From positions 3,621,001 to 3,685,000 of the forward strand of contig NZ_CP041387.1 in NCBI RefSeq assembly GCF_007005445.1: a stretch of 64,000 bases of DNA. Direction: 5' to 3'. The position numbers were made by a program, and so were the translations under genes. This document shows, in pieces, positions 1 to 64,000 of the stretch; position 1 is the first letter of the stretch, and each line of letters begins with the position of its first letter. Under the pieces are notes generated by a model that saw nothing but the letters and a program-made list of their open reading frames with translations, made no database searches and was not told where the DNA came from. The DNA comes from Rhodopseudomonas palustris (GTDB lineage: Bacteria > Pseudomonadota > Alphaproteobacteria > Rhizobiales > Xanthobacteraceae).

Positions 1-780
1 GGCTTCATCTGCGCCTCCGGCTACAATCTCGTCGCCAGCGCCACCCGCAACGGACGTCGGCTGATCGCCGTGGTGCTCGGCGCCAATTCCGGCCAGGACC
101 GCGCCGTGAAGGCGGCACAATTGCTGGAGCGCGGCTTCTCCACCAACACCCTCGCCTGGCTGACGCCGTCGCTCGGCACGGTCGATAACCTCGCGCCGAT
201 CGCGGCGACGCCACCCGACCTGCGCGACGAAATGTGCGGGCCCAAGCGCAAGCGCCCGGCCAGCGACGAAGACGAGACCGTGGCCAACGCGCTGTCAGGC
301 GACGCGGTGCTGTCCATGTTCCAGCCGCCGACACTGCGTCCGGTCGACATGATCGCCGCGGCGCCCGAGCCGACCCAGCCGGTGGTGGTCTATACCGGAC
401 CGACCCGCAGCGGTCCGGCGCTGATCGCCGCCGAGGCCAATGATGCCGAGCGGCAGCAGGCTGCCAAACCGTCCAAGAAGAAAGCCCGTACTGCAAAGAA
501 GAAGAGCCCTGCTTCGGAAGGTCCGGAAGCCAGCGTCGACCAGGCCACCCCGAAAGGCACCAAGCCCCGCACCGCGGTGATCGTCGATACCAACAGGCCG
601 GCCAAGCCGGCGGCCGGTGCCAAGCCTGCTGGTGCCAAGTCTGCCGGCGCCAAGTCTGCCGATGCCAAGTCTGCCGATGGCAAGCCTTCCGCAGCCAAGC
701 CTGCAGCTCCGGCCAAGCCGAAGGCGGCTGCCAAACCTGCGTCCGGCGGCGCAGTCAGCGACGCCAAGCCGAAATCCTGA
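1..780 (+). CDS. D-alanyl-D-alanine carboxypeptidase, C-terminal part (5' truncated by window)
   Basis: The open frame runs in from the window edge and ends at TGA 778-780. The first residues, GFICASGYNLVASA, match the segment just after the KTG box of DacA-type penicillin-binding proteins (serine D,D-carboxypeptidases that trim peptidoglycan pentapeptides in the periplasm); the Ser and SxN boxes would lie upstream, outside the window. After about residue 75 the chain becomes low-complexity. Its last 100 residues are rich in Lys, Ala and Pro, with short repeats of the AKSAGAKSADAK kind, a basic tail that could bind envelope polyanions (inference). The family assignment rests on the short catalytic-domain remnant, so it is good but not certain. 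Confidence 0.75.
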   Translation, partial: GFICASGYNLVASATRNGRRLIAVVLGANSGQDRAVKAAQLLERGFSTNTLAWLTPSLGTVDNLAPIAATPPDLRDEMCGPKRKRPASDEDETVANALSGDAVLSMFQPPTLRPVDMIAAAPEPTQPVVVYTGPTRSGPALIAAEANDAERQQAAKPSKKKARTAKKKSPASEGPEASVDQATPKGTKPRTAVIVDTNRPAKPAAGAKPAGAKSAGAKSADAKSADGKPSAAKPAAPAKPKAAAKPASGGAVSDAKPKS

Positions 781-1056
781 TCCGGCGGGCGCGGCAGCGA
801 AATCCCTCGCATTGCCGCCGCTTGGTCGTTCACAGACCGCCGCCTTGGTGCGGCGTGCAGCCGCTTGCGTTCGCTGATCGCTTCGCTCAATACTCCGCCA
901 ACAACGGGCGGGCGAAGGCGGTTTTCGAGCACGTCTTTTCGCAACGCAACAAACAGCCCGCGGCGTCTTTCGGCCAATTCGCCGCCCCCGACCGATATGC
1001 AACAATCATAATCGCACGGAGCGGCAGCTTCGGGCAGGCGACACGAGGAACACACC

Positions 1057-2748
1057 ATGGAGCGGATTTGGCTCAAGCACTACCCGGCGGGCATCCCGGC
1101 GGACATCGACGTGACGCAGTATCCCTCGTTGGTCGATCTGTTCGAGGAGAGCTTCCGTAAGTTCGGAGACCGCAAAGCCTTCATCTGCATGGACAAGGCG
1201 ATCAGCTATCGCGAGCTCGATGAAATGTCGGCCGCGCTCGGCGCCTATCTCCAGGGCAAGGGCCTGCAGAAGGGCGCGCGCGTCGCGCTGATGATGCCGA
1301 ACGTCCTGCAATATCCCGTGGCCATCGCCGCGGTGCTGCGCGCCGGCTTCGCCGTGGTCAACGTCAACCCGCTGTACACCCCGCGCGAGCTCGAACACCA
1401 GCTCAAGGACTCCGGCGCCGAAGCCATCATCGTGCTGGAGAATTTCGCCCACACCGTCGAGCAGGTGATCGCGCGCACCCCGGTCAAACACGTCATCGTC
1501 GGCGCGATGGGCGACATGCTCGGCTTCAAGGGCGTGATCGTCAATCTGGTGGTCCGCAAGATCAAGAAGATGGTGCCGGCGTTTTCGCTGCCGGGCTCGG
1601 TGTCGTTCAACGACGCCGTCTCCGCCGGCCGCGGCGCCAGGCTCACCAAGCCGGTGATCGGCCCGGACGATGTCGCCTTCCTGCAATACACCGGCGGCAC
1701 CACCGGCGTCTCCAAGGGCGCGACCCTGCTTCATCGCAACGTCGTCGCCAACGTGCTGCAGAACGACGCCTGGCTGCAGCCGGCGCTCGACAAGCCGCCG
1801 CACATCGATCAGCTTTTCATCGTCTGCGCGCTGCCGCTGTACCATATCTTCGCGCTGACCGCGTGCTACCTGCTCGGACTGCGCGCCGGCGGCGTCAACC
1901 TGCTGATTCCCAACCCGCGCGACATCCCCGGCTTCATCAAGGAACTGATGAAGTATCAGGTCAACACCTTCCCGGCCGTCAACACGCTGTATAATGGCCT
2001 GTTGCATGCACCCGGCTTCGACAAGGTCGACTTTTCCAAGCTGAAGATCTCCAACGGCGGCGGCATGGCGGTGCAACGACCGGTCGCCGAAGCCTGGCTG
2101 AAGCTGACCGGCTGCCCGATCGCCGAAGGCTACGGCCTGTCGGAGACCGCGCCGGTGCTGACCTGCAACCCGGCGACCGTCACCGAATTCAACGGCACGA
2201 TCGGCATTCCGGTGCCTTCGACCTACATCTCGATCCGCGACGACGAAGGCAACGAAGTCCCGCTCGGCACCGCCGGCGAGATCTGCGCCAAGGGCCCGCA
2301 AGTGATGGCCGGCTATTGGAACCGGCCCGACGAGACCGCGCTGGTGATGACCGCCGACGGCTATTTCCGCACCGGCGACGTCGGCATCATGAACCAGGAC
2401 GGCTTCACCAAGATCGTCGACCGCAAGAAGGATATGATCCTGGTCTCCGGCTTCAACGTCTATCCCAACGAGGTCGAGGAAGTGATCGCCAGCCATCCCG
2501 GCGTGCTGGAATGCGCGGTCATCGGCGTCCCGGACTCGCGCACCGGCGAGGCCGTCAAGGCGTTCGTGGTGAAGAAGGACCCGGATGTGACCGCCGAGGA
2601 CATCATCAAGTTCTGCCACAACGAGCTGACCAACTACAAAGTGCCGCGGCAGATCGAATTCCGCACCACGCTGCCGAAGACCAATGTCGGCAAGATCCTG
2701 CGCCGCGAGCTGCGCGACGAGAAGAAGAGCAGCCAAGCGGCGGCTTAA
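1057..2748 (+). CDS. fadD: Long-chain fatty-acid--CoA ligase (FadD type)
   Basis: A 563-aa member of the ANL superfamily that activates fatty acids to acyl-AMP and then acyl-CoA at the inner membrane for beta-oxidation or lipid synthesis. Visible motifs: the P-loop-like YTGGTTGVSKGA near residue 212, GYGLSETAP near 360, the YFRTGDVG hinge with DRKKDMILVSGFNVYP near 445-470, and the C-terminal catalytic Lys in TNVGKILRREL. The ATG at 1057 follows an AGGA element and gives the usual FadD length. A palindromic repeat follows the stop. It appears to be a single-gene unit. Substrate chain length cannot be read from sequence; the overall match is to the FadD clade rather than acetyl- or aryl-CoA ligases. 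Confidence 0.92.
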   Translation: MERIWLKHYPAGIPADIDVTQYPSLVDLFEESFRKFGDRKAFICMDKAISYRELDEMSAALGAYLQGKGLQKGARVALMMPNVLQYPVAIAAVLRAGFAVVNVNPLYTPRELEHQLKDSGAEAIIVLENFAHTVEQVIARTPVKHVIVGAMGDMLGFKGVIVNLVVRKIKKMVPAFSLPGSVSFNDAVSAGRGARLTKPVIGPDDVAFLQYTGGTTGVSKGATLLHRNVVANVLQNDAWLQPALDKPPHIDQLFIVCALPLYHIFALTACYLLGLRAGGVNLLIPNPRDIPGFIKELMKYQVNTFPAVNTLYNGLLHAPGFDKVDFSKLKISNGGGMAVQRPVAEAWLKLTGCPIAEGYGLSETAPVLTCNPATVTEFNGTIGIPVPSTYISIRDDEGNEVPLGTAGEICAKGPQVMAGYWNRPDETALVMTADGYFRTGDVGIMNQDGFTKIVDRKKDMILVSGFNVYPNEVEEVIASHPGVLECAVIGVPDSRTGEAVKAFVVKKDPDVTAEDIIKFCHNELTNYKVPRQIEFRTTLPKTNVGKILRRELRDEKKSSQAAA

Positions 2749-2768
2749 GCCTGATCCGCTTCCTCGCA

Positions 2769-2875
2769 CGTCATTCCGGGGCGCGGCCGCCAGCCTGTGA
2801 ACCCGGAATCCCGCGATTATCCTGCCCGTTTCAGATTCCGGGTTCGCTCGCTTTGCGAGCGCCCCGGAATGACGG
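2769..2875. repeat. Family A palindromic repeat (paired REP-like element)
   Basis: Two hairpin units face each other: the left begins GTCATTCCGGGGCG and ends GAACCCGGAATC, the right begins GATTCCGGGTTCGC and ends CGCCCCGGAATGACGG. The outer ends are mutually complementary, so the whole element can fold into one long stem. The same family recurs at about 12.2, 16.8, 22.1-22.7, 27.6-27.9 and 38.4-39.4 kb in this window. Confidence 0.85.
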
Positions 2876-3003
2876 CAGTGTGCTTGGACGGCGTGCCGCC
2901 GCCAGCACAATCGCCTGACCGATCCCGCAATGACCGATCCTGCGACATTGTCACTGTCATACCCGCGGGCTAGAAATCATCCGCACAACAGGGAGAGATA
3001 CCG

Positions 3004-3489
3004 ATGACCATCAAGGTTGGCGACCGGCTGCCCGACGTCCAGTTTCGCGTGATGACTGCGGACGGCGTCGAGGTGAAGACCACCGACGACGTCTTCAAGG
3101 GCAAGAAGGTGGCGCTGTTCGCCGTTCCGGGCGCTTACACCGGCACCTGTCACAAGATGCACCTTCCGAGCATCTTCCTCAACGCCTATGCGCTCAAGGA
3201 CAAGGGCGTCGACACCATCGCGATCGTCTCGGTCAACGACGCCTTCGTGATGAACGCCTGGAAGCGCGACACCGACCAGCGCGACGAGGCGATCTTCCTG
3301 GCCGACGGCAATGCCGAGTTCACCAAGGCGATCGGCATGGAAATGGACGGTTCGGGTTTCGGCCTCGGCACCCGGTCGCTGCGCTACTCGATGCTGGTCG
3401 ACGACGGCGTGGTGAAGACCCTCAACCTCGAGCCGAACCCCGGCAAGGTCGAAGTCTCCGGCGGCGACACGCTGCTCGGGCAGTTGTGA
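3004..3489 (+). CDS. Peroxiredoxin (Prx5/AhpE-like, thiol peroxidase)
   Basis: A 161-aa thioredoxin-fold peroxidase that reduces hydroperoxides using a reactive cysteine, with glutathione/glutaredoxin or thioredoxin as likely donor. The active-site motif VPGAYTGTCHKMHLP places the peroxidatic Cys at residue 49; the typical Prx5 PGAFTPTCS loop is recognisable but altered (Tyr-Thr-Gly in place of Phe-Thr-Pro). There is no second conserved Cys close by, consistent with 1-Cys or atypical use. The ATG at 3004 follows a GGGAGA ribosome-binding site, and length is normal for the Prx5 class. It is flanked by repeats on both sides, so it is probably monocistronic; the exact electron donor is unknown. 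Confidence 0.92.
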   Translation: MTIKVGDRLPDVQFRVMTADGVEVKTTDDVFKGKKVALFAVPGAYTGTCHKMHLPSIFLNAYALKDKGVDTIAIVSVNDAFVMNAWKRDTDQRDEAIFLADGNAEFTKAIGMEMDGSGFGLGTRSLRYSMLVDDGVVKTLNLEPNPGKVEVSGGDTLLGQL

Positions 3490-3585
3490 GCCGATTGCGG
3501 GCGCGCAGCTTTCAGTCACCCTGACGGCCGTCGCGCTCGTATCTTCACAACGTTAATCTGCGCACGCGGCCGCTCCAACTAACCG

Positions 3586-3687
3586 CGTCATCGCCCGGCT
3601 TGACCGGGCGACCCAGTATTGCAGAGCGCTAATTTTACTAATTGCCGCTCTGGGATACTGGATCACCCGCATGCGCGGGTGACGACG
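3586..3687. repeat. Family B palindromic repeat
   Basis: Composite element starting CGTCATCGCCCGG and ending GCATGCGCGGGTGACGACG, with inner GACCCAGTATTGCAGAGCG and CTCTGGGATACTGGATC blocks that are imperfect inverted copies. The same organisation recurs at 7205-7307 and inside both large units at 22.1-22.7 kb. It lies between convergently transcribed genes (peroxiredoxin and rnhA). Confidence 0.8.
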
Positions 3688-3699
3688 ACGGTGAAGCGA

Positions 3700-4167
3700 T
3701 TACTTCAGCCGCGACTTCATCCGGTTCTCGGTGAGCCCGTCCCGCGCGAGCTGATCGGCGCGTTCGTTTTCGGCGTGGCCGGCGTGGCCTTTGACCCAGT
3801 GCCAGCGGATGCTGTGAGTCTTCAGCGCGGCGTCGAGGCGCTGCCACAGATCGACGTTCTTGACCGGCTTCTTGTCGGCGGTCTTCCAGCCGTTGCGCTT
3901 CCAGTTGTGAATCCAGCTACCGATACCGTTCTTCACATACTGGCTGTCGGTATACAGATCCACCGAGCACGGCCGCGTCAGCGCTTCGAGCGCCGAGATC
4001 GCCGCCAATAACTCCATCCGGTTGTTGGTGGTGTGGGGCTCGCCGCCCTTCAGCTCTTTTTCGACGTCGCCGAATTTCAGGATCGCGCCCCAGCCGCCGG
4101 GGCCGGGGTTGCCGGAGCAGGCGCCGTCGGTGTGGATGATCACCGGCTTCTGGTCGGCCTCGCTCAC
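3700..4167 (-). CDS. rnhA: Ribonuclease HI
   Basis: A 155-aa protein that cleaves the RNA strand of RNA-DNA hybrids (primer and R-loop removal). All acidic catalytic residues are present in order: Asp in [14 protein letters not shown], Glu in NNRMELLAA, Asp in LYTDSQYV, and the C-terminal Asp in [10 protein letters not shown], with the substrate-handle HWVKGHAGH before it. I chose the GTG start at 4167 because it overlaps the thrB stop (GTGA), a typical translational-coupling arrangement, and gives the standard RNase HI N-terminus. A longer reading frame extends upstream but only as an out-of-frame shadow of thrB. Confidence 0.94.
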
Positions 4168-5147
4168 GCCACCGCCCCTGCGAGTTCGACACCATAGTCG
4201 CGAATCCCGACGACATTTTGCTGGAAGCGCAGCTTGCGGACGTACTCCATCGGATCCTTCGGCTTGACCAGCGCGCCTTCCGGCACGTTGAGCCAGTCGA
4301 CCAGCCGGGTCAGCAGGAAGCGCAGCGCGGCGCCGCGGGCGAGCAGCGGCAGCGCGGCCTGCTCGGCGGCATCGAGCGGGCGCTCGCGGGTGTAGGCGCT
4401 GAGCAGCGCGCGGGCCTTGGTGGCGTTGAAGGCGTGGTCGGGCTCGAAGCACCAGGCGTTCAGGCAGATCGCGACGTCGTAGGCCAAAAGATCGGTGCAG
4501 GCGAAGGTGAAGTCGATGATGCCGGAGACCTCGTCGCCGATGAAGAACACGTTGTCCGGAAACAGGTCGGCGTGGATCAGCCCCTGCGGCAGATCGGAAG
4601 GCCACACCCCGCTTTCCAGATAGTCGAGCTCGGCGGCGAGAAAATCGCGCAGGCCCGGCTGCACCTCGTCGGCGCGCGCCTCGGCGGCTGCGAACAGCGG
4701 CCGCCAGCCGGCGACCGACAGCGCATTCGCCCGCTGCATCGCAAAGCCGCGGCCGGCCAGATGCATCTTGGCCAGCGCCTGACCGACGCCGGCGCAATGC
4801 ACCACGCTCGGCTTGCGCGGCCACACCCCGTCGAGGAAGCCGATGATCGCCGCCGGACGGCCGGCGAGCGTCGCCAGCGTGTTGCCGGCACGATCGGCGA
4901 CCGGCTGCGGGCAGTTGATGCCGTTTCCGGCCAGATGCGTCATCAGCGACAAAAAGAACGGCAGATCGTCGCGGGCGACGCGCTTTTCGTACAGCGTCAG
5001 GATGAAATAGCCGCGCGAGGTGTGCAGCAGGAAGTTCGAGTTCTCGACGCCCTCGGCGATGCCCTTGTAGGACAGCAAATCGCCGATGTCGTAGCGGCTC
5101 AGAAAATCCGCAAGCTCGTCGGCGGCGACGTCGGTATAGACCGCCAT
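4164..5147 (-). CDS. thrB: Homoserine kinase (ThrB, APH-fold type)
   Basis: A 327-aa homoserine kinase of the aminoglycoside-phosphotransferase fold, which makes O-phosphohomoserine for threonine synthesis. Seen: the Brenner-type catalytic motif [13 protein letters not shown] around residue 185 and the metal-binding [15 protein letters not shown] that follows it. The N-terminal [16 protein letters not shown] corresponds to the nucleotide-binding loop of this family. The ATG at 5147 gives full length. It lies between ispH (upstream, about 100 bp) and rnhA (4-nt overlap), an order widely kept in Alphaproteobacteria, so the three are likely one operon. It is distinct from the GHMP-type ThrB of enterobacteria. 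Confidence 0.93.
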
Positions 5148-5249
5148 GGCGTGATCCGATCAGAAGGAAGGAAGCTGGCGGCTTCCTAGACCAAGACGGC
5201 GCGCGAAGAAAGGGCGCCCCGGGGGGAGGGCCCGCGGCTCCGGCCGGAG

Positions 5250-6212
5250 TTATTCGGCGGCGTCCGGTCGCAGCGCGCGCGGCAGCGGGAAGAACTCGTT
5301 TTCTTCGGCTGCCGACACCGTCTCGACCGACAGGTCGAACCGCTCGGCGAAGGCGCCCATGATCTCCTCGACGATCACCTCGGGGGCGGAGGCCCCGGCG
5401 GTGAGCCCGAGCACCCTGACGCCCTCGAACTGGCTCCAGTCGAGATCGGAGGCGCGCTGCGCCAGCACCGCGACCTTGCAGCCCTCGCGCTCGGCGACCT
5501 CGCGCAGCCGCTGCGAATTCGACGAATTCGGCGCGCCGACCACGATCATGGCGTCGACCACCGGCGCCACCTTCTTCACCGCCGCCTGGCGGTTGGTGGT
5601 GGCGTAGCAGATGTCCTCGCGGTGCGGCCCGGAGATGTTCGGGAAGCGCTCGCGCAGCACCGTGACGATGCCGGCGGTGTCGTCGATCGACAGCGTGGTC
5701 TGGGTGACGAAGGCGAGGTTGTCGGGATCCTTGGGCTGATACGCCGCAGCGTCGGCCGCGGTCTCGATCAGCGTCACCGCGCCGGCCGGAAGCTGGCCGA
5801 GGGTGCCGACCACTTCCGGATGGTGCGAATGGCCGATCAAGAGGATCTCGCGGCCGCGCTTGAAATGGATCGCCGCCTCGCGGTGCACCTTGGTGACCAG
5901 CGGGCAGGTGGCGTCGATCGAGAAGAAATTCCGCGCCGTCGCGTCTTCCGGCACCGATTTCGGCACCCCATGGGCGGAGAATACCACCGGGGCCTTGGTG
6001 TCCGGGATCTCTTCCAGTTCCTCGACGAAGATCGCGCCCTTGGCGCGCAGGCTGTCGACCACGTATTTGTTATGGACGATCTCGTGCCGGACATAGACCG
6101 GGGCGCCGTACAGCGCGAGCGCCCGCTCGACGGTATCGATCGCCCGCACCACGCCGGCGCAGAATCCGCGCGGCGAGCAAAGCACGATTTTCAGCGGCGA
6201 TTTCGCGAGCAT
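5250..6212 (-). CDS. ispH: 4-hydroxy-3-methylbut-2-enyl diphosphate reductase
   Basis: A 320-aa [4Fe-4S] enzyme (LytB/IspH) making IPP and DMAPP in the last step of the MEP isoprenoid pathway, which here feeds quinones, carotenoids and the bacteriochlorophyll tail. The three cluster cysteines are visible in CSPRGFCAG (N-terminus), [10 protein letters not shown] and [11 protein letters not shown]; the substrate-binding His residues lie in [14 protein letters not shown] and GHSHHPEV. I chose ATG 6212 ([10 protein letters not shown]) because it matches the family's usual start; an in-frame ATG at 6272 would add 20 atypical residues. Upstream lies a divergent trcR. A second paralogue may exist elsewhere, as in some relatives. 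Confidence 0.95.
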
Positions 6213-6472
6213 TGGCAGCGATCCGGGGGCCTGGGCGCCGAGCAGAACCGGCGGAAAACAGGCGCACGCCATCGGCGTTGCGCATGGGTCGAACAGCTTA
6301 GGAATTGGGCCGGGTTTGCGGCCCTGTCAAGGCCGTCGCCCCTGCACTTTAGCAAGGCTCCTTGCGCGGGAAGCCCCGGACGGCATATATAAGCGGCAAT
6401 TCCCGTCATCCTCGACGACCCGCCTTGCCTCAGGACGAATCCGGAGGGGCAAGGGACAAAGGAGATTTGCCC

Positions 6473-7189
6473 ATGAGCAACGCACCGCTGATGCCGAAGG
6501 CCACCGCCGTCTGGCTGCTCGACAACACGGCGTTGACGTTCGATCAGGTCGCCGACTTCACCAAGATGCACGTCTTGGAGGTCAAGGCGATCGCCGACGG
6601 CGACGCCGCCCAGGGCATCAAGGGGATGGACCCGATTTCCAGCGGACAGCTCACCCGCGACGAGATCGAGAAGGGCGAAGGCGATCCGGACTACCGCCTC
6701 AAGCTCGCCGAGAGCAAGGTGGTGCTGCCGCAGGCCGCCAAGAAGAAGGGGCCGCGCTACACCCCGGTGTCGCGCCGCCACGAGCGGCCGAGCGCGATCC
6801 TGTGGCTGGTGCGCAATCATCCGGAGCTGAAGGACGCGCAGATCATGCGCCTGGTCGGCACCACCAAGACCACGATCGCGTCCGTGCGCGACCGCACCCA
6901 CTGGAACGCCGCGACCCTGACCCCGATGGACCCGGTGACGCTCGGCCTGTGCTCGCAGCTCGACCTCGACTTCGAGGTGCAGCGCGCCGCCAAGGAGAAG
7001 CCGGCCGACCAGCAATATGGCGGCGCCACTTTGCTGCCGGCGTCCGAGACCACCCGCAAGGAAGCCGAATACGAAGCGGCGACCTCCGGCAAGAGCCAGG
7101 ACGATCTCGACGTCGACGCGGTGTTCGCCAAGCTCAAGACCATCGGCGGCAAGAAGCACGACGACGAGGACGAAGACGGCGGCTTCTGA
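6473..7189 (+). CDS. trcR: Cell-cycle transcriptional regulator TrcR (DUF1013)
   Basis: A 238-aa protein of the DUF1013 family, known in Caulobacter as TrcR, a conserved alphaproteobacterial regulator acting with RNA polymerase at cell-cycle genes. Seen: an N-terminal helix-turn-helix-like block (AVWLLDNTALTFDQVADF, residues 11-28), a second one centred on IMRLVGTTKTTIASVRDR near 120-140, and an acidic Asp/Glu-rich C-terminus. The ATG at 6473 follows AAAGGAG at a good distance; an upstream in-frame start at 6362 lacks a ribosome-binding site. It is divergent from ispH and probably monocistronic. The family match is strong; the regulatory role is taken from the family. Confidence 0.88.
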   Translation: MSNAPLMPKATAVWLLDNTALTFDQVADFTKMHVLEVKAIADGDAAQGIKGMDPISSGQLTRDEIEKGEGDPDYRLKLAESKVVLPQAAKKKGPRYTPVSRRHERPSAILWLVRNHPELKDAQIMRLVGTTKTTIASVRDRTHWNAATLTPMDPVTLGLCSQLDLDFEVQRAAKEKPADQQYGGATLLPASETTRKEAEYEAATSGKSQDDLDVDAVFAKLKTIGGKKHDDEDEDGGF

Positions 7190-7204
7190 GCCGCCCACCC
7201 TCCC

Positions 7205-7307
7205 CGTCATCGCCCGCGCAGGCGGGCGAACCAGTATCCCTGAGCGCACGTTACTGACCGCAGGCGCTCTGCAATACTCCATCCTCCGCTTGCGCGGAGG
7301 ATGACGG
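7205..7307. repeat. Family B palindromic repeat
   Basis: Begins CGTCATCGCCCGCGCAGGCG and ends CTTGCGCGGAGGATGACGG, with inner ACCAGTATCCCTGAGCG and CGCTCTGCAATACTCC blocks. It fills most of the gap between the convergent trcR and the 7369-7746 gene and could act as a bidirectional terminator (inference). Confidence 0.8.
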
Positions 7308-7368
7308 ACCCGGCGCGTTGCGGCTCCGCGGCCGGCATCAGCGCAAAGCGCCCTCCCCACCCTCATCG

Positions 7369-7746
7369 TCATCGCCCGCTCCCCGCCTTGGGCCCATCGC
7401 GCATCCGCTCGCGGTCCTGCAGCCGCGCCAGCGCCTGATCTCGGCGGCGGCGCTGCAGGTTGGTGTACAGCGTGTCGATGATCTTCCACTGTGGCTCGGT
7501 CGGTGGCTCCATCGGCACCACGGCGCAGAGCATCGGCGTGCGGCAGCCGCGCGCCCGGCGGCAGTGCTTCACTGGGCAGCGCTTGTGCGCCTGCGCTTCA
7601 TCTGCCAGCGCGCGCTGCAGCGCGCGGCGTGCCGCCAGCATGTCGATGTCGAGCCGAAGCTGCGCCCGCTCGGCGCTGGCTTGCTGCTCGAGCGCAACCA
7701 GCCGCGCGTGATCCCAGCTTCGTTGGTCGGTCGGCCAAGTCGGCAT
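7369..7746 (-). CDS. Small Cys-rich hypothetical protein
   Basis: A 125-aa protein I do not recognise. The ATG at 7746 is preceded by an excellent AGGAGGG ribosome-binding site. The first 60 residues are helical and charged (likely coiled coil: DHARLVALEQQASAERAQL), then comes a Cys cluster CPVKHCRRARGCRTPMLC (C-x4-C-x5-C-x5-C) that may bind a metal ion, and a basic C-terminal helix rich in Arg (NLQRRRRDQALARLQDRERM). It could be a small nucleic-acid-binding or accessory protein; nothing around it clarifies this. It lies at the left edge of the accessory region. Confidence 0.6.
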   Translation of the reverse strand: MPTWPTDQRSWDHARLVALEQQASAERAQLRLDIDMLAARRALQRALADEAQAHKRCPVKHCRRARGCRTPMLCAVVPMEPPTEPQWKIIDTLYTNLQRRRRDQALARLQDRERMRDGPKAGSGR

Positions 7747-8309
7747 CGCTCCCTCCTGATGCTGATACCAGCGGGCGCGCGCGCATGCGGCGGCGTTGCC
7801 CGCAAAAGCCTTGCGTGAGTGGTGGGTTCAGGGGGCCTCCGGTCGGCCATCGGGCCGAGGGAGGTGGAGCGCCGAAAGACGCGCCTTTGGTAGTACCCGC
7901 GGCCTCATGCCTCGGATCGCCGAAGCGCGAGCGCCGCGGAAACGTCTTTCGACGCTCCACCGTGGCGACTTTTGGCTGAAGGACCGTTCTTCCGGGACAC
8001 GGCGAGCTTGCGGGCTTTCCCCGGCCTCTACCGTACCCGTCCAGCCTCTGTCGCGGCGGCCGCTCGTAGTAGCGGCGGACGGCGACCCTCAGCCTCCCGG
8101 AGGTACAGGGCGACGTCCACCCCACACCCGCAGGCGCCACACCCCGCCCCGCGACGACCAGCGTCCCGGCAACGCGCCCCTCGATGGGGCGGGATGGATA
8201 GGAATATAGACTTATCGTCCAGACACGTCAATCACTCAATGCTCGGATAGGAAAATTCACACGCACGTGGTCTAATGTGGCACCGACGATCTAGCCGACA
8301 GAGAGCGAT
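7747..8309. other. Gene-free stretch before the helicase cassette
   Basis: About 560 bp in which open frames exist on both strands only because of high G+C; none has a ribosome-binding site or recognisable motif. It holds the inverted repeat listed at 7863-7961. Around 8190-8220 base composition shifts abruptly from G+C-rich to A+T-richer sequence that continues through the helicase cassette, marking the probable left border of an acquired segment. Confidence 0.5.
7863..7961. repeat. 19-bp inverted repeat with 61-bp spacer
   Basis: Left arm GGTGGAGCGCCGAAAGACG (7863-7881) and right arm CGTCTTTCGACGCTCCACC (7943-7961) are complementary with one mismatch. The intervening sequence is G+C-rich and non-coding. 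It could be the ends of a small mobile element or a large RNA hairpin. Confidence 0.65.
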
Positions 8310-10442
8310 ATGGTTGAAGTTATTTGGGGCAGTTCTTCCAAGCCCGCGTCATCGAGAAGGCTTGCTGAAATTCTGGAAGCTGCCGATGATTTAGAGGGAA
8401 CGCTCTATATTGGCTACCCGATCCTGGGTACACCTTCAGGTGCCTTTCCGATAGATGCGACTCTTCTCAGCCCTGAGCACGGGATCATCGTATTCGATGT
8501 CGTGGAGGGACGAGATCCGACCGACTTCCAGCAGCGTCAGGACGAGATCTACACAAAAGTAAAATCACGCTTGATGCAATTTCCAAATCTCGTCCAGCGA
8601 CGAGAACTCGGCGTCGAACTGACCGTTGCCACATTTGCTCCCGCAACGCTCGTTAAGCGCTTCGATGTCGGACCAGACTATCATCTTCTCGACAGCGCCT
8701 CCCTAAGAGATTTCATACCGACCATCTCTTGGGAAAACAAACAACTATACCCCGCACTCGCTTCCGCAATTCAATCACTTTCCACCATTCGACGAGGCAA
8801 AAAGAAACGCGAATCCGCCCGGCCTGATTCTCGCGGCGCAAAGCTTCGAAGACTGGAAGAAACGATTGCGAATCTGGACGTCAACCAAGGTGCAGCGGTA
8901 ATTGAAACCGTGCCTGGCGTCCAGCGCATTCGAGGCTTGGCGGGATCTGGCAAGACCATTGTCCTCGCACTCAAGGTTGCTTATCTCCACGCACAAAATC
9001 CCGAATGGAATATTGCAGTCACGTTCAACACTCGTTCACTGAAGGGACAATTCGAACGTTTGATTACCAACTTCGTGTACGAGCAAACCAGCGAAGAGCC
9101 CGATTGGGACAAGATCGAGATCGTAAATGCGTGGGGAGCTCCGGGAAGCTCTGATAGAACAGGAATCTACTATAAATTCTGCAGAGCCAACGGCACAACC
9201 TACTTTGACTTTAAGTCTGCTCAGGAACGCTTTCCAGGGAAAGAATTCCAGGGAGCGTGCAGCTTAGCGCTAAAAGAAGCGATTAATCCGCAACCTTTCT
9301 ACGACGCGATACTGGTCGACGAAGCGCAGGACTTCCCTCCGGAATTCCTGCGACTGTGTTATCGCTTCCTGAAAGAGCCGAAGCGCCTTGTTTACGCGTA
9401 CGACGAACTTCAGAACCTCACTAATGCCTCCATGCTTCCACCAGAAGACATCTTCGGAAGGGACTCCCAAAATCGTCCGCTAGTATCATTGACGAACTCT
9501 TCCTCTGGCGAGCCTCGCCAAGACATCATCCTTGAAAAATGTTACCGGAACTCGCGCCCTATACTGGCAACTGCTCATGCTCTAGGATTTGGCATCTATC
9601 GCACCGCAGGGCTAGTTCAGTTCTTTGATCAGCACGACCTCTGGCTCGACGTTGGCTACGAGATAAAGACAGGAAGCCTGTCCGACGATCAGCGCGTATC
9701 GCTCCATCGAACCGACCGGACAAGTCCGAGATTTTTAGAATCTCACTCTCCCATCGACGACATCATCTCCTTCAAGTGTTTCGAAACGACTGAAGCGCAG
9801 GACGAGTGGTTAGCGGGCGAGATAGAGAAAAATCTCAAAGAGGACGACTTACTTCCAGAAGACATCGTTGTAATAAACCCCGACCCCCTGAAGACAAGAA
9901 AGGCCGTTGCGCGGGCGCGATCCCTTCTGTTCAAGAAGGAGATAAACTCAACATTGGCAGGCGTATCCTCTTCGCCCGATGTATTTTTTGAGAATGATGC
10001 CATAACTTTCACGGGCATCTTCCGAGCCAAGGGCAACGAGGCCGCGATGGTGTATATCATCAACGCTAATGATTGCTACGACTCTTACTTTCCTGTCCTT
10101 AGAGCTCGAATCCGCAGTCAACTTTTTACTGCAATAACGAGATCCAAGGCATGGGTAAGGGTTCTTGGCGTAGGCGCTGACATGAAAACCCTTGCGCGCG
10201 AGTTCGAAACGATAAAGCAGAACGACTTCTGCCTCAATTTTCAATACCCCAACGAACAGAAGAGAAAAGAATTGCATATAATCAACAGAGACATGACGCA
10301 CGACGAGAAGAAGTCGCTTGTGCGCAATATCTCAGATTTGGGCAGAATACTTGACGAGATTGATCTGGGGACTGTGACGCTTGAAGACTTACCTCAAGAC
10401 ATCCAGAGCAAGCTCCAAAAGATTATCGGGAAGATGGTATGA
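8310..10442 (+). CDS. NERD-like/UvrD-like superfamily 1 helicase (defence-type)
   Basis: A 710-aa protein with superfamily 1 helicase motifs: Walker A RIRGLAGSGKTIVLAL near residue 211, motif II ILVDEAQDFPPEF near 335, motif IV-like CYRNSRPIL, motif V-like FRAKGNEAAMVY, and motif VI QLFTAITRSKAW near 602. The N-terminus (IDATLLSPEHGIIVFDVV, residues 48-65) resembles a NERD nuclease core, but the E-x-K pair reads D63-V-V65, so nuclease activity is doubtful. Codon usage is clearly more A+T-rich than in the neighbours, suggesting transfer. The start has only a weak GAGAG site. The stop overlaps the next gene by 4 nt (ATGA), so the two are translated as a pair. An anti-phage role is inference; a repair helicase is possible. 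Confidence 0.8.
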   Translation: MVEVIWGSSSKPASSRRLAEILEAADDLEGTLYIGYPILGTPSGAFPIDATLLSPEHGIIVFDVVEGRDPTDFQQRQDEIYTKVKSRLMQFPNLVQRRELGVELTVATFAPATLVKRFDVGPDYHLLDSASLRDFIPTISWENKQLYPALASAIQSLSTIRRGKKKRESARPDSRGAKLRRLEETIANLDVNQGAAVIETVPGVQRIRGLAGSGKTIVLALKVAYLHAQNPEWNIAVTFNTRSLKGQFERLITNFVYEQTSEEPDWDKIEIVNAWGAPGSSDRTGIYYKFCRANGTTYFDFKSAQERFPGKEFQGACSLALKEAINPQPFYDAILVDEAQDFPPEFLRLCYRFLKEPKRLVYAYDELQNLTNASMLPPEDIFGRDSQNRPLVSLTNSSSGEPRQDIILEKCYRNSRPILATAHALGFGIYRTAGLVQFFDQHDLWLDVGYEIKTGSLSDDQRVSLHRTDRTSPRFLESHSPIDDIISFKCFETTEAQDEWLAGEIEKNLKEDDLLPEDIVVINPDPLKTRKAVARARSLLFKKEINSTLAGVSSSPDVFFENDAITFTGIFRAKGNEAAMVYIINANDCYDSYFPVLRARIRSQLFTAITRSKAWVRVLGVGADMKTLAREFETIKQNDFCLNFQYPNEQKRKELHIINRDMTHDEKKSLVRNISDLGRILDEIDLGTVTLEDLPQDIQSKLQKIIGKMV

Positions 10443-11095
10443 CGCCAAGAGCAACTGCATCAGAGATTAGCGCGATAATCACCAAGCTAATTGAGACGAG
10501 CCTGTCAGATCAACAGAACTGGCCATCCTTCATAAATTCGCGAGGCCTGACAGAGATTGGCATTCAAAATAATCCATCTCTAAGCATTGGCATGAAAAAC
10601 ATTCCTTACGAGGAAATTTATCTCACACTTCTTGCGGACAACGCATTCCACATCAAGATGCTCGACGGAGCCTTACTGCAAATGTGCTATCGATTTGCGG
10701 GCGATAGCATTCATAGCCACAGGTTATGCATGTTTCCGGCGCCTGATCTGGATAGCTTTGACAATCAACCCGACCTTTATCTGCAAGACGAACTTTATGG
10801 GGACATAGTCGGAAGAAATATCGTTCACTTTCCAATTCGCTTCGATTTTTGCATTGATGAAGCGCTGCACGTAGACGTTAAGCATCCAAAATCGCATCTA
10901 ACCTTGGGGCAGTACCCCAATTGCCGCATCCCGCTTGCCTGTCCATTAACACCTGCGAGGTTCATTTCGTTTATTCTTCGAAATTTCTATCACACAGCTT
11001 TTTATTCAACTGGGCTAGAGACGATTGACTGCAGCCAATCGTTCCAAGAAACAATTACCTCCAATGAGAAGCTCATAGCGCATATTTTGGCGTAA
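10439..11095 (+). CDS. DUF2290-type protein, partner of the helicase
   Basis: A 218-aa protein whose C-terminal half carries a signature I associate with the DUF2290 family: HFPIRFDF near residue 128, then HVDVKHPKSHLTLGQY, NCRIPLACPLTP and FILRNFYHTAFY. The biochemical function of this family is not known to me; the conserved Asp, His and Lys in DVKHPKSHLT would suit a catalytic or nucleotide-binding role (inference). The N-terminus is helical. Start ATG 10439 overlaps the helicase stop by 4 nt, so its synthesis depends on the helicase gene. Base composition is A+T-rich like the helicase. No signal peptide or membrane segment is seen. Confidence 0.72.
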   Translation: MTPRATASEISAIITKLIETSLSDQQNWPSFINSRGLTEIGIQNNPSLSIGMKNIPYEEIYLTLLADNAFHIKMLDGALLQMCYRFAGDSIHSHRLCMFPAPDLDSFDNQPDLYLQDELYGDIVGRNIVHFPIRFDFCIDEALHVDVKHPKSHLTLGQYPNCRIPLACPLTPARFISFILRNFYHTAFYSTGLETIDCSQSFQETITSNEKLIAHILA

Positions 11096-11193
11096 ACGCT
11101 GATCTGCTTCCGATCCTTGAAATCGCCTTCTCACGCATTTCTACTCTCACCTTTCGCCCATAGGGGGATTGGTGAAGCGTAATCCGCCCACCT

Positions 11194-11787
11194 GCCGGAC
11201 GGCCTCCGCTTGTTCGTCATAGAAGTCATCCTTGCAAAAGATCCCGCGGTCGCTTCGCTCACGCGGGCTACGCTTGCTGCGGACCGACGACAGCGAGTAC
11301 TTGCGCAAGTCGGTCGGCAACGCCCTGCGGGACATCAGCAAGAAGCACCCCGATCTGATCCGCAGCGAAGTCGCGACCTGGGATCTGGATCAGCACGGCG
11401 TTCGGCAAGTTCACAAGCTGGCGACGCGCCTGCTGACGACATCCTCAGCCGCCTGAAGCGCGTGAGGCGCGGAGACGACTAGCAAGCGTAGCCTGGATGA
11501 GCGAAGCGACATCCAGGTTTGCCGCTCCCGCATGTCGCTGCGCTCATGCGGGCTACCGACTTGAAGCGCGCCTTGCGCCGACGATTGGATCAACCGTAGG
11601 GCGGATGTGCGTAGCGTCATCCGCCGTCTTCATTGACACTGCACATCGTCGGGTTACGCCTCGGCTAACTCGCCTTACTTCTGCGCCAGCTTGCGCGCCG
11701 TCTGCAATCATAGCCCGCGCGACCGAAGCGACCGCAGGGTCTGGTGCGAGGACGCCTTCTATGACGAACAAGCGGAGGCCGTCCGGC
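11194..11787. repeat. 77-bp imperfect inverted repeat pair (arms 11194-11270 and 11711-11787)
   Basis: The left arm begins GCCGGACGGCCTCCGCTTGT and ends CACGCGGGCTA; the right arm is its reverse complement, beginning TAGCCCGCGCGACCG and ending AGCGGAGGCCGTCCGGC. Both arms are 77 bp with no gaps and roughly ten mismatches. They enclose 440 bp that include the alkylation-repair remnant. No transposase is encoded between them. Confidence 0.75.
11280..11456 (+). pseudogene. Remnant of a DNA alkylation repair (AlkC/AlkD-like HEAT) gene, 3' end only
   Basis: The frame encodes about 58 residues resembling the C-terminal HEAT-like repeat of COG4335-type DNA alkylation repair proteins: DSEYLRKSVGNALRDISKKH followed by PDLIRSEVATWDL and a basic helix before the TGA at 11454-11456. 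Homology starts abruptly at about 11280, ten bases after the left arm of the inverted repeat, so the 5' part of the gene was lost at that junction. An in-frame ATG at 11232 lies inside the repeat arm and is unlikely to be a true start. Confidence 0.55.
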
Positions 11788-12066
11788 ATCGCTCGGGACG
11801 CCGAAAGGACGACCAGCACACCCGCGCCGGACACGGCTCGGACCGGACGCGATCTGGTCGATGCGATGCAGGCCTCGCCTTGTCGAGATGTCGAACTTAT
11901 GCCGCGTCGGATGAGACTTCCGGTACGGGGCGTTGATCCGTTCGCGACATTCTCAGAATGACGTTTGGAGTCCGACGAAGCGGCCTGTCGCGATCTGTGG
12001 GCCTCGCTTCGTCCCGCGTTTCGCGACCCTCATGCGGACTCCACACTGGACTCACCACCTGCGTCG

Positions 12067-12105
12067 CCCTCACCCCAGCCCTCTCCCGCAAGCGGGAGAG
12101 GGAGC
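12067..12105. repeat. Family E hairpin repeat
   Basis: CCCTCACCCCAG followed by CCTCTCCCGCAAGCGGGAGAGG, a near-perfect hairpin. Related copies occur between serA and serC at 45374-45509. Confidence 0.65.
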
Positions 12106-12168
12106 GCGCTGCGATCTGCGGCATGGCCCGTGCTTCAAGCTCAGAGGGGCGATCCTTGCCACAACGTC

Positions 12169-12288
12169 GAGATTCCGGGTTCGCTCGCTTCGCGAGCGCC
12201 CCGGAATGACCTGCTCAGCCTAACTCTACAATCCTCTCTCCACGTCATTTCGGGCCTGCGCGCCGGAGGCGCGCATCCCGGAAATGAC
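12169..12288. repeat. Family A palindromic units (two half elements)
   Basis: First unit GAGATTCCGGGTTCGCTCGC to CGCCCCGGAATGACC (12169-12211), second CGTCATTTCGGGCCTGCGCG to GCGCATCCCGGAAATGACG (12243-12288). Each folds into its own stem; the order is reversed relative to the usual paired element. Confidence 0.7.
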
Positions 12289-12395
12289 GCCGGGAGAGGA
12301 CGTCGTGCCGCGATACGCTGGAGCTGCGGAGCGCCCTTCCCCCGCGTCGCTGCCCCGCATTGACAGGGGCGCGCGGCGCGGCCGAGACTTCGCGG

Positions 12396-12656
12396 ATGGC
12401 GTACTTATGGGTTCTGATTGCGATTCTGGTGACCGGCGGGGTGGCGGCGATCGTCAACGATACCGCCTATGGCGGCGAGCTGTTCGAATCCTCGACCGTG
12501 GTCAGCGTCGCGATGCTGTCGGCGCTGATGCTGTTCATCGGCCGCGGCATGCTGCGCGGAGCCAGTGCCGGCCAACGTCTCAATCACATCCTGATCTGGG
12601 CCGCGATCGCGCTCGCCGTGGCGGTGGCGTACCGGCTGCTGCATGTGCCGGGCTGA
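12396..12656 (+). CDS. Small membrane protein, possibly a truncated membrane half of a retropepsin-like protease
   Basis: An 86-aa protein with three hydrophobic stretches: residues 2-21 (YLWVLIAILVTGGVAAIV), 33-50 (VVSVAMLSALMLFIG) and 66-82 (NHILIWAAIALAVAVAYRLL). The segment RLNHILIWAAIALAVAVAYR resembles the N-terminal membrane part of TIGR02281-type aspartic proteases, which normally continue into a periplasmic protease domain; here the frame stops right after the last helix (weak inference). I chose ATG 12396 because the chain becomes plausible there; the upstream extension to 12360 is basic and atypical. The ribosome-binding site is weak. Confidence 0.5.
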   Translation: MAYLWVLIAILVTGGVAAIVNDTAYGGELFESSTVVSVAMLSALMLFIGRGMLRGASAGQRLNHILIWAAIALAVAVAYRLLHVPG

Positions 12657-12840
12657 GGGCCGGTCGGCCCGCCTGCCTCGCCGATCCGCCGGGTCGCTCG
12701 CCGGCGTCGGCGCTCCGGAACGACGGGCGAGAGCCGGCGCAACGAGATTTGATGCGGCGCAAGGCGGGAGCGGGCACGGCGCTCCTGAATGGCGCGGAAG
12801 GATTGGCTGACGGCGCTGCGCCGTCTAAACCATCGCGGTG

Positions 12841-13314
12841 ATGACTGAATCGGCGCAATTGTATCGATTGCTGTATGTCAGCGAAAATCGGATCGAGGGC
12901 GGTGTCGCGGATGTCGCCGCTGAAATCGAACGCATCCTCGACAGCTCCCGCCGCAACAACGACGCGTTCGACATCACCGGCGCGCTGATCTTCAATTGCG
13001 GCTTCTTCGCCCAGGTGCTGGAAGGGCCGCGCGATCATGTCGAGCGGATCTTCGAAGCGATCCGGCAAGACCGGCGTCACGGCAAGATCCAGGTGATGTC
13101 GGCCGCAGAGGTCGAGAGCCGGCAGTTTCCGAATTGGGCGATGGCCTATATCGGCCGCTCGCCGAGCTGGGAGAAGGCGCTCGGCTGGATCAGGACCGAC
13201 ACCCACTTCGCGCCCGACGAACAGTGTGACCGGCTGTTCAAGATCGTCATGGAAATGGCCTACGACGCCGAGCTGTCGCCCGATCGGACCTTCGCAGCGT
13301 CGGGCAAGAGCTGA
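12841..13314 (+). CDS. BLUF-domain blue-light photoreceptor
   Basis: A 157-aa flavin-binding photoreceptor consisting of a BLUF domain plus a short C-terminal extension. Conserved dark-state residues are present: Tyr in LYRLLYVSE (about residue 12), Asn in RRNNDAFDITGAL, Gln in FFAQVLEGP, and the Trp/Met strand FPNWAMAYIGR. BLUF proteins of this short type signal by partner binding; in R. palustris a BLUF protein (PapB) controls an EAL phosphodiesterase, but no EAL gene is adjacent here. The ATG at 12841 is preferred over the in-frame GTG at 12838; neither has a clear ribosome-binding site. The output partner is unknown. Confidence 0.9.
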   Translation: MTESAQLYRLLYVSENRIEGGVADVAAEIERILDSSRRNNDAFDITGALIFNCGFFAQVLEGPRDHVERIFEAIRQDRRHGKIQVMSAAEVESRQFPNWAMAYIGRSPSWEKALGWIRTDTHFAPDEQCDRLFKIVMEMAYDAELSPDRTFAASGKS

Positions 13315-13413
13315 AGCCGCAGCCGGACGCTGCCCGCGTTCTTAGAGCCTGACCGGAAATGCGGGCAGCAAATTCAAAAGGCTTTCATAAGCCGTTCAAT
13401 TGACGATTAGTTT

Positions 13414-13504
13414 CGTCATGGCCGGGCTTGCCCCGGCCATCCACGCCTTTCTTGATGGTTTCGCTGCAAGACGTGGATGCCCGGCACAAGGCCGGGCATG
13501 ACGG
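13414..13504. repeat. Family C palindromic repeat
   Basis: Begins CGTCATGGCCGGGCTTGCCC and ends AAGGCCGGGCATGACGGG, with inner CATCCACGCC and GACGTGGATG blocks complementary to each other. It lies between the convergent BLUF and LysR genes and could serve as a shared terminator. Confidence 0.75.
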
Positions 13505-13567
13505 GTTGAAACGAACGTGCTTGATTTCATTGCCCGCATTTCCAGTCGGGCTCTCAGGAGCACGGTC

Positions 13568-14473
13568 TCAGCCCCGCGGACTCTGGGCGCGCAGGTAGGT
13601 CAGCAGCCATTGCGCCGCGGGGCCGAGCGGGCGTGCAGCGAGGTGCGCGGCGGTCATCACCAGTTGCGCGGTGCGATCCTCGAATTCGAGCGGCTGGATC
13701 AGCTTGAGCCGGCCGGCTTCGACATCGTCCGCCACCATATGGGTCGGCATGCTGCCCCAGCCGAGCCCGGCCAGCAGCATCGCGTGCTTGGTGCCGAGAT
13801 CGGCCAGCCGCCAGGTCTGGGTCGACAGCACGCCGTAGTCGCGCCCCTCGGTCAGCGCCGAGCGGTCGGTGAGCACGAGCTGGACGTAGCGGCGCAGCAC
13901 GTCGGTCGGGATCGGGCCCTCGATCGCGGCCAGCGGGTGATGCTGCGCCACCACCGGCAGGAGCTGGACGGTCGACAGCGGATAGCGCTTCAGCGCGGGC
14001 TGATCGCTGAACGGCTCCGGCACCAGCCCGATCATGCAGGTGCCGTTCAGCACCAGCTCGGCCGAGGCGCCGAGCGACTGCACGAAGATCCGCGGCGTCA
14101 CGGTGGGGAAGGCATCGGTGAAGGCGCGCAGCGCATCGACCATCCGCGGCATCGGAAACATCGAGTCCAGCACCAGCGTCAGTTCCGATTCCAGGCCGCC
14201 GGCCAGGCTGCGGGCCTGATCGCGGAACGCCGCCGTCTCCTCGGCGATCCGCCGCGCCCGCGCCAGCAGCGCACGGCCGGCCTCGGTCAGCACCGGCCGG
14301 TACTGCGAGCGATCGAACAGCGCGACGCCGATCTGCCGCTCCAGCTTCTGCACCCCGTAGGTGACCGCCGACTGCGCCCGCCGCAGCTTGCGGGCGGCGC
14401 CCGAAAAGCTGCCTTCCTCCGCCACCGTGAGCAGGAGCTGGATCTGGTCGAGGGTGAGACCGTCATTCATCAT
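13568..14473 (-). CDS. LysR-family transcriptional regulator
   Basis: A 301-aa LysR regulator. The N-terminal winged helix-turn-helix is clear (LDQIQLLLTVAEEGSFSGAA, then RKLRRAQSAVTYGVQKLE), followed by a linker helix and a periplasmic-binding-protein-like effector domain from about residue 95. ATG 14473 is used; ATG 14470 directly after it is equally possible. It is transcribed divergently from the yceI-like gene across 93 bp, the classic arrangement in which a LysR protein controls the neighbour and itself. The effector is unknown. Confidence 0.9.
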   Translation of the reverse strand: MMNDGLTLDQIQLLLTVAEEGSFSGAARKLRRAQSAVTYGVQKLERQIGVALFDRSQYRPVLTEAGRALLARARRIAEETAAFRDQARSLAGGLESELTLVLDSMFPMPRMVDALRAFTDAFPTVTPRIFVQSLGASAELVLNGTCMIGLVPEPFSDQPALKRYPLSTVQLLPVVAQHHPLAAIEGPIPTDVLRRYVQLVLTDRSALTEGRDYGVLSTQTWRLADLGTKHAMLLAGLGWGSMPTHMVADDVEAGRLKLIQPLEFEDRTAQLVMTAAHLAARPLGPAAQWLLTYLRAQSPRG

Positions 14474-14566
14474 CGAAATTTTAGATCAAGATCAGCAAGA
14501 CTTCATCACTTTCTTCAGGTTGCCGGGGCTCTTAAGTCAGACCGACAGCCAAACTGGAGGACACTC
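14474..14566. promoter_or_regulatory. Divergent promoter region of the LysR gene and yceI-like gene
   Basis: A 93-bp spacer, more A+T-rich than its surroundings, with the block AAATTTTAGATCAAGATCAG next to the LysR start and a GGAGG ribosome-binding site (14556-14560) for yceI. A LysR operator is expected here; I see no unambiguous T-N11-A palindrome. Confidence 0.45.
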
Positions 14567-15208
14567 ATGATCCGACGTCACCTGCTGTTTCCGATCCTGG
14601 CCGCCGCGCTGGCGGTGGCGCCCGCCGCGTTCGCCGAGACCGCACCGAAGGCCGCCAAGGCCCCGGCGGCGAAGACCGAGCCGGTGAAGGTCGAGAGCGG
14701 CGCTTACGCGATCGACCCCGACCACACCCAGGTCGGCTTCGTGGTGTCGCATATGGGCTTCTCGGAATTCCGCGGCCGGCTCGGCGACGTCTCCGGCACG
14801 CTGCAGCTCGACGGCGCCGACCCGGCCAAAAGCAAGTTCGACATCAAGCTGCCGACCGCCTCGGTGAACACCCCGGTCGACAAGCTGACCGAGGAGCTGA
14901 AGGCCGCCGACTGGCTCGACGCCAAGGCGCATCCGGAGATCCTGTTCAAATCACAGAAGGTCACCGTCACCGGGCCGCGCCAGGCCAAGGTCAGCGGCGA
15001 GCTGACGCTGCACGGCGTCACCAAGACCGTGACGCTCGACGCCCGGCTGCACGGCGCCGGCGTCAACCCGCTGAACAAGAAGGTGACGGTCGGGTTCGAT
15101 CTCACCGGCACGATCAAGCGCAGCGAGTTCGGCGTGACGAAATACGTGCCGCTGATCAGCGACGAGGTCGGCCTCGAGATCAGCGCCGCGTTCGAAAAGC
15201 AGAACTGA
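14567..15208 (+). CDS. YceI-family periplasmic lipid-binding protein
   Basis: A 213-aa exported protein: signal peptide with a basic start (MIRRHLL) and hydrophobic core, cleavage expected after AAFAE at about residue 23, then an Ala/Lys-rich linker and a YceI domain. Typical YceI features are the start YAIDPDHTQVGFVVSHMGFS, the central VSGELTLHGVTKTV and the end FGVTKYVPLISDEVGLEI. YceI proteins have a lipocalin-like barrel that binds polyisoprenoids such as quinones and respond to pH or osmotic stress in several species. ATG 14567 follows GGAGG. The divergent LysR gene suggests dedicated control. Confidence 0.92.
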   Translation: MIRRHLLFPILAAALAVAPAAFAETAPKAAKAPAAKTEPVKVESGAYAIDPDHTQVGFVVSHMGFSEFRGRLGDVSGTLQLDGADPAKSKFDIKLPTASVNTPVDKLTEELKAADWLDAKAHPEILFKSQKVTVTGPRQAKVSGELTLHGVTKTVTLDARLHGAGVNPLNKKVTVGFDLTGTIKRSEFGVTKYVPLISDEVGLEISAAFEKQN

Positions 15209-15282
15209 TCGCTTTCGACTCTCCGCGCCCGTCGCATCCGGCGGCGGGCGCATCTCCCCTTGCCCTCGCAAAGAAACCATTC

Positions 15283-15873
15283 ATGAGCACTGCGCTGCCC
15301 GCCCCCCATCTCGACCAGTTGTTCGTCCAGGCCCGCACCCATAATGCCTGGACGCCGAAGCCGGTCACCGACGACACCATTCGCGCGCTGTACGATCTTC
15401 TGAAATGGGCGCCGACCGCGGCCAACAGCAATCCGGGCCGGTTCGTGTTCGTGCGCAGCGCCGAGGCCAAGGCGCGGCTATTGAACAGCGTCGCGCCCGG
15501 CAATGTCGACAAGGTGAAGCAAGCGCCGTGCTGCGTGATCGTCGCCTACGACAGCGAATTCCACGACCTGCTGCCGGAGCTGTTTCCGGCGCGCGACATG
15601 CGCAGCGGCTTCGTCGGCAAGCCGGAGCTGATCACCGAGACGGCCAAGCGCAACTCGGCGCTGCAGGGCGCCTACATGATCCTCGCCGCCCGCGCGCTCG
15701 GGCTCGACGCCGGGCCGATGTCGGGCTTCGACCACGCCGCGCTCGATGCCGAGTTCTTCCCCGACGGCCGCTGGAAGTCGAACTTCCTGTGCAACATCGG
15801 CTACGGCGATGCCGACAAGCTGTTTCCGCGCAACCCGCGGCTTTCGTTCGAGGACGCCTGCCGGGTGCTGTGA
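15283..15873 (+). CDS. Malonic semialdehyde reductase-like nitroreductase (RutE/HadB family)
   Basis: A 196-aa FMN-dependent nitroreductase-fold protein. The length, the start LDQLFVQARTHNAWTPKPV, the FMN-site segment WAPTAANSNPGRFVFV and the end LFPRNPRLSFEDACRVL are characteristic of the RutE group, which reduces malonic semialdehyde to 3-hydroxypropionate in pyrimidine degradation. No other rut genes are near, so the in vivo substrate may be different, such as another aldehyde or quinone. It starts 75 bp after the yceI stop in the same direction and may be co-transcribed with it. Confidence 0.85.
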   Translation: MSTALPAPHLDQLFVQARTHNAWTPKPVTDDTIRALYDLLKWAPTAANSNPGRFVFVRSAEAKARLLNSVAPGNVDKVKQAPCCVIVAYDSEFHDLLPELFPARDMRSGFVGKPELITETAKRNSALQGAYMILAARALGLDAGPMSGFDHAALDAEFFPDGRWKSNFLCNIGYGDADKLFPRNPRLSFEDACRVL

Positions 15874-15918
15874 CGCGGCGGCTGAGCGACACGCCTTCCA
15901 ATCAGGGAGATTGCGACG

Positions 15919-16722
15919 ATGCCCCGTCAGCCCACCATCTTCCTGTCGCACGGCGGCGGCCCCTGCTTCTGGATGGAGCCGCCGCGGCGGTTCGGGCCGA
16001 ACGCCTATGACGGCCTGCGCGCCTATCTGTCCGGCGTGCTGGCCTCGCTGCCGGCGCGGCCGCGCGCGATCCTGATCGTGTCGGGCCATTGGGAAGCCGC
16101 GCTGCCGACCGTCAGCACCTCGGCCGCTCCATCGATGCTGTTCGATTACTACGGCTTTCCCGAACACACCTACCGGCTGAGCTACCCCGCGCCGGGCGAT
16201 CCGGCGCTGGCCGCGCGGGTGCAGGCGCTGCTCGGCAATGCCGGGATCGCCACCGCCACCGATGCGACACGCGGCTTCGACCACGGCGTGTTCGTGCCGA
16301 TGCTGATCGTCGATCCGGACGCGCAGATTCCGGTGGTGATGCTGTCGCTGCAGCAGGACCTCGATCCCGTTCGGCATCTGGTGATCGGCGCGGCGCTGGC
16401 TCCCTTGCGCGACGACAACGTGCTGATCATCGGCAGCGGCAACAGCTTCCACAACCTCTCGACCTTCTTCGACGGACAGGTGGCGGAGTCCGAAGCGTTC
16501 GACCGCTGGCTCACCGACGCCGCGACCGCGCCGGATGCGGCGGTCCGCAACCAGCGGCTGGCGCAATGGGCCGGCGCGCCCGGCGCCCGCGCTTGCCATC
16601 CGCGCGAGGAACATCTGATCCCGCTGATGGTCGCCGCCGGCGCCGGCGGCCTAGATCCCGGCCGCCGCGTGTTCCACGACGCCATCGGCAATAAGCTCAT
16701 CTCCGGCTACGCGTTCGGGTGA
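15919..16722 (+). CDS. Class III extradiol dioxygenase (DODA/YgiD family)
   Basis: A 267-aa LigB-superfamily enzyme of the 4,5-DOPA dioxygenase type. Candidate metal-binding histidines appear in FLSHGGGP (near residue 11), VSGHWEAA (near 58), GFDHGVFVP (near 115) and GNSFHNLSTF (near 177), spaced as in the YgiD/DODA family; a further His lies in HPREEHLIP. It is likely to open catechol rings, but bacterial members are poorly characterised. The start follows CAGGGAG at a good distance. It comes 45 bp after the nitroreductase gene, suggesting an operon; the two could act on related aromatic or quinone compounds (inference). Confidence 0.88.
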   Translation: MPRQPTIFLSHGGGPCFWMEPPRRFGPNAYDGLRAYLSGVLASLPARPRAILIVSGHWEAALPTVSTSAAPSMLFDYYGFPEHTYRLSYPAPGDPALAARVQALLGNAGIATATDATRGFDHGVFVPMLIVDPDAQIPVVMLSLQQDLDPVRHLVIGAALAPLRDDNVLIIGSGNSFHNLSTFFDGQVAESEAFDRWLTDAATAPDAAVRNQRLAQWAGAPGARACHPREEHLIPLMVAAGAGGLDPGRRVFHDAIGNKLISGYAFG

Positions 16723-16731
16723 CGCACCGAG

Positions 16732-16946
16732 TCCTTCCGGGGCACGCGCGCCGACGCGTGAACCCGGAATCACGACGAGCTCATGCACGCGACCGTCGCA
16801 CGCTTCTCGGCATCTTCTTTCGTCACAACTGCGAGATTCCGGGTCTGCGTGCTGTCGCACGCATCCCGGAATGACGGCGGGTGGAGAGGCGCACGCGTGG
16901 CTCCACCCAGTCATTCCGGGGCGCGCGCGTCAGCGCGTGAACCCGG
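16732..16946. repeat. Family A palindromic repeats, second copy interrupted by IS110
   Basis: A full element runs from GTCCTTCCGGGGCACGCGCG to GCATCCCGGAATGACGG (16732-16874). A second begins GTCATTCCGGGGCGCGCGCG at 16910 and breaks off at GTGAACCCGG (16946), where the insertion sequence starts. Confidence 0.75.
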
Positions 16947-18030
16947 CGACTGTCTCATGTGTCAAGGGTCTTACCTTGATATGGCGTGTCGGCTTTGACG
17001 AGTGCGTTGGCTGTGACGAGCAGTTTTCGGGCGATTGCGATGAGCGCGACCTTTCCGGGTTTTCCTTGCAGGCGAAGGGCGTTGTAGTCGTCGCGGAGCT
17101 TGGGGTGGTGGCGGGCGGCGACCAGGGCGGCCATGTAGAGGGCGGCGCGAACGCAAGGACGTCCGCCGGCGATGGCGGCGCGAGGCGGTGCTGCGCCGGA
17201 TTGGCTGACGTGCGGCGCGAGCCCTGCGAGGCTGGCGATGGCCTTGCGATCGCGCTGGCCGAGTTCGGGTAGGTCGGTGATGAGGAGCGTGGCCACCCGT
17301 TCGCCGATGCCGGGGATCGATTTGAGGATGTGAAGGACGCGGCGGAGTTCGGCGTCGTCGCCGATGCGCCTGGCGAGTTCGGCCTCGATGGCTTGGCACT
17401 GCGCCGACAACGCGGCGATCGCGGCCCGATGACTATCGAGCAGGAGCGTGCCACGGACCTGCTTCATCCGGGTCTTCTCCATCGCGATCATCTCGGTGAG
17501 CTGGCGGCGTCGGAGCGACAACGCTTTCAGCTCGAGTTGGGTGTCGGTGGGCAGGGGGCGCAGGGTCTCGGGCATAGTCAGAGCGAAGCGCGCAATCAGC
17601 CGCGCGTCCAGCCTGTCGGTCTTGGCGCGACCGCCTTCGGCCTCGCGGAACGCCTTGATCCGGCGCGGATTGACGATACCGACTTCGAAGCCGGCGACCG
17701 AAAGCGCTTTGACAAGCGGTTCGGCATAGGGACCGATCGCCTCCAGAACCACCCGCCTGACGCCGGAGCGTTCGAGGCGGGCGATGATCTCGGCGATGCC
17801 CTCGGCCAGATTAGGCATTCGGAAGGTCTGGCCCGACGGAGCCAGCGCGACATCGAGAAAACGTTGGCCGGCATCGACGCCGGCCGCAACCGCAAGCGGC
17901 ACTGCAATCGTCATGGGCATCGGTCCTGTATGCGGGCGATCACCGCAACGGCAATGCCCGTGCGACTGTTCGATCAAGCAACACCGACAGAGGCGCCCGC
18001 ACCGGGTTACGGCGAGATGATCGGCCGGGA
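16947..18030 (-). mobile_element. IS110-family insertion sequence inserted in a family A repeat
   Basis: The left edge (element right end) is set by the sudden end of the palindromic repeat at 16946, 8 bp from the transposase stop. The other edge is less certain: sequence resembling the missing repeat half (CCGGGAATCT) appears at about 18027, and an 8-bp direct copy GCGACTGT occurs at 16946-16953 and 17962-17969. The long non-coding side upstream of the transposase (about 17915-18030) and the very short downstream side fit the IS110 group, in which the upstream end carries the bridge RNA. Boundaries are approximate. Confidence 0.65.
16955..17914 (-). CDS. IS110-family transposase (DEDD/serine type)
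   Basis: A 319-aa transposase. The N-terminal RuvC-like domain shows the acidic set: Asp in AAGVDAGQRFLDVAL, Glu in VVLEAIGPYAEPL, and the pair in KTDRLDARLIARF. The C-terminal Tnp_20-like domain has SIPGIGERVATLLI and the serine-bearing LAGLAPHVSQSG region. ATG 17914 is chosen because AGGA lies nine bases upstream; an in-frame ATG at 17920 and a longer frame to 17977 are alternatives. The frame is intact, so the element may be active. IS110 enzymes work with a structured RNA that guides target choice. Confidence 0.92.
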   Translation of the reverse strand: MTIAVPLAVAAGVDAGQRFLDVALAPSGQTFRMPNLAEGIAEIIARLERSGVRRVVLEAIGPYAEPLVKALSVAGFEVGIVNPRRIKAFREAEGGRAKTDRLDARLIARFALTMPETLRPLPTDTQLELKALSLRRRQLTEMIAMEKTRMKQVRGTLLLDSHRAAIAALSAQCQAIEAELARRIGDDAELRRVLHILKSIPGIGERVATLLITDLPELGQRDRKAIASLAGLAPHVSQSGAAPPRAAIAGGRPCVRAALYMAALVAARHHPKLRDDYNALRLQGKPGKVALIAIARKLLVTANALVKADTPYQGKTLDT

Positions 18031-18103
18031 ATCTACCGAGCGGCCTCCGTCGTGCTGACTATGCACCAGCACCTCGCAGATACAGGAATCTCGATCGGAC
18101 GAA

Positions 18104-18739
18104 CTACGCGCCCCGCGGCGCCCAGACATGCACGCCCCACACGCCCTTGTGCGCCGGCGGGGTGCCGAGATAGTGCAGCGTCGGCATCTCGTCGAAGATC
18201 CGGCGCTCGCGCGGGTTCTTGTAGATCACGTAGTAGTCGGCGCGGCGCAGCTTCGCGAGATTGTCGCGCACCCGCTCCATGATCGGCTTGCCGAACGGAT
18301 TGAACAGATACAGCACGAACGGCTGCTCCGGGAACGCGTAGGCGCCGGCGTCGCCGTGCACGATCGAGATGGTCCTGAAGCCGGCCGCCGCGACATTGGC
18401 CTTCGCGGTCGCGGCCAGCTCGCCCGCGAATTCGACGCCGACGCAGGATCTGAAGCCGAGTTCGGCGGCGACGATCAGCATCCGGCCCTTGCCGCAGCCG
18501 AGATCGACGAAGCGATGCAGCCGCGGATCGAGCCCGGCGAACGCCACCGCGTCGCCGAGCGCCGACGGATCGCTGGCCTGATAGCGCTCGCCGAAGCGGC
18601 GGCTGTCGTGCGCAATGGTCAGCCCGTGCAGTTCGACGGTGGAGCGGGTGTCGGTGCCGTAGCGGGCATCCCAATCGATGCTGCTCGCGGCGCGGTGGTC
18701 GCGCCCGGTCAGCAAGCCCCACATCTTCGACAACGACAT
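18104..18739 (-). CDS. Class I SAM-dependent methyltransferase
   Basis: A 211-aa Rossmann-fold methyltransferase. Motif I is FVDLGCGKGRMLIVAAELGF near residues 88-107, followed by the acidic residue of motif II in CVGVEFAG and the motif IV-like LYLFNPFGKPI, where Asn-Pro-Phe resembles the NPPF motif of N-methyltransferases. The N-terminal 50 residues (DWDARYGTDTRSTVELHGL) resemble bacterial proteins of unknown substrate. ATG 18739 is upstream of the conserved part at the right distance. It is divergent from the kinase-like gene; I cannot name the substrate. Confidence 0.8.
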   Translation of the reverse strand: MSLSKMWGLLTGRDHRAASSIDWDARYGTDTRSTVELHGLTIAHDSRRFGERYQASDPSALGDAVAFAGLDPRLHRFVDLGCGKGRMLIVAAELGFRSCVGVEFAGELAATAKANVAAAGFRTISIVHGDAGAYAFPEQPFVLYLFNPFGKPIMERVRDNLAKLRRADYYVIYKNPRERRIFDEMPTLHYLGTPPAHKGVWGVHVWAPRGA

Positions 18740-18872
18740 CGCCTCGCCTCCCCGTCGTCAGCGTTTGGTCGATGTTGCGCAGGCCAGCGGCGGCGCTACG
18801 CTAGTCGGCGGGCGGCGCGATGTCGCTTGATTTCGCGCAAATCGCCTGCGCTGAAGCTTGCTCGGGGAGTTC

Positions 18873-19640
18873 ATGCCGGACGACAGCGACACCGCGCCCA
18901 GCCTGCGGAACGCCGACGGCTGGACCGCGATCGGCGGCCAGGCCGGCTCCAACGCCGGCGGGCTGTACGCCGACCCGCACGGTCGCGCCTGGTATGTCAA
19001 AACCCCGCCGAGCGACGATCATGCCCGCAACGAGGTGCTGGCCAACCGGCTGTACCGGCTCGCCGGCACCAACGTCGCCGAGGTCGAGCTGGTGCGGCGC
19101 GGCGGCGGCCTTGCGGTCGCCAGCGCGATGCTGCGCGGCGCCTCGCTCGGCGAAGCGCTGGCGTTTCCGGACAACGGCGTCGCCGCCGAGGTGTGCGGCG
19201 ATTTCGCGGTCGACGCCTGGCTCGCCAATCGCGACGTGCTCGGCGTCGATCTCGACAACGTGCTGGTGACCCGCGACCGCGGCGTGGTGCGGATCGACCA
19301 GGGCGGCGCGCTGGCGTATCGCGCCCGCGGCGCGCGCAAGACCGACTTCGGTCCCGAGGCGATCGAATTCGACACGCTGCGCGACGCCCGCGCCAACGCG
19401 GTGGCGGCCGGCGTGTTCGGCGCGATGAGCCGACCGGCGCTCGCCGCCTCGGTCGCCAAGGTGGCGCGACTGACCGAGCCCGCGATCGGCGCGGTGGTCC
19501 GCGAGGTGCTCGGCGACACCGGCGAGGCGCGCGCGCTGACCGCATTGCTGCTGGCGCGGCGCGACGACCTGATCCGCCGCGTCGCGGCCGGGGCCGGCGA
19601 CACCGCCCGAGCCCGCGCCTTCGACACCATGGAGGAATGA
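18873..19640 (+). CDS. HipA/PI4-kinase-like protein of unknown function
   Basis: A 255-aa protein that I read as a minimal kinase fold of the phosphoinositide-kinase/HipA superfamily: Gly-rich loop GGQAGSNAGGLY (near residue 25), Lys in RAWYVKTPP, Glu in NEVLANRLYRLAG, catalytic Asp and Asn in VDAWLANRDVLGVDLDNVLV (near 118-137), and metal-binding Asp in VVRIDQGGAL. All key residues are retained, so it should be active; its substrate is unknown. ATG 18873 follows GGGGAG; a TTG at 18858 is a weaker alternative. The stop overlaps the start of the next gene, a dual-specificity phosphatase, so the two probably work as opposing activities (inference). Confidence 0.7.
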   Translation: MPDDSDTAPSLRNADGWTAIGGQAGSNAGGLYADPHGRAWYVKTPPSDDHARNEVLANRLYRLAGTNVAEVELVRRGGGLAVASAMLRGASLGEALAFPDNGVAAEVCGDFAVDAWLANRDVLGVDLDNVLVTRDRGVVRIDQGGALAYRARGARKTDFGPEAIEFDTLRDARANAVAAGVFGAMSRPALAASVAKVARLTEPAIGAVVREVLGDTGEARALTALLLARRDDLIRRVAAGAGDTARARAFDTMEE

Positions 19641-20197
19641 TGGCGCCGCTGCGCACCAGCCAGACCCATCCGCTGCAGATCGCCGAAGTGCGGGCCGGCC
19701 CGGACCACGGCCGCATCGGCATCACCTTCTGCCCGGGCAAGCACGATCATTCGGCGCTGACCGGCGGCTGGGCGCGCGATCTTGCCGCCGATCTCGACGC
19801 GATCCAGGCCTGGGGTGCGCAGGTGGTGCTCACGCTGGTCGAGCGGCGCGAACTGGAGCTGCTGAGGGTGCCGGAGCTCGGCGCCGAGGTCGAGCGCCGC
19901 GCCATGCAATGGCTGCATCTGCCGATCCCGGACTATCACCCGCCGACCGCGGAGTTCGAACGGCGCTGGGACACCGAGGGCCGCCTGATCCGGCAGCGGC
20001 TGCGCGCCGGCGACGACGTCCTGGTGCATTGCAAGGGCGGGCTCGGCCGCGCCGGCATGATCGCGGCGCGGCTGCTGGTCGAACTCGGCGTGCCGCCGAC
20101 CACAGCGATCGCGCAGGTGCGTGCCGCGCGGGGCCGCGGCGCGATCGAGACCAGCGCGCAGCAGGCGGTGGTGGAGCGGGCGCAGCCGATGCCGTGA
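19640..20197 (+). CDS. Dual-specificity/tyrosine phosphatase-like protein
   Basis: A 185-aa cysteine phosphatase. The signature loop VLVHCKGGLGRAG (C-x5-R, near residue 130) is complete, and an upstream Asp in LPIPDYHPP (near 95) is placed to act as general acid. These enzymes dephosphorylate proteins, lipids or small molecules through a phosphocysteine intermediate. Start ATG 19640 is preferred because GGAGG sits four bases upstream; ATG 19637 overlaps the kinase stop by 4 nt. Either way it is translationally coupled to the kinase-like gene. The N-terminal 40 residues (IGITFCPGKHDHSALTGGW) resemble related bacterial proteins found beside ADP-ribosyl or kinase genes, but I cannot assign a substrate. 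Confidence 0.82.
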   Translation: MAPLRTSQTHPLQIAEVRAGPDHGRIGITFCPGKHDHSALTGGWARDLAADLDAIQAWGAQVVLTLVERRELELLRVPELGAEVERRAMQWLHLPIPDYHPPTAEFERRWDTEGRLIRQRLRAGDDVLVHCKGGLGRAGMIAARLLVELGVPPTTAIAQVRAARGRGAIETSAQQAVVERAQPMP

Positions 20198-20330
20198 ACG
20201 AGGCGGCGCGGTGCGATCCGCCGCAGCGGCGTTTTTCCGCAGTGCGGGACGGGGTCAAAGACGCTGTTCGCCCGATCCGCTAGATCCGCCGGATCGGGCG
20301 CAAAGCCGCGCCGCAACCGGATTCCTGCCG

Positions 20331-20777
20331 ATGAACGACCTGCCGCCGCCGTCCCCGCCGATGCCGCTGATCCGCAAAGGCTTCCAACTGATCGAGAACG
20401 CCTTCCTGCTGCTGATCGGCACTTTCGCCGTGGTGGCGATGGCGCAGGAAGTCTACGAGACCGTGCTGAACGTCCGCGTCACGCTGAAAGAGCTGCTGCT
20501 GATGTTCATCTATGTCGAGGTGATCGCGATGGTCGCGGTGTACTACGAGAGCAAGAAGATCCCGATCACGCTGCCGATGTTCATCGCCATTACGGCGATC
20601 TCGCGGCTCCTCATCCTGCAAGGCAAGGACCAGCCGCCGGAGAACCTGCTGTACGAGAGCGGCGCCATCCTGATCCTGGCGATCGCCTGCGCGGTGATCT
20701 CCTATCGCCCGCCGCGGCACGGCAGCCACGATCCCGTTCTGGGCACGGCGCGGCGCGGAACGTCCGAGCGGGGCTAG
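20331..20777 (+). CDS. PsiE-family phosphate-starvation-inducible membrane protein
   Basis: A 148-aa inner-membrane protein of the PsiE family. Four hydrophobic segments are visible: about residues 20-38 (AFLLLIGTFAVVAMAQEVY), 50-70 (ELLLMFIYVEVIAMVAVYY), 77-93 (ITLPMFIAITAISRLL) and 107-122 (SGAILILAIACAVISY). The family's conserved ESKKIPITLP segment between helices 2 and 3 is present. In E. coli psiE is induced by phosphate starvation but its molecular role is unknown. ATG 20331 is the only start giving a complete first helix; the ribosome-binding site is poor. Confidence 0.85.
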   Translation: MNDLPPPSPPMPLIRKGFQLIENAFLLLIGTFAVVAMAQEVYETVLNVRVTLKELLLMFIYVEVIAMVAVYYESKKIPITLPMFIAITAISRLLILQGKDQPPENLLYESGAILILAIACAVISYRPPRHGSHDPVLGTARRGTSERG

Positions 20778-20830
20778 CCGGCGGTGTGCGGTTGCCGATT
20801 TCCCGCTGCGGCCGCCCCGTTACGGACTGA

Positions 20831-20850
20831 TGTCCGGAATGAACCGGACA
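20831..20850. promoter_or_regulatory. 20-bp palindrome upstream of pucBA
   Basis: TGTCCGG and CCGGACA flank a 6-bp centre (AATGAA), a perfect 7-bp inverted repeat whose outer TGT and ACA are 14 bases apart. It resembles a PpsR/CrtJ site with two extra spacer bases and lies 8 bp upstream of the canonical site, a distance that would allow cooperative binding. Confidence 0.5.
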
Positions 20851-20858
20851 ACAGTCAG

Positions 20859-20876
20859 TGTCATGTCAAGTTGACA
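20859..20876. promoter_or_regulatory. PpsR/CrtJ operator (TGT-N12-ACA)
   Basis: TGT at 20859-20861 and ACA at 20874-20876 are exactly 12 bases apart, with the near-palindromic ATGTCAAGTTGACA inside. This is the consensus for PpsR, the redox- and light-responsive repressor of photosynthesis genes. The right half overlaps the -35 hexamer, so binding would block RNA polymerase, giving aerobic repression of LH2. Confidence 0.72.
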
Positions 20877-20898
20877 AGGGGGGTTGTCACGATAATGT
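20871..20898 (+). promoter_or_regulatory. Sigma70-type promoter of pucBA
   Basis: TTGACA (20871-20876) and TAATGT (20893-20898) with a 16-bp spacer. The -10 box is covered by GTCAC-N6-GTGAC (20886-20901), a further small inverted repeat that may bind a second regulator. Transcription from here would give a leader of about 210 nt before pucB. Confidence 0.55.
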
Positions 20899-20903
20899 GA
20901 CCG

Positions 20904-21114
20904 AGCGAGAGAACGACGTGATCGGTACGCTGCCGCACACTTGGTGGCACGGACACGGAGGTCTCAACCGGGACCGAACGGGTCCGGAAGGTGGCGCGAC
21001 AGCCTCGAGCGGCGGTCGCGAGCCCAACCGGATCTGGCGCCCCGGGCGCTGCTAGCAGCACTGACGCGTGCGAACCGCACGCAATGATCGAAGTCTCTCA
21101 GGAGGTTTTTTACA
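20904..21114 (+). other. Long leader of the puc operon
   Basis: About 210 nt between the predicted promoter and pucB without a convincing gene. It can form stems, for example CCGGGACC with GGTCCGG around 20969-20990, and ends in a strong AGGAGG ribosome-binding site at 21100-21105. Long structured puc leaders may stabilise the message or tune translation. Confidence 0.4.
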
Positions 21115-21270
21115 ATGGCAGACGATCCGAACAAGGTCTGGCCGACCGGTCTGACGATCGCGGAGTCGGAAGAGCTCCACAAGCATGTGATCGACGGCAC
21201 GCGCATCTTCGGTGCGATCGCCATCGTCGCGCATTTCCTGGCGTATGTTTATACGCCCTGGCTGCACTAA
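21115..21270 (+). CDS. pucB: Light-harvesting LH2 beta polypeptide
   Basis: A 51-aa integral membrane antenna protein ([17 protein letters not shown] and on), below the size cut of most gene finders. One transmembrane helix covers about residues 28-46; His40 (VAHFLAY) is the axial ligand of a B850 bacteriochlorophyll, and His22 lies in the conserved ELHKH segment near the B800 site. It ends with the usual aromatic YTPWLH. A very good AGGAGG site lies nine bases upstream of the ATG. It is followed 12 bp later by pucA; the two subunits assemble as a ring around carotenoid. There are no pucC or other puc genes here. Confidence 0.96.
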
Positions 21271-21282
21271 GGAGTATCGAAC

Positions 21283-21486
21283 ATGAATCAAGGTCGTATT
21301 TGGACCGTCGTGAACCCGGGCGCCGGCCTGCCGCTGCTGCTCGGCAGCGTCACCGTGATCGCGATCCTGGTGCACTACGCTGTTCTCAGCAACACCACCT
21401 GGTTCCCGAAGTACTGGAACGGCGCCACCGTCGCCGCCCCGGCCGCTGCTGCGCCGGCGCCGGCCGCTCCGGCCGCCAAGAAGTAA
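21283..21486 (+). CDS. pucA: Light-harvesting LH2 alpha polypeptide
   Basis: A 67-aa membrane antenna subunit paired with PucB. The helix spans about residues 13-36; His31 (ILVHYAV) ligates B850 bacteriochlorophyll and Met1 would ligate B800. Residues 44-45 are Tyr-Trp (FPKYWNG), the hydrogen-bonding pair associated with ordinary B800-850 complexes, not the Phe/Leu or Phe/Met pair of low-light B800-820 types. The C-terminus is an Ala-Pro repeat ending AAKK. GGAG precedes the ATG. In R. palustris several pucBA copies exist; this one looks like the pucBA-b type, judged from memory of its neighbourhood with serA. Confidence 0.96.
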
Positions 21487-21512
21487 GCTTCTTACTTCGA
21501 CGAAGCTGACAA

Positions 21513-21564
21513 GACGCCTGTCGGCGCCCCTCGTGCGGGGGCTCCGGCAGGCGTTTTGTTTTTG
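21513..21564 (+). terminator. Rho-independent terminator of pucBA
   Basis: GACGCCTGTCGGCGCCC pairs with GGGGGCTCCGGCAGGCGTT across a short loop, followed by TTTTGTTTTTG. It lies 26 bp after the pucA stop. Confidence 0.88.
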
Positions 21565-21814
21565 TCGCCGCATTGTCGCTGCACGAAGCGAGTGCGCGCG
21601 GAGCCGTCTCGCGGTTTTGGATTCGACCTAAACTGGAGCCATTCGAGGCGCCTTGTGCAACGGCGTTTGTTATTGTCCCGCAAGGGTTTTCGCGATTCAT
21701 GAATTCGCCGTAACGGACTGCGAAATCCGCCCGCGTCACTGCAACTTCATCTGCGCTCCGCACTTGAGCCGCATTGGCTCGGCATGGTGCGCGCCGTAAC
21801 TGAAGGAGACGACG

Positions 21815-22033
21815 ATGACTGCCAACGAACCGCCGAAATTCGATCCCGAATACGTCGCGACGCTGCGCGAAGTGCTCGATATCGCGGTCGAGCAGATCGC
21901 GGCGGAGCACCGAACCCCGGCCACCAAGGCGATGATGGCGCAAATCATCGTGCAGAACGCGGCACGCGGCATCACCGACGCGCACGCGCTGGTCGACGAC
22001 GCCGTCCGCGCCGGCGCGAGCGGCGCGCCGTAA
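21815..22033 (+). CDS. Small conserved hypothetical protein
   Basis: A 72-aa acidic, mostly helical protein that I do not recognise by name. The ATG follows GAAGGAG at a proper distance. The middle segment REVLDIAVEQIAAEHRTPAT followed by KAMMAQIIVQNAARGITD suggests a two- or three-helix bundle; there is no Cys, signal peptide or membrane segment. It is a stand-alone gene between the puc terminator and a block of repeats. Codon usage is typical of the host. Confidence 0.65.
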   Translation: MTANEPPKFDPEYVATLREVLDIAVEQIAAEHRTPATKAMMAQIIVQNAARGITDAHALVDDAVRAGASGAP

Positions 22034-22140
22034 TCCACTCGTCACGCTTCATCCCCCACGCGCCGCGGCCTCCGCGGCGCGTTTTGATTCGGGGGATAGT
22101 GACGGCGCGAAAAACACCGCGCACGCGCCTTACCACCCAC

Positions 22141-22403
22141 GGTCATTCCGGGATGCGTGCGAAAGCACGCAGACCCGGAATCTCGCAGTGTTCTGCGTAC
22201 CGCGCGAAACTGTCCATTCGGGGCGACGCTCGCTTCTGACGTCATCCCCGCGCAAGCGGGGATCCAATATCCCAGAGAGCTGGTGATTGGCACGGACGCT
22301 CTGGAATACTGGATCGCCCGCCTGCGCGGGCGATGACGGCTGTTGTTATTTGCATGCGTCGAGATTCCGGGTTCGCGAGCTGCGCTCGCGCCCCGGAATG
22401 ACT
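22141..22403. repeat. Composite repeat unit 1 (family A-B-A)
   Basis: Family A half GGTCATTCCGGGATGCGTGC, a 60-bp linker (CTCGCAGTGTTCTGCGTACC and on), a complete family B element (CGTCATCCCCGCGCAAGCGG to GGGCGATGACGG) and a closing family A half ending CCCCGGAATGACT. Nearly the same 262-bp unit is repeated at 22458-22720. Confidence 0.8.
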
Positions 22404-22457
22404 CGGGGAGAAGCCCGAGCAGTGAACGAACGCCACGCGCGCCCCTCTCCACCCGCC

Positions 22458-22720
22458 GTCGTTCCGGGATGCGTGCGAGAGCACGCAGACCCGGAATCTC
22501 GCAGTGTTCTGCGTGCCGCGCGAAGCTGTCCATTCTGGGCGACGCTCGCTTCTGACGTCATCCCCGCGCAAGCGGGGATCCAATATCCCAGAGAGCTGGT
22601 GATTGGCACCGAGGCTCTGGAATACTGGGTCGCCCGCCTGCGCGGGCGATGACGGGCGTTGTTATTTGCCGGCGTCGAGATTCCGGGTTCGGTCGCCAAC
22701 GCGAGCGCCCCGGAATGACT
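22458..22720. repeat. Composite repeat unit 2 (family A-B-A)
   Basis: Second copy of the unit at 22141-22403 in direct orientation, differing at a small number of positions (for example CGTGCGAGAGC against CGTGCGAAAGC) and in its last hairpin. The two are separated by 54 bp. Confidence 0.8.
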
Positions 22721-22800
22721 CTGTAGGTCGAACCGCAACTTGAAGGAATGGAAGCACGCAGGCCCCGCGCAAAAAGGCGCGGGCGCCCTACCCTTGCTAA

Positions 22801-24405
22801 CTACTCGCCCCACGCCTTGAACGCGTCGTTGAAAGCGCGTTCGCCGGGGCCGCCTTTTTCGATCGCGATGATGGCGCGACGGCCGTTGCCATAGACGATC
22901 GGCACGTCGAACCAGGAGCGCTCCTTGAGGAGTTGCAGGTTGCGCGAGCGATCGGCTTCGACGTTGCTGAGGCCGACCAGGAAGAAGCCGTCGGTGACCT
23001 TGACGGCGAGCCCGGCGAGCGGCGTGCCGCGCGACTGCTCGTTGGACTTCATCAGGATGCCCGGCACGTTGGACACCCCGCCGCCCTGGAAATCGGCCGG
23101 CAGGATGAAGGTCAATTCCGCCGTGTGGCTGGCAGGCAGCGACGTGTCGGTATTGCGGCGGAACGACATCGTCATCTTGAACTGCCGCTCCGGCACCTCG
23201 ATGTCGGCGCGCACCGCGATGTCGCCGCCGCCCTTGGCGCTGGCGCCCTTGACCTGCTCGGTCTTCCACACCACCGAGCCGACATACTGCTTGCCCTTCG
23301 GATCGTTCGGATCCTCGTCGTACAGCACCACACGCTGCGCCACCGGCGCGGCCTGCTCGGTCGACGGCTGGCCGACCCGATCGGTGATCTTCGGCCGCTC
23401 GGTCGACGGCGCCGGGGTGGCGGGCGCCGCGGTCTGGGTCGAGGGCGAGCGCATCAGCGACATCAGACTCGACACCACGCCCGGTCCCCAGACCAGGCCG
23501 GCACCGATCAGCATCACCACCACACCGATCACCAGCGCGCTGCGGAGCGGGAATTTCCATGGCGCGCGGGGCGGCTTGCGCTTGGGCTCGGCCGGCGGCC
23601 GCATCCCGGCCGGCGGCGGCGCATAGCGCGCGGCTTCGTCGATCGATTCGTCGTAGGCGTAGGGCGCGTCCGGATCGGAGCGGTTCTCCATCGTCGGCTC
23701 GAGCCGATCGAATTCCGGCGACGGCGCGACGTTGGCGTAGGTCTTCCGCGCCGCGCGATTGGCCTGAGCCGCTGCGTTGCCGAGGCCGTCGAGATCGGCA
23801 GTGACGTCGCGGAAGCCGCGCAGGCCGGGCGAATTGGCCGGCGGCGGCGGCTGGTTCGGCGGCACACCGCGGCGCGGCGGCGTGGCGGGAGCACGGCCGG
23901 ACAGCGGCGGCTCCGGCGGAATCGGCGGCGGATCGACCCGGAGGGTGCGCGACGGACGCTGCTCGGCGGGCTCTTCCGAAATCGGCTCATCGTCCGGCGC
24001 ACGCGGGCGCACCGACGACGGCAACTCCGGCTCCGGCATCGAATTCGGCGCGGCGCCGCGATTGACCTGCGGCGGCGGATCGCCGGGACGGCCGAGCGGC
24101 CGGCTGGAGGCACGCAGCGCATCGCCCGGTCGCGGCGCATCGCCGGGACGGCCACGGCCCTTCAGCTCGGCGCGGGCGGCATCGCGGGCGCGCTGCGCGG
24201 CCTCGGACTCGACCTTGCGCACCGCCTCTTCGAGCGCCAGACGCTCGCGGGTGATTTCCGATTCGGTCAGCGGAGGCTGCACGCCGCGCAACTGGGCGAT
24301 CAGCGCCGCACGCGCGCGTTCGTAGATCGCACGCCGCTGCTCGCCCGGAGCACTCGGGTCCAGGCTCGAAATAGCGCGTGCGATCAGCGGATAGTAATCA
24401 GCCAT
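22801..24405 (-). CDS. Membrane-anchored hypothetical protein, Pro-rich
   Basis: A 534-aa protein of unknown function. Residues 1-85 form a helical domain (ADYYPLIARAISSLDPSAPG, RRAIYERARAALIAQLRG) seen at the N-terminus of several alphaproteobacterial proteins. Residues 90-285 are Pro/Arg-rich and probably unstructured; a single transmembrane helix lies near 290-312 (ALVIGVVVMLIGAGLVWG). The rest (about 360-534) is a compact beta-rich domain, probably periplasmic, with conserved VRADIEVPERQFKMTMSFRR and LTFILPADFQGGGV. Start ATG 24405. It lies 38 bp downstream of purA in the same direction, so they may share a transcript. Envelope or stress role is conceivable but unproven. Confidence 0.7.
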   Translation of the reverse strand: MADYYPLIARAISSLDPSAPGEQRRAIYERARAALIAQLRGVQPPLTESEITRERLALEEAVRKVESEAAQRARDAARAELKGRGRPGDAPRPGDALRASSRPLGRPGDPPPQVNRGAAPNSMPEPELPSSVRPRAPDDEPISEEPAEQRPSRTLRVDPPPIPPEPPLSGRAPATPPRRGVPPNQPPPPANSPGLRGFRDVTADLDGLGNAAAQANRAARKTYANVAPSPEFDRLEPTMENRSDPDAPYAYDESIDEAARYAPPPAGMRPPAEPKRKPPRAPWKFPLRSALVIGVVVMLIGAGLVWGPGVVSSLMSLMRSPSTQTAAPATPAPSTERPKITDRVGQPSTEQAAPVAQRVVLYDEDPNDPKGKQYVGSVVWKTEQVKGASAKGGGDIAVRADIEVPERQFKMTMSFRRNTDTSLPASHTAELTFILPADFQGGGVSNVPGILMKSNEQSRGTPLAGLAVKVTDGFFLVGLSNVEADRSRNLQLLKERSWFDVPIVYGNGRRAIIAIEKGGPGERAFNDAFKAWGE

Positions 24406-24442
24406 CTCGACTCAATTTACGATGTCTTTCGGTAACACCTTA

Positions 24443-25735
24443 TTAAGCCTCGAACGGATTCTGCACCAGAATTGTATCTTCGCGCTCCGGGCTGGTGGAC
24501 AACAAAGCCACCGGACAGCCGACCAGTTCCTCGATGCGGCGGACGTATTTGATCGCCTGCGCCGGCAGCTCGGCCCACGAACGGGCGCCCGCGGTCGGCT
24601 CCTTCCAGCCTTCGATGGTCTCGTAGATCGGCTCGACCCGGGCCTGGGCGCCCTCGCCGGCCGGCAGATGGTCGATCTCCTTGCCGTCGAGACGATAGCC
24701 GACACAGACCTCGACACTGTCGAAGCCGTCGAGAATGTCGAGCTTGGTCAGCGCCAGACCATGGATGCCGCAGGTCCGCACCGTCTGCCGCACCAGCACC
24801 GCGTCGAACCAGCCGCAGCGCCGCTTGCGCCCGGTGTTGACGCCGAATTCCTTGCCGCGGCGGCCGATCTCTTCGCCGATCTCGCTGAGGAGCTCGGTCG
24901 GGAACGGGCCGGCGCCGACGCGGGTGGTGTAGGCCTTGCAGATGCCGAGCACATAGCCGACCGCACCCGGGCCCATGCCGGTGCCGGTCGCCGCCTGCGC
25001 CGCCACCGTGTTGGACGAGGTGACGTAGGGATAGGTGCCGTGGTCGACGTCGAGCAGCGCGCCCTGTGCGCCCTCGAACAGGATACGCTTGCCCTCGCGG
25101 CGCTTGATGTCGAGCAGCCGCCACACCGTCTCGGCGTAAGGCAGAAGCTGCGGCGCCATCGCCATCAGGTCTTTCAGGATCGCGGCGCCGTCGAATTCCG
25201 GCAGATTGAAGCCGCGGCGCAGCGCGTTGTGGTGCGCCAGCAGGCGGTCGATCTTCTGCGGCAGCGTGTCCGGATCGGCGAGGTCCATCAGCCGGATCGC
25301 GCGGCGACCGACCTTGTCCTCATAAGCCGGTCCGATGCCGCGCTGGGTGGTGCCGATCGCACCGGCCTTGGCGGCGTTTTCGCGCAACGAATCGAGCTCG
25401 CGGTGCAGCGGCAGAATCAGCGTGACGTTCTCGGCGATGCGCAGATTGTCCGGCGAGATCGAAACGCCCTGCCCCTGCAGCTTCTTGACCTCGTCGAGAA
25501 ACGCCTGCGGATCGAACACCACGCCGTTGCCGATCACGCCGAGCTTCGACGGCCGCAGCACGCCCGACGGCAGCAGCGCAAGCTTGTAGGTCTCGCCGTT
25601 GATCACCAGCGTGTGGCCGGCATTGTGGCCGCCCTGGAAGCGGGCGACGATGTCCGCCTGCTCGGAGAGCCAATCGACGATCTTTCCCTTGCCTTCGTCG
25701 CCCCACTGGGCGCCGACCACGACGACATTGGCCAT
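24443..25735 (-). CDS. purA: Adenylosuccinate synthetase
   Basis: A 430-aa GTP-dependent enzyme joining IMP and aspartate on the way to AMP. The N-terminal GTP-binding loop [18 protein letters not shown] with catalytic Asp13, the GGHNAGHT motif with His41, the IMP-site segment [17 protein letters not shown], and the [20 protein letters not shown] signature are all intact, ending NPFEA. Start ATG 25735 ([10 protein letters not shown]) gives the exact family length, whereas a longer reading frame continues upstream without homology. An AGGGGAA element precedes the start. Confidence 0.97.
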
Positions 25736-26028
25736 TTCGAGAAGGTTCCCCTGCCACTCTACCGGATGAAGCACGATCGCGGCGCGCCGGTGGCGACGAT
25801 GACCGATCGGGCTCGCGCGCCCTGGCAATCGCGACCGCGGCCGCTCGCACGCGAGGCACGGCACCGGATATCGGAAGCCGGCCTACGACGCAAGCGAAAG
25901 GCCCACGCTACGCCACTGCAACACATTGTATCCCCTCTGAAATCCGCCGCCGTCTGGGATGAGGGCAGCACCCGGCCCGCTGCGGCGCAGCGGCCGTCCC
26001 TGACCCAGGACAAGATACCGCTACGACT
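25736..26028. other. Intergenic spacer between purA and the PilZ gene
   Basis: About 290 bp, upstream of purA. I see no gene, strong hairpin or repeat; the purA promoter should lie here. Confidence 0.4.
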
Positions 26029-26340
26029 TCAAACGCGTGCCCGCAAACCTAGTGCCCGTCTGGCACCTTTGTGGACGGCGATGAAGCGTACCCCGATGGT
26101 ATCGCCCTCCACCCGGACCAGCTCGCAGCGCCGATACGCCTTGCCGTTCGGCGTCAGCACCAGGAAGAATTCGCGCAGGTTGAGCCCGGCCATCGAGGTC
26201 TTCAGAATCAGCTTCGCGCCCGTCTGGGAGATGTCGGCAATGGCGCATTCGCGATGCCAGGTGCCATCGACGCCGATCATCACCGAATCGAGCGCGGCTT
26301 CGAACTTCACGCGCGGGTCTTTGCGGTCGCCATAGGTCAC
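26029..26340 (-). CDS. PilZ-domain protein (c-di-GMP binding candidate)
   Basis: A 103-aa single-domain PilZ protein. The RxxxR motif is DRKDPRVKF at residues 5-13 and the second binding motif is IADISQTGAKL (D-x-S-x-x-G), so c-di-GMP binding is expected. Such small proteins act as adaptors that change motility, surface polysaccharide or cell-cycle targets by protein contact. ATG 26340 immediately precedes the RxxxR motif. It is divergent from the aldo/keto reductase gene across 391 bp. Its target cannot be inferred; the many chemoreceptors further on make motility a fair guess. Confidence 0.85.
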   Translation of the reverse strand: MTYGDRKDPRVKFEAALDSVMIGVDGTWHRECAIADISQTGAKLILKTSMAGLNLREFFLVLTPNGKAYRRCELVRVEGDTIGVRFIAVHKGARRALGLRARV

Positions 26341-26731
26341 GCTCGGCTCCGTGCAATTCTTGGCGCCGCGACAGCGTCGTCGCAGCTAATCGTCTTGCTT
26401 TGAAATCCTCGAACCGACGGACCGACGAGCCGCCCAAGGACTCGGGCTCGACAACCGACGACCGGCTCCTGGAACAACTACCCCCATCAGTTGTGGCGGA
26501 TCGTATTTCACAACCACTTCTGATTGGTAAAATCCGATGCAGATGTCGGGCATTCGCATTCACGATGCGTTGACCTTATCTCCGGCGCCGGGCGCCTTTC
26601 CTCTGGGTGACGAGGCCGACCGGTCGCGCCGTCCTGATCAAATCAGGACCGGCTCGGCGCACCTTGGGATTTGACGCGGTTCTTCAAGCGGGCTGGAGTC
26701 GCATTCACGCCAAGACGCTCCAGGAGACGAC
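26341..26731. promoter_or_regulatory. Divergent intergenic region with a 19-bp inverted repeat
   Basis: A 391-bp spacer between the PilZ and aldo/keto reductase genes. At 26631-26649 it contains GTCCTGAT-CAA-ATCAGGAC, a perfect 8-bp inverted repeat about 80 bp upstream of the reductase start, a good operator candidate. A 46-codon frame from 26537 has no ribosome-binding site and is not counted as a gene. Confidence 0.4.
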
Positions 26732-27556
26732 ATGGACGGCATCAAGACCCAGGGACTCGACGTGCCCAAGCTCGGGCTCGGCACCTTCAAACTGCAGGGC
26801 AAGGACTGCCACGAGGCGGTGCTGACCGCGCTCGGACTCGGCTATCGCCATATCGACACCGCCGAGATGTACGCCAACGAGGATTTCGTCGGTGACGCGC
26901 TGGAAGACACCGACGTGCCGCGCGATCAGATCCATCTCACCACCAAAGTGTGGTGGACCAACCTCGCGCCCGACGCGATCCGCAAGGCGTTCGAGCAGAG
27001 CCTGCGCAAGCTGAAGACCGACTATGTCGACTTCTATCTGATCCACTGGCCGGCGCCGGACATGAATCTCGGCGCCGCGCTGGAGACGCTGCTGAAGATC
27101 AAGGACGAAGGCGGCGCCCGCGCGATCGGGGTGTGCAACTTCCCGGTGGCGCTGATGAAGCAGGCGGTGGACGAGATCGGCGCGCCGATTGCCTGCAACC
27201 AGGTCGAGTATCACGTGCTGCTCGGCCAGACCAAGCTGCTGCCCTATCTGCAGAGCAAACACATTCCGCTCACCGCCTACGCGCCGCTGGCGCAGGGCCG
27301 GCTCGCCTCCTATCCGGAATTGCAGCAGATCGCCGACAAGCACGGCGCCACCGCGGCGCAAGTGGCGCTGGCCTGGCTGCTGGAGCAGGACGGCGTGATG
27401 GCGATCCCGAAGGCGCGCAGCGAAGCCAGCCAGCGCAGCAATCTCGGCGCGCTGACCATCAAGCTCGACGATGCCGACAAGGCAGTGATCGCCAGGCTGC
27501 CGAAGACCCAGCGCTTCGTCACACCGGCGTTCTCGCCGGAGTGGGATGCGGAGTAA
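26732..27556 (+). CDS. Aldo/keto reductase (2,5-diketo-gluconate reductase-like)
   Basis: A 274-aa NADPH-dependent reductase with a TIM barrel. The catalytic tetrad is complete: Asp42 and Tyr47 in HIDTAEMYANE, Lys72 in LTTKVWW, and His105 in YLIHWP. The C-terminal MAIPKARSEASQRSN segment is the usual NADPH-phosphate site. Length and motifs place it near the DkgB group, which reduces methylglyoxal and diketogluconate. ATG 26732 follows AGGAG at good distance. It is preceded by an operator-like inverted repeat and followed by two family A repeats. The natural substrate is unknown. Confidence 0.9.
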   Translation: MDGIKTQGLDVPKLGLGTFKLQGKDCHEAVLTALGLGYRHIDTAEMYANEDFVGDALEDTDVPRDQIHLTTKVWWTNLAPDAIRKAFEQSLRKLKTDYVDFYLIHWPAPDMNLGAALETLLKIKDEGGARAIGVCNFPVALMKQAVDEIGAPIACNQVEYHVLLGQTKLLPYLQSKHIPLTAYAPLAQGRLASYPELQQIADKHGATAAQVALAWLLEQDGVMAIPKARSEASQRSNLGALTIKLDDADKAVIARLPKTQRFVTPAFSPEWDAE

Positions 27557-27593
27557 CAGGCTTCCGCCGCGGCGGGCGCCGTCACCACACACC

Positions 27594-27718
27594 CGTCATT
27601 CCGGGGCGCTCGCGGCCAGCGAGCGAGCCCAGAATCCGGAGGTGCTGGCCGACCCGCGGTGCTCCATAGCCGCGAGATTCCGGGTTCACGCGCTGACGCG
27701 CGTGCCCCGGAATGACGG
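27594..27718. repeat. Family A palindromic repeat
   Basis: From CGTCATTCCGGGGCGCTCGC to GTGCCCCGGAATGACGGC, with the inner text GAATCCGGAGGTGCTGGCCG. The same inner text occurs in the next copy at 27770. Confidence 0.8.
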
Positions 27719-27769
27719 CTAGTGGCCAGCACGAAGTAACAGCAGCCGCGCGCGTCTTCACCACACACC

Positions 27770-27889
27770 CGTCATTCCGGGGCGCGCGTCAGCGCGAACC
27801 CGGAATCCGGAGGTGCTGGCCGACCCGCGGTGCTCCATGGCCGCGAGATTCCGGGTTCGCTCGCTGGCGCGAGCGCCCCGGAATGACGG
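27770..27889. repeat. Family A palindromic repeat, second copy
   Basis: From CGTCATTCCGGGGCGCGCGT to CGCCCCGGAATGACGGC. Together with 27594-27718 it forms a direct duplication with a 176-bp period, comparable to the 171-bp array at 38.4-39.4 kb. Confidence 0.8.
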
Positions 27890-28000
27890 CGTGAGGAGAC
27901 ATGATGGCGTTGCATTGCGTCGGCTTGCGTGCAGTGACAATGTGCGCGCGGCGCGCGAGGCCTCTCCGCGCTGTCCTGCTAACTCCCCCGAGTCCTCACC

Positions 28001-28477
28001 ATGTCGAAATCCACCCGCGCCACCCAGATGCTCGACAAGCTCGACGTCGCGTTCAAGCTGCACAGCTACGACTATGACCCGAACGCCGAGGCGATCGGGC
28101 TGGCGGCTGCGGCGGCAGTGGGCGTCGAGCCGAAGCGGATGCTGAAGACGCTGATGGCCGAACTCGACGGCAAACCGGTGTGCGCGGTGATCGCCTCGGA
28201 CAAGGAAGTCAGCATGAAGAAGCTGGCGGCCGCGCTCGGCGGCAAGAGTGCCAAGATGATGAAGCCGGCCGATGCCGAGCGGCTGACCGGCTATCATGTC
28301 GGCGGCATCTCGCCGTTCGGCCAGAAGAAGCGCGTGCCGGTGGCGATCGACGAAGCCGCGCTCGCCGAGACCACGGTGTATCTGAACGGCGGTCAGCGCG
28401 GCCTGCAGATCGAACTCGATCCGAACGCCGCCGTCGCGGCGCTCGGCGCCGTGGCCCGCCCGATCGCGGCGGATTAA
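28001..28477 (+). CDS. ybaK: Cys-tRNA(Pro) deacylase (YbaK/EbsC)
   Basis: A 158-aa trans-editing enzyme of the YbaK type, which hydrolyses Cys-tRNA(Pro) formed by ProRS. Typical sequence: KSTRATQMLDKLDVAFKLHS at the start, KTLMAELDGKPVCAVIASDKE with the catalytic-pocket region, KMMKPADAERLTGYHVGGIS and PFGQKKRVPVAIDE, ending with a Gly-rich GGQRGLQIELDP. Length is normal. The ATG at 28001 lacks a strong ribosome-binding site. It precedes an EamA transporter gene by 157 bp. Confidence 0.92.
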   Translation: MSKSTRATQMLDKLDVAFKLHSYDYDPNAEAIGLAAAAAVGVEPKRMLKTLMAELDGKPVCAVIASDKEVSMKKLAAALGGKSAKMMKPADAERLTGYHVGGISPFGQKKRVPVAIDEAALAETTVYLNGGQRGLQIELDPNAAVAALGAVARPIAAD

Positions 28478-28634
28478 GATCGCCATCCAATCGCCCCCGC
28501 ATGCGCGCAATGCGTGCAGCCGGCTTGTGATCGGCGCGAAAACACGTATTGCTGTCGCAAACTCAAAGGGAGGCGGCGTTCGGCTCGTGCGGACACGGCG
28601 TGGCGTGCGCCGCCCTCAACCACCGAGCCGACCG

Positions 28635-29564
28635 ATGACCACCACGACGCCCCCTGCCGAAGCGCACCGCTTCGGCTGGATCTCCGACCAGCCCTATCTG
28701 CTGCTCAGCCTGACCTCGCTGTTCTGGGCCGGCAATGCCATTGTCGGCCGCGCCGTCGCCGGACATTTTCCCCCGGTGACGCTGTCGTTCCTGCGCTGGG
28801 CCGTCGCGTTCATGATCGTCGCGCCATTCGCCTGGCGGCACCTGATCGCCGACTGGAAGGTGATCCGCCGCCATCTGCCGCTGATGGTGACGGTGTCGAT
28901 CATCGGCATCTCGACCTTCAACACCCTACAATACACCGCCCTGCAATACACCACGGCGCTCAACGTACTGCTGCTGCAATCCACCGCGCCGCTGTTCGTG
29001 GCGCTGTGGGCACTGATCGTGCTGCGCGCGCGGCTGACCGCGACGCAGGCGCTCGGCATCGCCGCCTCGATGATCGGCGTCGTGGTGATCATCCTGCACG
29101 GCAATATCGCCGAACTCGCCGCGATCGAACTCAACCTCGGCGACCTTTTGTTCATCGGGGCGCTCGCCACCTTCGGGCTGTACACCGCGCTGACGCAGAA
29201 GCGCCCGCAGATGCACGCGCTGTCGTTTCTCTCCTTCACCTTCGGCTGCGGCGCGCTGTTCCTGATCCCGCTTCAAATCTGGGAGCTGACCACCAGGCCG
29301 CTCCCGGCGTTCGACTGGTCCAATGTCGGCGCGCTGCTGTATGTCGCGGTGTTTCCATCGATCCTGGCCTATCTCTGTTACAACCGCGGCGTCCGGCTGA
29401 TCGGCGCCAACCGTTCGGCACCGTTCTTCCATCTGATTCCGGTGTTCGGCTCGGCGATGGCGATCGTGTTTCTCGGCGAGCAGCCGCATCTCTACCACGC
29501 GGTCGGCTACGCCCTGGTGCTGACCGGCGTCATCGTCGCGGCGCGCAAGCCGAAAGCGAGCTGA
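28635..29564 (+). CDS. EamA/DMT-family permease 1
   Basis: A 309-aa inner-membrane transporter with ten predicted helices arranged as two EamA repeats (first from about residue 20, second from about 160). Characteristic segments: LLLSLTSLFWAGNAIVGRA, TALNVLLLQSTAPLFVALWA and the second-half VAVFPSILAYLCYNRGV. These export amino acids, nucleosides or other metabolites. Start ATG 28635 (MTTTTPPAEAHRFGWI) is chosen since the upstream extension is Arg-rich and lacks a ribosome-binding site. It is closely similar to the second copy at 30112-31140. Confidence 0.88.
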   Translation: MTTTTPPAEAHRFGWISDQPYLLLSLTSLFWAGNAIVGRAVAGHFPPVTLSFLRWAVAFMIVAPFAWRHLIADWKVIRRHLPLMVTVSIIGISTFNTLQYTALQYTTALNVLLLQSTAPLFVALWALIVLRARLTATQALGIAASMIGVVVIILHGNIAELAAIELNLGDLLFIGALATFGLYTALTQKRPQMHALSFLSFTFGCGALFLIPLQIWELTTRPLPAFDWSNVGALLYVAVFPSILAYLCYNRGVRLIGANRSAPFFHLIPVFGSAMAIVFLGEQPHLYHAVGYALVLTGVIVAARKPKAS

Positions 29565-29586
29565 GCGGACGCCAGTCTCTCCTGGC

Positions 29587-30000
29587 TCACTTGGCGGGAA
29601 TGTGAAACTTGCTGAAGGCTTCGCGGGTGCAGATGATCAGATGGTCGGCGCAGGCGTTGCGGCGATGCGGCTCGCACTGGCTGAGATAGTCCGGGGACTG
29701 CATCATCGTCACGAAGGCTTCGACCGAGGGATAGTAGACCAGCGAAACGTAGTCCCAGGCCGCCCGGTCGCCGCCGCCGAGCGCCAGGCCCTTGGCGTTG
29801 CCGTTCCACAGCAGCATGCCGCCGTGGGTCTTGATCAGCGCCACCTTCTGCGAACTGTAGCGCAAATAGGCGTCCCAGCCGGTGCCCTCGCCGTCGGCGG
29901 ACTGCTCGTGAAACCGCATCAGGTTCACCATCACCACCGGCCCGGGATCGTCGCGCTCCAGCGCCGTCAACCCTTCGATGTTCAGTTCGTCGATCTTCAT
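29587..30000 (-). CDS. DUF1330-family protein
   Basis: A 137-aa protein of the DUF1330 type (ferredoxin-like dimeric alpha-beta barrel). The start MKIDELNIEGL leads into VVMVNLMRFHE and continues with GWDAYLRYSSQ, LWNGNAKGLAL and WDYVSLVYYPSVEAFVTMM, all typical of the fold. No catalytic function is established for the family. ATG 30000 chosen because the conserved part begins shortly after; any longer frame is just the shadow of the divergent transporter. It sits between two EamA genes on the opposite strand. Confidence 0.8.
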   Translation of the reverse strand: MKIDELNIEGLTALERDDPGPVVMVNLMRFHEQSADGEGTGWDAYLRYSSQKVALIKTHGGMLLWNGNAKGLALGGGDRAAWDYVSLVYYPSVEAFVTMMQSPDYLSQCEPHRRNACADHLIICTREAFSKFHIPAK

Positions 30001-30111
30001 GTCCGCCCCGTTCGATCTCCAACGCCAGCATGCGCAGATCGCCGGCGACGTGGTAGCCGATTCTCTGCCGCGGCAGGCCGCGCCGCAGCAACGCTCGCAC
30101 CCCCGCAGCGC

Positions 30112-31140
30112 ATGGAACTCACTTCGGGGCGCAAAGCTCCACCGCGCATGCCAGCAATCCGCCGCGCGCCTCTTTTGCGCCGACGTGAATTGAGGCACCA
30201 AAGCCGAAATGGTTCCCTCGCGCCGGCTCTCGATTTGATCGCCTGGTCCCGCTCCACTTTCGGCTGGCTCGCCCACCAGCCCTATCTGCTGCTCAGCCTG
30301 ACCTCGCTGTTCTGGGCCGGCAACATCGTGCTCGGCCGCGCGGTCGCCGGCCACGTGCCGCCGGTGACGCTGAGCTGCGCGCGCTGGGTCGGCGCGATGC
30401 TGTTGCTGCTGCCGTTCGCCTGGCCGCATCTGCGGCACGATTGGCGCAAGCTGCGGGCGCATTGGAAGCTGATGATCGTGCTGTCGGCGACCGGCTTCGC
30501 GATCAACAACGCGTTGTCGTATTGGGGACTGCAATACACCCAGGCGCTCAACGCGCTGCTGATGCAATCCTCCGGGCCGCTGTTCGTGGCGCTGTGGTCG
30601 CTCTTGCTGTTCGGCGTGCGGCTGACCTGGATGCAGGCGGCCGGCATCGCGCTGTCGCTGCTCGGCGTCCTGACCATCATCCTGCGCGGCGACTTCGCGG
30701 CGCTGGCGGCGATCGAACTCAACCGCGGCGACCTGATGCTGGCCGGCGCGCTGTGCGCGTTCGGGCTGTATTCGGCCTTGATGCCGAAGCGGCCGGCGAC
30801 GCATCCGCTGTCGCTGATCGTGGTGACCACCGGCGGCGGCGCGCTGCTGCTGCTGCCGTTCGCGGCCTGGGAATACGCCAGCGGCGTGCGGCCGAGCGCC
30901 GACTGGCTGACGGCCGTCACCCTCGCCTATGTGGTGATCTTCCCGTCGATGCTGGCGTATCTGTGCTTCAACCGCGGCGTGGCGCTGATCGGGCCGAACC
31001 GCTCGGCGCCGTTTCTGCATCTGATGCCGGTGTTCGGCTCGGTGATGGCGATCGTGCTGCTCGGCGAAAAGCCGGAGCTGTTCCACCTCGCCGGCTACGC
31101 CATGGTGGTGGCCGGCGTGTTCATCGCCGCCCGCCGGTGA
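30112..31140 (+). CDS. EamA/DMT-family permease 2
   Basis: Second EamA transporter, about 300 residues in its conserved part, with ten hydrophobic helices in two repeats and sequence shared with copy 1 (QPYLLLSLTSLFWAGN, FNRGVALIGPNRSAPFLHLM). The start is uncertain: ATG 30112 is the only in-frame ATG upstream but adds about 40 Arg-rich residues that look non-coding; a TTG at 30235 would give a length and N-terminus matching copy 1. Neither has a good ribosome-binding site. The pair probably arose by duplication. Substrate unknown. Confidence 0.82.
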   Translation: MELTSGRKAPPRMPAIRRAPLLRRRELRHQSRNGSLAPALDLIAWSRSTFGWLAHQPYLLLSLTSLFWAGNIVLGRAVAGHVPPVTLSCARWVGAMLLLLPFAWPHLRHDWRKLRAHWKLMIVLSATGFAINNALSYWGLQYTQALNALLMQSSGPLFVALWSLLLFGVRLTWMQAAGIALSLLGVLTIILRGDFAALAAIELNRGDLMLAGALCAFGLYSALMPKRPATHPLSLIVVTTGGGALLLLPFAAWEYASGVRPSADWLTAVTLAYVVIFPSMLAYLCFNRGVALIGPNRSAPFLHLMPVFGSVMAIVLLGEKPELFHLAGYAMVVAGVFIAARR

Positions 31141-31155
31141 CGAAACGCGCAGCCG

Positions 31156-33252
31156 TCAGGCCGCGCGCACCGTGTGCAGCAGCTTGCCGACTTCCAGCTT
31201 GAGCCGGTTGCTCTCGCCGGCGAGCGACTGCGCGGCATGCAGCACTTCGCCGGCCGCAGCGCCGGTGCCGCTGGCGCCGTGCTCGACTTCGACGATGTTC
31301 GACGACACCGCGTGGGTGCCTTCGGCCGCCTGCTGGATGTTGCGCGAAATCTCCCGCGTCGCCGCGCCCTGCTCTTCCACCGCCGAGGCGATGGTCGAGG
31401 CGATCTCCGACATCTTCTCGATGGTGCCGCCGATTCCCTTGATGGCTTCGACCGACTCGTGCGTCGCCGACTGGATGCTGGCGATCTGCTGACCGATCTC
31501 GCCGGTCGCCTTCGAGGTCTGCTCGGCCAGCGCCTTCACTTCGGCGGCCACCACCGCGAAGCCGCGGCCGGCCTCGCCGGCCCGCGCTGCCTCGATGGTG
31601 GCATTGAGCGCCAGCAGGTTGGTCTGCTGCGCAATGGTGTTGATCAGTTCGACGACGTCGCCGATCCGCGCCGCGGCCTGTGACAATTCTTCGACCCGAT
31701 GGTTCGTATAAGCCGCCTGCTCCACCGCATCGGAGGCGATCTTCGCGGAGGCCTGCACCTGGCGGCTGATCTCTTCGACCGACGCGGTCATCTCCTCTGA
31801 AGCGGACGCCACCGACTGGACGTTGGTGGAGGCTTCTTCCGACGCGCCGGCGACCGTGACGGTGAGATGCTGGGCGCGCTCGGCATTGGCGTTCAGCGTC
31901 CCGGCGGAGGCTTCCAGCTCCGTCGCGGCGGACGACACCGCCTCGATGATCTCGCCGATCGCACCTTCGAAATCGTCGGCGAGCTTGTGCATGTCGGCGC
32001 GGCGCTGCGCGGCGACGATCGCGTCCTGGCGAATCCGGGCATCGGCCTCCTCCCGGGCCTTGGCTGCGGCGTGCACCTTGAGATCCTCGATCGCGTTCGC
32101 CATGTCGCCGATCTCGTCCTTGCGGTCGAGCCCCGGCAGCGTCAGATCGAGCTGCCCCTGCGCCAGCTTGTGCAGCGCGCCGCCGAGTTCGGCGAGCGGG
32201 CGCAGCACGCGGCGGAAGGTGATCCACAGGCTGATCACCACCAGCGCGCCGGCGGCGCCGAGCGCGGCCAGCGCCTGGATCAGCCGCGAACTGCTGCGGG
32301 CGGAATCCGCGGCAGCTTCGGCATCGGCCGCCCGGCCGATCGCGCCGGCGAGCTTGAGGATGGTCTCGACGCCGTCGGTGGCGCGCGCGATGTAGTCGCT
32401 GCCGCCGAGCGGATAGGCGCCGCTGTCGCCGGCAGCGAGCACGCTGCTGCGAACCTGCACATAGGTTCCGAAGTAATCAGTTTCGACGCCCCGAATCGCG
32501 TCGATCACCGCGGCCGGCGTATCGGCACGCTGCTTCAATGCGGCGATCATCGGCCAGGCCAGATCGATCTGTCCGCGGAACGCAGAGATCTCACCGATCT
32601 CCGCGGCCGTGAACTTGGACCGCGCGCTGATTTTGGCACCGAGATAAGCGCGCTCGCGCCCGGCGTTTTCGGCCATCACCGCCGCCAGATGCCGGAGCCG
32701 GATCATTTGCGCCAGTGCCACCGACGGCGGATCGGTCAGCGTCTCCAGCGTGCTGCGCAGCGAAGTGCCGGCGACATCGATGCTGCGGGTGATGATGCCG
32801 AAGGTGCCGCGCACCACCTCCGGATCGCGTGCGGACGCCGGCTTGGCAATCGCTTCATCCACGCGCGAACGCAGGGCGACATGGTCCTGCTGCGCGCGCT
32901 GAGCGTCGGCGATCGCAACGGCACCGGCCTTCATCTGCGGCACCTCGCCGATCAGCCGCATCGCTTCCACAAAGGCGGTGTCGCCGGAGATACGCGCCTT
33001 GGCGATGTCGGCTCGGCGCTCCGGGTCCGCGGGCTCCGGTCCGTTGAGCGCCGCGTTGCTCAGGCCCCGCTCCAGCGCCCACCGGCCGGCGCTCTTCAAC
33101 AACAATTGCGAGATGCGATTGACCTCGACGAAGGCTTCGGACTGGTGGCGGCGGACGACCGCGTCGCGGGCTTCGAAACCGGCGAGCGTCATGGCGGTCG
33201 CCGCGAGCGTAACGACGATCAATGGCAGCAATACACGGATCTTGAGAGTCAT
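31156..33252 (-). CDS. Methyl-accepting chemotaxis protein (receptor 1)
   Basis: A 698-aa chemoreceptor. TM1 covers about residues 6-26, then a large helical periplasmic sensor of about 290 residues, TM2 near 317-338 ([18 protein letters not shown]), a HAMP domain and a signalling domain whose hairpin tip reads [20 protein letters not shown] followed by [17 protein letters not shown]. The ATG at 33252 is preceded by CAGGAG; an in-frame extension to 33423 lacks this. The tail ends LLHTVRAA with no CheR/CheB-binding pentapeptide. It has the same orientation as receptor 2 upstream but a terminator separates them. Confidence 0.93.
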
Positions 33253-33499
33253 CGCCGGCTCCTGTTGGCGCATGTCAGAACGAGCGACGGCGACGCGCGC
33301 CTGTTCCGAAAATGGAACAGGCCGCAGGAAATCCAGTGGTCCGATTTCGATGGTGGGGTTCGCCGTTGAACGCCGGGCATCACGCCAATCGCGGCGGATC
33401 GACACTACCTGTGCGAGTATCAATCTTCGTTAATCGCGGACTACGTATGAGTCCTCAGCGACGAAAGACGAAGGCCCTGTCGCTTGTTACTTACACCCT

Positions 33500-33540
33500 C
33501 AAAATACGGCGGCGCCGCCGTGCGAGACGGCGGCGCCGGG
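33500..33540 (-). terminator. Terminator downstream of receptor 2
   Basis: A perfect 12-bp stem (33510-33521 CGGCGCCGCCGT, 33527-33538 ACGGCGGCGCCG) with a 5-nt loop. Read on the minus strand it is followed by GTATTTTGAG, i.e. a T tract after the stem. Confidence 0.8.
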
Positions 33541-33568
33541 GTCGCTACCGCGACTGACGACAGCCAGG

Positions 33569-35761
33569 TCAGGCGGCGCGGATCGTGTCGAGGAAGCGGG
33601 CGACTTCGCGTCGGAGCAGATTGCTGTCGCCGGCGAGCGATTGCGCCGCCGCCAGCACCTGCGACGACGCACTGCCGGTCTCGCTGGCGCCGCGTTGCAC
33701 GTCGGAGATGTTGCCGGTGACCTGGTTGGTGCCGCGCGAGGCCTGCTGGATGTTGCGCGAAATCTCCCGTGTGGCGGCGCCCTGCTGCTCGACCGCGGAG
33801 GCGATCGAGGCGGCGATCTCCGAGATGTGCCCGATGGTGTCGGTGATCTCCTTGATCGCCGTCACCGACTCGCCGGTGGCCGACTGGATGCCGCTGATCT
33901 GGGCGCTGATCTCGCCGGTGGCCTTGGCCGTCTGTTCGGCGAGCTGCTTGACCTCGGCGGCCACCACGGCGAAGCCGCGGCCGGCCTCGCCGGCGCGCGC
34001 CGCCTCGATCGTGGCGTTCAGCGCCAACAGGTTGGTCTGGCCGGCGATGGTGTTGATCAGCTCGACCACGTCGCCGATCCGCGTCGCGGCCCTGGCGAGC
34101 TCGCCGACCCGATCGTTGGTGGTCTGGGCCTGATGCACGGCTTCGGACGCGATCCGCGACGACTCCTGCACCTGCCGGCTGATCTCGTCGACCGACGCCG
34201 ACATCTCCTCGGTGGCGGTGGCGACGGACTGCACGTTCGACGAGGCCTCTTCGGACGCCGAGGCGACCATCGAGGTCAATTGCTGCGAACGTTCGGCGGT
34301 GGACGTCAGTTTGCCGGCCGAGACTTCGAGTTCGGTCGAAGCGGACGACACCGTTTCGACGATCTTGCCGACCGCGGATTCGAACTTGTCGGCCATGTCG
34401 TTCATGTCGCGCCGGCGCGCCAGATCGGCGCTGGCCTGATCCTCCGCACGCTGCGCGATACTGCGCTTGAGCTCGCCCTGCATGGTGCGCAGCGAGGATG
34501 CGAGCACGCCGACCTCGTCGGCCTGTTCGATCGCCAGCTTCTGGTCGAGGTCGCCCTTGGCGATGCCGTCGGCGAAAGTGGCGCAGTCGCCGATCGGCCG
34601 GGCGATGCTGCGGGCCGCGAAAGCGATCACCGTGATGGCGAGCACCACCACCAGGATGCCAGTGCCGAGCTGCCAGAACATCGCCGAGTTGGCGCGGTCG
34701 TTCAGCGCGGTGTCGAGTTCATGGGCCGAGGCCAGCACCACGCTGCGCGGCACCGAGATCAGCACCGACCACGGCGTCCCGGTGCGCCCCACGGAGATCG
34801 GCGAGTAGATCTCGACATTCTCCCACTTCGGATCGTCGAGCACCACTCCCTTGCCGTCCTTGACGATCGCCTGGCTCTCCGACCAGCGCGGATCGGCGTT
34901 CGACGCCGCCTTGCCGATCGATTCCGGATTGGCGCTGTTGGCGACGATCAGGCCGGTGTCATTGAGGATCGCGACCTTGCCCTTGCCGCCGAACAGCGAG
35001 CGGTTGGCCTGGGCGGCGAGCTTCTGCACGAAGTCGAGATTGTAGTCGGCGCCGGCAACGCCGACGAACTTGCCGTCGATCTTGATCGGCACCGACATGG
35101 TGGCGAGGAACACCGCCTTGCCTTGCACGATGTAGGGCAGCGGACCGAGGATGTTCTCCTTGCCGGTCGCCTTCGGATTGATGAACCAGGCACCCTTCAC
35201 CAGACCGTTCGGATGCCGTTCCTGGCTGTCGTATTCGACCAGCGGCTGCAGCGCGATCGAGCCGCTGGCGCTGCGGGTCCAGTAGGGAAGGAAGCGGCCG
35301 GTGTTGTCCGACCCCATGGTCTGGCGACCCTTGAACGCGACGTCGTTGCCGTCGAGAGCGTTCGGCTCCCAGGCCGAGTAAGTGCCGTTGAAGCCCGGGT
35401 TCTGCTCCAGCGTGTTCTTGAGCACCGCGTTGAGCTGAAGCCGGCGGTTGCCGTCGGTGGTGCCGGCGTTGTTGGGATCGGCCAGCACTTCGAACGCGTG
35501 CGCCATGTTCCGCGCGGAATCGAGTCCGAGGTCGAGTTCGGCCTTGATCACCGCGGCTTCGGAATTGGCGCGGTTGAGCAGGCTTTCCTTGGTCTGCTGA
35601 TCGACCAGCTTCATCACTTCGGCGGCAACGTAGCGATGGGTGCTTTGCGCCGACAGCACGCTGTAGCCGATCAGGATCAGGCTGGCGCCGGTCAGGCAGA
35701 GGCCGGCGACCAATGCGATCTTGACCTGAATTTTGCGGATGGACTTGAACGAGAACGACAT
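33569..35761 (-). CDS. Methyl-accepting chemotaxis protein with dCache sensor (receptor 2)
   Basis: A 730-aa chemoreceptor. TM1 is near residues 14-36 ([20 protein letters not shown]); the periplasmic part (about 37-385) is a double-Cache domain with [29 protein letters not shown] and [16 protein letters not shown], the kind that often binds amino acids or other small ligands. TM2 is near 392-415, then HAMP and the kinase-control tip with [23 protein letters not shown] 35761 has AGGAG six bases upstream. It ends LDTIRAA without a CheR tether. Ligand unknown. Confidence 0.94.
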
Positions 35762-35892
35762 GAGGAACTCCTGGGAGAGCCTCAGACTGATCGTCCGCCG
35801 TATGGAATCTCTTAAGCAAAAGCCTCGTGCGGTTACGAGGAAACCGGACGACCGACTACAACTTAGGTCGCACTCGACGATCCGCGGCGGGA

Positions 35893-36864
35893 CTACGCAC
35901 CGCCGATCAGGATGCCGACGCCGAGCACGATGACGCCGCCCAGCACAATCTGGAACACCGCGTGCAGGAACGGCGTGTCCATGTAGCGGGCGCGGACGTA
36001 GGCGATCACCCACAGTTCGACGAACACCACCAGCGCGGCGATGCCAGTCGCGATCCAGAACGCGTTGGCCCAGCTATCGGGCACCAGATAAGGCAGCGTG
36101 TGGCCGAGGCCGCCGAGCGTGGTCATCAGTCCGCAGATGCTGCCGCGCAGCCAGGGCGAGCCGCGACCGGTCATCGAGCCGTCGTCGGACAGCGCTTCGG
36201 CGAACCCCATCGAGATCCCGGCGCCGATCGAGGCGGCAAGACCGACCAGGAAGGTCGGCCAGTTCTGGTGGGTGGCGAAGGCGGCGGCGAACAGCGGCGC
36301 CAGCGTCGACACCGAGCCGTCCATCAGGCAGGCGAGCCCGGGCTGAACATATTGCAGCACGAACATCCGCCGCGCCGCGTGATCCTCGGCGCTGCGGGCA
36401 TCGGGAGTGAGAATCTTGTCGGTGAGCTGCACCGCGCGCTGCTCGTGGCGCTTTTCGAACTCGGCGAGATCGGTGAGCAGCTTGCGGATGTGGACGTCGG
36501 TGGCGCGTTCGGCGGCGCGCTCGTAGAAGCGCTGCGCCTCGAACTCCATCGTCTCGGCCTCTTTGCGGATGCGGTCGAGCGGCAGGTTGCGGGTCAGCCA
36601 GATCGGGCGGCGGCGGATGAAGCCCTTGACGTCCTGGCGGCGGATCGGCGGCAGGTTGGGACCGAACCGCTCCTCGTACATCCGCAGCAGCATGTGGCGG
36701 TGGCCCTTTTCCTGCTGGGCCATCTCGGTGAACACCCGCGCCGAATCCGGATAGCGTTCGGCGAGGTCTTCGGCGAAGGCGAGATAGATCCGGCTGTCCT
36801 CCTCCTCGCTGGCAATCGCCACCGCCAGGATTTCGCGTTCGGTCAGCTCGGAAAACGCCTTCAT
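35893..36864 (-). CDS. mbfA: MbfA, ferritin-like VIT1-family iron exporter
   Basis: A 323-aa protein with an N-terminal rubrerythrin/ferritin-like domain (residues 1-160) and a C-terminal VIT1-type membrane domain (about 175-323). Di-iron ligands are visible in [45 protein letters not shown] and [10 protein letters not shown]. The membrane part contains [16 protein letters not shown] and [20 protein letters not shown], followed by about five helices. MbfA exports iron and protects against peroxide stress in Bradyrhizobium and Agrobacterium. An Irr-type operator lies 16 bp upstream of the start, so it should be repressed when iron is low. Confidence 0.94.
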
Positions 36865-36879
36865 CGCACTGCTCTTTAA

Positions 36880-36896
36880 TTTAGAACGCTTCTAAA
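36880..36896 (-). promoter_or_regulatory. Irr box (ICE motif) of mbfA
   Basis: TTTAGAA-CGC-TTCTAAA: a perfect 7-bp inverted repeat with 3-bp centre, matching the iron control element recognised by Irr in Rhizobiales. It sits 16-32 bp before the mbfA start codon, a position in which bound Irr would block transcription, as expected for an iron exporter. Confidence 0.85.
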
Positions 36897-37043
36897 TAGG
36901 CTTGCGCCCCTCGACTGTCAAAGCCGCGGCATCGACCCGCTACCAAATCGTCGCACCGACAGTCATCGCTGCTTCATCGATTCGTCAGGCCACTGTGACG
37001 TCGCGCGGCCACAAGACCGCTTTCCATCACAGGAGGCTGTTTC

Positions 37044-38402
37044 ATGCGAAAACTACTGCTCGGTTCGGTCGCGGTCTTTGCGCTGGCGACGTCCGCCGCG
37101 CTGGCGCAATCCGAAGGCGAATTCCCCGCGACCCTCGCCGGTCACGCGATGCTGCCGGCGGCGTCGTTCATCGACGCGCCGCAGGACGCGCCGGACGATC
37201 TGAAGACGTCGGGCAAGTACACCACCGGCAAGCGCATCGAAGCGCTCGGCAGCATCGAGGGCAAGTCCAACGGCCGACCGACCGGCGTGTCGCTGCCGTT
37301 CAAGGGCCAACCGCTGCAGGGCCACTCCGGCATCAAGAAGATGGATGACGGCAGCTTCTGGGTGCTGACCGACAACGGCTTCGGCTCGCGCTACAATTCG
37401 GCCGACACCATGCTGTTTCTCAGCCATCTCAAGATCGACTGGGCCGGCGGCAAGGTCGACCGCATCGCCACCGTGTTCCTGCACGATCCCGACAAGAAGG
37501 TGCCGTTCCGGATCGTTCACGAGAACACCGACAAGCGCTACCTGACCGGCGCCGACTTCGACCCCGAGGGCTTTCAGATCATCGGCGACCGCATCTGGAT
37601 CGGCGAGGAATTCGGCCCGCATTTGATCGAGGCCGACATGGCCGGCAAGGTGCTCGGCGTGTACGAGACCACCGCGGACGGCAAGCCGGTGAAGTCGCCG
37701 GATCATTGGTCGGTGCAGTCGCCCGGCGCGCCGGGCGCCAGCTACAACGCCGCCGTCAACCTGAAGCGCTCCAAGGGCTATGAAGGCTTCGCCGCCTCCA
37801 AGGACGGCAAGTTCCTGTACGGCCTGCTCGAAGGCCCGCTGTGGGACGCCGACAAGAAGGACTGGGAAAAGTCGGGTGGCAAGGAAGCCGCGCGGATCCT
37901 TGAATTCGACGTCGCGCAGAAGAAGTTCACCGGCCGCTCCTGGACCTACGTGTTCGAGCAGAACGGCAACGCGATCGGCGACTTCAACATGATCGACGAC
38001 AGCCACGGCCTCGTCATCGAGCGTGATAACGGCGAAGGCACCAAGGACAAGGCCTGCCCCGAAGGCAAGCCGGGCACCGACTGCTTCGCCGATCTCGCCA
38101 AGTTCAAGCGGATCTACAAGATCGAACTCACCGACGCCGGCGCCGGCAAACCGGTGAAGAAGATCGGCTTCATCGACCTGATGAAGATCCGCGATCCGGA
38201 CAAGAAGGCGAAGAAGCCGCTGACCGACGGCGTACTGGCGTTCCCGTTCTTCACGATCGAGAACGTCGACAAGGTCGACGACCGCCACATCATCGTCGGC
38301 AACGACAACAACCTGCCGTTCTCGACCAGCCGCGATCCGAACAAGGCCGACGACAACGAGTTCGTGCTGCTCGAAGTCGCCGACTTCCTCAAGGCGAAGT
38401 AA
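37044..38402 (+). CDS. Secreted phytase-like/esterase-like protein
   Basis: A 452-aa exported protein: signal peptide RKLLLGSVAVFALATSAALA with cleavage before QSEGE, then a beta-propeller-type Phytase-like domain (PF13449 kind). Typical segments are GHSGIKKMDDGSFWVLTDNG, FDPEGFQIIGDRIWIGEEFG, KGYEGFAASKDGKFLYGLLE and DDRHIIVGNDNNLPFS. Real phytase activity is unproven for the family; some members are esterase-like. ATG 37044 has an AGGAGG site. The many Lys and Asp codons are in host style. It is divergent from mbfA and ends just before the tandem repeat array. Confidence 0.88.
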   Translation: MRKLLLGSVAVFALATSAALAQSEGEFPATLAGHAMLPAASFIDAPQDAPDDLKTSGKYTTGKRIEALGSIEGKSNGRPTGVSLPFKGQPLQGHSGIKKMDDGSFWVLTDNGFGSRYNSADTMLFLSHLKIDWAGGKVDRIATVFLHDPDKKVPFRIVHENTDKRYLTGADFDPEGFQIIGDRIWIGEEFGPHLIEADMAGKVLGVYETTADGKPVKSPDHWSVQSPGAPGASYNAAVNLKRSKGYEGFAASKDGKFLYGLLEGPLWDADKKDWEKSGGKEAARILEFDVAQKKFTGRSWTYVFEQNGNAIGDFNMIDDSHGLVIERDNGEGTKDKACPEGKPGTDCFADLAKFKRIYKIELTDAGAGKPVKKIGFIDLMKIRDPDKKAKKPLTDGVLAFPFFTIENVDKVDDRHIIVGNDNNLPFSTSRDPNKADDNEFVLLEVADFLKAK

Positions 38403-38427
38403 GCGTCACAGCCGACATAACCACTGC

Positions 38428-39402
38428 GTCGTTCCGGGGCACGCGCATCAGCGCGTGAACCCGGAACCTCGCGGTGACGATCCACGCGTTGCTTCAACAT
38501 CTCCAGATTCCGGGTCTGCGTGCTGCGCACGCATCCCGGAATGACGTCGCCCGGGAGTGAGCGCCCGCTCCTAGCCCCACGGCAAACCAACCACCGCCGT
38601 CGTTCCGGGGCACGCGCATCAGCGCGTGAACCCGGAACCTCGCGGTGACGATCCACGCGTTGCTTCAACACCTCCAGATTCCGGGTCTGCGTGCTGCGCA
38701 CGCATCCCCGAATGACGTCGCCCGGGAGTGAGCGCCGCTCCTAGCCCCACGGCAAACCAACCACCGCCGTCGTTCCGGGGCACGCGCATCAGCGCGTGAA
38801 CCCGGAACCTCGCGGTGATGATCCGAGGCGTTACTTCAACACCTCCAGATTCCGGGTCTGCGTGCTGCGCACGCATCCCGGAATGACGTCGCCCGGGAGT
38901 GAGCGCCCGCTCCTAGCCCCACGGCAAACCAACCACCGCCGTCGTTCCGGGGCACGCGCATCAGCGCGTGAACCCGGAACCTCGCGGTGACGATCCACGC
39001 GTTGCTTCAACACCTCCAGATTCCGGGTCTGCGTGCTGCGCACGCATCCCCGAATGACGTCGCCCGGGAGTGAGCGCCGCTCCTAGCCCCACGGCAAACC
39101 AACCACCGCCGTCGTTCCGGGGCACGCGCATCAGCGCGTGAACCCGGAACCTCGCGGTGATGATCCGAGGCGTTACTTCAACATCTCCAGATTCCGGGTC
39201 TGCGTGCTGCGCACGCATCCCCGAATGACGTCGCCCGGGAGTGAGCGCCGCTCCTAGCCCCACGGCAAACCAACCACCGCCGTCGTTCCGGGGCACGCGC
39301 ATCAGCGCGTGAACCCGGAACCTCGCGGTGATGATCCGAGGCGTTACTTCAACATCTCCAGATTCCGGGTTCGCGCCTGTCGGCGCGCCCCGGAATGACG
39401 TT
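38428..39402. repeat. Tandem array of about 5.7 units, period 170-172 bp, built from family A elements
   Basis: Unit starts at 38428, 38599, 38769, 38941, 39111 and 39282. Each unit contains GTCGTTCCGGGGCACGCGCA, a variable centre (GATCCACGCGTTGCTTCAAC or GATCCGAGGCGTTACTTCAA), the hairpin GATTCCGGGTCTGCGTGCTG to CGAATGACG, and a spacer ending in CACGGCAAACCAACCACCGC. The centre variants run A A B A B B across the six units, and the hairpin is CATCCCGG or CATCCCCG. The last unit is cut short and closes with a different right half (GGCGCGCCCCGGAATGACG). Confidence 0.92.
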
Positions 39403-39446
39403 GTGATAGAAAGGCTCGCTTACGGCAATCGAAGCGGCGCCCGTCT

Positions 39447-39785
39447 TCACGCCGGCGGCGACATCCAGCGCGTCAGCCGTGCGAACACGCCTTTCGGCGG
39501 CAGCGCCGGCGGGGTGTCGTCGGCGGATTCGAGGCGGCCCAGAAACTGTTCGAGAAACAGCGCATCAGAGGTTTCGATCACGACGAAATCCCCATCGCCG
39601 GTCGACACCGTGTAGACATAGCGCAGGCCGCCAGCCCGCGACGTCAGGCCTGCGCCGGCCAGATCCTTGGCGATGCTGACCCCGTCCGGATCGATGTCGC
39701 GGGCGATCAGCGCACGCGTCAGCCACGCCAGATTGCCGACGAATTCAGGTTCGAAAGCGACGGTGCCTTGCAACATCATGGGCAT
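39447..39785 (-). CDS. Small hypothetical protein next to receptor 3
   Basis: A 112-aa protein of unknown function: MPMMLQGTVAFEPEFVGNL, then LTRALIARDIDPDGVSIAKD and a beta-rich centre GGLRYVYTVSTGDGDFVVIE. It has no signal peptide or membrane segment. A GAGAGG element precedes ATG 39785, and a longer in-frame extension is unlikely since it would run into the receptor gene upstream. It lies 82 bp downstream of receptor 3 in the same direction, so the two are probably co-transcribed; a role in chemosensory signalling is only a positional guess. Confidence 0.6.
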   Translation of the reverse strand: MPMMLQGTVAFEPEFVGNLAWLTRALIARDIDPDGVSIAKDLAGAGLTSRAGGLRYVYTVSTGDGDFVVIETSDALFLEQFLGRLESADDTPPALPPKGVFARLTRWMSPPA

Positions 39786-39867
39786 GCGCTGCCTCTCGTC
39801 CTTCACGCATCCCCCCAGCAGAGAATTGTCGGCGCTGGAGGCCAAAAGGTTCAAGCCCGCCGCACGA

Positions 39868-41553
39868 TCAGGCGGCGCGGATCTTGCGCAGGAAGTCGTC
39901 GACTGCCGATTGCAGCGCACCCGACTGGCTGTCGAGCGCCCGGGCATGCGACAGCACGTCTGAAGCCGCGTCACCGGTCGCCTGAGCGGCTGAACTGACG
40001 CCGCCGATATGTTCGCTGATCTCGCTGGAGCCGGCCGCCACCGACTGGATGTTTCGCGCGATCTCCTGGGTTGCAGCGCCCTGCTGCTCGACCGCGGTCG
40101 CAATCGCCACGGTGATCTTGTTGATCTCGCCGATCGTCGCGGTAATGCCCCCGATCGACTCCACCGCGCTCGCGGTCGAGGACTGCATCGCTGCGACCTG
40201 AGCGGAAATCTCTTCGGTCGCTTTCGCGGTCTGGCTCGCCAGCGCCTTCACCTCGCTCGCCACCACCGCGAAGCCGCGGCCGGACTCGCCGGCCCGCGCC
40301 GCCTCGATAGTGGCGTTGAGAGCCAGCAGATTGGTCTGCGACGCGATCGAATGGATGAGCTGCACCACCTCGCCGATCTTCTCGGCGCCGACCGAGAGCT
40401 GCATCACCGTCTCGTTGGTCTGTTCGGCATCGCTCACGGCCTTGCCGGCGACCGAGCGCGACTGATCGACCTGACGGGAGATTTCCTGCACCGAACTCGA
40501 GAGCTGCTCGGAGGCCGATGCCACGGTGCCGACCATTTCGGATGCGGAATCGGACGCGGCACCGACCGCCGCCGCGCGCGTCGAGGCGTCCGCCGCGGTC
40601 GAGGTCATCGACTGCGCGGTCGTTTGCATCTGCCGGGTGGCGTCAGCGACGTTGCGTACCACGCCATGAAGGCTTCGCTCGAAATCGTCGGCAATGCCCT
40701 GCATCAGTGCGCTGCGCTCGGCCGCGGCGCGGCGCTGCGCTTCCTGCTCCTGCTGCTCGAGGCCGCGGATGCGGATCGCGTTGTCCTTGAACACCTGCAC
40801 GGTCTTGGCCATCGCGCCGATTTCGTCGCCGCGGTCGACGCCGGGGATCGGCGCGTCGAGCTGACCTTCGGCCAGCGCCGTCATCCGGGTGCCGAGCGCG
40901 CCGAGCGGCTGGGTGATGCTGCGGCTGATCAGCCAGGCGACCAGGGCACACACCACGCCGATGCCGACGATGACCACGCCGAGCCAGGTCAGAAGCGGCT
41001 TCAGCTTGGCGTTGATGTCCTGCAAGTACACGCCGGTGCCGACGAACATGTCCCAGCCGGGAATCGCGGCCGCGTAGGAGATTTTGCGCAGCAGTTCGGT
41101 GCTGCCCGGCTTCATGAATTCGTAGATCAGCGTCACGTCGCCCTTGGCGGCGACGCCGTCGCGCAGCTCACGGACGATCTTGCGACCGGCGGTCTCGACG
41201 TCGATACGGTTGGTGCCGATCATCTTCGGATCGGCCATCAGCACGGTGGTGCCGTCCATCTTATAGGCGAAGAAGTAACCGTTGGCGCCGTCATAGGTCA
41301 TGTTCTGACTGCGCTGCTGGAACTCGGCGATCGCCTGCTCCTTGGTGAGCTTGCCGGCCGCAACCTGCTTCTGCAGCCCGATCGCCATGTTCAGCGCGGT
41401 CTCGACCAGCGCCTTGGTCTGCTCGAACCGCTCGTTGCGCATTTCCCGCTGCAGCATCGACGCGGCGAACAGACCGGACGCCAGGAGGCCGAGCATTGCG
41501 ACGGCGACCAGGATCCCGAGCTTCGGCGTGATCCGCAGATTGGTGAACTTCAC
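39868..41553 (-). CDS. Methyl-accepting chemotaxis protein with sCache sensor (receptor 3)
   Basis: A 561-aa receptor. TM1 about residues 13-33; a single Cache (sCache_2) domain with [39 protein letters not shown] core and IPGWDMFVGTGVYLQD; TM2 near 187-209; HAMP; and a signalling tip [20 protein letters not shown]. sCache receptors of this sort often sense organic acids. The C-terminus LQSAVDDFLRKIRAA lacks a CheR tether. It is the tandem paralogue of receptor 4 (identical length, 561 aa). Confidence 0.93.
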   Translation of the reverse strand: MKFTNLRITPKLGILVAVAMLGLLASGLFAASMLQREMRNERFEQTKALVETALNMAIGLQKQVAAGKLTKEQAIAEFQQRSQNMTYDGANGYFFAYKMDGTTVLMADPKMIGTNRIDVETAGRKIVRELRDGVAAKGDVTLIYEFMKPGSTELLRKISYAAAIPGWDMFVGTGVYLQDINAKLKPLLTWLGVVIVGIGVVCALVAWLISRSITQPLGALGTRMTALAEGQLDAPIPGVDRGDEIGAMAKTVQVFKDNAIRIRGLEQQEQEAQRRAAAERSALMQGIADDFERSLHGVVRNVADATRQMQTTAQSMTSTAADASTRAAAVGAASDSASEMVGTVASASEQLSSSVQEISRQVDQSRSVAGKAVSDAEQTNETVMQLSVGAEKIGEVVQLIHSIASQTNLLALNATIEAARAGESGRGFAVVASEVKALASQTAKATEEISAQVAAMQSSTASAVESIGGITATIGEINKITVAIATAVEQQGAATQEIARNIQSVAAGSSEISEHIGGVSSAAQATGDAASDVLSHARALDSQSGALQSAVDDFLRKIRAA

Positions 41554-41724
41554 AGCAAAGGACTCCTGCGCATTCAGAACGATGTGCAGGGAGTGTTACG
41601 GCCACAGAGTCTCCAATCAGTTTATAAGTTCCCTCGTAGGAACCCGAGGGTCGGACGCCGGCCTGCTTGTTGGAATGAGCGCGGCGCTCCGAAAGCGCTC
41701 GGTCGATGAGCGCGCTCTCACAGA

Positions 41725-41768
41725 TACAAACGCCGAGCCCCGGGCAGACCGTCGGATCTGCCCGGGGC
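41725..41768 (-). terminator. Terminator downstream of receptor 4
   Basis: A perfect 12-bp stem: GCCCCGGGCAGA (41737-41748) and TCTGCCCGGGGC (41757-41768) with an 8-nt loop. On the minus strand it is followed by CTCGGCGTTTGT, a weak T tract. Confidence 0.7.
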
Positions 41769-41795
41769 TATGTGATCAGCCGAAGCTGCGGCGGC

Positions 41796-43481
41796 TCAGG
41801 CGGCGCGGACCTTGCCGAGGAAGTCGTCGACCGCGCGGCGCAGCTCGCCGGACTGGGCGTCGAGTTCGCGGGCATTCGCCAGCACCTGGCCGGCTGCCGA
41901 GCCGGTGGCGGTCGCCGCTTCGGTGACACCGCCGATATGCGTGCTGATCTCGCTCGAACCGGCCGCCACCGACTGGATGTTGCGGGCGATCTCGCGGGTC
42001 GCGGCGCCCTGCTGCTCCACCGCGGTCGAGATCGCCATGGTGATCTCGCTCATTTGCGCAATCGTCGCGGTGATGCCGCCGATCGACTGCACCGCATCGT
42101 TGGTGGAGGATTGCATCGCCGCGACCTGCGCCGAGATCTCCTCGGTCGCCTTGGCGGTCTGGCTGGCCAGCGCCTTCACTTCGCTGGCCACCACCGCGAA
42201 GCCGCGGCCGGATTCGCCGGCGCGGGCGGCTTCGATGGTGGCGTTGAGCGCCAAGAGATTGGTCTGCGACGCGATCGAGTGGATCAGTTGCACCACCTCG
42301 CCGATCTTCTCGGCGCCGGTCGCCAGCAGCTTGACGGTCTGGTTGGTGAGCGCGGCGTCGTCGACCGCCTTGCCGGCGATCTCGCGGGACTGTTCGACCT
42401 GGCGCGAAATCTCGGTCACCGATGCCGACAGCTCTTCGGCGGCGGACGCCACCGTGCCGACATTGTTGGAGGCGTTGGCCGACGCCGACGACACCGTCGC
42501 GGCGCGGGCGCTGGCGTCGGTGGCGGTCGCGGTCATCGACTGCGCGGTCTGCTGCATGCCGGCGGTGGCGGTGGCGACCGACTGCACCACGCCGTTGACG
42601 CTGTGTTCGAACTCGTCGGCGAGCCGCTCCATCGCAGCGCGGCGTTCGGCTTCGGCGCGCTCCTTGACGGCCTCCTCGGCCCGTTCGAGGTCGCGGATGC
42701 GCAGCGCGTTGTCCTTGAACACCTGCACGGTCTTGGCCATCTCGCCGACTTCGTCGCCGCGCTCGATGCCGGGAATCGGCTGCTCCAACTGGCCGTCGGC
42801 GAGCGAGGCCATCCGGGCGCCGAGCCGACCGAGCGGGCGGGTGATGCTGCGGGCGATCATCACGGCGAACAGACCGGCGACGATCGCGATCGCGAAGATC
42901 GCGCCGCCGAGAGTCCAGAAGATCGGCTTCAGCTTGGCATCGATGTCGTCCAGATAGGCGCCGGTGCCGACGAACATGTTCCAGCCGGGGATCGCCAGAC
43001 CGTACGACACCTTGCGGACGTTCTCCTCGGTGCCGGGGCGGCGGAAGTCGTAGTACAGCGTGACGTCGCCTTTGGCGGCGACGCCGTCGCGCAACTCGCG
43101 CACCAGGTAACGGTCGCCGGTCGGGGTGTTCATCCGGTTGGTGCCGACCGCCTTCTTGTCCGGGGTGGCGATGGTCACGCCGTCCATGGTGTAGGCGAAC
43201 AGGTAGCCCTGACCGTTGTCGTAGGTCGCCATCGCGGCAGCGCTGGCGAACTGGGCCTGGGCGGCCTCCTTGGTCAGCTCGCCGGCATCGACCTTCTTCT
43301 GCAGGCCGACCGCGAGATTGCGGCCCATCTCGGTGATCGCCTTGGCCTGCTCGAACCTCGCGTTGAGCATCTCACGCTGCATCATCACACCGGCGAGAAT
43401 GCCGGCCACGCACAAGCCGATCAGGGTACCTGCGACCAGCAGGCCCAGCTTCGGAGTAATTCGAAGATTACTGAACTTCAC
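41796..43481 (-). CDS. Methyl-accepting chemotaxis protein with sCache sensor (receptor 4)
   Basis: A 561-aa receptor built like receptor 3: TM1 near residues 13-33, sCache_2 domain ([55 protein letters not shown]), TM2 near 190-210, HAMP and MCP signalling domain with [20 protein letters not shown]. The signalling half is nearly the same as in receptor 3 while the ligand-binding half has diverged, as expected for duplicated receptors acquiring new ligands. It ends [11 protein letters not shown] 43481. Confidence 0.93.
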
Positions 43482-43617
43482 GGACTTCTCCCGACATGCG
43501 ACGCCGCGCGAGAACTTTGCGCCTCGTACAACTACGCGGGAAATCTTCCCGGACGGTTACTGCAGCGCACGCAATCATCCATTTTGCGAACTTGTCATCC
43601 ACTTCGCGCGCGGCGTG

Positions 43618-43656
43618 CAAACAAAAGCCCTCCCCCCGTTACCGGGGAGAGGGCTT
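43618..43656 (-). terminator. Rho-independent terminator of serA
   Basis: AAGCCCTCCCCCCG and CGGGGAGAGGGCTT form a stem with one mismatch and a TTAC loop; on the minus strand TTTTGTTTG follows. It lies 70 bp after the serA stop. Confidence 0.82.
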
Positions 43657-43725
43657 GATGTCGTCGTTCTCGGGATCAAGCTGCAGAGCTGAGCTGCTCC
43701 ACAGCGGTACGATTCGACCTTTCGA

Positions 43726-45315
43726 TCAGAACGTCAGCGCCTTGACCTGCTTGACCTGCGGCAGCGCCTGCACCTTCTCCAGCACCTCGGCCGGAGCCGG
43801 ACCGTCGATCGTCACCAGCGCGATGGCGTCGCCGCCTTCGGTGTGACGGCCGAGGTTGAAGGTCGCGATGTTGACCTTGGCGTCGCCGAGCAGGCTGGCG
43901 AACTTGCCGATGAAGCCCGGCTTGTCCTCGTTGGTGACGTAGATCATCGAGGCACCGAACTCGGCGTCGACGCGGATGCCCTTGATGTCGACCAGGCGCG
44001 GCTTGCCGTCGGCATAGACCGTGCCAGACACCGACCGCTCCTGCTTCTCGGTGGTCACCGTCAGGGTGATCAGGCTCTCATAGTCGCTCTCGGCGGCGCG
44101 GACGACTTCGTCCACCACCATGCCGCGCTCCTTGGCGATCACCGGCGCCGAAACGACGTTGATGTCGCCGAGCATCGGGCGCAGCAGGCCCGACAGCACC
44201 GCCGAGGTCAGCGCCTTGATCTTCATCTCGGCCACTTCACCCTCATAGGTGATGGTGACCTTGGTGATGCCGGTCTCGGTGAGCTGGCCAGCGAACGAGC
44301 CGAGCTTTTCGGCGAGTTCGATGAACGGCTTCAGCTTGGGGGCTTCTTCCGCGGTGATCGACGGGAAGTTGATCGCGTTGGTGATCGCGCCGGTCAGCAG
44401 GTAGTCGCTCATCTGCTCGGCGACCTGCAGCGCGACGTTCTCCTGCGCTTCCGTCGTCGAGGCGCCGAGATGCGGGGTGCAGATCACGTTCGGCAGACCG
44501 AACAGCACGTTCTTGGTGGCCGGCTCTTCGGAGAACACGTCGAACGCCGCACCGGCAACCTGGCCGGACTTCAGGGCTTCGGCGAGCGCATTCTCGTCGA
44601 CCAGACCGCCGCGGGCGCAATTGATGATGCGGACGCCCTTCTTCATCTTGGCGATGGCTGCCGCGTCGATGATGTTCTTGGTCTTGTCGGTGAGCGGGGT
44701 GTGCAGCGTGATGAAGTCGGCGCGCTTGAAGATGTCTTCGAGCTCGACCTTCTCGACGCCGATGTCCTTGGCGCGCTCCGGCGACAGGAACGGATCGAAC
44801 GCGATCACCTTCATCTTCAGGCCGAGGGCGCGGTCGGCGACGATCGAGCCGATGTTGCCGCAGCCGATCACGCCGAGGGTCTTGGCGGTGATCTCGACGC
44901 CCATGAAGCGGTTCTTCTCCCACTTGCCGGCCTGAGTCGAAGCGTCGGCGGCGGGGATCTCACGGGCCAGCGACAGCATCATGGTGATGGCGTGCTCGGC
45001 GGTGGTGATCGAATTGCCGAACGGGGTGTTCATCACGATGATGCCCTTGGCGGTCGCCGCGGGAATCTCGACGTTGTCGACGCCGATGCCGGCACGGCCG
45101 ATCACCTTGAGCCGGTTGGCCTTCTCCAGGATCTTGGCGGTCGCCTTGGTGGCCGAGCGGATCGCGAGGCCGTCGTAATTGCCGATGATCTCGGCCAGCT
45201 TGTCTTTGTCCTTGCCGAGGTTCGGCTGGAAATCGACGTCGATGCCGCGATCCTTGAAGATCTGCACGGCGGCTTCCGACAGCGCGTCGGAAATGAGGAC
45301 TTTGGGAGCGGTCAT
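43726..45315 (-). CDS. serA: D-3-phosphoglycerate dehydrogenase
   Basis: A 529-aa NAD-dependent enzyme that starts serine synthesis. Rossmann motif GVIGCGNIGSIVADRALGLK near residue 145; catalytic Arg in INCARGGLVDENAL, the Glu of the FSEEPA region, and His in VICTPHLGAST. The C-terminal 200 residues comprise the allosteric substrate-binding domain and an ACT domain (MIYVTNEDKPGFIGKFASLL), as in long-type SerA proteins that respond to serine. ATG 45315 gives full length. Encoded downstream of serC with a 200-bp repeat-filled gap, and closed by a terminator. Confidence 0.97.
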   Translation of the reverse strand: MTAPKVLISDALSEAAVQIFKDRGIDVDFQPNLGKDKDKLAEIIGNYDGLAIRSATKATAKILEKANRLKVIGRAGIGVDNVEIPAATAKGIIVMNTPFGNSITTAEHAITMMLSLAREIPAADASTQAGKWEKNRFMGVEITAKTLGVIGCGNIGSIVADRALGLKMKVIAFDPFLSPERAKDIGVEKVELEDIFKRADFITLHTPLTDKTKNIIDAAAIAKMKKGVRIINCARGGLVDENALAEALKSGQVAGAAFDVFSEEPATKNVLFGLPNVICTPHLGASTTEAQENVALQVAEQMSDYLLTGAITNAINFPSITAEEAPKLKPFIELAEKLGSFAGQLTETGITKVTITYEGEVAEMKIKALTSAVLSGLLRPMLGDINVVSAPVIAKERGMVVDEVVRAAESDYESLITLTVTTEKQERSVSGTVYADGKPRLVDIKGIRVDAEFGASMIYVTNEDKPGFIGKFASLLGDAKVNIATFNLGRHTEGGDAIALVTIDGPAPAEVLEKVQALPQVKQVKALTF

Positions 45316-45373
45316 GGGATGTGATCCTGATGAATCTTGAATAGGGGAAGCGGTCCAACGAGTCGCGGCGCGC

Positions 45374-45509
45374 TCCCTCGCCCCGCTCTTGCGGGGAGAG
45401 GGTTGGGGTGAGGGGCACCTGAGTCCGCGATGTGCGGAAGCGCCCCCTCACCCGACCCAGCTACGCTGCGCTCCGCCGGGTCGACCTCTCCCCGCAAGCG
45501 GGGAGAGGT
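45374..45509. repeat. Family E hairpin repeats between serC and serA
   Basis: Two hairpins: CCCCGCTCTTGCGGGGAGAG with GGTTGGGGTGAGGGG (45374-45418) and CCCCCTCACCCGACCCAGCT up to CTCTCCCCGCAAGCGGGGAG (45442-45509). They are inverted relative to each other and could attenuate read-through from serC into serA. Confidence 0.7.
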
Positions 45510-45517
45510 GAAAAGGC

Positions 45518-46693
45518 TCAAGCGGCTTGCGCGAGGCCGGCCTTGGTGGTCTCGAACGCGTAGTCGAGCCACTGCGTCAGGGTGGCGACATCGGCGGTTT
45601 CCACCGTGGCGCCGCACCAGATCCGCAAGCCCGCCGGGGCATCGCGATAGGCGCCGAGATCGAAGCCGGCGCCTTCCTTCTCAACCACCGCGACCAGCTT
45701 CTTGGCGAAGTCGGCCTGGGCTTCCGGAGACAGCGCGGTGATCGCGGGATCCACCACCTTGAGGCAGACCGAGGTGTTGGAGCGGATCGCCGGATCGGCC
45801 GCCAGGAAGTCGGCCCACTTGGCCTTCGCCTGCCAGTCGGTCAGCACCTTGGTGTTGGCGTCGGCACGGGCGATCAGACCCTTGAGGCCGCCCACCGACT
45901 TCGCCCACTCGAGCGCGTCGATGTAGTCCTCGACGCACAGCATCGACGGGGTGTTGATGGTCTCGCCCTGGAAGATGCCCTCGATCAGCTTGCCGCCCTT
46001 GGTGAGGCGGAAGATCTTCGGCATCGGCCAGGTCGGGGTGTAGCTCTCGAGCCGGGCCACGGCGCGCGGGCTGAGGATCAGCATGCCGTGCGCGGCTTCG
46101 CCGCCGAGCGCCTTCTGCCAGGAGAAGGTGACGACATCGAGCTTGGCCCAATCCAAGGCTTGCGCGAACGCAGCCGAGGTGGCGTCGCAGATGGTCAGAC
46201 CTTCACGATCGGCCTTGATCCAGTCGGCGTTCGGAACGCGGACGCCCGAGGTGGTGCCGTTCCAGGTGAAGACGACGTCGGTGTTGCAATCGACCTTGGT
46301 GAGGTCGGGAATTTCGCCGTAACCAGCCTTGAGCTTGGTGACGTTGGGGAGCTTCAGCTCCTTGGTGACGTCGCCGACCCAGCCGTCGCCGAACGATTCC
46401 CAGGCCAGCGTGGTGACCGGGCGCGGCCCGAGCAGCGACCACAGCGCCATTTCGACGGCGCCGGTGTCGGACGCCGGAACGATGCCGATCTTGTAGTCGG
46501 CCGGCACTTCCAAGACTTCGCGGGTCAGGTCGATCGCGAGCTTGAGCTTGGCCTTGCCGACCTTCGCGCGATGCGAGCGGCCGAGCGGGGCGTCCTTGAG
46601 ATTTTCGGGGGACCAGCCGGGGCGCTTGGCGCAGGGGCCGGAAGAGAAATTAGGCGTCGTGGGCCGCAATGCGGGCTTCGTAGCAGTCATCAT
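45518..46693 (-). CDS. serC: Phosphoserine aminotransferase
   Basis: A 391-aa PLP-dependent transaminase that converts 3-phosphohydroxypyruvate to phosphoserine. The internal aldimine lysine is in [17 protein letters not shown] near residue 192; the phosphate-binding start [14 protein letters not shown] and [15 protein letters not shown] segment are typical of the long alphaproteobacterial SerC type. Two adjacent ATG codons (46693, 46690) are possible starts. The ribosome-binding site sits in a hairpin of the serC leader, suggesting translational control. Followed by serA in the same direction. Confidence 0.95.
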
Positions 46694-46731
46694 CTATCCT
46701 TCCAGATAGCTGCCTCTCGGTGGGGAGAGGT
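46694..46731 (-). ncRNA. serC leader RNA motif (two hairpins before the start codon)
   Basis: On the minus strand the 5' hairpin is CCTCTC-CCCACC-GAGAGG (46713-46730), followed by CTATC-TGGAAG-GATAG (46694-46709) directly before the start codon. The likely Shine-Dalgarno AAGGA forms part of the second hairpin, so folding would hide it. This matches the position and general architecture of the serC leader motif described for Alphaproteobacteria; the ligand, if any, is unknown. Confidence 0.6.
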
Positions 46732-46743
46732 TTCCCGTCGCTG

Positions 46744-46771
46744 GGGATAGTCCTTTGGCTTCCAATGTCAA
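46744..46771 (-). promoter_or_regulatory. Promoter of serC
   Basis: Minus-strand TTGACA (46766-46771) and TATCCC (46744-46749) with 16-bp spacing. The predicted start would lie near 46737, giving a short leader made up almost wholly of the two hairpins. Confidence 0.5.
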
Positions 46772-46938
46772 GGAACTTCGCGATCCGGAAGATCACGGAC
46801 AACTACGACTTTCGGAACCGCCGGGTTCCGTTCCGCCGGGCCGTGACGCGGCGATGACGGTCGACCACGACCAACAGCGACGCCGACGTGTCCCGCCGGC
46901 GCCGCATCAGATCGGCCGCGCGATGTCCGCGCTCCGGC

Positions 46939-48240
46939 TCAGGCGACCTTGGCGACGAATCTGTGCACCTCGGCGCGCAACTTATCGACCTGGCCGGCGA
47001 TCTCGCCGGAGACGCCGTTGACCCGCATCGCGATCTTGCCGGTGTCTTCGGCGGCGTGACTGATACCAACGACGTTCGACGTCACCAGCGCAGTGCCGGA
47101 CGAGGCCTGCTGCACGTTGCTGGCGATCTCGCGCGTCGCCGCGCCCTGCTGCTCGACCGCGGAGGCGATCGAGGTGCTGACTTCGTTGATCTCGCTGATC
47201 CGCCAGCTGATCGCCTCGACGGCGCCGACCGATTCCTCGGTGATCGACTGCATCTCGCCGATCCGCGCGGTGATCTCTTCGGTGGCCTTGGCGGTCTGGC
47301 TGGCGAGCGCCTTCACTTCCGCCGCCACCACCGCGAAGCCGCGGCCGGACTCGCCGGCGCGTGCCGCCTCGATCGTGGCGTTGAGCGCCAGCAGATTGGT
47401 CTGCGCCGCGACCGCGTTGATCAGCTTGACGACGTCGCCGATCCGCTGCGCCGCGTCGGCGAGGCGCCTGATCTTGTCGGTGGTCTGGGCCGCCTCGTCC
47501 ACCGCCTGATGGGTGCTGGTGGTGGAATGCTGGATCTGCCGGGAGATCTCGGCGATCGACGCGGTGAGCTGTTCCGCCGCGCTGGCCACCGTCTGCACGT
47601 TCGCCGAGGCTTGTTCGGCGCCCGACGCTACGCTGACCGATTGACGGCTGGTTTCTTCGGCCGCCTCGGCCATCGCACCGGCATCGGACTTCAACCCGGT
47701 GGAAGCCGTCGTCAGCAGTCCTGCGACGTCGTCCATGCCGGCCGCGAAGCACTGCGCTTCCTTGGCCACCTCGCGCACCCGGCGGTCCATCGAGTCGGAA
47801 GCGCTGTTGATCACCACCGAGGCGTTCTTGAACGAGCCCGGCAGGCCGCGGGTCAGCACCTTGCGGAAGGTCTTGCCCTGGCTGACATACTCCATCGACG
47901 CCGACGCCTCGCGAACGAAGGCGTCGACGATGTCGAGCATGTTGTTGACCTCGGCCTGGGCCCGCCCGATCTCGCCGCCGTCGCGGCGGCCCTGGACACG
48001 CGCCTCCAGATTGCCGTGCGCGGCCTCGACGCAAACCGCGGCGATCTCGTTCATCGCCGCGGAGGTTCGGCGCAGCAGCCACACCGCGTAACCGAGCAAA
48101 GAAAGGCCGATGCCCATCGCAACCAACTCGACGACATAGCCGAGCGACCCGATCACCATGCCGATGGCGCTCAGCCCCACCATCACCACCGCGGCGGCGA
48201 CGAGGGCGACGATCGCCTTAGACAGAGAAGATGAATTCAT
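46939..48240 (-). CDS. Methyl-accepting protein with short membrane anchor (receptor 5)
   Basis: A 433-aa receptor-type protein lacking a periplasmic sensor. Two closely spaced helices (about residues 8-29 and 32-54: [40 protein letters not shown]) anchor it, followed by a cytoplasmic linker domain and a signalling domain with [20 protein letters not shown]. Its start overlaps by 23 nt the end of the upstream PAS gene, so the two are translated together. The pair looks like a split version of Aer, in which a PAS sensor and the MCP transducer are separate chains (inference). Confidence 0.9.
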
Positions 48241-48742
48241 CGTACTCCACTCCCCGCTCTTTGATCGTGCTCATCAGCAACGCATAGCCCGCCAACATGC
48301 CGTCCTTGGCGTTGCGATGCCGGTTCTCCTCGTCGCGCAACTGGCGATACAGCGCCTCGATTCGGGTGACCTGTTCGCGATCGGGTTTGCGGCGGTTGGA
48401 ATGGAAGCCGGTGACGTTGCGGTTGGCGTCGAGCGTCGGCGTGACGTGGGCGAACACCCAGTAGTGATCGCCGTCGCGGGCCATGTTCACCACATAGGCG
48501 AAGATCTCCTTCTTGGCCTGGATGGTGTCCCACAGCAGCTTGAAGATCGCGCGCGGCATGTCCGGGTGGCGCACCAGCGAATGCGGCGCGCCGATTACTT
48601 CCGAGCGGGGGAATTTTGCCAGCCGGACGAACACGTCGTTGGCGTAAGTAATATGTCCCTTGAGGTCGGTCTTGGATACGATCAACTCATCTTCGTCGAA
48701 CGGGCATTCGATACCCGTCGGCTTCACCTGCGGCCGAGCCAT
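48218..48742 (-). CDS. PAS-domain protein, Aer-like sensor partner of receptor 5
   Basis: A 174-aa protein, chiefly one PAS domain (about residues 20-120) of the Aer/CetB type: [20 protein letters not shown], then [20 protein letters not shown] and [16 protein letters not shown]. In Aer such domains bind FAD and sense redox state. The last 50 residues form a charged helix ([18 protein letters not shown]) suited to contact a partner. ATG 48742 is chosen because CAGGAG precedes it; an upstream TTG at 48808 would add 22 disordered residues. It overlaps receptor 5 by 23 nt. Confidence 0.87.
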
Positions 48743-48913
48743 CGGTCGTGCGCTCCTGGTTGATTCCGCCTGAATGACGGTCTCAGACGGGTTTTCCCCC
48801 TGAGACAACGACGCGTCTTCTACCGCACAGATTCTGATCGACCGGCTTACTGCTGCGTTAAACTGCCACTCAGTAGCAATACCTGGGTATGATGGTATTG
48901 TGGAACAATCGAT

Positions 48914-49384
48914 TCAAAACCGCATCGTCATCCCGACATGGGACGGCTGAAAGCCGAGCCGGGCATAGAACCGCTGGGCGTCGACGCGGCTCTGATGGGT
49001 GAATAATTCGACGAGCCGGCAGCCCTGGTCGCGCGCCTGCCCGATCGCCCAGCGCACCAGCACCTCGCCGATGCCGCGGCTGCGGCAGTCGCGGGCGACG
49101 CGCACATCCTCGATGATCGCCCGCGAGGCACCTTGCGAACTGAGGCCGGGCAGCACCGCGAGCTGCAGGCAGCCGACCACGCGGCCGTCCTGATCTTCCG
49201 CCACCACCATCCGGATCTGCGGCGACCGTTGCAGCGCGTCGAACGCCGCGTAGTAGGAGTCCGGCAGCGGGTCTTCGAGCCGCTCGCGCCCCGCGCCCAG
49301 ATGATCGTCTGCGAGCATCGCGACGATCGCGAACACATCCGCGCGGCGGGCCGAGCGAATGGCGACGGCGGGATCGGCACTCAT
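48914..49384 (-). CDS. GNAT-family N-acetyltransferase
   Basis: A 156-aa GNAT enzyme. The acetyl-CoA loop is seen in VARDCRSRGIGEVLVRWAIG (near residue 103), following the beta-strand IIEDVRV; the C-terminal YARLGFQPSHVGMTMRF closes the fold. These transfer acetyl groups to amines of small molecules or proteins; the substrate here is unknown. ATG 49384 lies 8 bp after the stop of the GST gene, so the two form a transcription unit. Confidence 0.88.
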   Translation of the reverse strand: MSADPAVAIRSARRADVFAIVAMLADDHLGAGRERLEDPLPDSYYAAFDALQRSPQIRMVVAEDQDGRVVGCLQLAVLPGLSSQGASRAIIEDVRVARDCRSRGIGEVLVRWAIGQARDQGCRLVELFTHQSRVDAQRFYARLGFQPSHVGMTMRF

Positions 49385-49392
49385 CGAGGCGA

Positions 49393-49992
49393 TCAGGTCG
49401 CGGGGTCGAACGCAGGCAGGCCGAGGCCGGCCTCGGCGCGGCCGATCCAGTCCCGAACGGCCGGATAGTCCTGCAGTGCGAAGCCGCCCTGCTCGGCCAT
49501 CCGCGTATACGCCAGCAGCGCCACGTCGGCGAGCGACAGCCGATCGCCGACGAGAACGGCGGACGCCGCCAGATGCTGCTCCATCCGCTTCAGCGCCACG
49601 TGCCCGCGGCGTACCCTGTCCGGGTCGAGTTCGTCGGCCGGCATACCGAGATAGACCATCTGGAATCGGCACACCGCGATATACGGCTCATGGCTGTACT
49701 GCTCCCAGAACAGCCACTCGTCCATCTTGGCCGCGAGCCACGGATCAGTCGGGATCAGATCGCTGCCGCGGGCCAGATAGCGGATGATGGCATTGGACTG
49801 CGCCAGCGTGCGGCCATCGTCGAAGCCGACCACCGGAACCTGCCCGGCCGGGTTCAGCGCCAGAAACGCCGGCGTCCGGGACTCGCCCTTCATCGTATCG
49901 ACGGCGATCCACTCATACGGCAGCCCCAGCCGGTCGCAGGTCCACTTCACCTTCAGGCAGTTGCCGGAATTGAGATCGCCGTAGATCTTCAT
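49393..49992 (-). CDS. Glutathione S-transferase family protein
   Basis: A 199-aa GST: N-terminal thioredoxin-like domain (residues 1-78) beginning MKIYGDLNSGNCLKVKWTCD, with the cis-Pro in AGQVPVVGFDDGRTLAQSNA that contacts glutathione, and an all-helical C-terminal domain with DRLSLADVALLAYTRMA. The Ser/Cys of SGNCLK is a candidate for thiolate activation. It probably conjugates electrophiles or acts as a thiol reductase. ATG 49992 follows CTGTAGGCT without a clear ribosome-binding site. Followed at 8 bp by the acetyltransferase. Confidence 0.92.
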   Translation of the reverse strand: MKIYGDLNSGNCLKVKWTCDRLGLPYEWIAVDTMKGESRTPAFLALNPAGQVPVVGFDDGRTLAQSNAIIRYLARGSDLIPTDPWLAAKMDEWLFWEQYSHEPYIAVCRFQMVYLGMPADELDPDRVRRGHVALKRMEQHLAASAVLVGDRLSLADVALLAYTRMAEQGGFALQDYPAVRDWIGRAEAGLGLPAFDPAT

Positions 49993-50059
49993 AGCCTACA
50001 GGATGCTCCCTCTCCAGATGGAGACGGGCAGCGACCCGCGCCTCCATCGACCGGCAAGA

Positions 50060-50878
50060 TCAGAACTTGTAGCCGATGCCGCCACGGACCGTAGACACTG
50101 CCGTGTTGATCGGCGCCGCGAATTTCAGATACTCCCACTCGGCACGGACGAACAGGCCGCGCGTGATCATCATGTCCATGCCGACGCCGCCTGCGTAGCC
50201 GTAGATGAAGTGGTTGTTCTGCACCTGAGTGAGGCTGCCGCTGAACGGAACATACTGGAAGCCGGGCGCAGCGCTGGTGTTGACCTGGGTACCCGAAATC
50301 GAGGCTGTGCGGACAATGTCGGCCTGGCCGAGTGAAACCCCGCCGAACGCATAGGGCAGGAAGCTGCCGAACGCATAGGCGGCGCGGGCCCGCACCGATC
50401 CGATGTCTTTCACATTCATCGTCGCAGCGGCCGAATAATACACGTCGTTGGTGTAGCCGTTCGACGTGGTGAAGATGCGACCCATCCCGCCGAAGTCGGA
50501 ACCGCCGAAATTGCCATGCATGTAGTTGGCTTCGAGTCCGAGCACGACATCGTCCCACTGCCAATTGTAGCCGATGAATCCGCCGTAGCCGCTGCCATGG
50601 CTGGATTTCTTGCCGAGGACCGGCCAGCGTGAAACGTTGTACTCGTTCTCGATGGCGGTCAGCACCATCTGCTGATGCGCGAGGCTGCTGGTGGCGTCAG
50701 TGAAATCCATGTCTGACGTGCCGTAGCCGGCCTGGCCACCAACGTAGAAGCCTTCCCAATTGACCACCCGGGCAGTCTCTACCAGCGCGCCGCGGAGCGG
50801 GCCGTAGTCCGGCATGTCGGCCGCATACGCCGTCTGTGCCATCACGCCGACCGCAGCGGCCACCACAACTCTACGCAT
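50060..50878 (-). CDS. Outer-membrane beta-barrel protein 1
   Basis: A 272-aa exported barrel protein: signal peptide MRRVVVAAAVGVMAQTAYA with cleavage before ADMPDYG, then alternating strands with aromatic residues (WEGFYVGGQAGYGTSDMDF, SGYGGFIGYNWQWDDVVLG) and the C-terminal strand VSTVRGGIGYKF ending in Phe, the usual signal for the BAM complex. It resembles the Omp25/RopB group of Rhizobiales. The start 50878 is preferred since GGGGGAG precedes it. Adjacent to another barrel gene; function, such as porin or adhesion, unknown. Confidence 0.88.
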   Translation of the reverse strand: MRRVVVAAAVGVMAQTAYAADMPDYGPLRGALVETARVVNWEGFYVGGQAGYGTSDMDFTDATSSLAHQQMVLTAIENEYNVSRWPVLGKKSSHGSGYGGFIGYNWQWDDVVLGLEANYMHGNFGGSDFGGMGRIFTTSNGYTNDVYYSAAATMNVKDIGSVRARAAYAFGSFLPYAFGGVSLGQADIVRTASISGTQVNTSAAPGFQYVPFSGSLTQVQNNHFIYGYAGGVGMDMMITRGLFVRAEWEYLKFAAPINTAVSTVRGGIGYKF

Positions 50879-50965
50879 CGCCACACTCCCCCGACGAAAC
50901 CTTTCCACGCTGCTGATCATGCGGCGTTAACCTTAATTCTTCGTTGTCGGAGCAACTCCGCAGAT

Positions 50966-50998
50966 AACAAAAACGGCGCGGGAAGCTCCCGCGCCGTT
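50966..50998 (-). terminator. Rho-independent terminator before outer-membrane protein 1
   Basis: AACGGCGCGGGA (50972-50983) and TCCCGCGCCGTT (50987-50998) form a perfect 12-bp stem with an AGC loop. The minus strand then reads TTTGTTATC. It ends the transcript of the gene at 51025-51867 and separates it from the next barrel gene. Confidence 0.88.
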
Positions 50999-51024
50999 AA
51001 CACTCGTAAACGAATGGAGGGCGG

Positions 51025-51867
51025 TCAGCCCTTGCGCATCAGCACCGGCGGGGCGGGGTAGACCGGACCAGAGTCGAGATTCCAGCGGACGCCGAATTTC
51101 ACGTCGTGCGAGGTGATGTCCTTGAAGGTCATCGCCTGATTCGCCGTCGCGCCATCCTTGGTGATCAAGCTGCCGGTAAGACCGTCGCCGAGATTCATGT
51201 AGCTGTAGGCCAATTCGACCGTCAGGTTCGGATTGACCTTGTAGGCCAGACCGGCATGCGCCGCCCAGGCCAAATTCCACTTCGAGGCGCTCGACGCATA
51301 AGCCGCGCTCGGCACAGTACCATACAGATAAGAGCCGTTCGCGCCCATGTCGGTGAAATTGGAGATGGTGTTGTACGACATACCGACGCCGGCGCCGACA
51401 AACGGCGTGATGCACCACCAAGTGCCCAGATCGACATAGGCGTTTGCCATTACGACCCACTCGGACTTGCTACCGCCATAGACATTACTGCCGCGCTGTA
51501 GGGTGCCCGTGTCGTAATACGAAGTCAGATCAAGACCCTTCATGTTGGCCTTGCCACGATACTGACCCGTAATGTCACCACGCAGCCAGGGATTGAATTG
51601 ATAACCGACGCCGATGCCGTAGATGCCCGCGGAGTCGAAACTGGTGCTCTGGTCGAGCGACTGCAGGTTCGGGTAGCTGTAATATTCGCGACGCTTGACC
51701 TGCTGGTTGCTGAACCCGATGTCGCCGCGCAGATACCAGCCGCCGAAATCCTCGGCCGGGGGCGGCGCATAAGCGGGCGGCGGGGCGATCGGCATGTCGG
51801 CCGCCATCGCGGCCGAGGCAATCAGCGAAGCCGCTCCGGCGGCCATCATCATCTTCACGCTACGCAT
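51025..51867 (-). CDS. Outer-membrane beta-barrel protein 2
   Basis: A 280-aa exported barrel: signal peptide (MRSVKMMMAAGAASLIASAA, cleavage before ADMPIAP), a Pro-rich spacer (PPPAYAPPPAEDF), then strands such as GWYLRGDIGFSNQQV, GIGVGYQFNPWLRGDITGQY and ITPFVGAGVGMSYNTI. This is a heat-resistant-agglutinin/OmpW-like barrel family common in Rhizobiales. It ends VYPAPPVLMRKG, lacking the standard terminal Phe. ATG 51867 has AAAGGACG upstream; the longer frame to 51888 would precede the signal peptide. Confidence 0.88.
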   Translation of the reverse strand: MRSVKMMMAAGAASLIASAAMAADMPIAPPPAYAPPPAEDFGGWYLRGDIGFSNQQVKRREYYSYPNLQSLDQSTSFDSAGIYGIGVGYQFNPWLRGDITGQYRGKANMKGLDLTSYYDTGTLQRGSNVYGGSKSEWVVMANAYVDLGTWWCITPFVGAGVGMSYNTISNFTDMGANGSYLYGTVPSAAYASSASKWNLAWAAHAGLAYKVNPNLTVELAYSYMNLGDGLTGSLITKDGATANQAMTFKDITSHDVKFGVRWNLDSGPVYPAPPVLMRKG

Positions 51868-52094
51868 TGGCTTCGTCCTTTGGTCCAATGATCAATTACG
51901 AAGGCCCCACACCCGGAAACCTATGAGATCGGACGATGCCACCAATTCCTTAAGCGCAACTTAACCCTAATTTTTAAGGTTGATATTTGATGACCCCAAC
52001 TACCTGACTGATAACCAAGCGGGCGGCAGCGAGCCGGCACGACGGTCTTGATTGCTAACAAATCGTTGACGACGCCCGCGCAGAGCGCTGTGCC

Positions 52095-52135
52095 AAACGA
52101 CGACGGCCCCGGTTCCCGAACGGAACCGGAGCCGT
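52095..52135 (-). terminator. Terminator downstream of the MFS gene
   Basis: ACGGCCCCGGTTCC (52103-52116) and GGAACCGGAGCCGT (52122-52135) with one mismatch; on the minus strand CGTCGTTTGG follows. It ends the 52185-53450 transcript. Confidence 0.68.
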
Positions 52136-52184
52136 GGATCGACCGAGGCTGCGGCCGACGCGTACCGACTGCGGACGGCCCAAA

Positions 52185-53450
52185 TCAGTGCATGTGACGC
52201 GGCATCTTCGGCAGCAGCACCGCCAGCAGCCCGAGCGCCGGCAGGAACGAGCAGACCTGGTAGACGAAATCGATGCCGCGGATGTCGGCGAGCTCGCCGA
52301 GCGCCGCCGCTCCGAGGCCGCCGATGCCGAAGGCGAAGCCGAAGAACACCCCGGAGATCATGCCGAACCGGTGCGGCATCAGCTCCTGGGCGAACACGAT
52401 GATGGCCGGCGTCGCCGACGCCAGGATGAAGCCGATGAACACCGTCAGCACCGCGCTGCCGTACAGCCCGGCGTAGGGCAGCGCCAGGGTGAACGGCAGG
52501 ATGCCGAGGATGGAGAACCAGATCACGTAGCGGCGGCCGAACCGGTCGCCGAGCGGCCCGCCGAAGAACACCCCGGCCGCGGTGGCGGCCAGGAAGATGA
52601 ACAGGAAGATCTGCGCGGTCTGGGTCGAGACCTGGAACTTCTCGATCAGATAGAACGTGTAGTAGCTCGACAGGCTCGACAGATAGAGCTGCTTGGAGAA
52701 CAGCAGCGCCACCAGCACCACCAGCGCGACCATCACCCGGCGCCGGCTCGGAGCGTGCGGATGCGGCTGCACCACCATCTTCTTCTTGCCGGCGACCTGC
52801 GGCTTGTACCACACGCCGATCCGCCACAGCACGATGATGGCCAGGAACGCGATCGACGAGAACCAGGCGATCGACGGCTGGCCGAACGGCACCACGATCA
52901 GCGCCGCCAGGATCGGGCCGAGCGCGGTGCCGGCATTGCCGCCGACCTGAAACACCGACTGCGCCATGCCGTGGCGGCCCCCGGAGGCGAGCCGCGCGAT
53001 CCGCGCCGACTCGGGGTGAAACACCGCCGAGCCGAGCCCGATCATCGCCGCGGCGATCAGGATCACCGCGTAGGAATGCGCGACGCTGAGCAGCAGCAGG
53101 CCCAGAAAGGTCGAGCCCATGCCGATCGCCAGCGAGAACGGCTGCGCCTTCTTGTCGGTGATGTGCCCGACGACCGGCTGCAACAGCGAGGCTGTGAACT
53201 GGAACGCCAGCGTGATCATGCCGATCTGGCCGAAGTCGAGCGCGTAGTTCGCCTTCAGGATCGGATACACCGACGGAATCAGCGACTGCATGGTGTCGTT
53301 GAGGAAATGCGAGAAACTGATGCCCCCGAGCACGACATAGGCCGGCCCGGCCGCGGCCGGCGCCGCCGGCTTGGTGAGTTCGGGGAGCGGCAGCTCGGCC
53401 GGATTGACCGGAGCAGCGATATCCGCATCGACGATGACAGGCTTGTTCAC
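52185..53450 (-). CDS. MFS efflux transporter, fosmidomycin-resistance (Fsr) family
   Basis: A 421-aa inner-membrane transporter with 12 predicted helices. The N-terminus is a Pro/Ala-rich cytosolic stretch; then GGISFSHFLNDTMQSLIPSV, characteristic of Fsr proteins, the GHITDKKAQPFS loop after helix 2, FHPESARIARLASGGRHGMA and the central loop rich in Lys and Pro. Fsr exports fosmidomycin, an inhibitor of the MEP pathway, and probably other compounds. GTG 53450 is chosen because AGGAAA precedes it; the longer frame to 53519 begins with Arg/Cys-rich residues. Specificity is inferred from the family. Confidence 0.85.
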   Translation of the reverse strand: MNKPVIVDADIAAPVNPAELPLPELTKPAAPAAAGPAYVVLGGISFSHFLNDTMQSLIPSVYPILKANYALDFGQIGMITLAFQFTASLLQPVVGHITDKKAQPFSLAIGMGSTFLGLLLLSVAHSYAVILIAAAMIGLGSAVFHPESARIARLASGGRHGMAQSVFQVGGNAGTALGPILAALIVVPFGQPSIAWFSSIAFLAIIVLWRIGVWYKPQVAGKKKMVVQPHPHAPSRRRVMVALVVLVALLFSKQLYLSSLSSYYTFYLIEKFQVSTQTAQIFLFIFLAATAAGVFFGGPLGDRFGRRYVIWFSILGILPFTLALPYAGLYGSAVLTVFIGFILASATPAIIVFAQELMPHRFGMISGVFFGFAFGIGGLGAAALGELADIRGIDFVYQVCSFLPALGLLAVLLPKMPRHMH

Positions 53451-53619
53451 GGCGTTTCCTGAAATGGCGTGCTGGCGCCGGCTGAATTTCGCGGCGCAAT
53501 AACGACGAACGGCCGGCACATTGGCCGACCGCCGTCAAATTAGTAGCAGGTAGCGCGGGTGTGTAGCGCGGATTCGCGATGGCAGCGTTGCAACGCGCCG
53601 CCTGTCGCAGATGCCCCGC

Positions 53620-54972
53620 TCAGGCGGCGGCCGACGCCGCATTGCCGAGCGCGTCGACGATGCTGTCGACCACTTCCTCGACGACGTCGTGATCGTCGCC
53701 CTCGCCCATCACCCGGATCACCGGCTCGGTGCCCGACGGGCGGATCAGCAGCCGGCCGTGGCCGTTCAGCCGCTTCTCGCCGTCCTCGATCGCCGCGATC
53801 ACGCCGCTGTCGTCGAGCGGACGGCCGCTGCGATAGCGCACGTTCTTCAGGATCTGCGGCAGCGGATCGAAGCGGTGGCAGACTTCCGACACCGGACGGC
53901 CGAGCTTCTGCACCATCGCCAGCACCTGCAGCGCCGCGACGAAGCCGTCGCCGGTGGTGTTGAAGTCCGACAGGATGATGTGGCCGGAGGACTCGCCGCC
54001 GACATTGTAGCCGTCCTTCAGCATCTGCTCGAGCACGTAGCGGTCGCCGACCGGGGTGCGCAGCAGCGCGATGCCCTCGCTCGCCAGGAAGCGCTCCAGC
54101 CCGAGATTGGACATCACGGTGGCGACCACGCCCGGCTTGGCGAGCCGGCCGTCTTCCTTCCAGCTCTGGCCGATCACCGCCAGAAGCTGATCGCCGTCGA
54201 CCACGTGGCCGCGCTCGTCGACCAGGATGACGCGGTCGGCATCGCCGTCGAGCGCGATGCCGATGTCGGCGCGCATCTCGCGGACCTTGGCGCACAGCGC
54301 CTGCGGCGCGGTGGAGCCGCATTCCTTGTTGATGTTGAAGCCGTCGGGCTCGACCCCGATCGAGATCACGTCGGCGCCGAGCTCCCACAGCGCCTCCGGC
54401 ACCACCCGGTAGGCGGCGCCGTTGGCGCAATCGATCACCACGCGCAGCCCTTCGAGGCTCAGTTCGCGCGGCAGCGTCCGCTTGGCGAATTCGATGTAGC
54501 GGTCGTGGACGCCGTCGATGCGGCGGGCGCGGCCGAGGCTCGCGCTCTGCGCCAGCTTCTTGTCGAGCGAATCGTCGAGCATCAGCTCGATCTGCTTTTC
54601 GACGTCGTCGCTGAGCTTGTAGCCGAGCGGGCCGAACAGCTTGATGCCGTTGTCCTCGAACAGATTATGCGACGCCGAGATCATCACGCCGAGGTCGGCG
54701 CGCATCGACTTGGTCAGCATCGCGACCGCCGGCGTCGGCATCGGGCCGACCAGCAGCACGTCCATCCCGACCGAAGTGAAGCCCGCGACCAGCGCGTTCT
54801 CGATCATATAGCCGGACAGGCGGGTGTCCTTGCCGATCACCACCCGATGGCGGTGCTCGCCGCGCTGAAACGCGAGGCCGGCGGCCTGACCGACCTTCAA
54901 CGCCAATTCCGGCGTGATCAGACCATTGGCGCGGCCCCGGATTCCGTCCGTCCCGAAATATCTGCGGCTCAT
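53620..54972 (-). CDS. glmM: Phosphoglucosamine mutase
   Basis: A 450-aa enzyme converting glucosamine-6-phosphate to glucosamine-1-phosphate for peptidoglycan and LPS. The start [20 protein letters not shown], the phosphoserine loop [19 protein letters not shown] with catalytic Ser near residue 103, the Mg-binding [14 protein letters not shown] near 243-247, the sugar loop [10 protein letters not shown] and the phosphate loop [15 protein letters not shown] are intact. ATG 54972. Standing alone here, with no folP or ftsH next to it within the window. Confidence 0.97.
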
Positions 54973-55003
54973 CCAATCATCCCCCGCCCTTGCCGGTCAC
55001 GAT

Positions 55004-55029
55004 CAAAAAACCCCGATTCGTCCGGGGCT
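55004..55029 (-). terminator. Terminator upstream of glmM
   Basis: Minus strand AGCCCCGGACGAATCGGGG followed by TTTTTTG: a 5-bp G+C stem with a T6 tract, a compact intrinsic terminator isolating glmM from the gene at 55174. Confidence 0.8.
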
Positions 55030-55079
55030 TGCCGTGCGGCGAAACGGCCTTATAGGCCCAAAATGGTTGCGGGGACTTC

Positions 55080-55136
55080 AAAAAATGTAATCAAAGATTA
55101 CGCCGCCGACCTGGGCCAGCGGCGTAATCCTTTGAA
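55080..55136 (-). terminator. Large hairpin terminator after the 53-aa gene
   Basis: TCAAAGATTACGCCGC (55092-55107) pairs with GCGGCGTAATCCTTTGA (55120-55136) with a single bulge; the minus strand continues TTACATTTTTTG. It is 38 bp beyond the small gene's stop and 50 bp before the second terminator. Confidence 0.8.
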
Positions 55137-55173
55137 ATACCGAGTTTATCCGGCAATGCTCAGGGTTGGGTGA

Positions 55174-55404
<231 letters not shown>

Positions 55405-55498
55405 TCACCGGGCCCCTGACGCGACGATTTTGCACATTGCGTCCGCGTGCTACAGGACGGACCGCGCACCCCAACGGCAACAGGCAGACGGCAATTCC

Positions 55499-56638
<1,140 letters not shown>

Positions 56639-56659
56639 GTCCGACCTGCACTCTCCGCG

Positions 56660-56780
56660 CGTCATTGCGCGCCAACGGGGCGACACGAAATGACGCCCGA
56701 TGACAAGCTCCGCGAAGCAGTCCAGAGCCCGGTCCTCTGAGCTGGATTGCTTCGTCGGCCTCGCCTCCTCGCAATGACGG
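56660..56780. repeat. Family D palindromic repeat
   Basis: Begins CGTCATTGCGCGCCAACGGG and ends CCTCCTCGCAATGACGG, with inner GAAGCAGTCCAGAGCC and GCTGGATTGCTTCGTC blocks complementary to each other. The usual dispersed repeat of this kind in Bradyrhizobiaceae starts CGTCATTGCGAGGAGC; here the left arm has a short insertion. Confidence 0.7.
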
Positions 56781-56825
56781 GGAGATAACTCACAAACAAC
56801 GAACAACAACAACCGGAGGAAATCC

Positions 56826-57641
56826 ATGACTGATACGCAACGCGCGCCGCAGACCGCTTCCAGCGAAGTGCTCTATGCGGTCGAGGATCACATCGCCACG
56901 ATCACGCTGAACGCGCCGGAGCGGCTGAACACCATCTCCGGGCCGATGCTCAACACGCTGGCGGCGCTGCTCACCAAGGCGAATGAAGACCCGGACGTCC
57001 GCTGCGTCATTCTCACCGGCAACGGCCGGGCGTTCTGCGCCGGGCTCGACCTCACCAAGGAGCGCGGCGACGAAGGCCTCAGCGCTGCGTCGTCGCCGAC
57101 CACGCTCGACCTGCGCAACACCCCGCCGACCGTGCTGCAGGCGATGGACAAGCCGACCATCTGCGCGGTCAATGGCGGCGCGGCCGGCTACGGCATGGAT
57201 ACCGCACTCGGCTGCGACATCCGGATCATGGCGGAATCCGCCAAGCTGGCTGCCGCGTTCGTCAAGCGCGGCGTGGTGCCGGAGAGCGGCGGCACCTGGT
57301 TTCTGCCGCGAATGATCGGCTGGGCCAAGGCAGCCGAGCTGATCTTCACCGGGCGTACGTTAAGCGCGCGCGAGAGCCTGGAATGGGGCCTCGCCAACGA
57401 AGTCGTGCCCGACGCCGAGCTGATGGGCCGCGCCCGCGCGGTCGCCAGGGAGATCGCCGGCAACGCGCCGCTGGCGGTGCAGGCGGCCAAGCGGATGATG
57501 CGGATGGGCCTCAACGAAACCTTCCCGGATCACGTCCATCACGTGTACTTGCAGCTCCTGCCGCTGTTCAAGACGCAGGACATGAAGGAAGGCATCGCGG
57601 CCTTCATGGAGAAGCGCGAGGCGAAGTTCGTCGGCCGCTGA
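56826..57641 (+). CDS. Enoyl-CoA hydratase/isomerase family protein
   Basis: A 271-aa crotonase-fold protein. The CoA-binding and oxyanion segments are GNGRAFCAGLDLTKERG (near residue 62) and the helix NGGAAGYGMDTALGCDIRIM (near 118). In place of the two catalytic glutamates of true hydratases I see VKRGVVPESGGTWFLPRMIG with one Glu retained near residue 158, so hydratase or isomerase activity is possible but not certain. GGAGG precedes ATG 56826. It lies 27 bp before the channel gene in the same direction. Confidence 0.88.
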   Translation: MTDTQRAPQTASSEVLYAVEDHIATITLNAPERLNTISGPMLNTLAALLTKANEDPDVRCVILTGNGRAFCAGLDLTKERGDEGLSAASSPTTLDLRNTPPTVLQAMDKPTICAVNGGAAGYGMDTALGCDIRIMAESAKLAAAFVKRGVVPESGGTWFLPRMIGWAKAAELIFTGRTLSARESLEWGLANEVVPDAELMGRARAVAREIAGNAPLAVQAAKRMMRMGLNETFPDHVHHVYLQLLPLFKTQDMKEGIAAFMEKREAKFVGR

Positions 57642-57668
57642 GGACCGGCGACTGCTCGGAGACGCACG

Positions 57669-58298
57669 ATGTTCGAGACCGTCACGACGCTGCTCGACTG
57701 GCTCGGCGTGGTGGTGTTCGCCGTCACCGGCGCGCTGGTGGCGTCGCGCAAGGAAATGGACATCGTCGGCTTCGCGCTGCTCGGCACCGCGACCGGCATC
57801 GGCGGCGGCACGCTGCGCGACGTGCTGCTCGACCAGCCGGTGTTCTGGATCCGCGAGCCGGCCTATCTGGTGGCCTGCGTGCTGGTTTCCGGAATCGTGT
57901 TCTTCACCGCGCACATCCCGCATTCGCGCTACAAAATGCTGTTGTGGCTCGACGCCATCGGCATGGCGCTGTTTGCGGTCAGCGGGGCCGAGCGCGCCGC
58001 GCTGGCCGGCGCCAACGGCATCGTCGCGGTGGCGATGGGCGTCGTCACGGCGACCTTCGGCGGCATCATCCGCGATCTGCTCGGCGGCGAAATTCCGGTC
58101 ATCCTCCGCCGCGAGATCTACGTCACCGCCGCGCTGGTCGGCGCTGCGACCTACGAGGCGTCCACCGCTCTGGGCGCGAGCCGCGAACTCGGCACGATCG
58201 CCGGCTTTACGCTGGCGCTGCTGATCCGTGCCGCGGCGCTGCAGCGCGGCTGGTCGCTGCCGCGTTATCGATCCCGGCCCGGCGCCCGGGACGAATGA
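57669..58298 (+). CDS. TRIC-type cation channel family protein (UPF0126/YadS)
   Basis: A 209-aa membrane protein with seven hydrophobic helices in two repeats, each with the conserved Gly-rich loop: GTATGIGGGTLRDVLLDQPV near residues 38-57 and VTATFGGIIRDLLGGEIPVI near 122-141. These are the hallmarks of UPF0126/TRIC trimeric intracellular-cation-like channels; bacterial members conduct cations, and some are proposed to move glycine. ATG 57669. It follows the enoyl-CoA hydratase by 27 bp and may be co-transcribed, though no functional link is evident. Confidence 0.9.
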   Translation: MFETVTTLLDWLGVVVFAVTGALVASRKEMDIVGFALLGTATGIGGGTLRDVLLDQPVFWIREPAYLVACVLVSGIVFFTAHIPHSRYKMLLWLDAIGMALFAVSGAERAALAGANGIVAVAMGVVTATFGGIIRDLLGGEIPVILRREIYVTAALVGAATYEASTALGASRELGTIAGFTLALLIRAAALQRGWSLPRYRSRPGARDE

Positions 58299-58329
58299 CA
58301 CGCGTGCAGGCCGGTGGCAGGCGTCCGCC

Positions 58330-59169
58330 TCATGTGTGTCCGAGCAGATCCGCCTCGACCAGCGCCCGCAGCTCCGCGGTGACGTGGGGCCGCGCGCCGA
58401 ACCACAGGTCGAAGCCGCGTACCGCCTGGTGCAGCAGCATGCCGAGGCCGTCCGCGGTGCGCAGGCCGCGCGCCCTGGCGGCGGCGAGCAGATCGGTTTC
58501 CAGCGGCACGTAGACCAGATCGGCCACCACCGCGTCGGCCGGCAGCGCCGACAGGTCGATCTGAAGCGGCGGCTGCCCCTTCATCCCGAGCGAGGTGGTG
58601 TTGACCAGGAGCCCGGCGCCCGGCAGCGCCACCGGAATGTCCTGCCAGGCGATCGGCACCACCCGGTCGCCGAACAGATCGCGCAAGGCCTGCACCCGTT
58701 CGATCGAACGGTTGGCGAGCGCGATGCGCTGCACGCCGCGCTCCAGCAGGCCATACACCACCGCCCGCGACGAACCGCCGGCGCCCAGCACCAGCGCATG
58801 CGCGGTACGGTCCCAGCCCGGCGCCGAGGCGTCGAGATTGCCGATGAAGCCTTCGATGTCGGTATTGGTCGAGCGCAGCAAGTCACCATCGTAGTACAGC
58901 GTATTGGCGGCGCCGACCGCGCGGGCGCGCGCGTCCGGCTCGGTGAGCTGCAGCGCGCGCTCCTTGTGCGGGATGGTAACGTTGGCGCCGACATAGCCGT
59001 GCGACTTCAGATGCAGCACGAATTCGGCGAAGCCTTCCGGCGGCACCGCCTCGATCGAATAGCCGCCCTCGATGCCGAGCTGGCGCAGCCAGTAATGATG
59101 GATCAGCGGCGAGCGCGAATGCGCCGCCGGCCAGCCGATCAGACACGCGGCGCGCTTGGTCGCAGCCAT
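58330..59169 (-). CDS. aroE: Shikimate dehydrogenase
   Basis: A 279-aa NADP-dependent enzyme reducing 3-dehydroshikimate in aromatic amino-acid synthesis. Shikimate-binding start CLIGWPAAHSRSPLIHHYW, catalytic Lys in GANVTIPHKERAL (near residue 74), Asn and Asp in TNTDIEGFIGNL, and the cofactor loop ALVLGAGGSSRAVVYGLLER near 130-149, all typical of AroE. NADP-type Arg in LANRSIERV follows. ATG 59169 is in the right place. Stop 58330 is convergent with the channel gene. The gene lies 100 bp downstream of the SulP gene. Confidence 0.95.
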   Translation of the reverse strand: MAATKRAACLIGWPAAHSRSPLIHHYWLRQLGIEGGYSIEAVPPEGFAEFVLHLKSHGYVGANVTIPHKERALQLTEPDARARAVGAANTLYYDGDLLRSTNTDIEGFIGNLDASAPGWDRTAHALVLGAGGSSRAVVYGLLERGVQRIALANRSIERVQALRDLFGDRVVPIAWQDIPVALPGAGLLVNTTSLGMKGQPPLQIDLSALPADAVVADLVYVPLETDLLAAARARGLRTADGLGMLLHQAVRGFDLWFGARPHVTAELRALVEADLLGHT

Positions 59170-59268
59170 TTCGCCCTCCAGCAGACGCGAGACCTCCGAA
59201 GCCTGTGAAAATCAGGCCGCCGCGCCAGCGTCAACGCAAAACACGCCGGCCCGACGGAAGTCGTGGCC

Positions 59269-61020
59269 TCACGCCGAGACGGGCTGTTGTGACGCCGCGT
59301 CCTCGGGGGCCGCGGTCTTGCCCTTGATCTCGTCGACCGCGCTGGCGATGTCGGCGCGGTAGTGCGCCAGCGGCGGCTTGACGCCATGGGTCAGCAGCGC
59401 GCGGCGCACCGTCGGCGAGGCGCCGGTGATGATCAGCCTGATGCGCTTGCGCTGCGCCGACAGCGCGACCCGGTAGATCGCATTCGCGGCGGTGGAATCC
59501 AGCAGCGGCACCGCGGCGAAATCGACCACGAACACCTTGTGGCGATCGGCGATGTTGTTGAGCACCGAAGAGACCGTCGCGGCGGCGCCGAAGAAGAACG
59601 CCCCGGTGATACGATAGACGACGACATCCGGATCGGTGACCAGCGCCAGGTCGGCGGCGGTGCCGCGGCGCTTGCCGCTCTCGTCGGCCCGGTCTTCCTG
59701 CGCCAGACCGGAATAGGCCTCGACGCCGGTGACTTCGGACATGCGGTGGATGAACAGCACCGCGCCGAGCGCGAAGCCGACCACGATGCCCTCGGTGAGA
59801 TCGCGGAACACGGTGAGCAGGAAGGTCGCCAGCACCACCACCGCGTCGCCACGTGACGAGCGCACCAGCGTGGCGAATTCGTGCTTCTCCGCCATGTTCC
59901 AGGCGACGATCGCCAGCACCGCGGCGAGCGTGGCGAGCGGGATGTAGCTCGCCAGCGGCGCCGCCACCAGCATGAACACCAGCAGGAAAACGGAGTGCAG
60001 CATGCCGGCGATCGGCGAGCGCGCGCCGGTGCGGATGTTGGTGGCGGTGCGGGCGATCGCGCCGGTGACGCAGATGCCGCCGAACAGTGCCGAGCCCATA
60101 TTGGCGACGCCCTGCGCCACCAGTTCGCAGTTCGAGCGATGCCGCCGCCCGGTCATGCCGTCGGCGACCACCGCCGAGAGCAGCGACTCGATGGCGCCGA
60201 GCAGCGCAAACGCGATCGCGTCGGGCAGCACCTCGATCACCTTGGCGACCGAGAACACCGGCCAGGACGGCAGCGGAAAACTCTCCGGAATGCCGCCGAA
60301 CTTGGTGCCGATGGTCGCGACCGGCAGCGAGAAGCCCCACACCAGCGCCGCGGTGACGGCGACTGCGATCAGCAGCCCCGGCCAGTTCGGGCGCAGCTTC
60401 TTCAAGCCCACGATCAGCACGATCGCGGTGACGGCGATGCCGAGCGCGTAGACGTTCATGGTCGGCAGCGCCTGCGCCAGCGCCTCGAGTTTGGGAATGA
60501 ACGGCCCCGGCTCGTGCGCCAGATCGATGCCGAGCAGATCCTTGAGCTGGCTGGCGAAGATGATCACCGCGATGCCGGCGGTGAAACCGACCGTGACCGG
60601 ATAGGGAATGAATTTGACGTAGGTGCCGATCTGCAGGAAGCCGGCGATCACCAGCATGATGCCGGCCAGGAAGGTGGCCAGCAGCACGCCGTCGATGCCG
60701 TGACGCTGCACGCTGAGCATCACCAGCACGATGAACGCGCCGGCCGGCCCGCCGATCTGGAAGCGGGAGCCGCCGAGCAGCGAGACCAGGAAACCGCCGA
60801 CCACCGCGGCGTACAGCCCGCGATCCGGCGTGACGCCGGAGGCGATCGCGATCGCGGTCGACAGCGGCAGCGCCACGATCGCGACGGTGAGGCCGGCGAT
60901 CAGGTCGGCGCGGAAATCGCCGAGGCCGTAGCCCTCGCGCAGGACGGTGATCAGTTTGGGCGTGAACAGCTCGCGGAAGCTCGGTTTGGCCGCAGATACA
61001 AGTCGCCGGGAGGTGTCCAT
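59269..61020 (-). CDS. SulP-family anion transporter with STAS domain
   Basis: A 583-aa SLC26/SulP transporter: about 14 membrane helices (residues 25-430) with FRADLIAGLTVAIVALPLST, FQIGGPAGAFIVLVMLSVQR and the DGMTGRRHRSNCELVAQGVA signature, followed by a cytoplasmic STAS domain (about 455-565). SulP proteins carry sulfate, bicarbonate or dicarboxylates. The start follows AGGAG. An XRE regulator gene lies 40 bp upstream in the same direction, so a two-gene operon is likely. Substrate not determined; a bicarbonate or sulfate role suits a phototroph equally. Confidence 0.92.
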   Translation of the reverse strand: MDTSRRLVSAAKPSFRELFTPKLITVLREGYGLGDFRADLIAGLTVAIVALPLSTAIAIASGVTPDRGLYAAVVGGFLVSLLGGSRFQIGGPAGAFIVLVMLSVQRHGIDGVLLATFLAGIMLVIAGFLQIGTYVKFIPYPVTVGFTAGIAVIIFASQLKDLLGIDLAHEPGPFIPKLEALAQALPTMNVYALGIAVTAIVLIVGLKKLRPNWPGLLIAVAVTAALVWGFSLPVATIGTKFGGIPESFPLPSWPVFSVAKVIEVLPDAIAFALLGAIESLLSAVVADGMTGRRHRSNCELVAQGVANMGSALFGGICVTGAIARTATNIRTGARSPIAGMLHSVFLLVFMLVAAPLASYIPLATLAAVLAIVAWNMAEKHEFATLVRSSRGDAVVVLATFLLTVFRDLTEGIVVGFALGAVLFIHRMSEVTGVEAYSGLAQEDRADESGKRRGTAADLALVTDPDVVVYRITGAFFFGAAATVSSVLNNIADRHKVFVVDFAAVPLLDSTAANAIYRVALSAQRKRIRLIITGASPTVRRALLTHGVKPPLAHYRADIASAVDEIKGKTAAPEDAASQQPVSA

Positions 61021-61060
61021 GCCGTTTCTCCTGGTCCGCCCCGCTGCTGCACCGAAACCG

Positions 61061-61330
61061 TCAGGCCTCGTTGCGGGGCGGCGCCGGCTCTTTGAACCGG
61101 ACGCCGCGGCCGCCGCCTTCGCTGCGGGAGTTGTCTCCGATCAGGGTCACGCCGCAGCGGTCGAGCGCCTCGACGACCTTGGTGAGGGATTCCACCACAC
61201 CGCGGACGTTGCCTTCGCTCGCCTCCATCCGCTGGATGGTCGGCAGCGACACGCCGGACAATTCGGCCAGCGTGCGCTGGTCGATGCCAAGCAGCGCGCG
61301 CGCGGCGCGCAATTGGGCTGCGGTCATCAT
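61061..61330 (-). CDS. XRE-family transcriptional regulator
   Basis: An 89-aa protein, mostly one helix-turn-helix domain: QLRAARALLGIDQRTLAELS followed by GVSLPTIQRMEASEGNVRGV, with the recognition helix at PTIQRMEAS. This short form lacks a ligand domain; it resembles regulators adjacent to SulP transporters in related bacteria. The start is uncertain between adjacent ATGs at 61330 and 61327, and an upstream start at 61393 falls in the terminator hairpin area. It is followed 40 bp later by the transporter gene, which it may control. Confidence 0.85.
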   Translation of the reverse strand: MMTAAQLRAARALLGIDQRTLAELSGVSLPTIQRMEASEGNVRGVVESLTKVVEALDRCGVTLIGDNSRSEGGGRGVRFKEPAPPRNEA

Positions 61331-61389
61331 GGGTGAGGCATGAACTCTGATGTCTGAAGTCTGCAATATGATGCCTTGAGCAGCACCAT

Positions 61390-61439
61390 GCAAATAAAAA
61401 GCGGCTGGAGTGATGTTTAAAACATCAATCCAGCCGCTC
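61390..61439 (-). terminator. Rho-independent terminator of the EF-G-like gene
   Basis: AGCGGCTGGAGTGATGTTT (61400-61418) pairs with AAACATCAATCCAGCCGCT (61420-61438), one mismatch; on the minus strand TTTTTATTTG follows. It separates the EF-G-like gene from the XRE-SulP operon. Confidence 0.88.
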
Positions 61440-61500
61440 CAGAGCAGTCATATTTTAGTGAGCGCCGGGCCGGAGCCTTCCCGCCCGGCGCTGGTCTGGG

Positions 61501-63552
61501 TCAGGCCGCCGCCTGACGGCGGGCAGCGACGATCTGGTCGGCGGTGCGTCCGGTGACCTCGGCCATATGGTCGAAGCCGCGGGTGAAGCTGCCGGCGCCG
61601 GCGGTGGCCGAGCGCAGCTCGACGATCAGGTCGCCGATCTCGGCCTCCGGCATGGTGGCCCGCACCGTGTCCCACCCCAGCCAGCCCTCGCGGGTATCGA
61701 AGCCGAGAATCTGGCCGCGCCGCCCGGACAGGATGGCGTTGACCTTGGCGGTGGCCTCGGTCGGGCAGACGATCTCGACGGTGTGGATCGGCTCCAGCAG
61801 CACCGGCTGGCACTGCGGCAGCGCCTCGGTGATGCCGATCCGCGCCGCGGTGCGGAATGCCTGATCCGAGGAATCGACGCTGTGGTACGAGCCATCGGTC
61901 AAGGTGACGTGGACATCGACCACCGGGAAGCCGAGCGGGCCGGCGCGCAGGCCGTCGATCACGCCCTCCTCCACCGCGCCCATGTAGTTGCGCGGCACCG
62001 CGCCGCCGACCACGGTCTCGGCGAAGGCGAAGCCCTCGCCGCGCGGCAGCGGCTTGATGTCGAGCACGACGTCGCCGAACTGGCCGTGGCCGCCGGACTG
62101 CTTCTTGTGCCGGCCGCGCTGGGTCACCGGCTTGCGGATGGTCTCGCGGTAGCCGATCGCCGGGGCGTGCGACTTCACGGTGACGCCGTAACGGTCGTGC
62201 AGCCGCTCCAGCGTCACGCGCAGATGCATCTCGCCCTGACCCCACAGCACCATCTCGTGGCTCTGCGGATCGTGCACGACGGTCAGCGAGGGATCTTCCT
62301 CGTTCAGCCGCTGCAGCGCCTGGCCGAGCTTGACGTCGTCCTTGCGGTCGGCGGCGGCCAGTGCCATCGCCAGCACCGGCGGGACGGCGGAGACCTCGAC
62401 CAGCGCGGCGGGTGCGGCCTTGCCGTTGGCGAAAGTGTCGCCGGTTTTGATCGCGTCGAGCTTGCCGAGCGCGACGACGTCGCCGGCCGAGGCCGACGAG
62501 CGCTTGCTGTCATGGCCGCCGCCGACCGCCTGAATGCCGGAGACACGCGCGGACTCGCCGGCCGACGACTGTACATTGTCGCCGTCGGCAAGCGTGCCGG
62601 ACAGCACCCGCGCCAGCGACAGCTTGCCGCCGTGCTGCAGATGCTGGGTCTTGAAGACGTAGCCGATCGCGTCCTTGCCGGCAGTGACGCCGAGGCGTGC
62701 CGCGGTCTCGCTAACGTCCGGCGCTTCATGGCGCAGCGCCTTGAGCAGACGCATCACGCCGTTCTCGCGCAGCGCCGAGCCGAGCAGCACCGGACAGATC
62801 ACGCCTTCGCGCAGCTCGCGGGCGAGGTCGTCGAACACCGCGTCGCGCGGCGGCGGGATGTCTTCGAGCAGTTGCTCCATCAGCGCGTCGTCGTGATCGG
62901 CGAGCTTCTCGAGCATCGAGAACCGCGCTTCCTTCTCGCGGTCGAGATCGCCGCCTTCGAGGTCGATCACTTCGGAGGGCTTGTGCTCCCGATAGACGAA
63001 AGCGCGCTCCAGCGCGAGGTCGACATAGCCGGCGATCAGTTCGCCGTTCCAGATCGGAATCTGGCGCAGCACCAGCGGGATGCGGGATGCCGGCTGCAGA
63101 CTGTCGAGCACTTCGCGAACGCGTTTGTTGGCGCGATCGATCTTGTTCAGGAACAGAAATCTGGGAATGCCGAGATCTTCGAGTTCGCGCAGGATGAGCT
63201 GCAACTGCGGCAGCTTGCGCTCGTCGGCTTCGCACACCACCACGGCGGCGTCGACGGCGGGAAGCGCCGCGCGCATGTCGTGCGCGAATTCGACGGAGCC
63301 GGGACAATCGAGGAAGGTGTAGGTCTCACCCATGAACTGGGTGGTGACGGCGGTGAGGCTGAGGCCCATTTTGTGCTGGCGGGCCTCGGGGCTGGAGTCG
63401 CCGTGCGAGGTGCCGGCATCGACCGAGCCGGCCCGGGGGATGGCGCCGGTTCGCGCCAGGATCGCTTCGAGTAGTGTGGTTTTTCCGCTTTGGAATGGGC
63501 CCACCAGTGCGATGCACCGGGGACCGCGGGGACTTCTGACGTCTTGTCCCAT
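61501..63552 (-). CDS. Elongation factor G-like GTPase (EF-G paralogue)
   Basis: A 683-aa translational GTPase of the EF-G2-like group. G1 is ALVGPFQSGKTTLLEAIL (near residue 17, Ser in place of the usual His/Asp next to Gly-Lys), G3 is FLDCPGSVEFA, and G4 is FLNKIDRAN; domains II-V follow, with PHRNYMG-like VPRNYMGAVEEGV near residue 525 and DGSYHSVDSSDQAFRTAARI. It is distinct from housekeeping FusA, and such paralogues have no established role in translocation. CAGGAGG precedes ATG 63552; the frame to 63714 is longer but lacks this. Encoded next to its own terminator, probably as a single gene. Confidence 0.9.
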   Translation of the reverse strand: MGQDVRSPRGPRCIALVGPFQSGKTTLLEAILARTGAIPRAGSVDAGTSHGDSSPEARQHKMGLSLTAVTTQFMGETYTFLDCPGSVEFAHDMRAALPAVDAAVVVCEADERKLPQLQLILRELEDLGIPRFLFLNKIDRANKRVREVLDSLQPASRIPLVLRQIPIWNGELIAGYVDLALERAFVYREHKPSEVIDLEGGDLDREKEARFSMLEKLADHDDALMEQLLEDIPPPRDAVFDDLARELREGVICPVLLGSALRENGVMRLLKALRHEAPDVSETAARLGVTAGKDAIGYVFKTQHLQHGGKLSLARVLSGTLADGDNVQSSAGESARVSGIQAVGGGHDSKRSSASAGDVVALGKLDAIKTGDTFANGKAAPAALVEVSAVPPVLAMALAAADRKDDVKLGQALQRLNEEDPSLTVVHDPQSHEMVLWGQGEMHLRVTLERLHDRYGVTVKSHAPAIGYRETIRKPVTQRGRHKKQSGGHGQFGDVVLDIKPLPRGEGFAFAETVVGGAVPRNYMGAVEEGVIDGLRAGPLGFPVVDVHVTLTDGSYHSVDSSDQAFRTAARIGITEALPQCQPVLLEPIHTVEIVCPTEATAKVNAILSGRRGQILGFDTREGWLGWDTVRATMPEAEIGDLIVELRSATAGAGSFTRGFDHMAEVTGRTADQIVAARRQAAA

Positions 63553-63685
63553 CGCCGCCTCCTGACTTTGGAGCTCGGCCCGTGATTGGGTCGGCAAGAC
63601 GTGATGCTTTCGCAACACACGACACTTGGCAAGCGCGAAAAATTGCGACGCTTCGATGTCGACCTTGAGCCGGATCAAGGACAGG

Positions 63686-63723
63686 CAAAAATAAGCGCTG
63701 CGACGCGGTTGCATCGCAGCGCT
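63686..63723 (-). terminator. Rho-independent terminator of the DUF992 gene
   Basis: AGCGCTGCGA (63694-63703) and TCGCAGCGCT (63714-63723) form a perfect 10-bp stem; the minus strand continues TATTTTTGCC. Confidence 0.85.
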
Positions 63724-63761
63724 AAACCGTGGACCGGGAATAACAGCAGGCGCGCTGTTAG

Positions 63762-64000
63762 TTAGCGCCCGGGACGCAGCTCGAGTTCCTGCAGGCCGAC
63801 CGCGACGTTGACGCCGGTCTGGCCCTGCAGGCTGAGCGGCTGCAGCGCGATCGAATTGGCCGAGCCGCCGATCAGCACATTGGCGCCGAGCCCGACGCCG
63901 ACCGAGGCCGAGCCTTGCGCACCCGCGTAGTTGCCGGCGAGGTCGCCGGGGCCGAAACGCTCGACCGGCGCGAACACCGCCCAGCCGAGCGCGGTTTCCG
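63762..64000 (-). CDS. DUF992-family exported protein, C-terminal part (5' truncated by window)
   Basis: About 79 residues ending at the stop 63762-63764; the frame continues beyond the window edge. The sequence ETALGWAVFAPVERFGPGDL, then AGNYAGAQGSASVGVGLGAN and SIALQPLSLQGQTGVNVAVG is the characteristic Gly-rich end of DUF992 proteins, small exported proteins of Rhizobiales with unknown function. The upstream part with the signal peptide is not in view. A terminator follows 39 bp downstream. Confidence 0.85.
   Translation of the reverse strand, partial: ETALGWAVFAPVERFGPGDLAGNYAGAQGSASVGVGLGANVLIGGSANSIALQPLSLQGQTGVNVAVGLQELELRPGR

Follow-up and report, generated by a model that had tools for sequence, protein, structure and literature searches.

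A probable horizontally acquired Helicase+DUF2290 anti-phage system in a variable chromosomal slot of Rhodopseudomonas palustris

Helicase+DUF2290 (Rst_HelicaseDUF2290) is an anti-phage system composed of an ATP-dependent helicase and a DUF2290 protein, and the pair is described as specifically inhibiting T7 and as residing at a hotspot of P4 satellites, and also at prophage hotspots of Vibrionales and Bacillales (Rousset et al. 2022, PMC9122126). The system appears in later papers as well (PMC10952713, PMC12278908, PMC11291487). The PA1371-PA1372 pair of Pseudomonas aeruginosa PAO1 has been named as Helicase+DUF2290 (PMC11637435), but unlike the published anti-phage pair it is known, in the sources consulted, via plasmid cost and not phage defence: a stop mutation in PA1372 restores the fitness and expression altered by plasmid pNUK73 (PMC4410645). 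Two other systems invite comparison. Hachiman (HamA-HamB) also consists of two genes, a helicase and a partner of formerly unknown function, with HamB an SF2 Ski2-like helicase and HamA a DUF1837 protein in the account we drew on (PMC12278908). Gabija (GajA-GajB) contains a UvrD-like helicase and has an OLD/TOPRIM partner.

We analyzed a 64,000-nt stretch of the R. palustris chromosome (hereafter, the window) from a genome that is a single contig of 5.04 Mb. Two open reading frames in the window had been predicted, from their letters, to form a compact anti-phage module, and both were found with the 4-nt overlap that the prediction gave them (Table 1). The first protein matched the PADLOC profile "Helicase" with 1085.8 bits over residues 1-707 of 710. 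The second matched the PADLOC profile for DUF2290 with 274 bits and is a Pfam DUF2290 protein (E 1.2e-45, 156 bits); the HVDVKHPKSHLTLGQY signature that the original prediction had pointed out is located in it. For the helicase, Pfam gave only weak UvrD-type and AAA matches, the best of them to UvrD-type SF1 helicases. The genes are adjacent on a common strand with the helicase first, as in Helicase+DUF2290. The expected A+T-richness and sharp left edge at about 8200 were also borne out, as G+C is 0.502 in the helicase gene, 0.449 in the DUF2290 gene (49% in the cassette overall) and 0.664 in the rest of the window, and the border lies at 8208 with a G+C of 0.70 in the kilobase to its left. 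Repeats, likewise foreseen, fill both flanks.

Table 1. Features of the cassette and its flanks (positions in the window).
Feature	Position	Strand	Profile or basis
Multi-copy structured RNA element, putative RNA gene	7850..8202	-	
Sigma70-type promoter TTGACG-17-TATATT, leftward, away from the cassette; left border	8203..8231	-	
SF1 (UvrD-like) helicase, Helicase+DUF2290 system, 710 aa	8310..10442	+	PADLOC PDLC03002
Helicase layout: degenerate NERD-like domain about residues 1-145; helicase core about residues 186-640			
ATGA stop/start codon overlap, 4 nt	10439..10442	+	sequence
DUF2290 protein, 218 aa, proposed effector	10439..11095	+	PF10053, PDLC02999
Right flank: 85-nt inverted repeats and interspersed repeats; DNA common with relatives begins returning	11193..11788	none	

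The search of defence collections that had been proposed as a check thus returned system-specific profiles for both proteins (1086 and 274 bits), and based on these matches and the published description the cassette is a further member of a known defence system and not a new kind. The original prediction knew of no characterized system with exactly this partner, but one had already been described, and the anti-phage reading itself gains from the anti-T7 activity reported for the homologous pair (PMC9122126). The cassette and the published system are alike in both genes, their order and coupling, both profiles, and carriage on a variable island; they differ in that the system in that report is carried by P4-like satellites and acts against T7, whereas the Rhodopseudomonas copy is chromosomal and its activity is a prediction. 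PA1371-PA1372, as far as its description allows the likeness, is similarly a two-gene system in a low G+C island and rare in its species. We considered Hachiman and rejected it, since the partner is DUF2290 rather than DUF1837 and the helicase matches UvrD-type SF1. Gabija was likewise rejected: the best GajB profile gives the cassette helicase 24 bits, the partner is DUF2290, and Pfam and PADLOC found no OLD or TOPRIM match in either protein. Judged by its sequence, the cassette is almost certainly a Helicase+DUF2290 anti-phage system that was acquired horizontally.

The pairing of the two genes is nearly obligate. Scanning the genomes of bacteria and archaea with a profile gave 129 DUF2290 loci; we took the best 80, and viral contigs added 5. 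Co-occurrence had been named as a check on the module, and the helicase lay directly upstream of DUF2290 at 82 of the 83 loci (out of these 85) that were testable, that is, had at least 500 bp upstream. At the exception, L148, no helicase match was found and the DUF2290 match begins at residue 39, marking an N-terminally truncated remnant. Overlaps of 1-26 nt occur in 33 of the 82 pairs (4 nt in 14 of them), and another 46 pairs are 0-14 nt apart; the outlying spacings are 77 nt, 685 nt and one of -648, the last two probably being wrong start picks or broken copies. Pairwise identities of the helicases and of the DUF2290 proteins correlate across 79 loci (r 0.84, Spearman 0.59), a value of r reached by none of 999 label permutations.

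The homologues are also widely and patchily distributed. By record titles, the best 80 of the 129 loci come from Proteobacteria, Cyanobacteria, Planctomycetes, Spirochaetes, Bacteroidetes, Chlorobi, Bacillota and others. Relatives occur on 13 of 72,556 plasmid records, and a relative is encoded in 5 of 60 candidate stretches of viral contigs; a search for a phage-borne origin gave no match among 50,697 phage records. In each of five plasmid copies examined (DUF2290 identity 25 to 42%) an "ATP-binding domain-containing protein" is encoded immediately upstream, a neighbour still kept at 25, 27 and 34% identity, and toxin-antitoxin or plasmid-stability genes adjoin two of the five. One plasmid, from Thioflavicoccus (L181, 1-9663), has a distant Helicase+DUF2290 pair within a BREX operon, where it lies between a methyltransferase gene (after brxC) and a PglZ gene. 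Closer to the host, of 61 genomes only the helicase's own had it; it was absent from all 60 relatives, including all 15 of the same genus. Together, the PADLOC matches, the near-obligate pairing and the absence from same-genus relatives uphold the defence reading. The UvrD-like core could instead be that of a housekeeping DNA-repair operon with no defence role. We consider this highly improbable given the absence from the 60 relatives, the foreign composition, the patchy occurrence over many phyla, the plasmid and viral copies and the anti-T7 effect published for the homologous pair (PMC9122126).

Strict pairing and coupling would also be seen if the cassette resembled a toxin-antitoxin module, with DUF2290 a toxin that is restrained by the helicase and freed by a phage that occupies or removes this helicase. 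The two plasmid copies beside other toxin-antitoxin or plasmid-stability genes are consistent with this, and so is the fact that the sole DUF2290 without a helicase is a truncated remnant, which fits toxicity and is no demonstration of it. This explanation nevertheless appears quite unlikely, as DUF2290 showed no similarity to known toxin families in Pfam or PADLOC and a comparison with TumE was empty. The lead for the latter was an R-[FY]-D...H motif that seemed common to TumE and DUF2290; the idea of a TumE-type toxin was dropped because hhalign gave a probability of 0.3% against a 6-sequence TumE alignment.

Neighbouring genes of the homologues were a further point of the original prediction, and they carried more defence profiles than a control. 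The neighbour set comprised 121 ORFs of 150-900 aa, the nearest on each side of the genome loci (L082-L161) with both genes and none from the 5 viral loci; for the control, 14 spaced 20-kb stretches in two host-genus genomes supplied 184 ORFs, of which 121 were used, and its taxa differ from those of the neighbours. Type I restriction specificity subunits (HsdS) stood out, with 8 among the 121 neighbours vs. 1 among the 121 controls. At E<=1e-10 the neighbours matched 315 PADLOC families vs. 8 for the controls, a comparison that counts members per family rather than members with any match and is limited because the control comes from one genus. The Pfam tally covers the neighbours.

The helicase had been thought to have a nuclease-helicase architecture, with a NERD-like N-terminus in which D49 and D63-V-V65 stand in place of E-x-K. 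The positions stood, and the register recurred in an hhalign comparison with a 4-sequence NERD alignment, although the match was weak (E 0.025, probability 2%). Aspartate 63 as a substitute for the glutamate did not stand, as residue 63 varies across the helicase family (D in 91 of 204 rows, otherwise mainly H, N or S), and neither did the nuclease: residue 65 is V, I, A or S in all 204 rows that have a residue there, and the NERD catalytic lysine is missing. On these grounds an active nuclease was rejected. An alternative site, E66-G-[KR]68, was weighed. E66 is nearly constant (201 of 204 rows), but position 68 is not consistently K/R, being K or R in 144 rows; among the six commonest letters, the other four (T, A, S and I) account for a further 38. 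Neither protein matched Pfam NERD at E<=1. The family alignment therefore does not support the N-terminal domain as a nuclease, and this evidence is one gain of the analysis.

Foldseek searches with the model of the helicase returned human SLFN11 and SLFN14 as the best PDB matches, in alignments that take in the N-terminal domain as well as the helicase, although a UvrD structure aligns equally well on the helicase core. This is an alignment of folds without a sequence-profile link from the helicase, as the Schlafen helicase family gave no Pfam match at E<=1, and we treat the modelled resemblance to Schlafens as a lead only. An AlbA_2 (Schlafen) domain is encoded by 2 of the 121 neighbour ORFs of loci L082-L161, which is worth noting in view of the likeness between the helicase model and Schlafen C-termini.

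The DUF2290 protein is without a recognized fold. In a 270-row alignment its residues D76, Y84, H94, R134, H149, H153, C162 and R163 are 100% conserved after rounding, and these invariant Asp, Arg, His and Cys residues suggest that DUF2290 is a likelier effector than the NERD-like domain. This family-wide map makes the effector question testable. We hypothesize that the ATP-driven helicase monitors phage or plasmid replication intermediates and, on meeting abnormal DNA, would activate the DUF2290 protein, which would carry a catalytic or metal-binding site and halt replication or the cell. The degenerate NERD-like domain may then be a binding or docking module rather than a nuclease. This division of labour is modelled on the sensor helicase and effector of Hachiman, and as a whole the mechanism, in which a helicase that senses abnormal replication DNA licenses DUF2290, is plausible while falling a little short of probable. 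Alternatively, the helicase itself could be the effector, loading on phage or plasmid forks and blocking or misdirecting them, with DUF2290 as a substrate adaptor or regulator. The motifs of the helicase are highly constrained in the family alignment, and PA1372, not PA1371, is reported among the mutated genes of PAO1 (PMC4410645), both of which would agree with such a role. However, the many invariant charged, His and Cys residues of DUF2290 resemble an active site more than an adaptor, and we view a helicase effector as unlikely. An acquired Helicase+DUF2290 system that works through a sensor helicase and a DUF2290 effector is, overall, likely to be the best explanation for the locus, and the effect of the PA1372 stop mutation on plasmid cost (PMC4410645) counts in its favour.

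Comparison with same-genus relatives revealed that the cassette occupies a variable slot. The DNA on the left side is common to 11 of 15 relatives up to window 8199-8211 and then ends, at exactly 8208 in five of them, and in those 11 the G+C is 0.69-0.73 in the kilobase to the left and 0.47-0.55 in the kilobase to the right. The 11 of 15 is a lower bound because it leaves out four relatives: G005 and G014, in which the match within the examined stretch ends near 7175; G009; and G007, which matches across window 8142-8214 on a different contig. In the same 11 of 15 relatives the slot (window 8208; loci L043-L053) holds differing low-G+C genes, several of them defence-type. Fourteen slot proteins were read and ten of these were scanned with Pfam and PADLOC. 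The cargo includes a HAD protein (PADLOC PDC-S34, 408 bits) together with a RelA/SpoT protein, a TIR protein (PADLOC TIR-TM, 212 bits), an AIPR protein (Pfam E 7e-30, and 88 bits to AbiU), for which inspection by eye showed a near-identical counterpart in a second genome, an HD-CE/HATPase protein with a weak PADLOC match (17 bits), and a DUF3800 protein. PADLOC matched five of the ten scanned proteins at E<=0.001, counting the weak HD-CE one, and Pfam had no match for four of the ten; five of the 11 slot genomes had no informative match or lay outside the scan. No integrase was noticed in the slots by eye. As the contents of the slot differ between relatives, the cassette is one cargo among several that are interchangeable, and a number of these are defence-type.

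The left border of the slot coincides with a promoter and an RNA element. The border promoter pattern was found at 1 site in the region vs. 2.0 expected by chance; the pattern alone is no more than chance, so its weight rests on conservation. Searches covered 63 stretches of the element, of which 56 were long enough (28 after removal of near-identical ones), and all 56 have TTGAC at a constant offset and agree with the promoter consensus at 9 or more of its 12 bases, with a weak -10 in some; the placement is the best of several and had no shuffled control. The exact pattern has 1 match in the host genome, at another copy, and the copy in the window departs from it in the -35. The element itself, ~350 nt, is present in 9 copies in the host genome, including that in the window, some of them partial, and in 29 of 119 family genomes and 14 of 47 genera. 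Other copies include L057, L064, L070, L233, L234 and L246-L248.

Several results point to a conserved structure in this element. The fold of 7859-8202 has a z of -5.6 and was better than 100 of 100 shuffles. A consensus structure from 28 copies has 86 pairs, with 94.3% of cells paired vs. 43-52% when slid by 1-3 columns, and 214 paired cells are doubly changed vs. at most 96 in 200 shuffles, the structure and the covariation test being derived from the same alignment. Rfam 15 contained no credible match, with none above chance, and a limited literature search found no description of the RNA element or the slot, which does not show absence from print. The alignments make a structured multi-copy RNA element with a conserved promoter well supported, and it is the newest thing at the locus.

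Copies elsewhere gave mixed counts for cargo, with foreign genes next to the promoter at a good share of them. Among 14 further same-genus copies, some of which are the same site in two genomes, seven have on their promoter side, no more than 3.6 kb away, a 400-bp stretch whose G+C falls in the lowest tenth of the control, and the other seven do not (at L060 and L061 the promoter end is unmatched and the border extrapolated). At 20 copies from five other genera, 40 promoter-side ORFs match 73 PADLOC families (E<=1e-5), each listed family via a single protein, vs. zero families for 39 ORFs on the opposite side, and by eye about six of the 20 have clearly defence- or toxin-type or low-G+C cargo. 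Eight of ten promoter-side proteins picked by eye had Pfam matches (AIPR, AAA_15, DUF4238 twice, HEPN_LA2681, PemK/MazF, an HsdM-type methylase and, below the cut-off, AAA_16) and two had none. Given these mixed counts, the association of the element with defence cargo on its promoter side is suggestive. It is possible, although we are doubtful, that the cassette is cargo in a genus-wide defence slot made or kept by a multi-copy structured RNA gene, whose promoter would form a fixed border upstream of which foreign, often defence-type genes gather at many copies in several genera, either as a recombination hotspot or with the RNA serving the cargo. Should the RNA indeed function as a hotspot or as a partner, it would represent a defence-island anchor of a new kind, and the promoter side of this repeated element is a place to look for defence genes in the bacterial family.

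Three other elements were observed in the window. Copies of an interspersed short repeat at 12048-12113 recur across the genus at >90% identity (at least 14 of 16 genomes), and a tandem array at 38419-39370 consists of 5.6 copies of 171-nt units that are 97% alike. The serC leader at 46689-46740 (minus strand) was the only Rfam match above the gathering score in the window.
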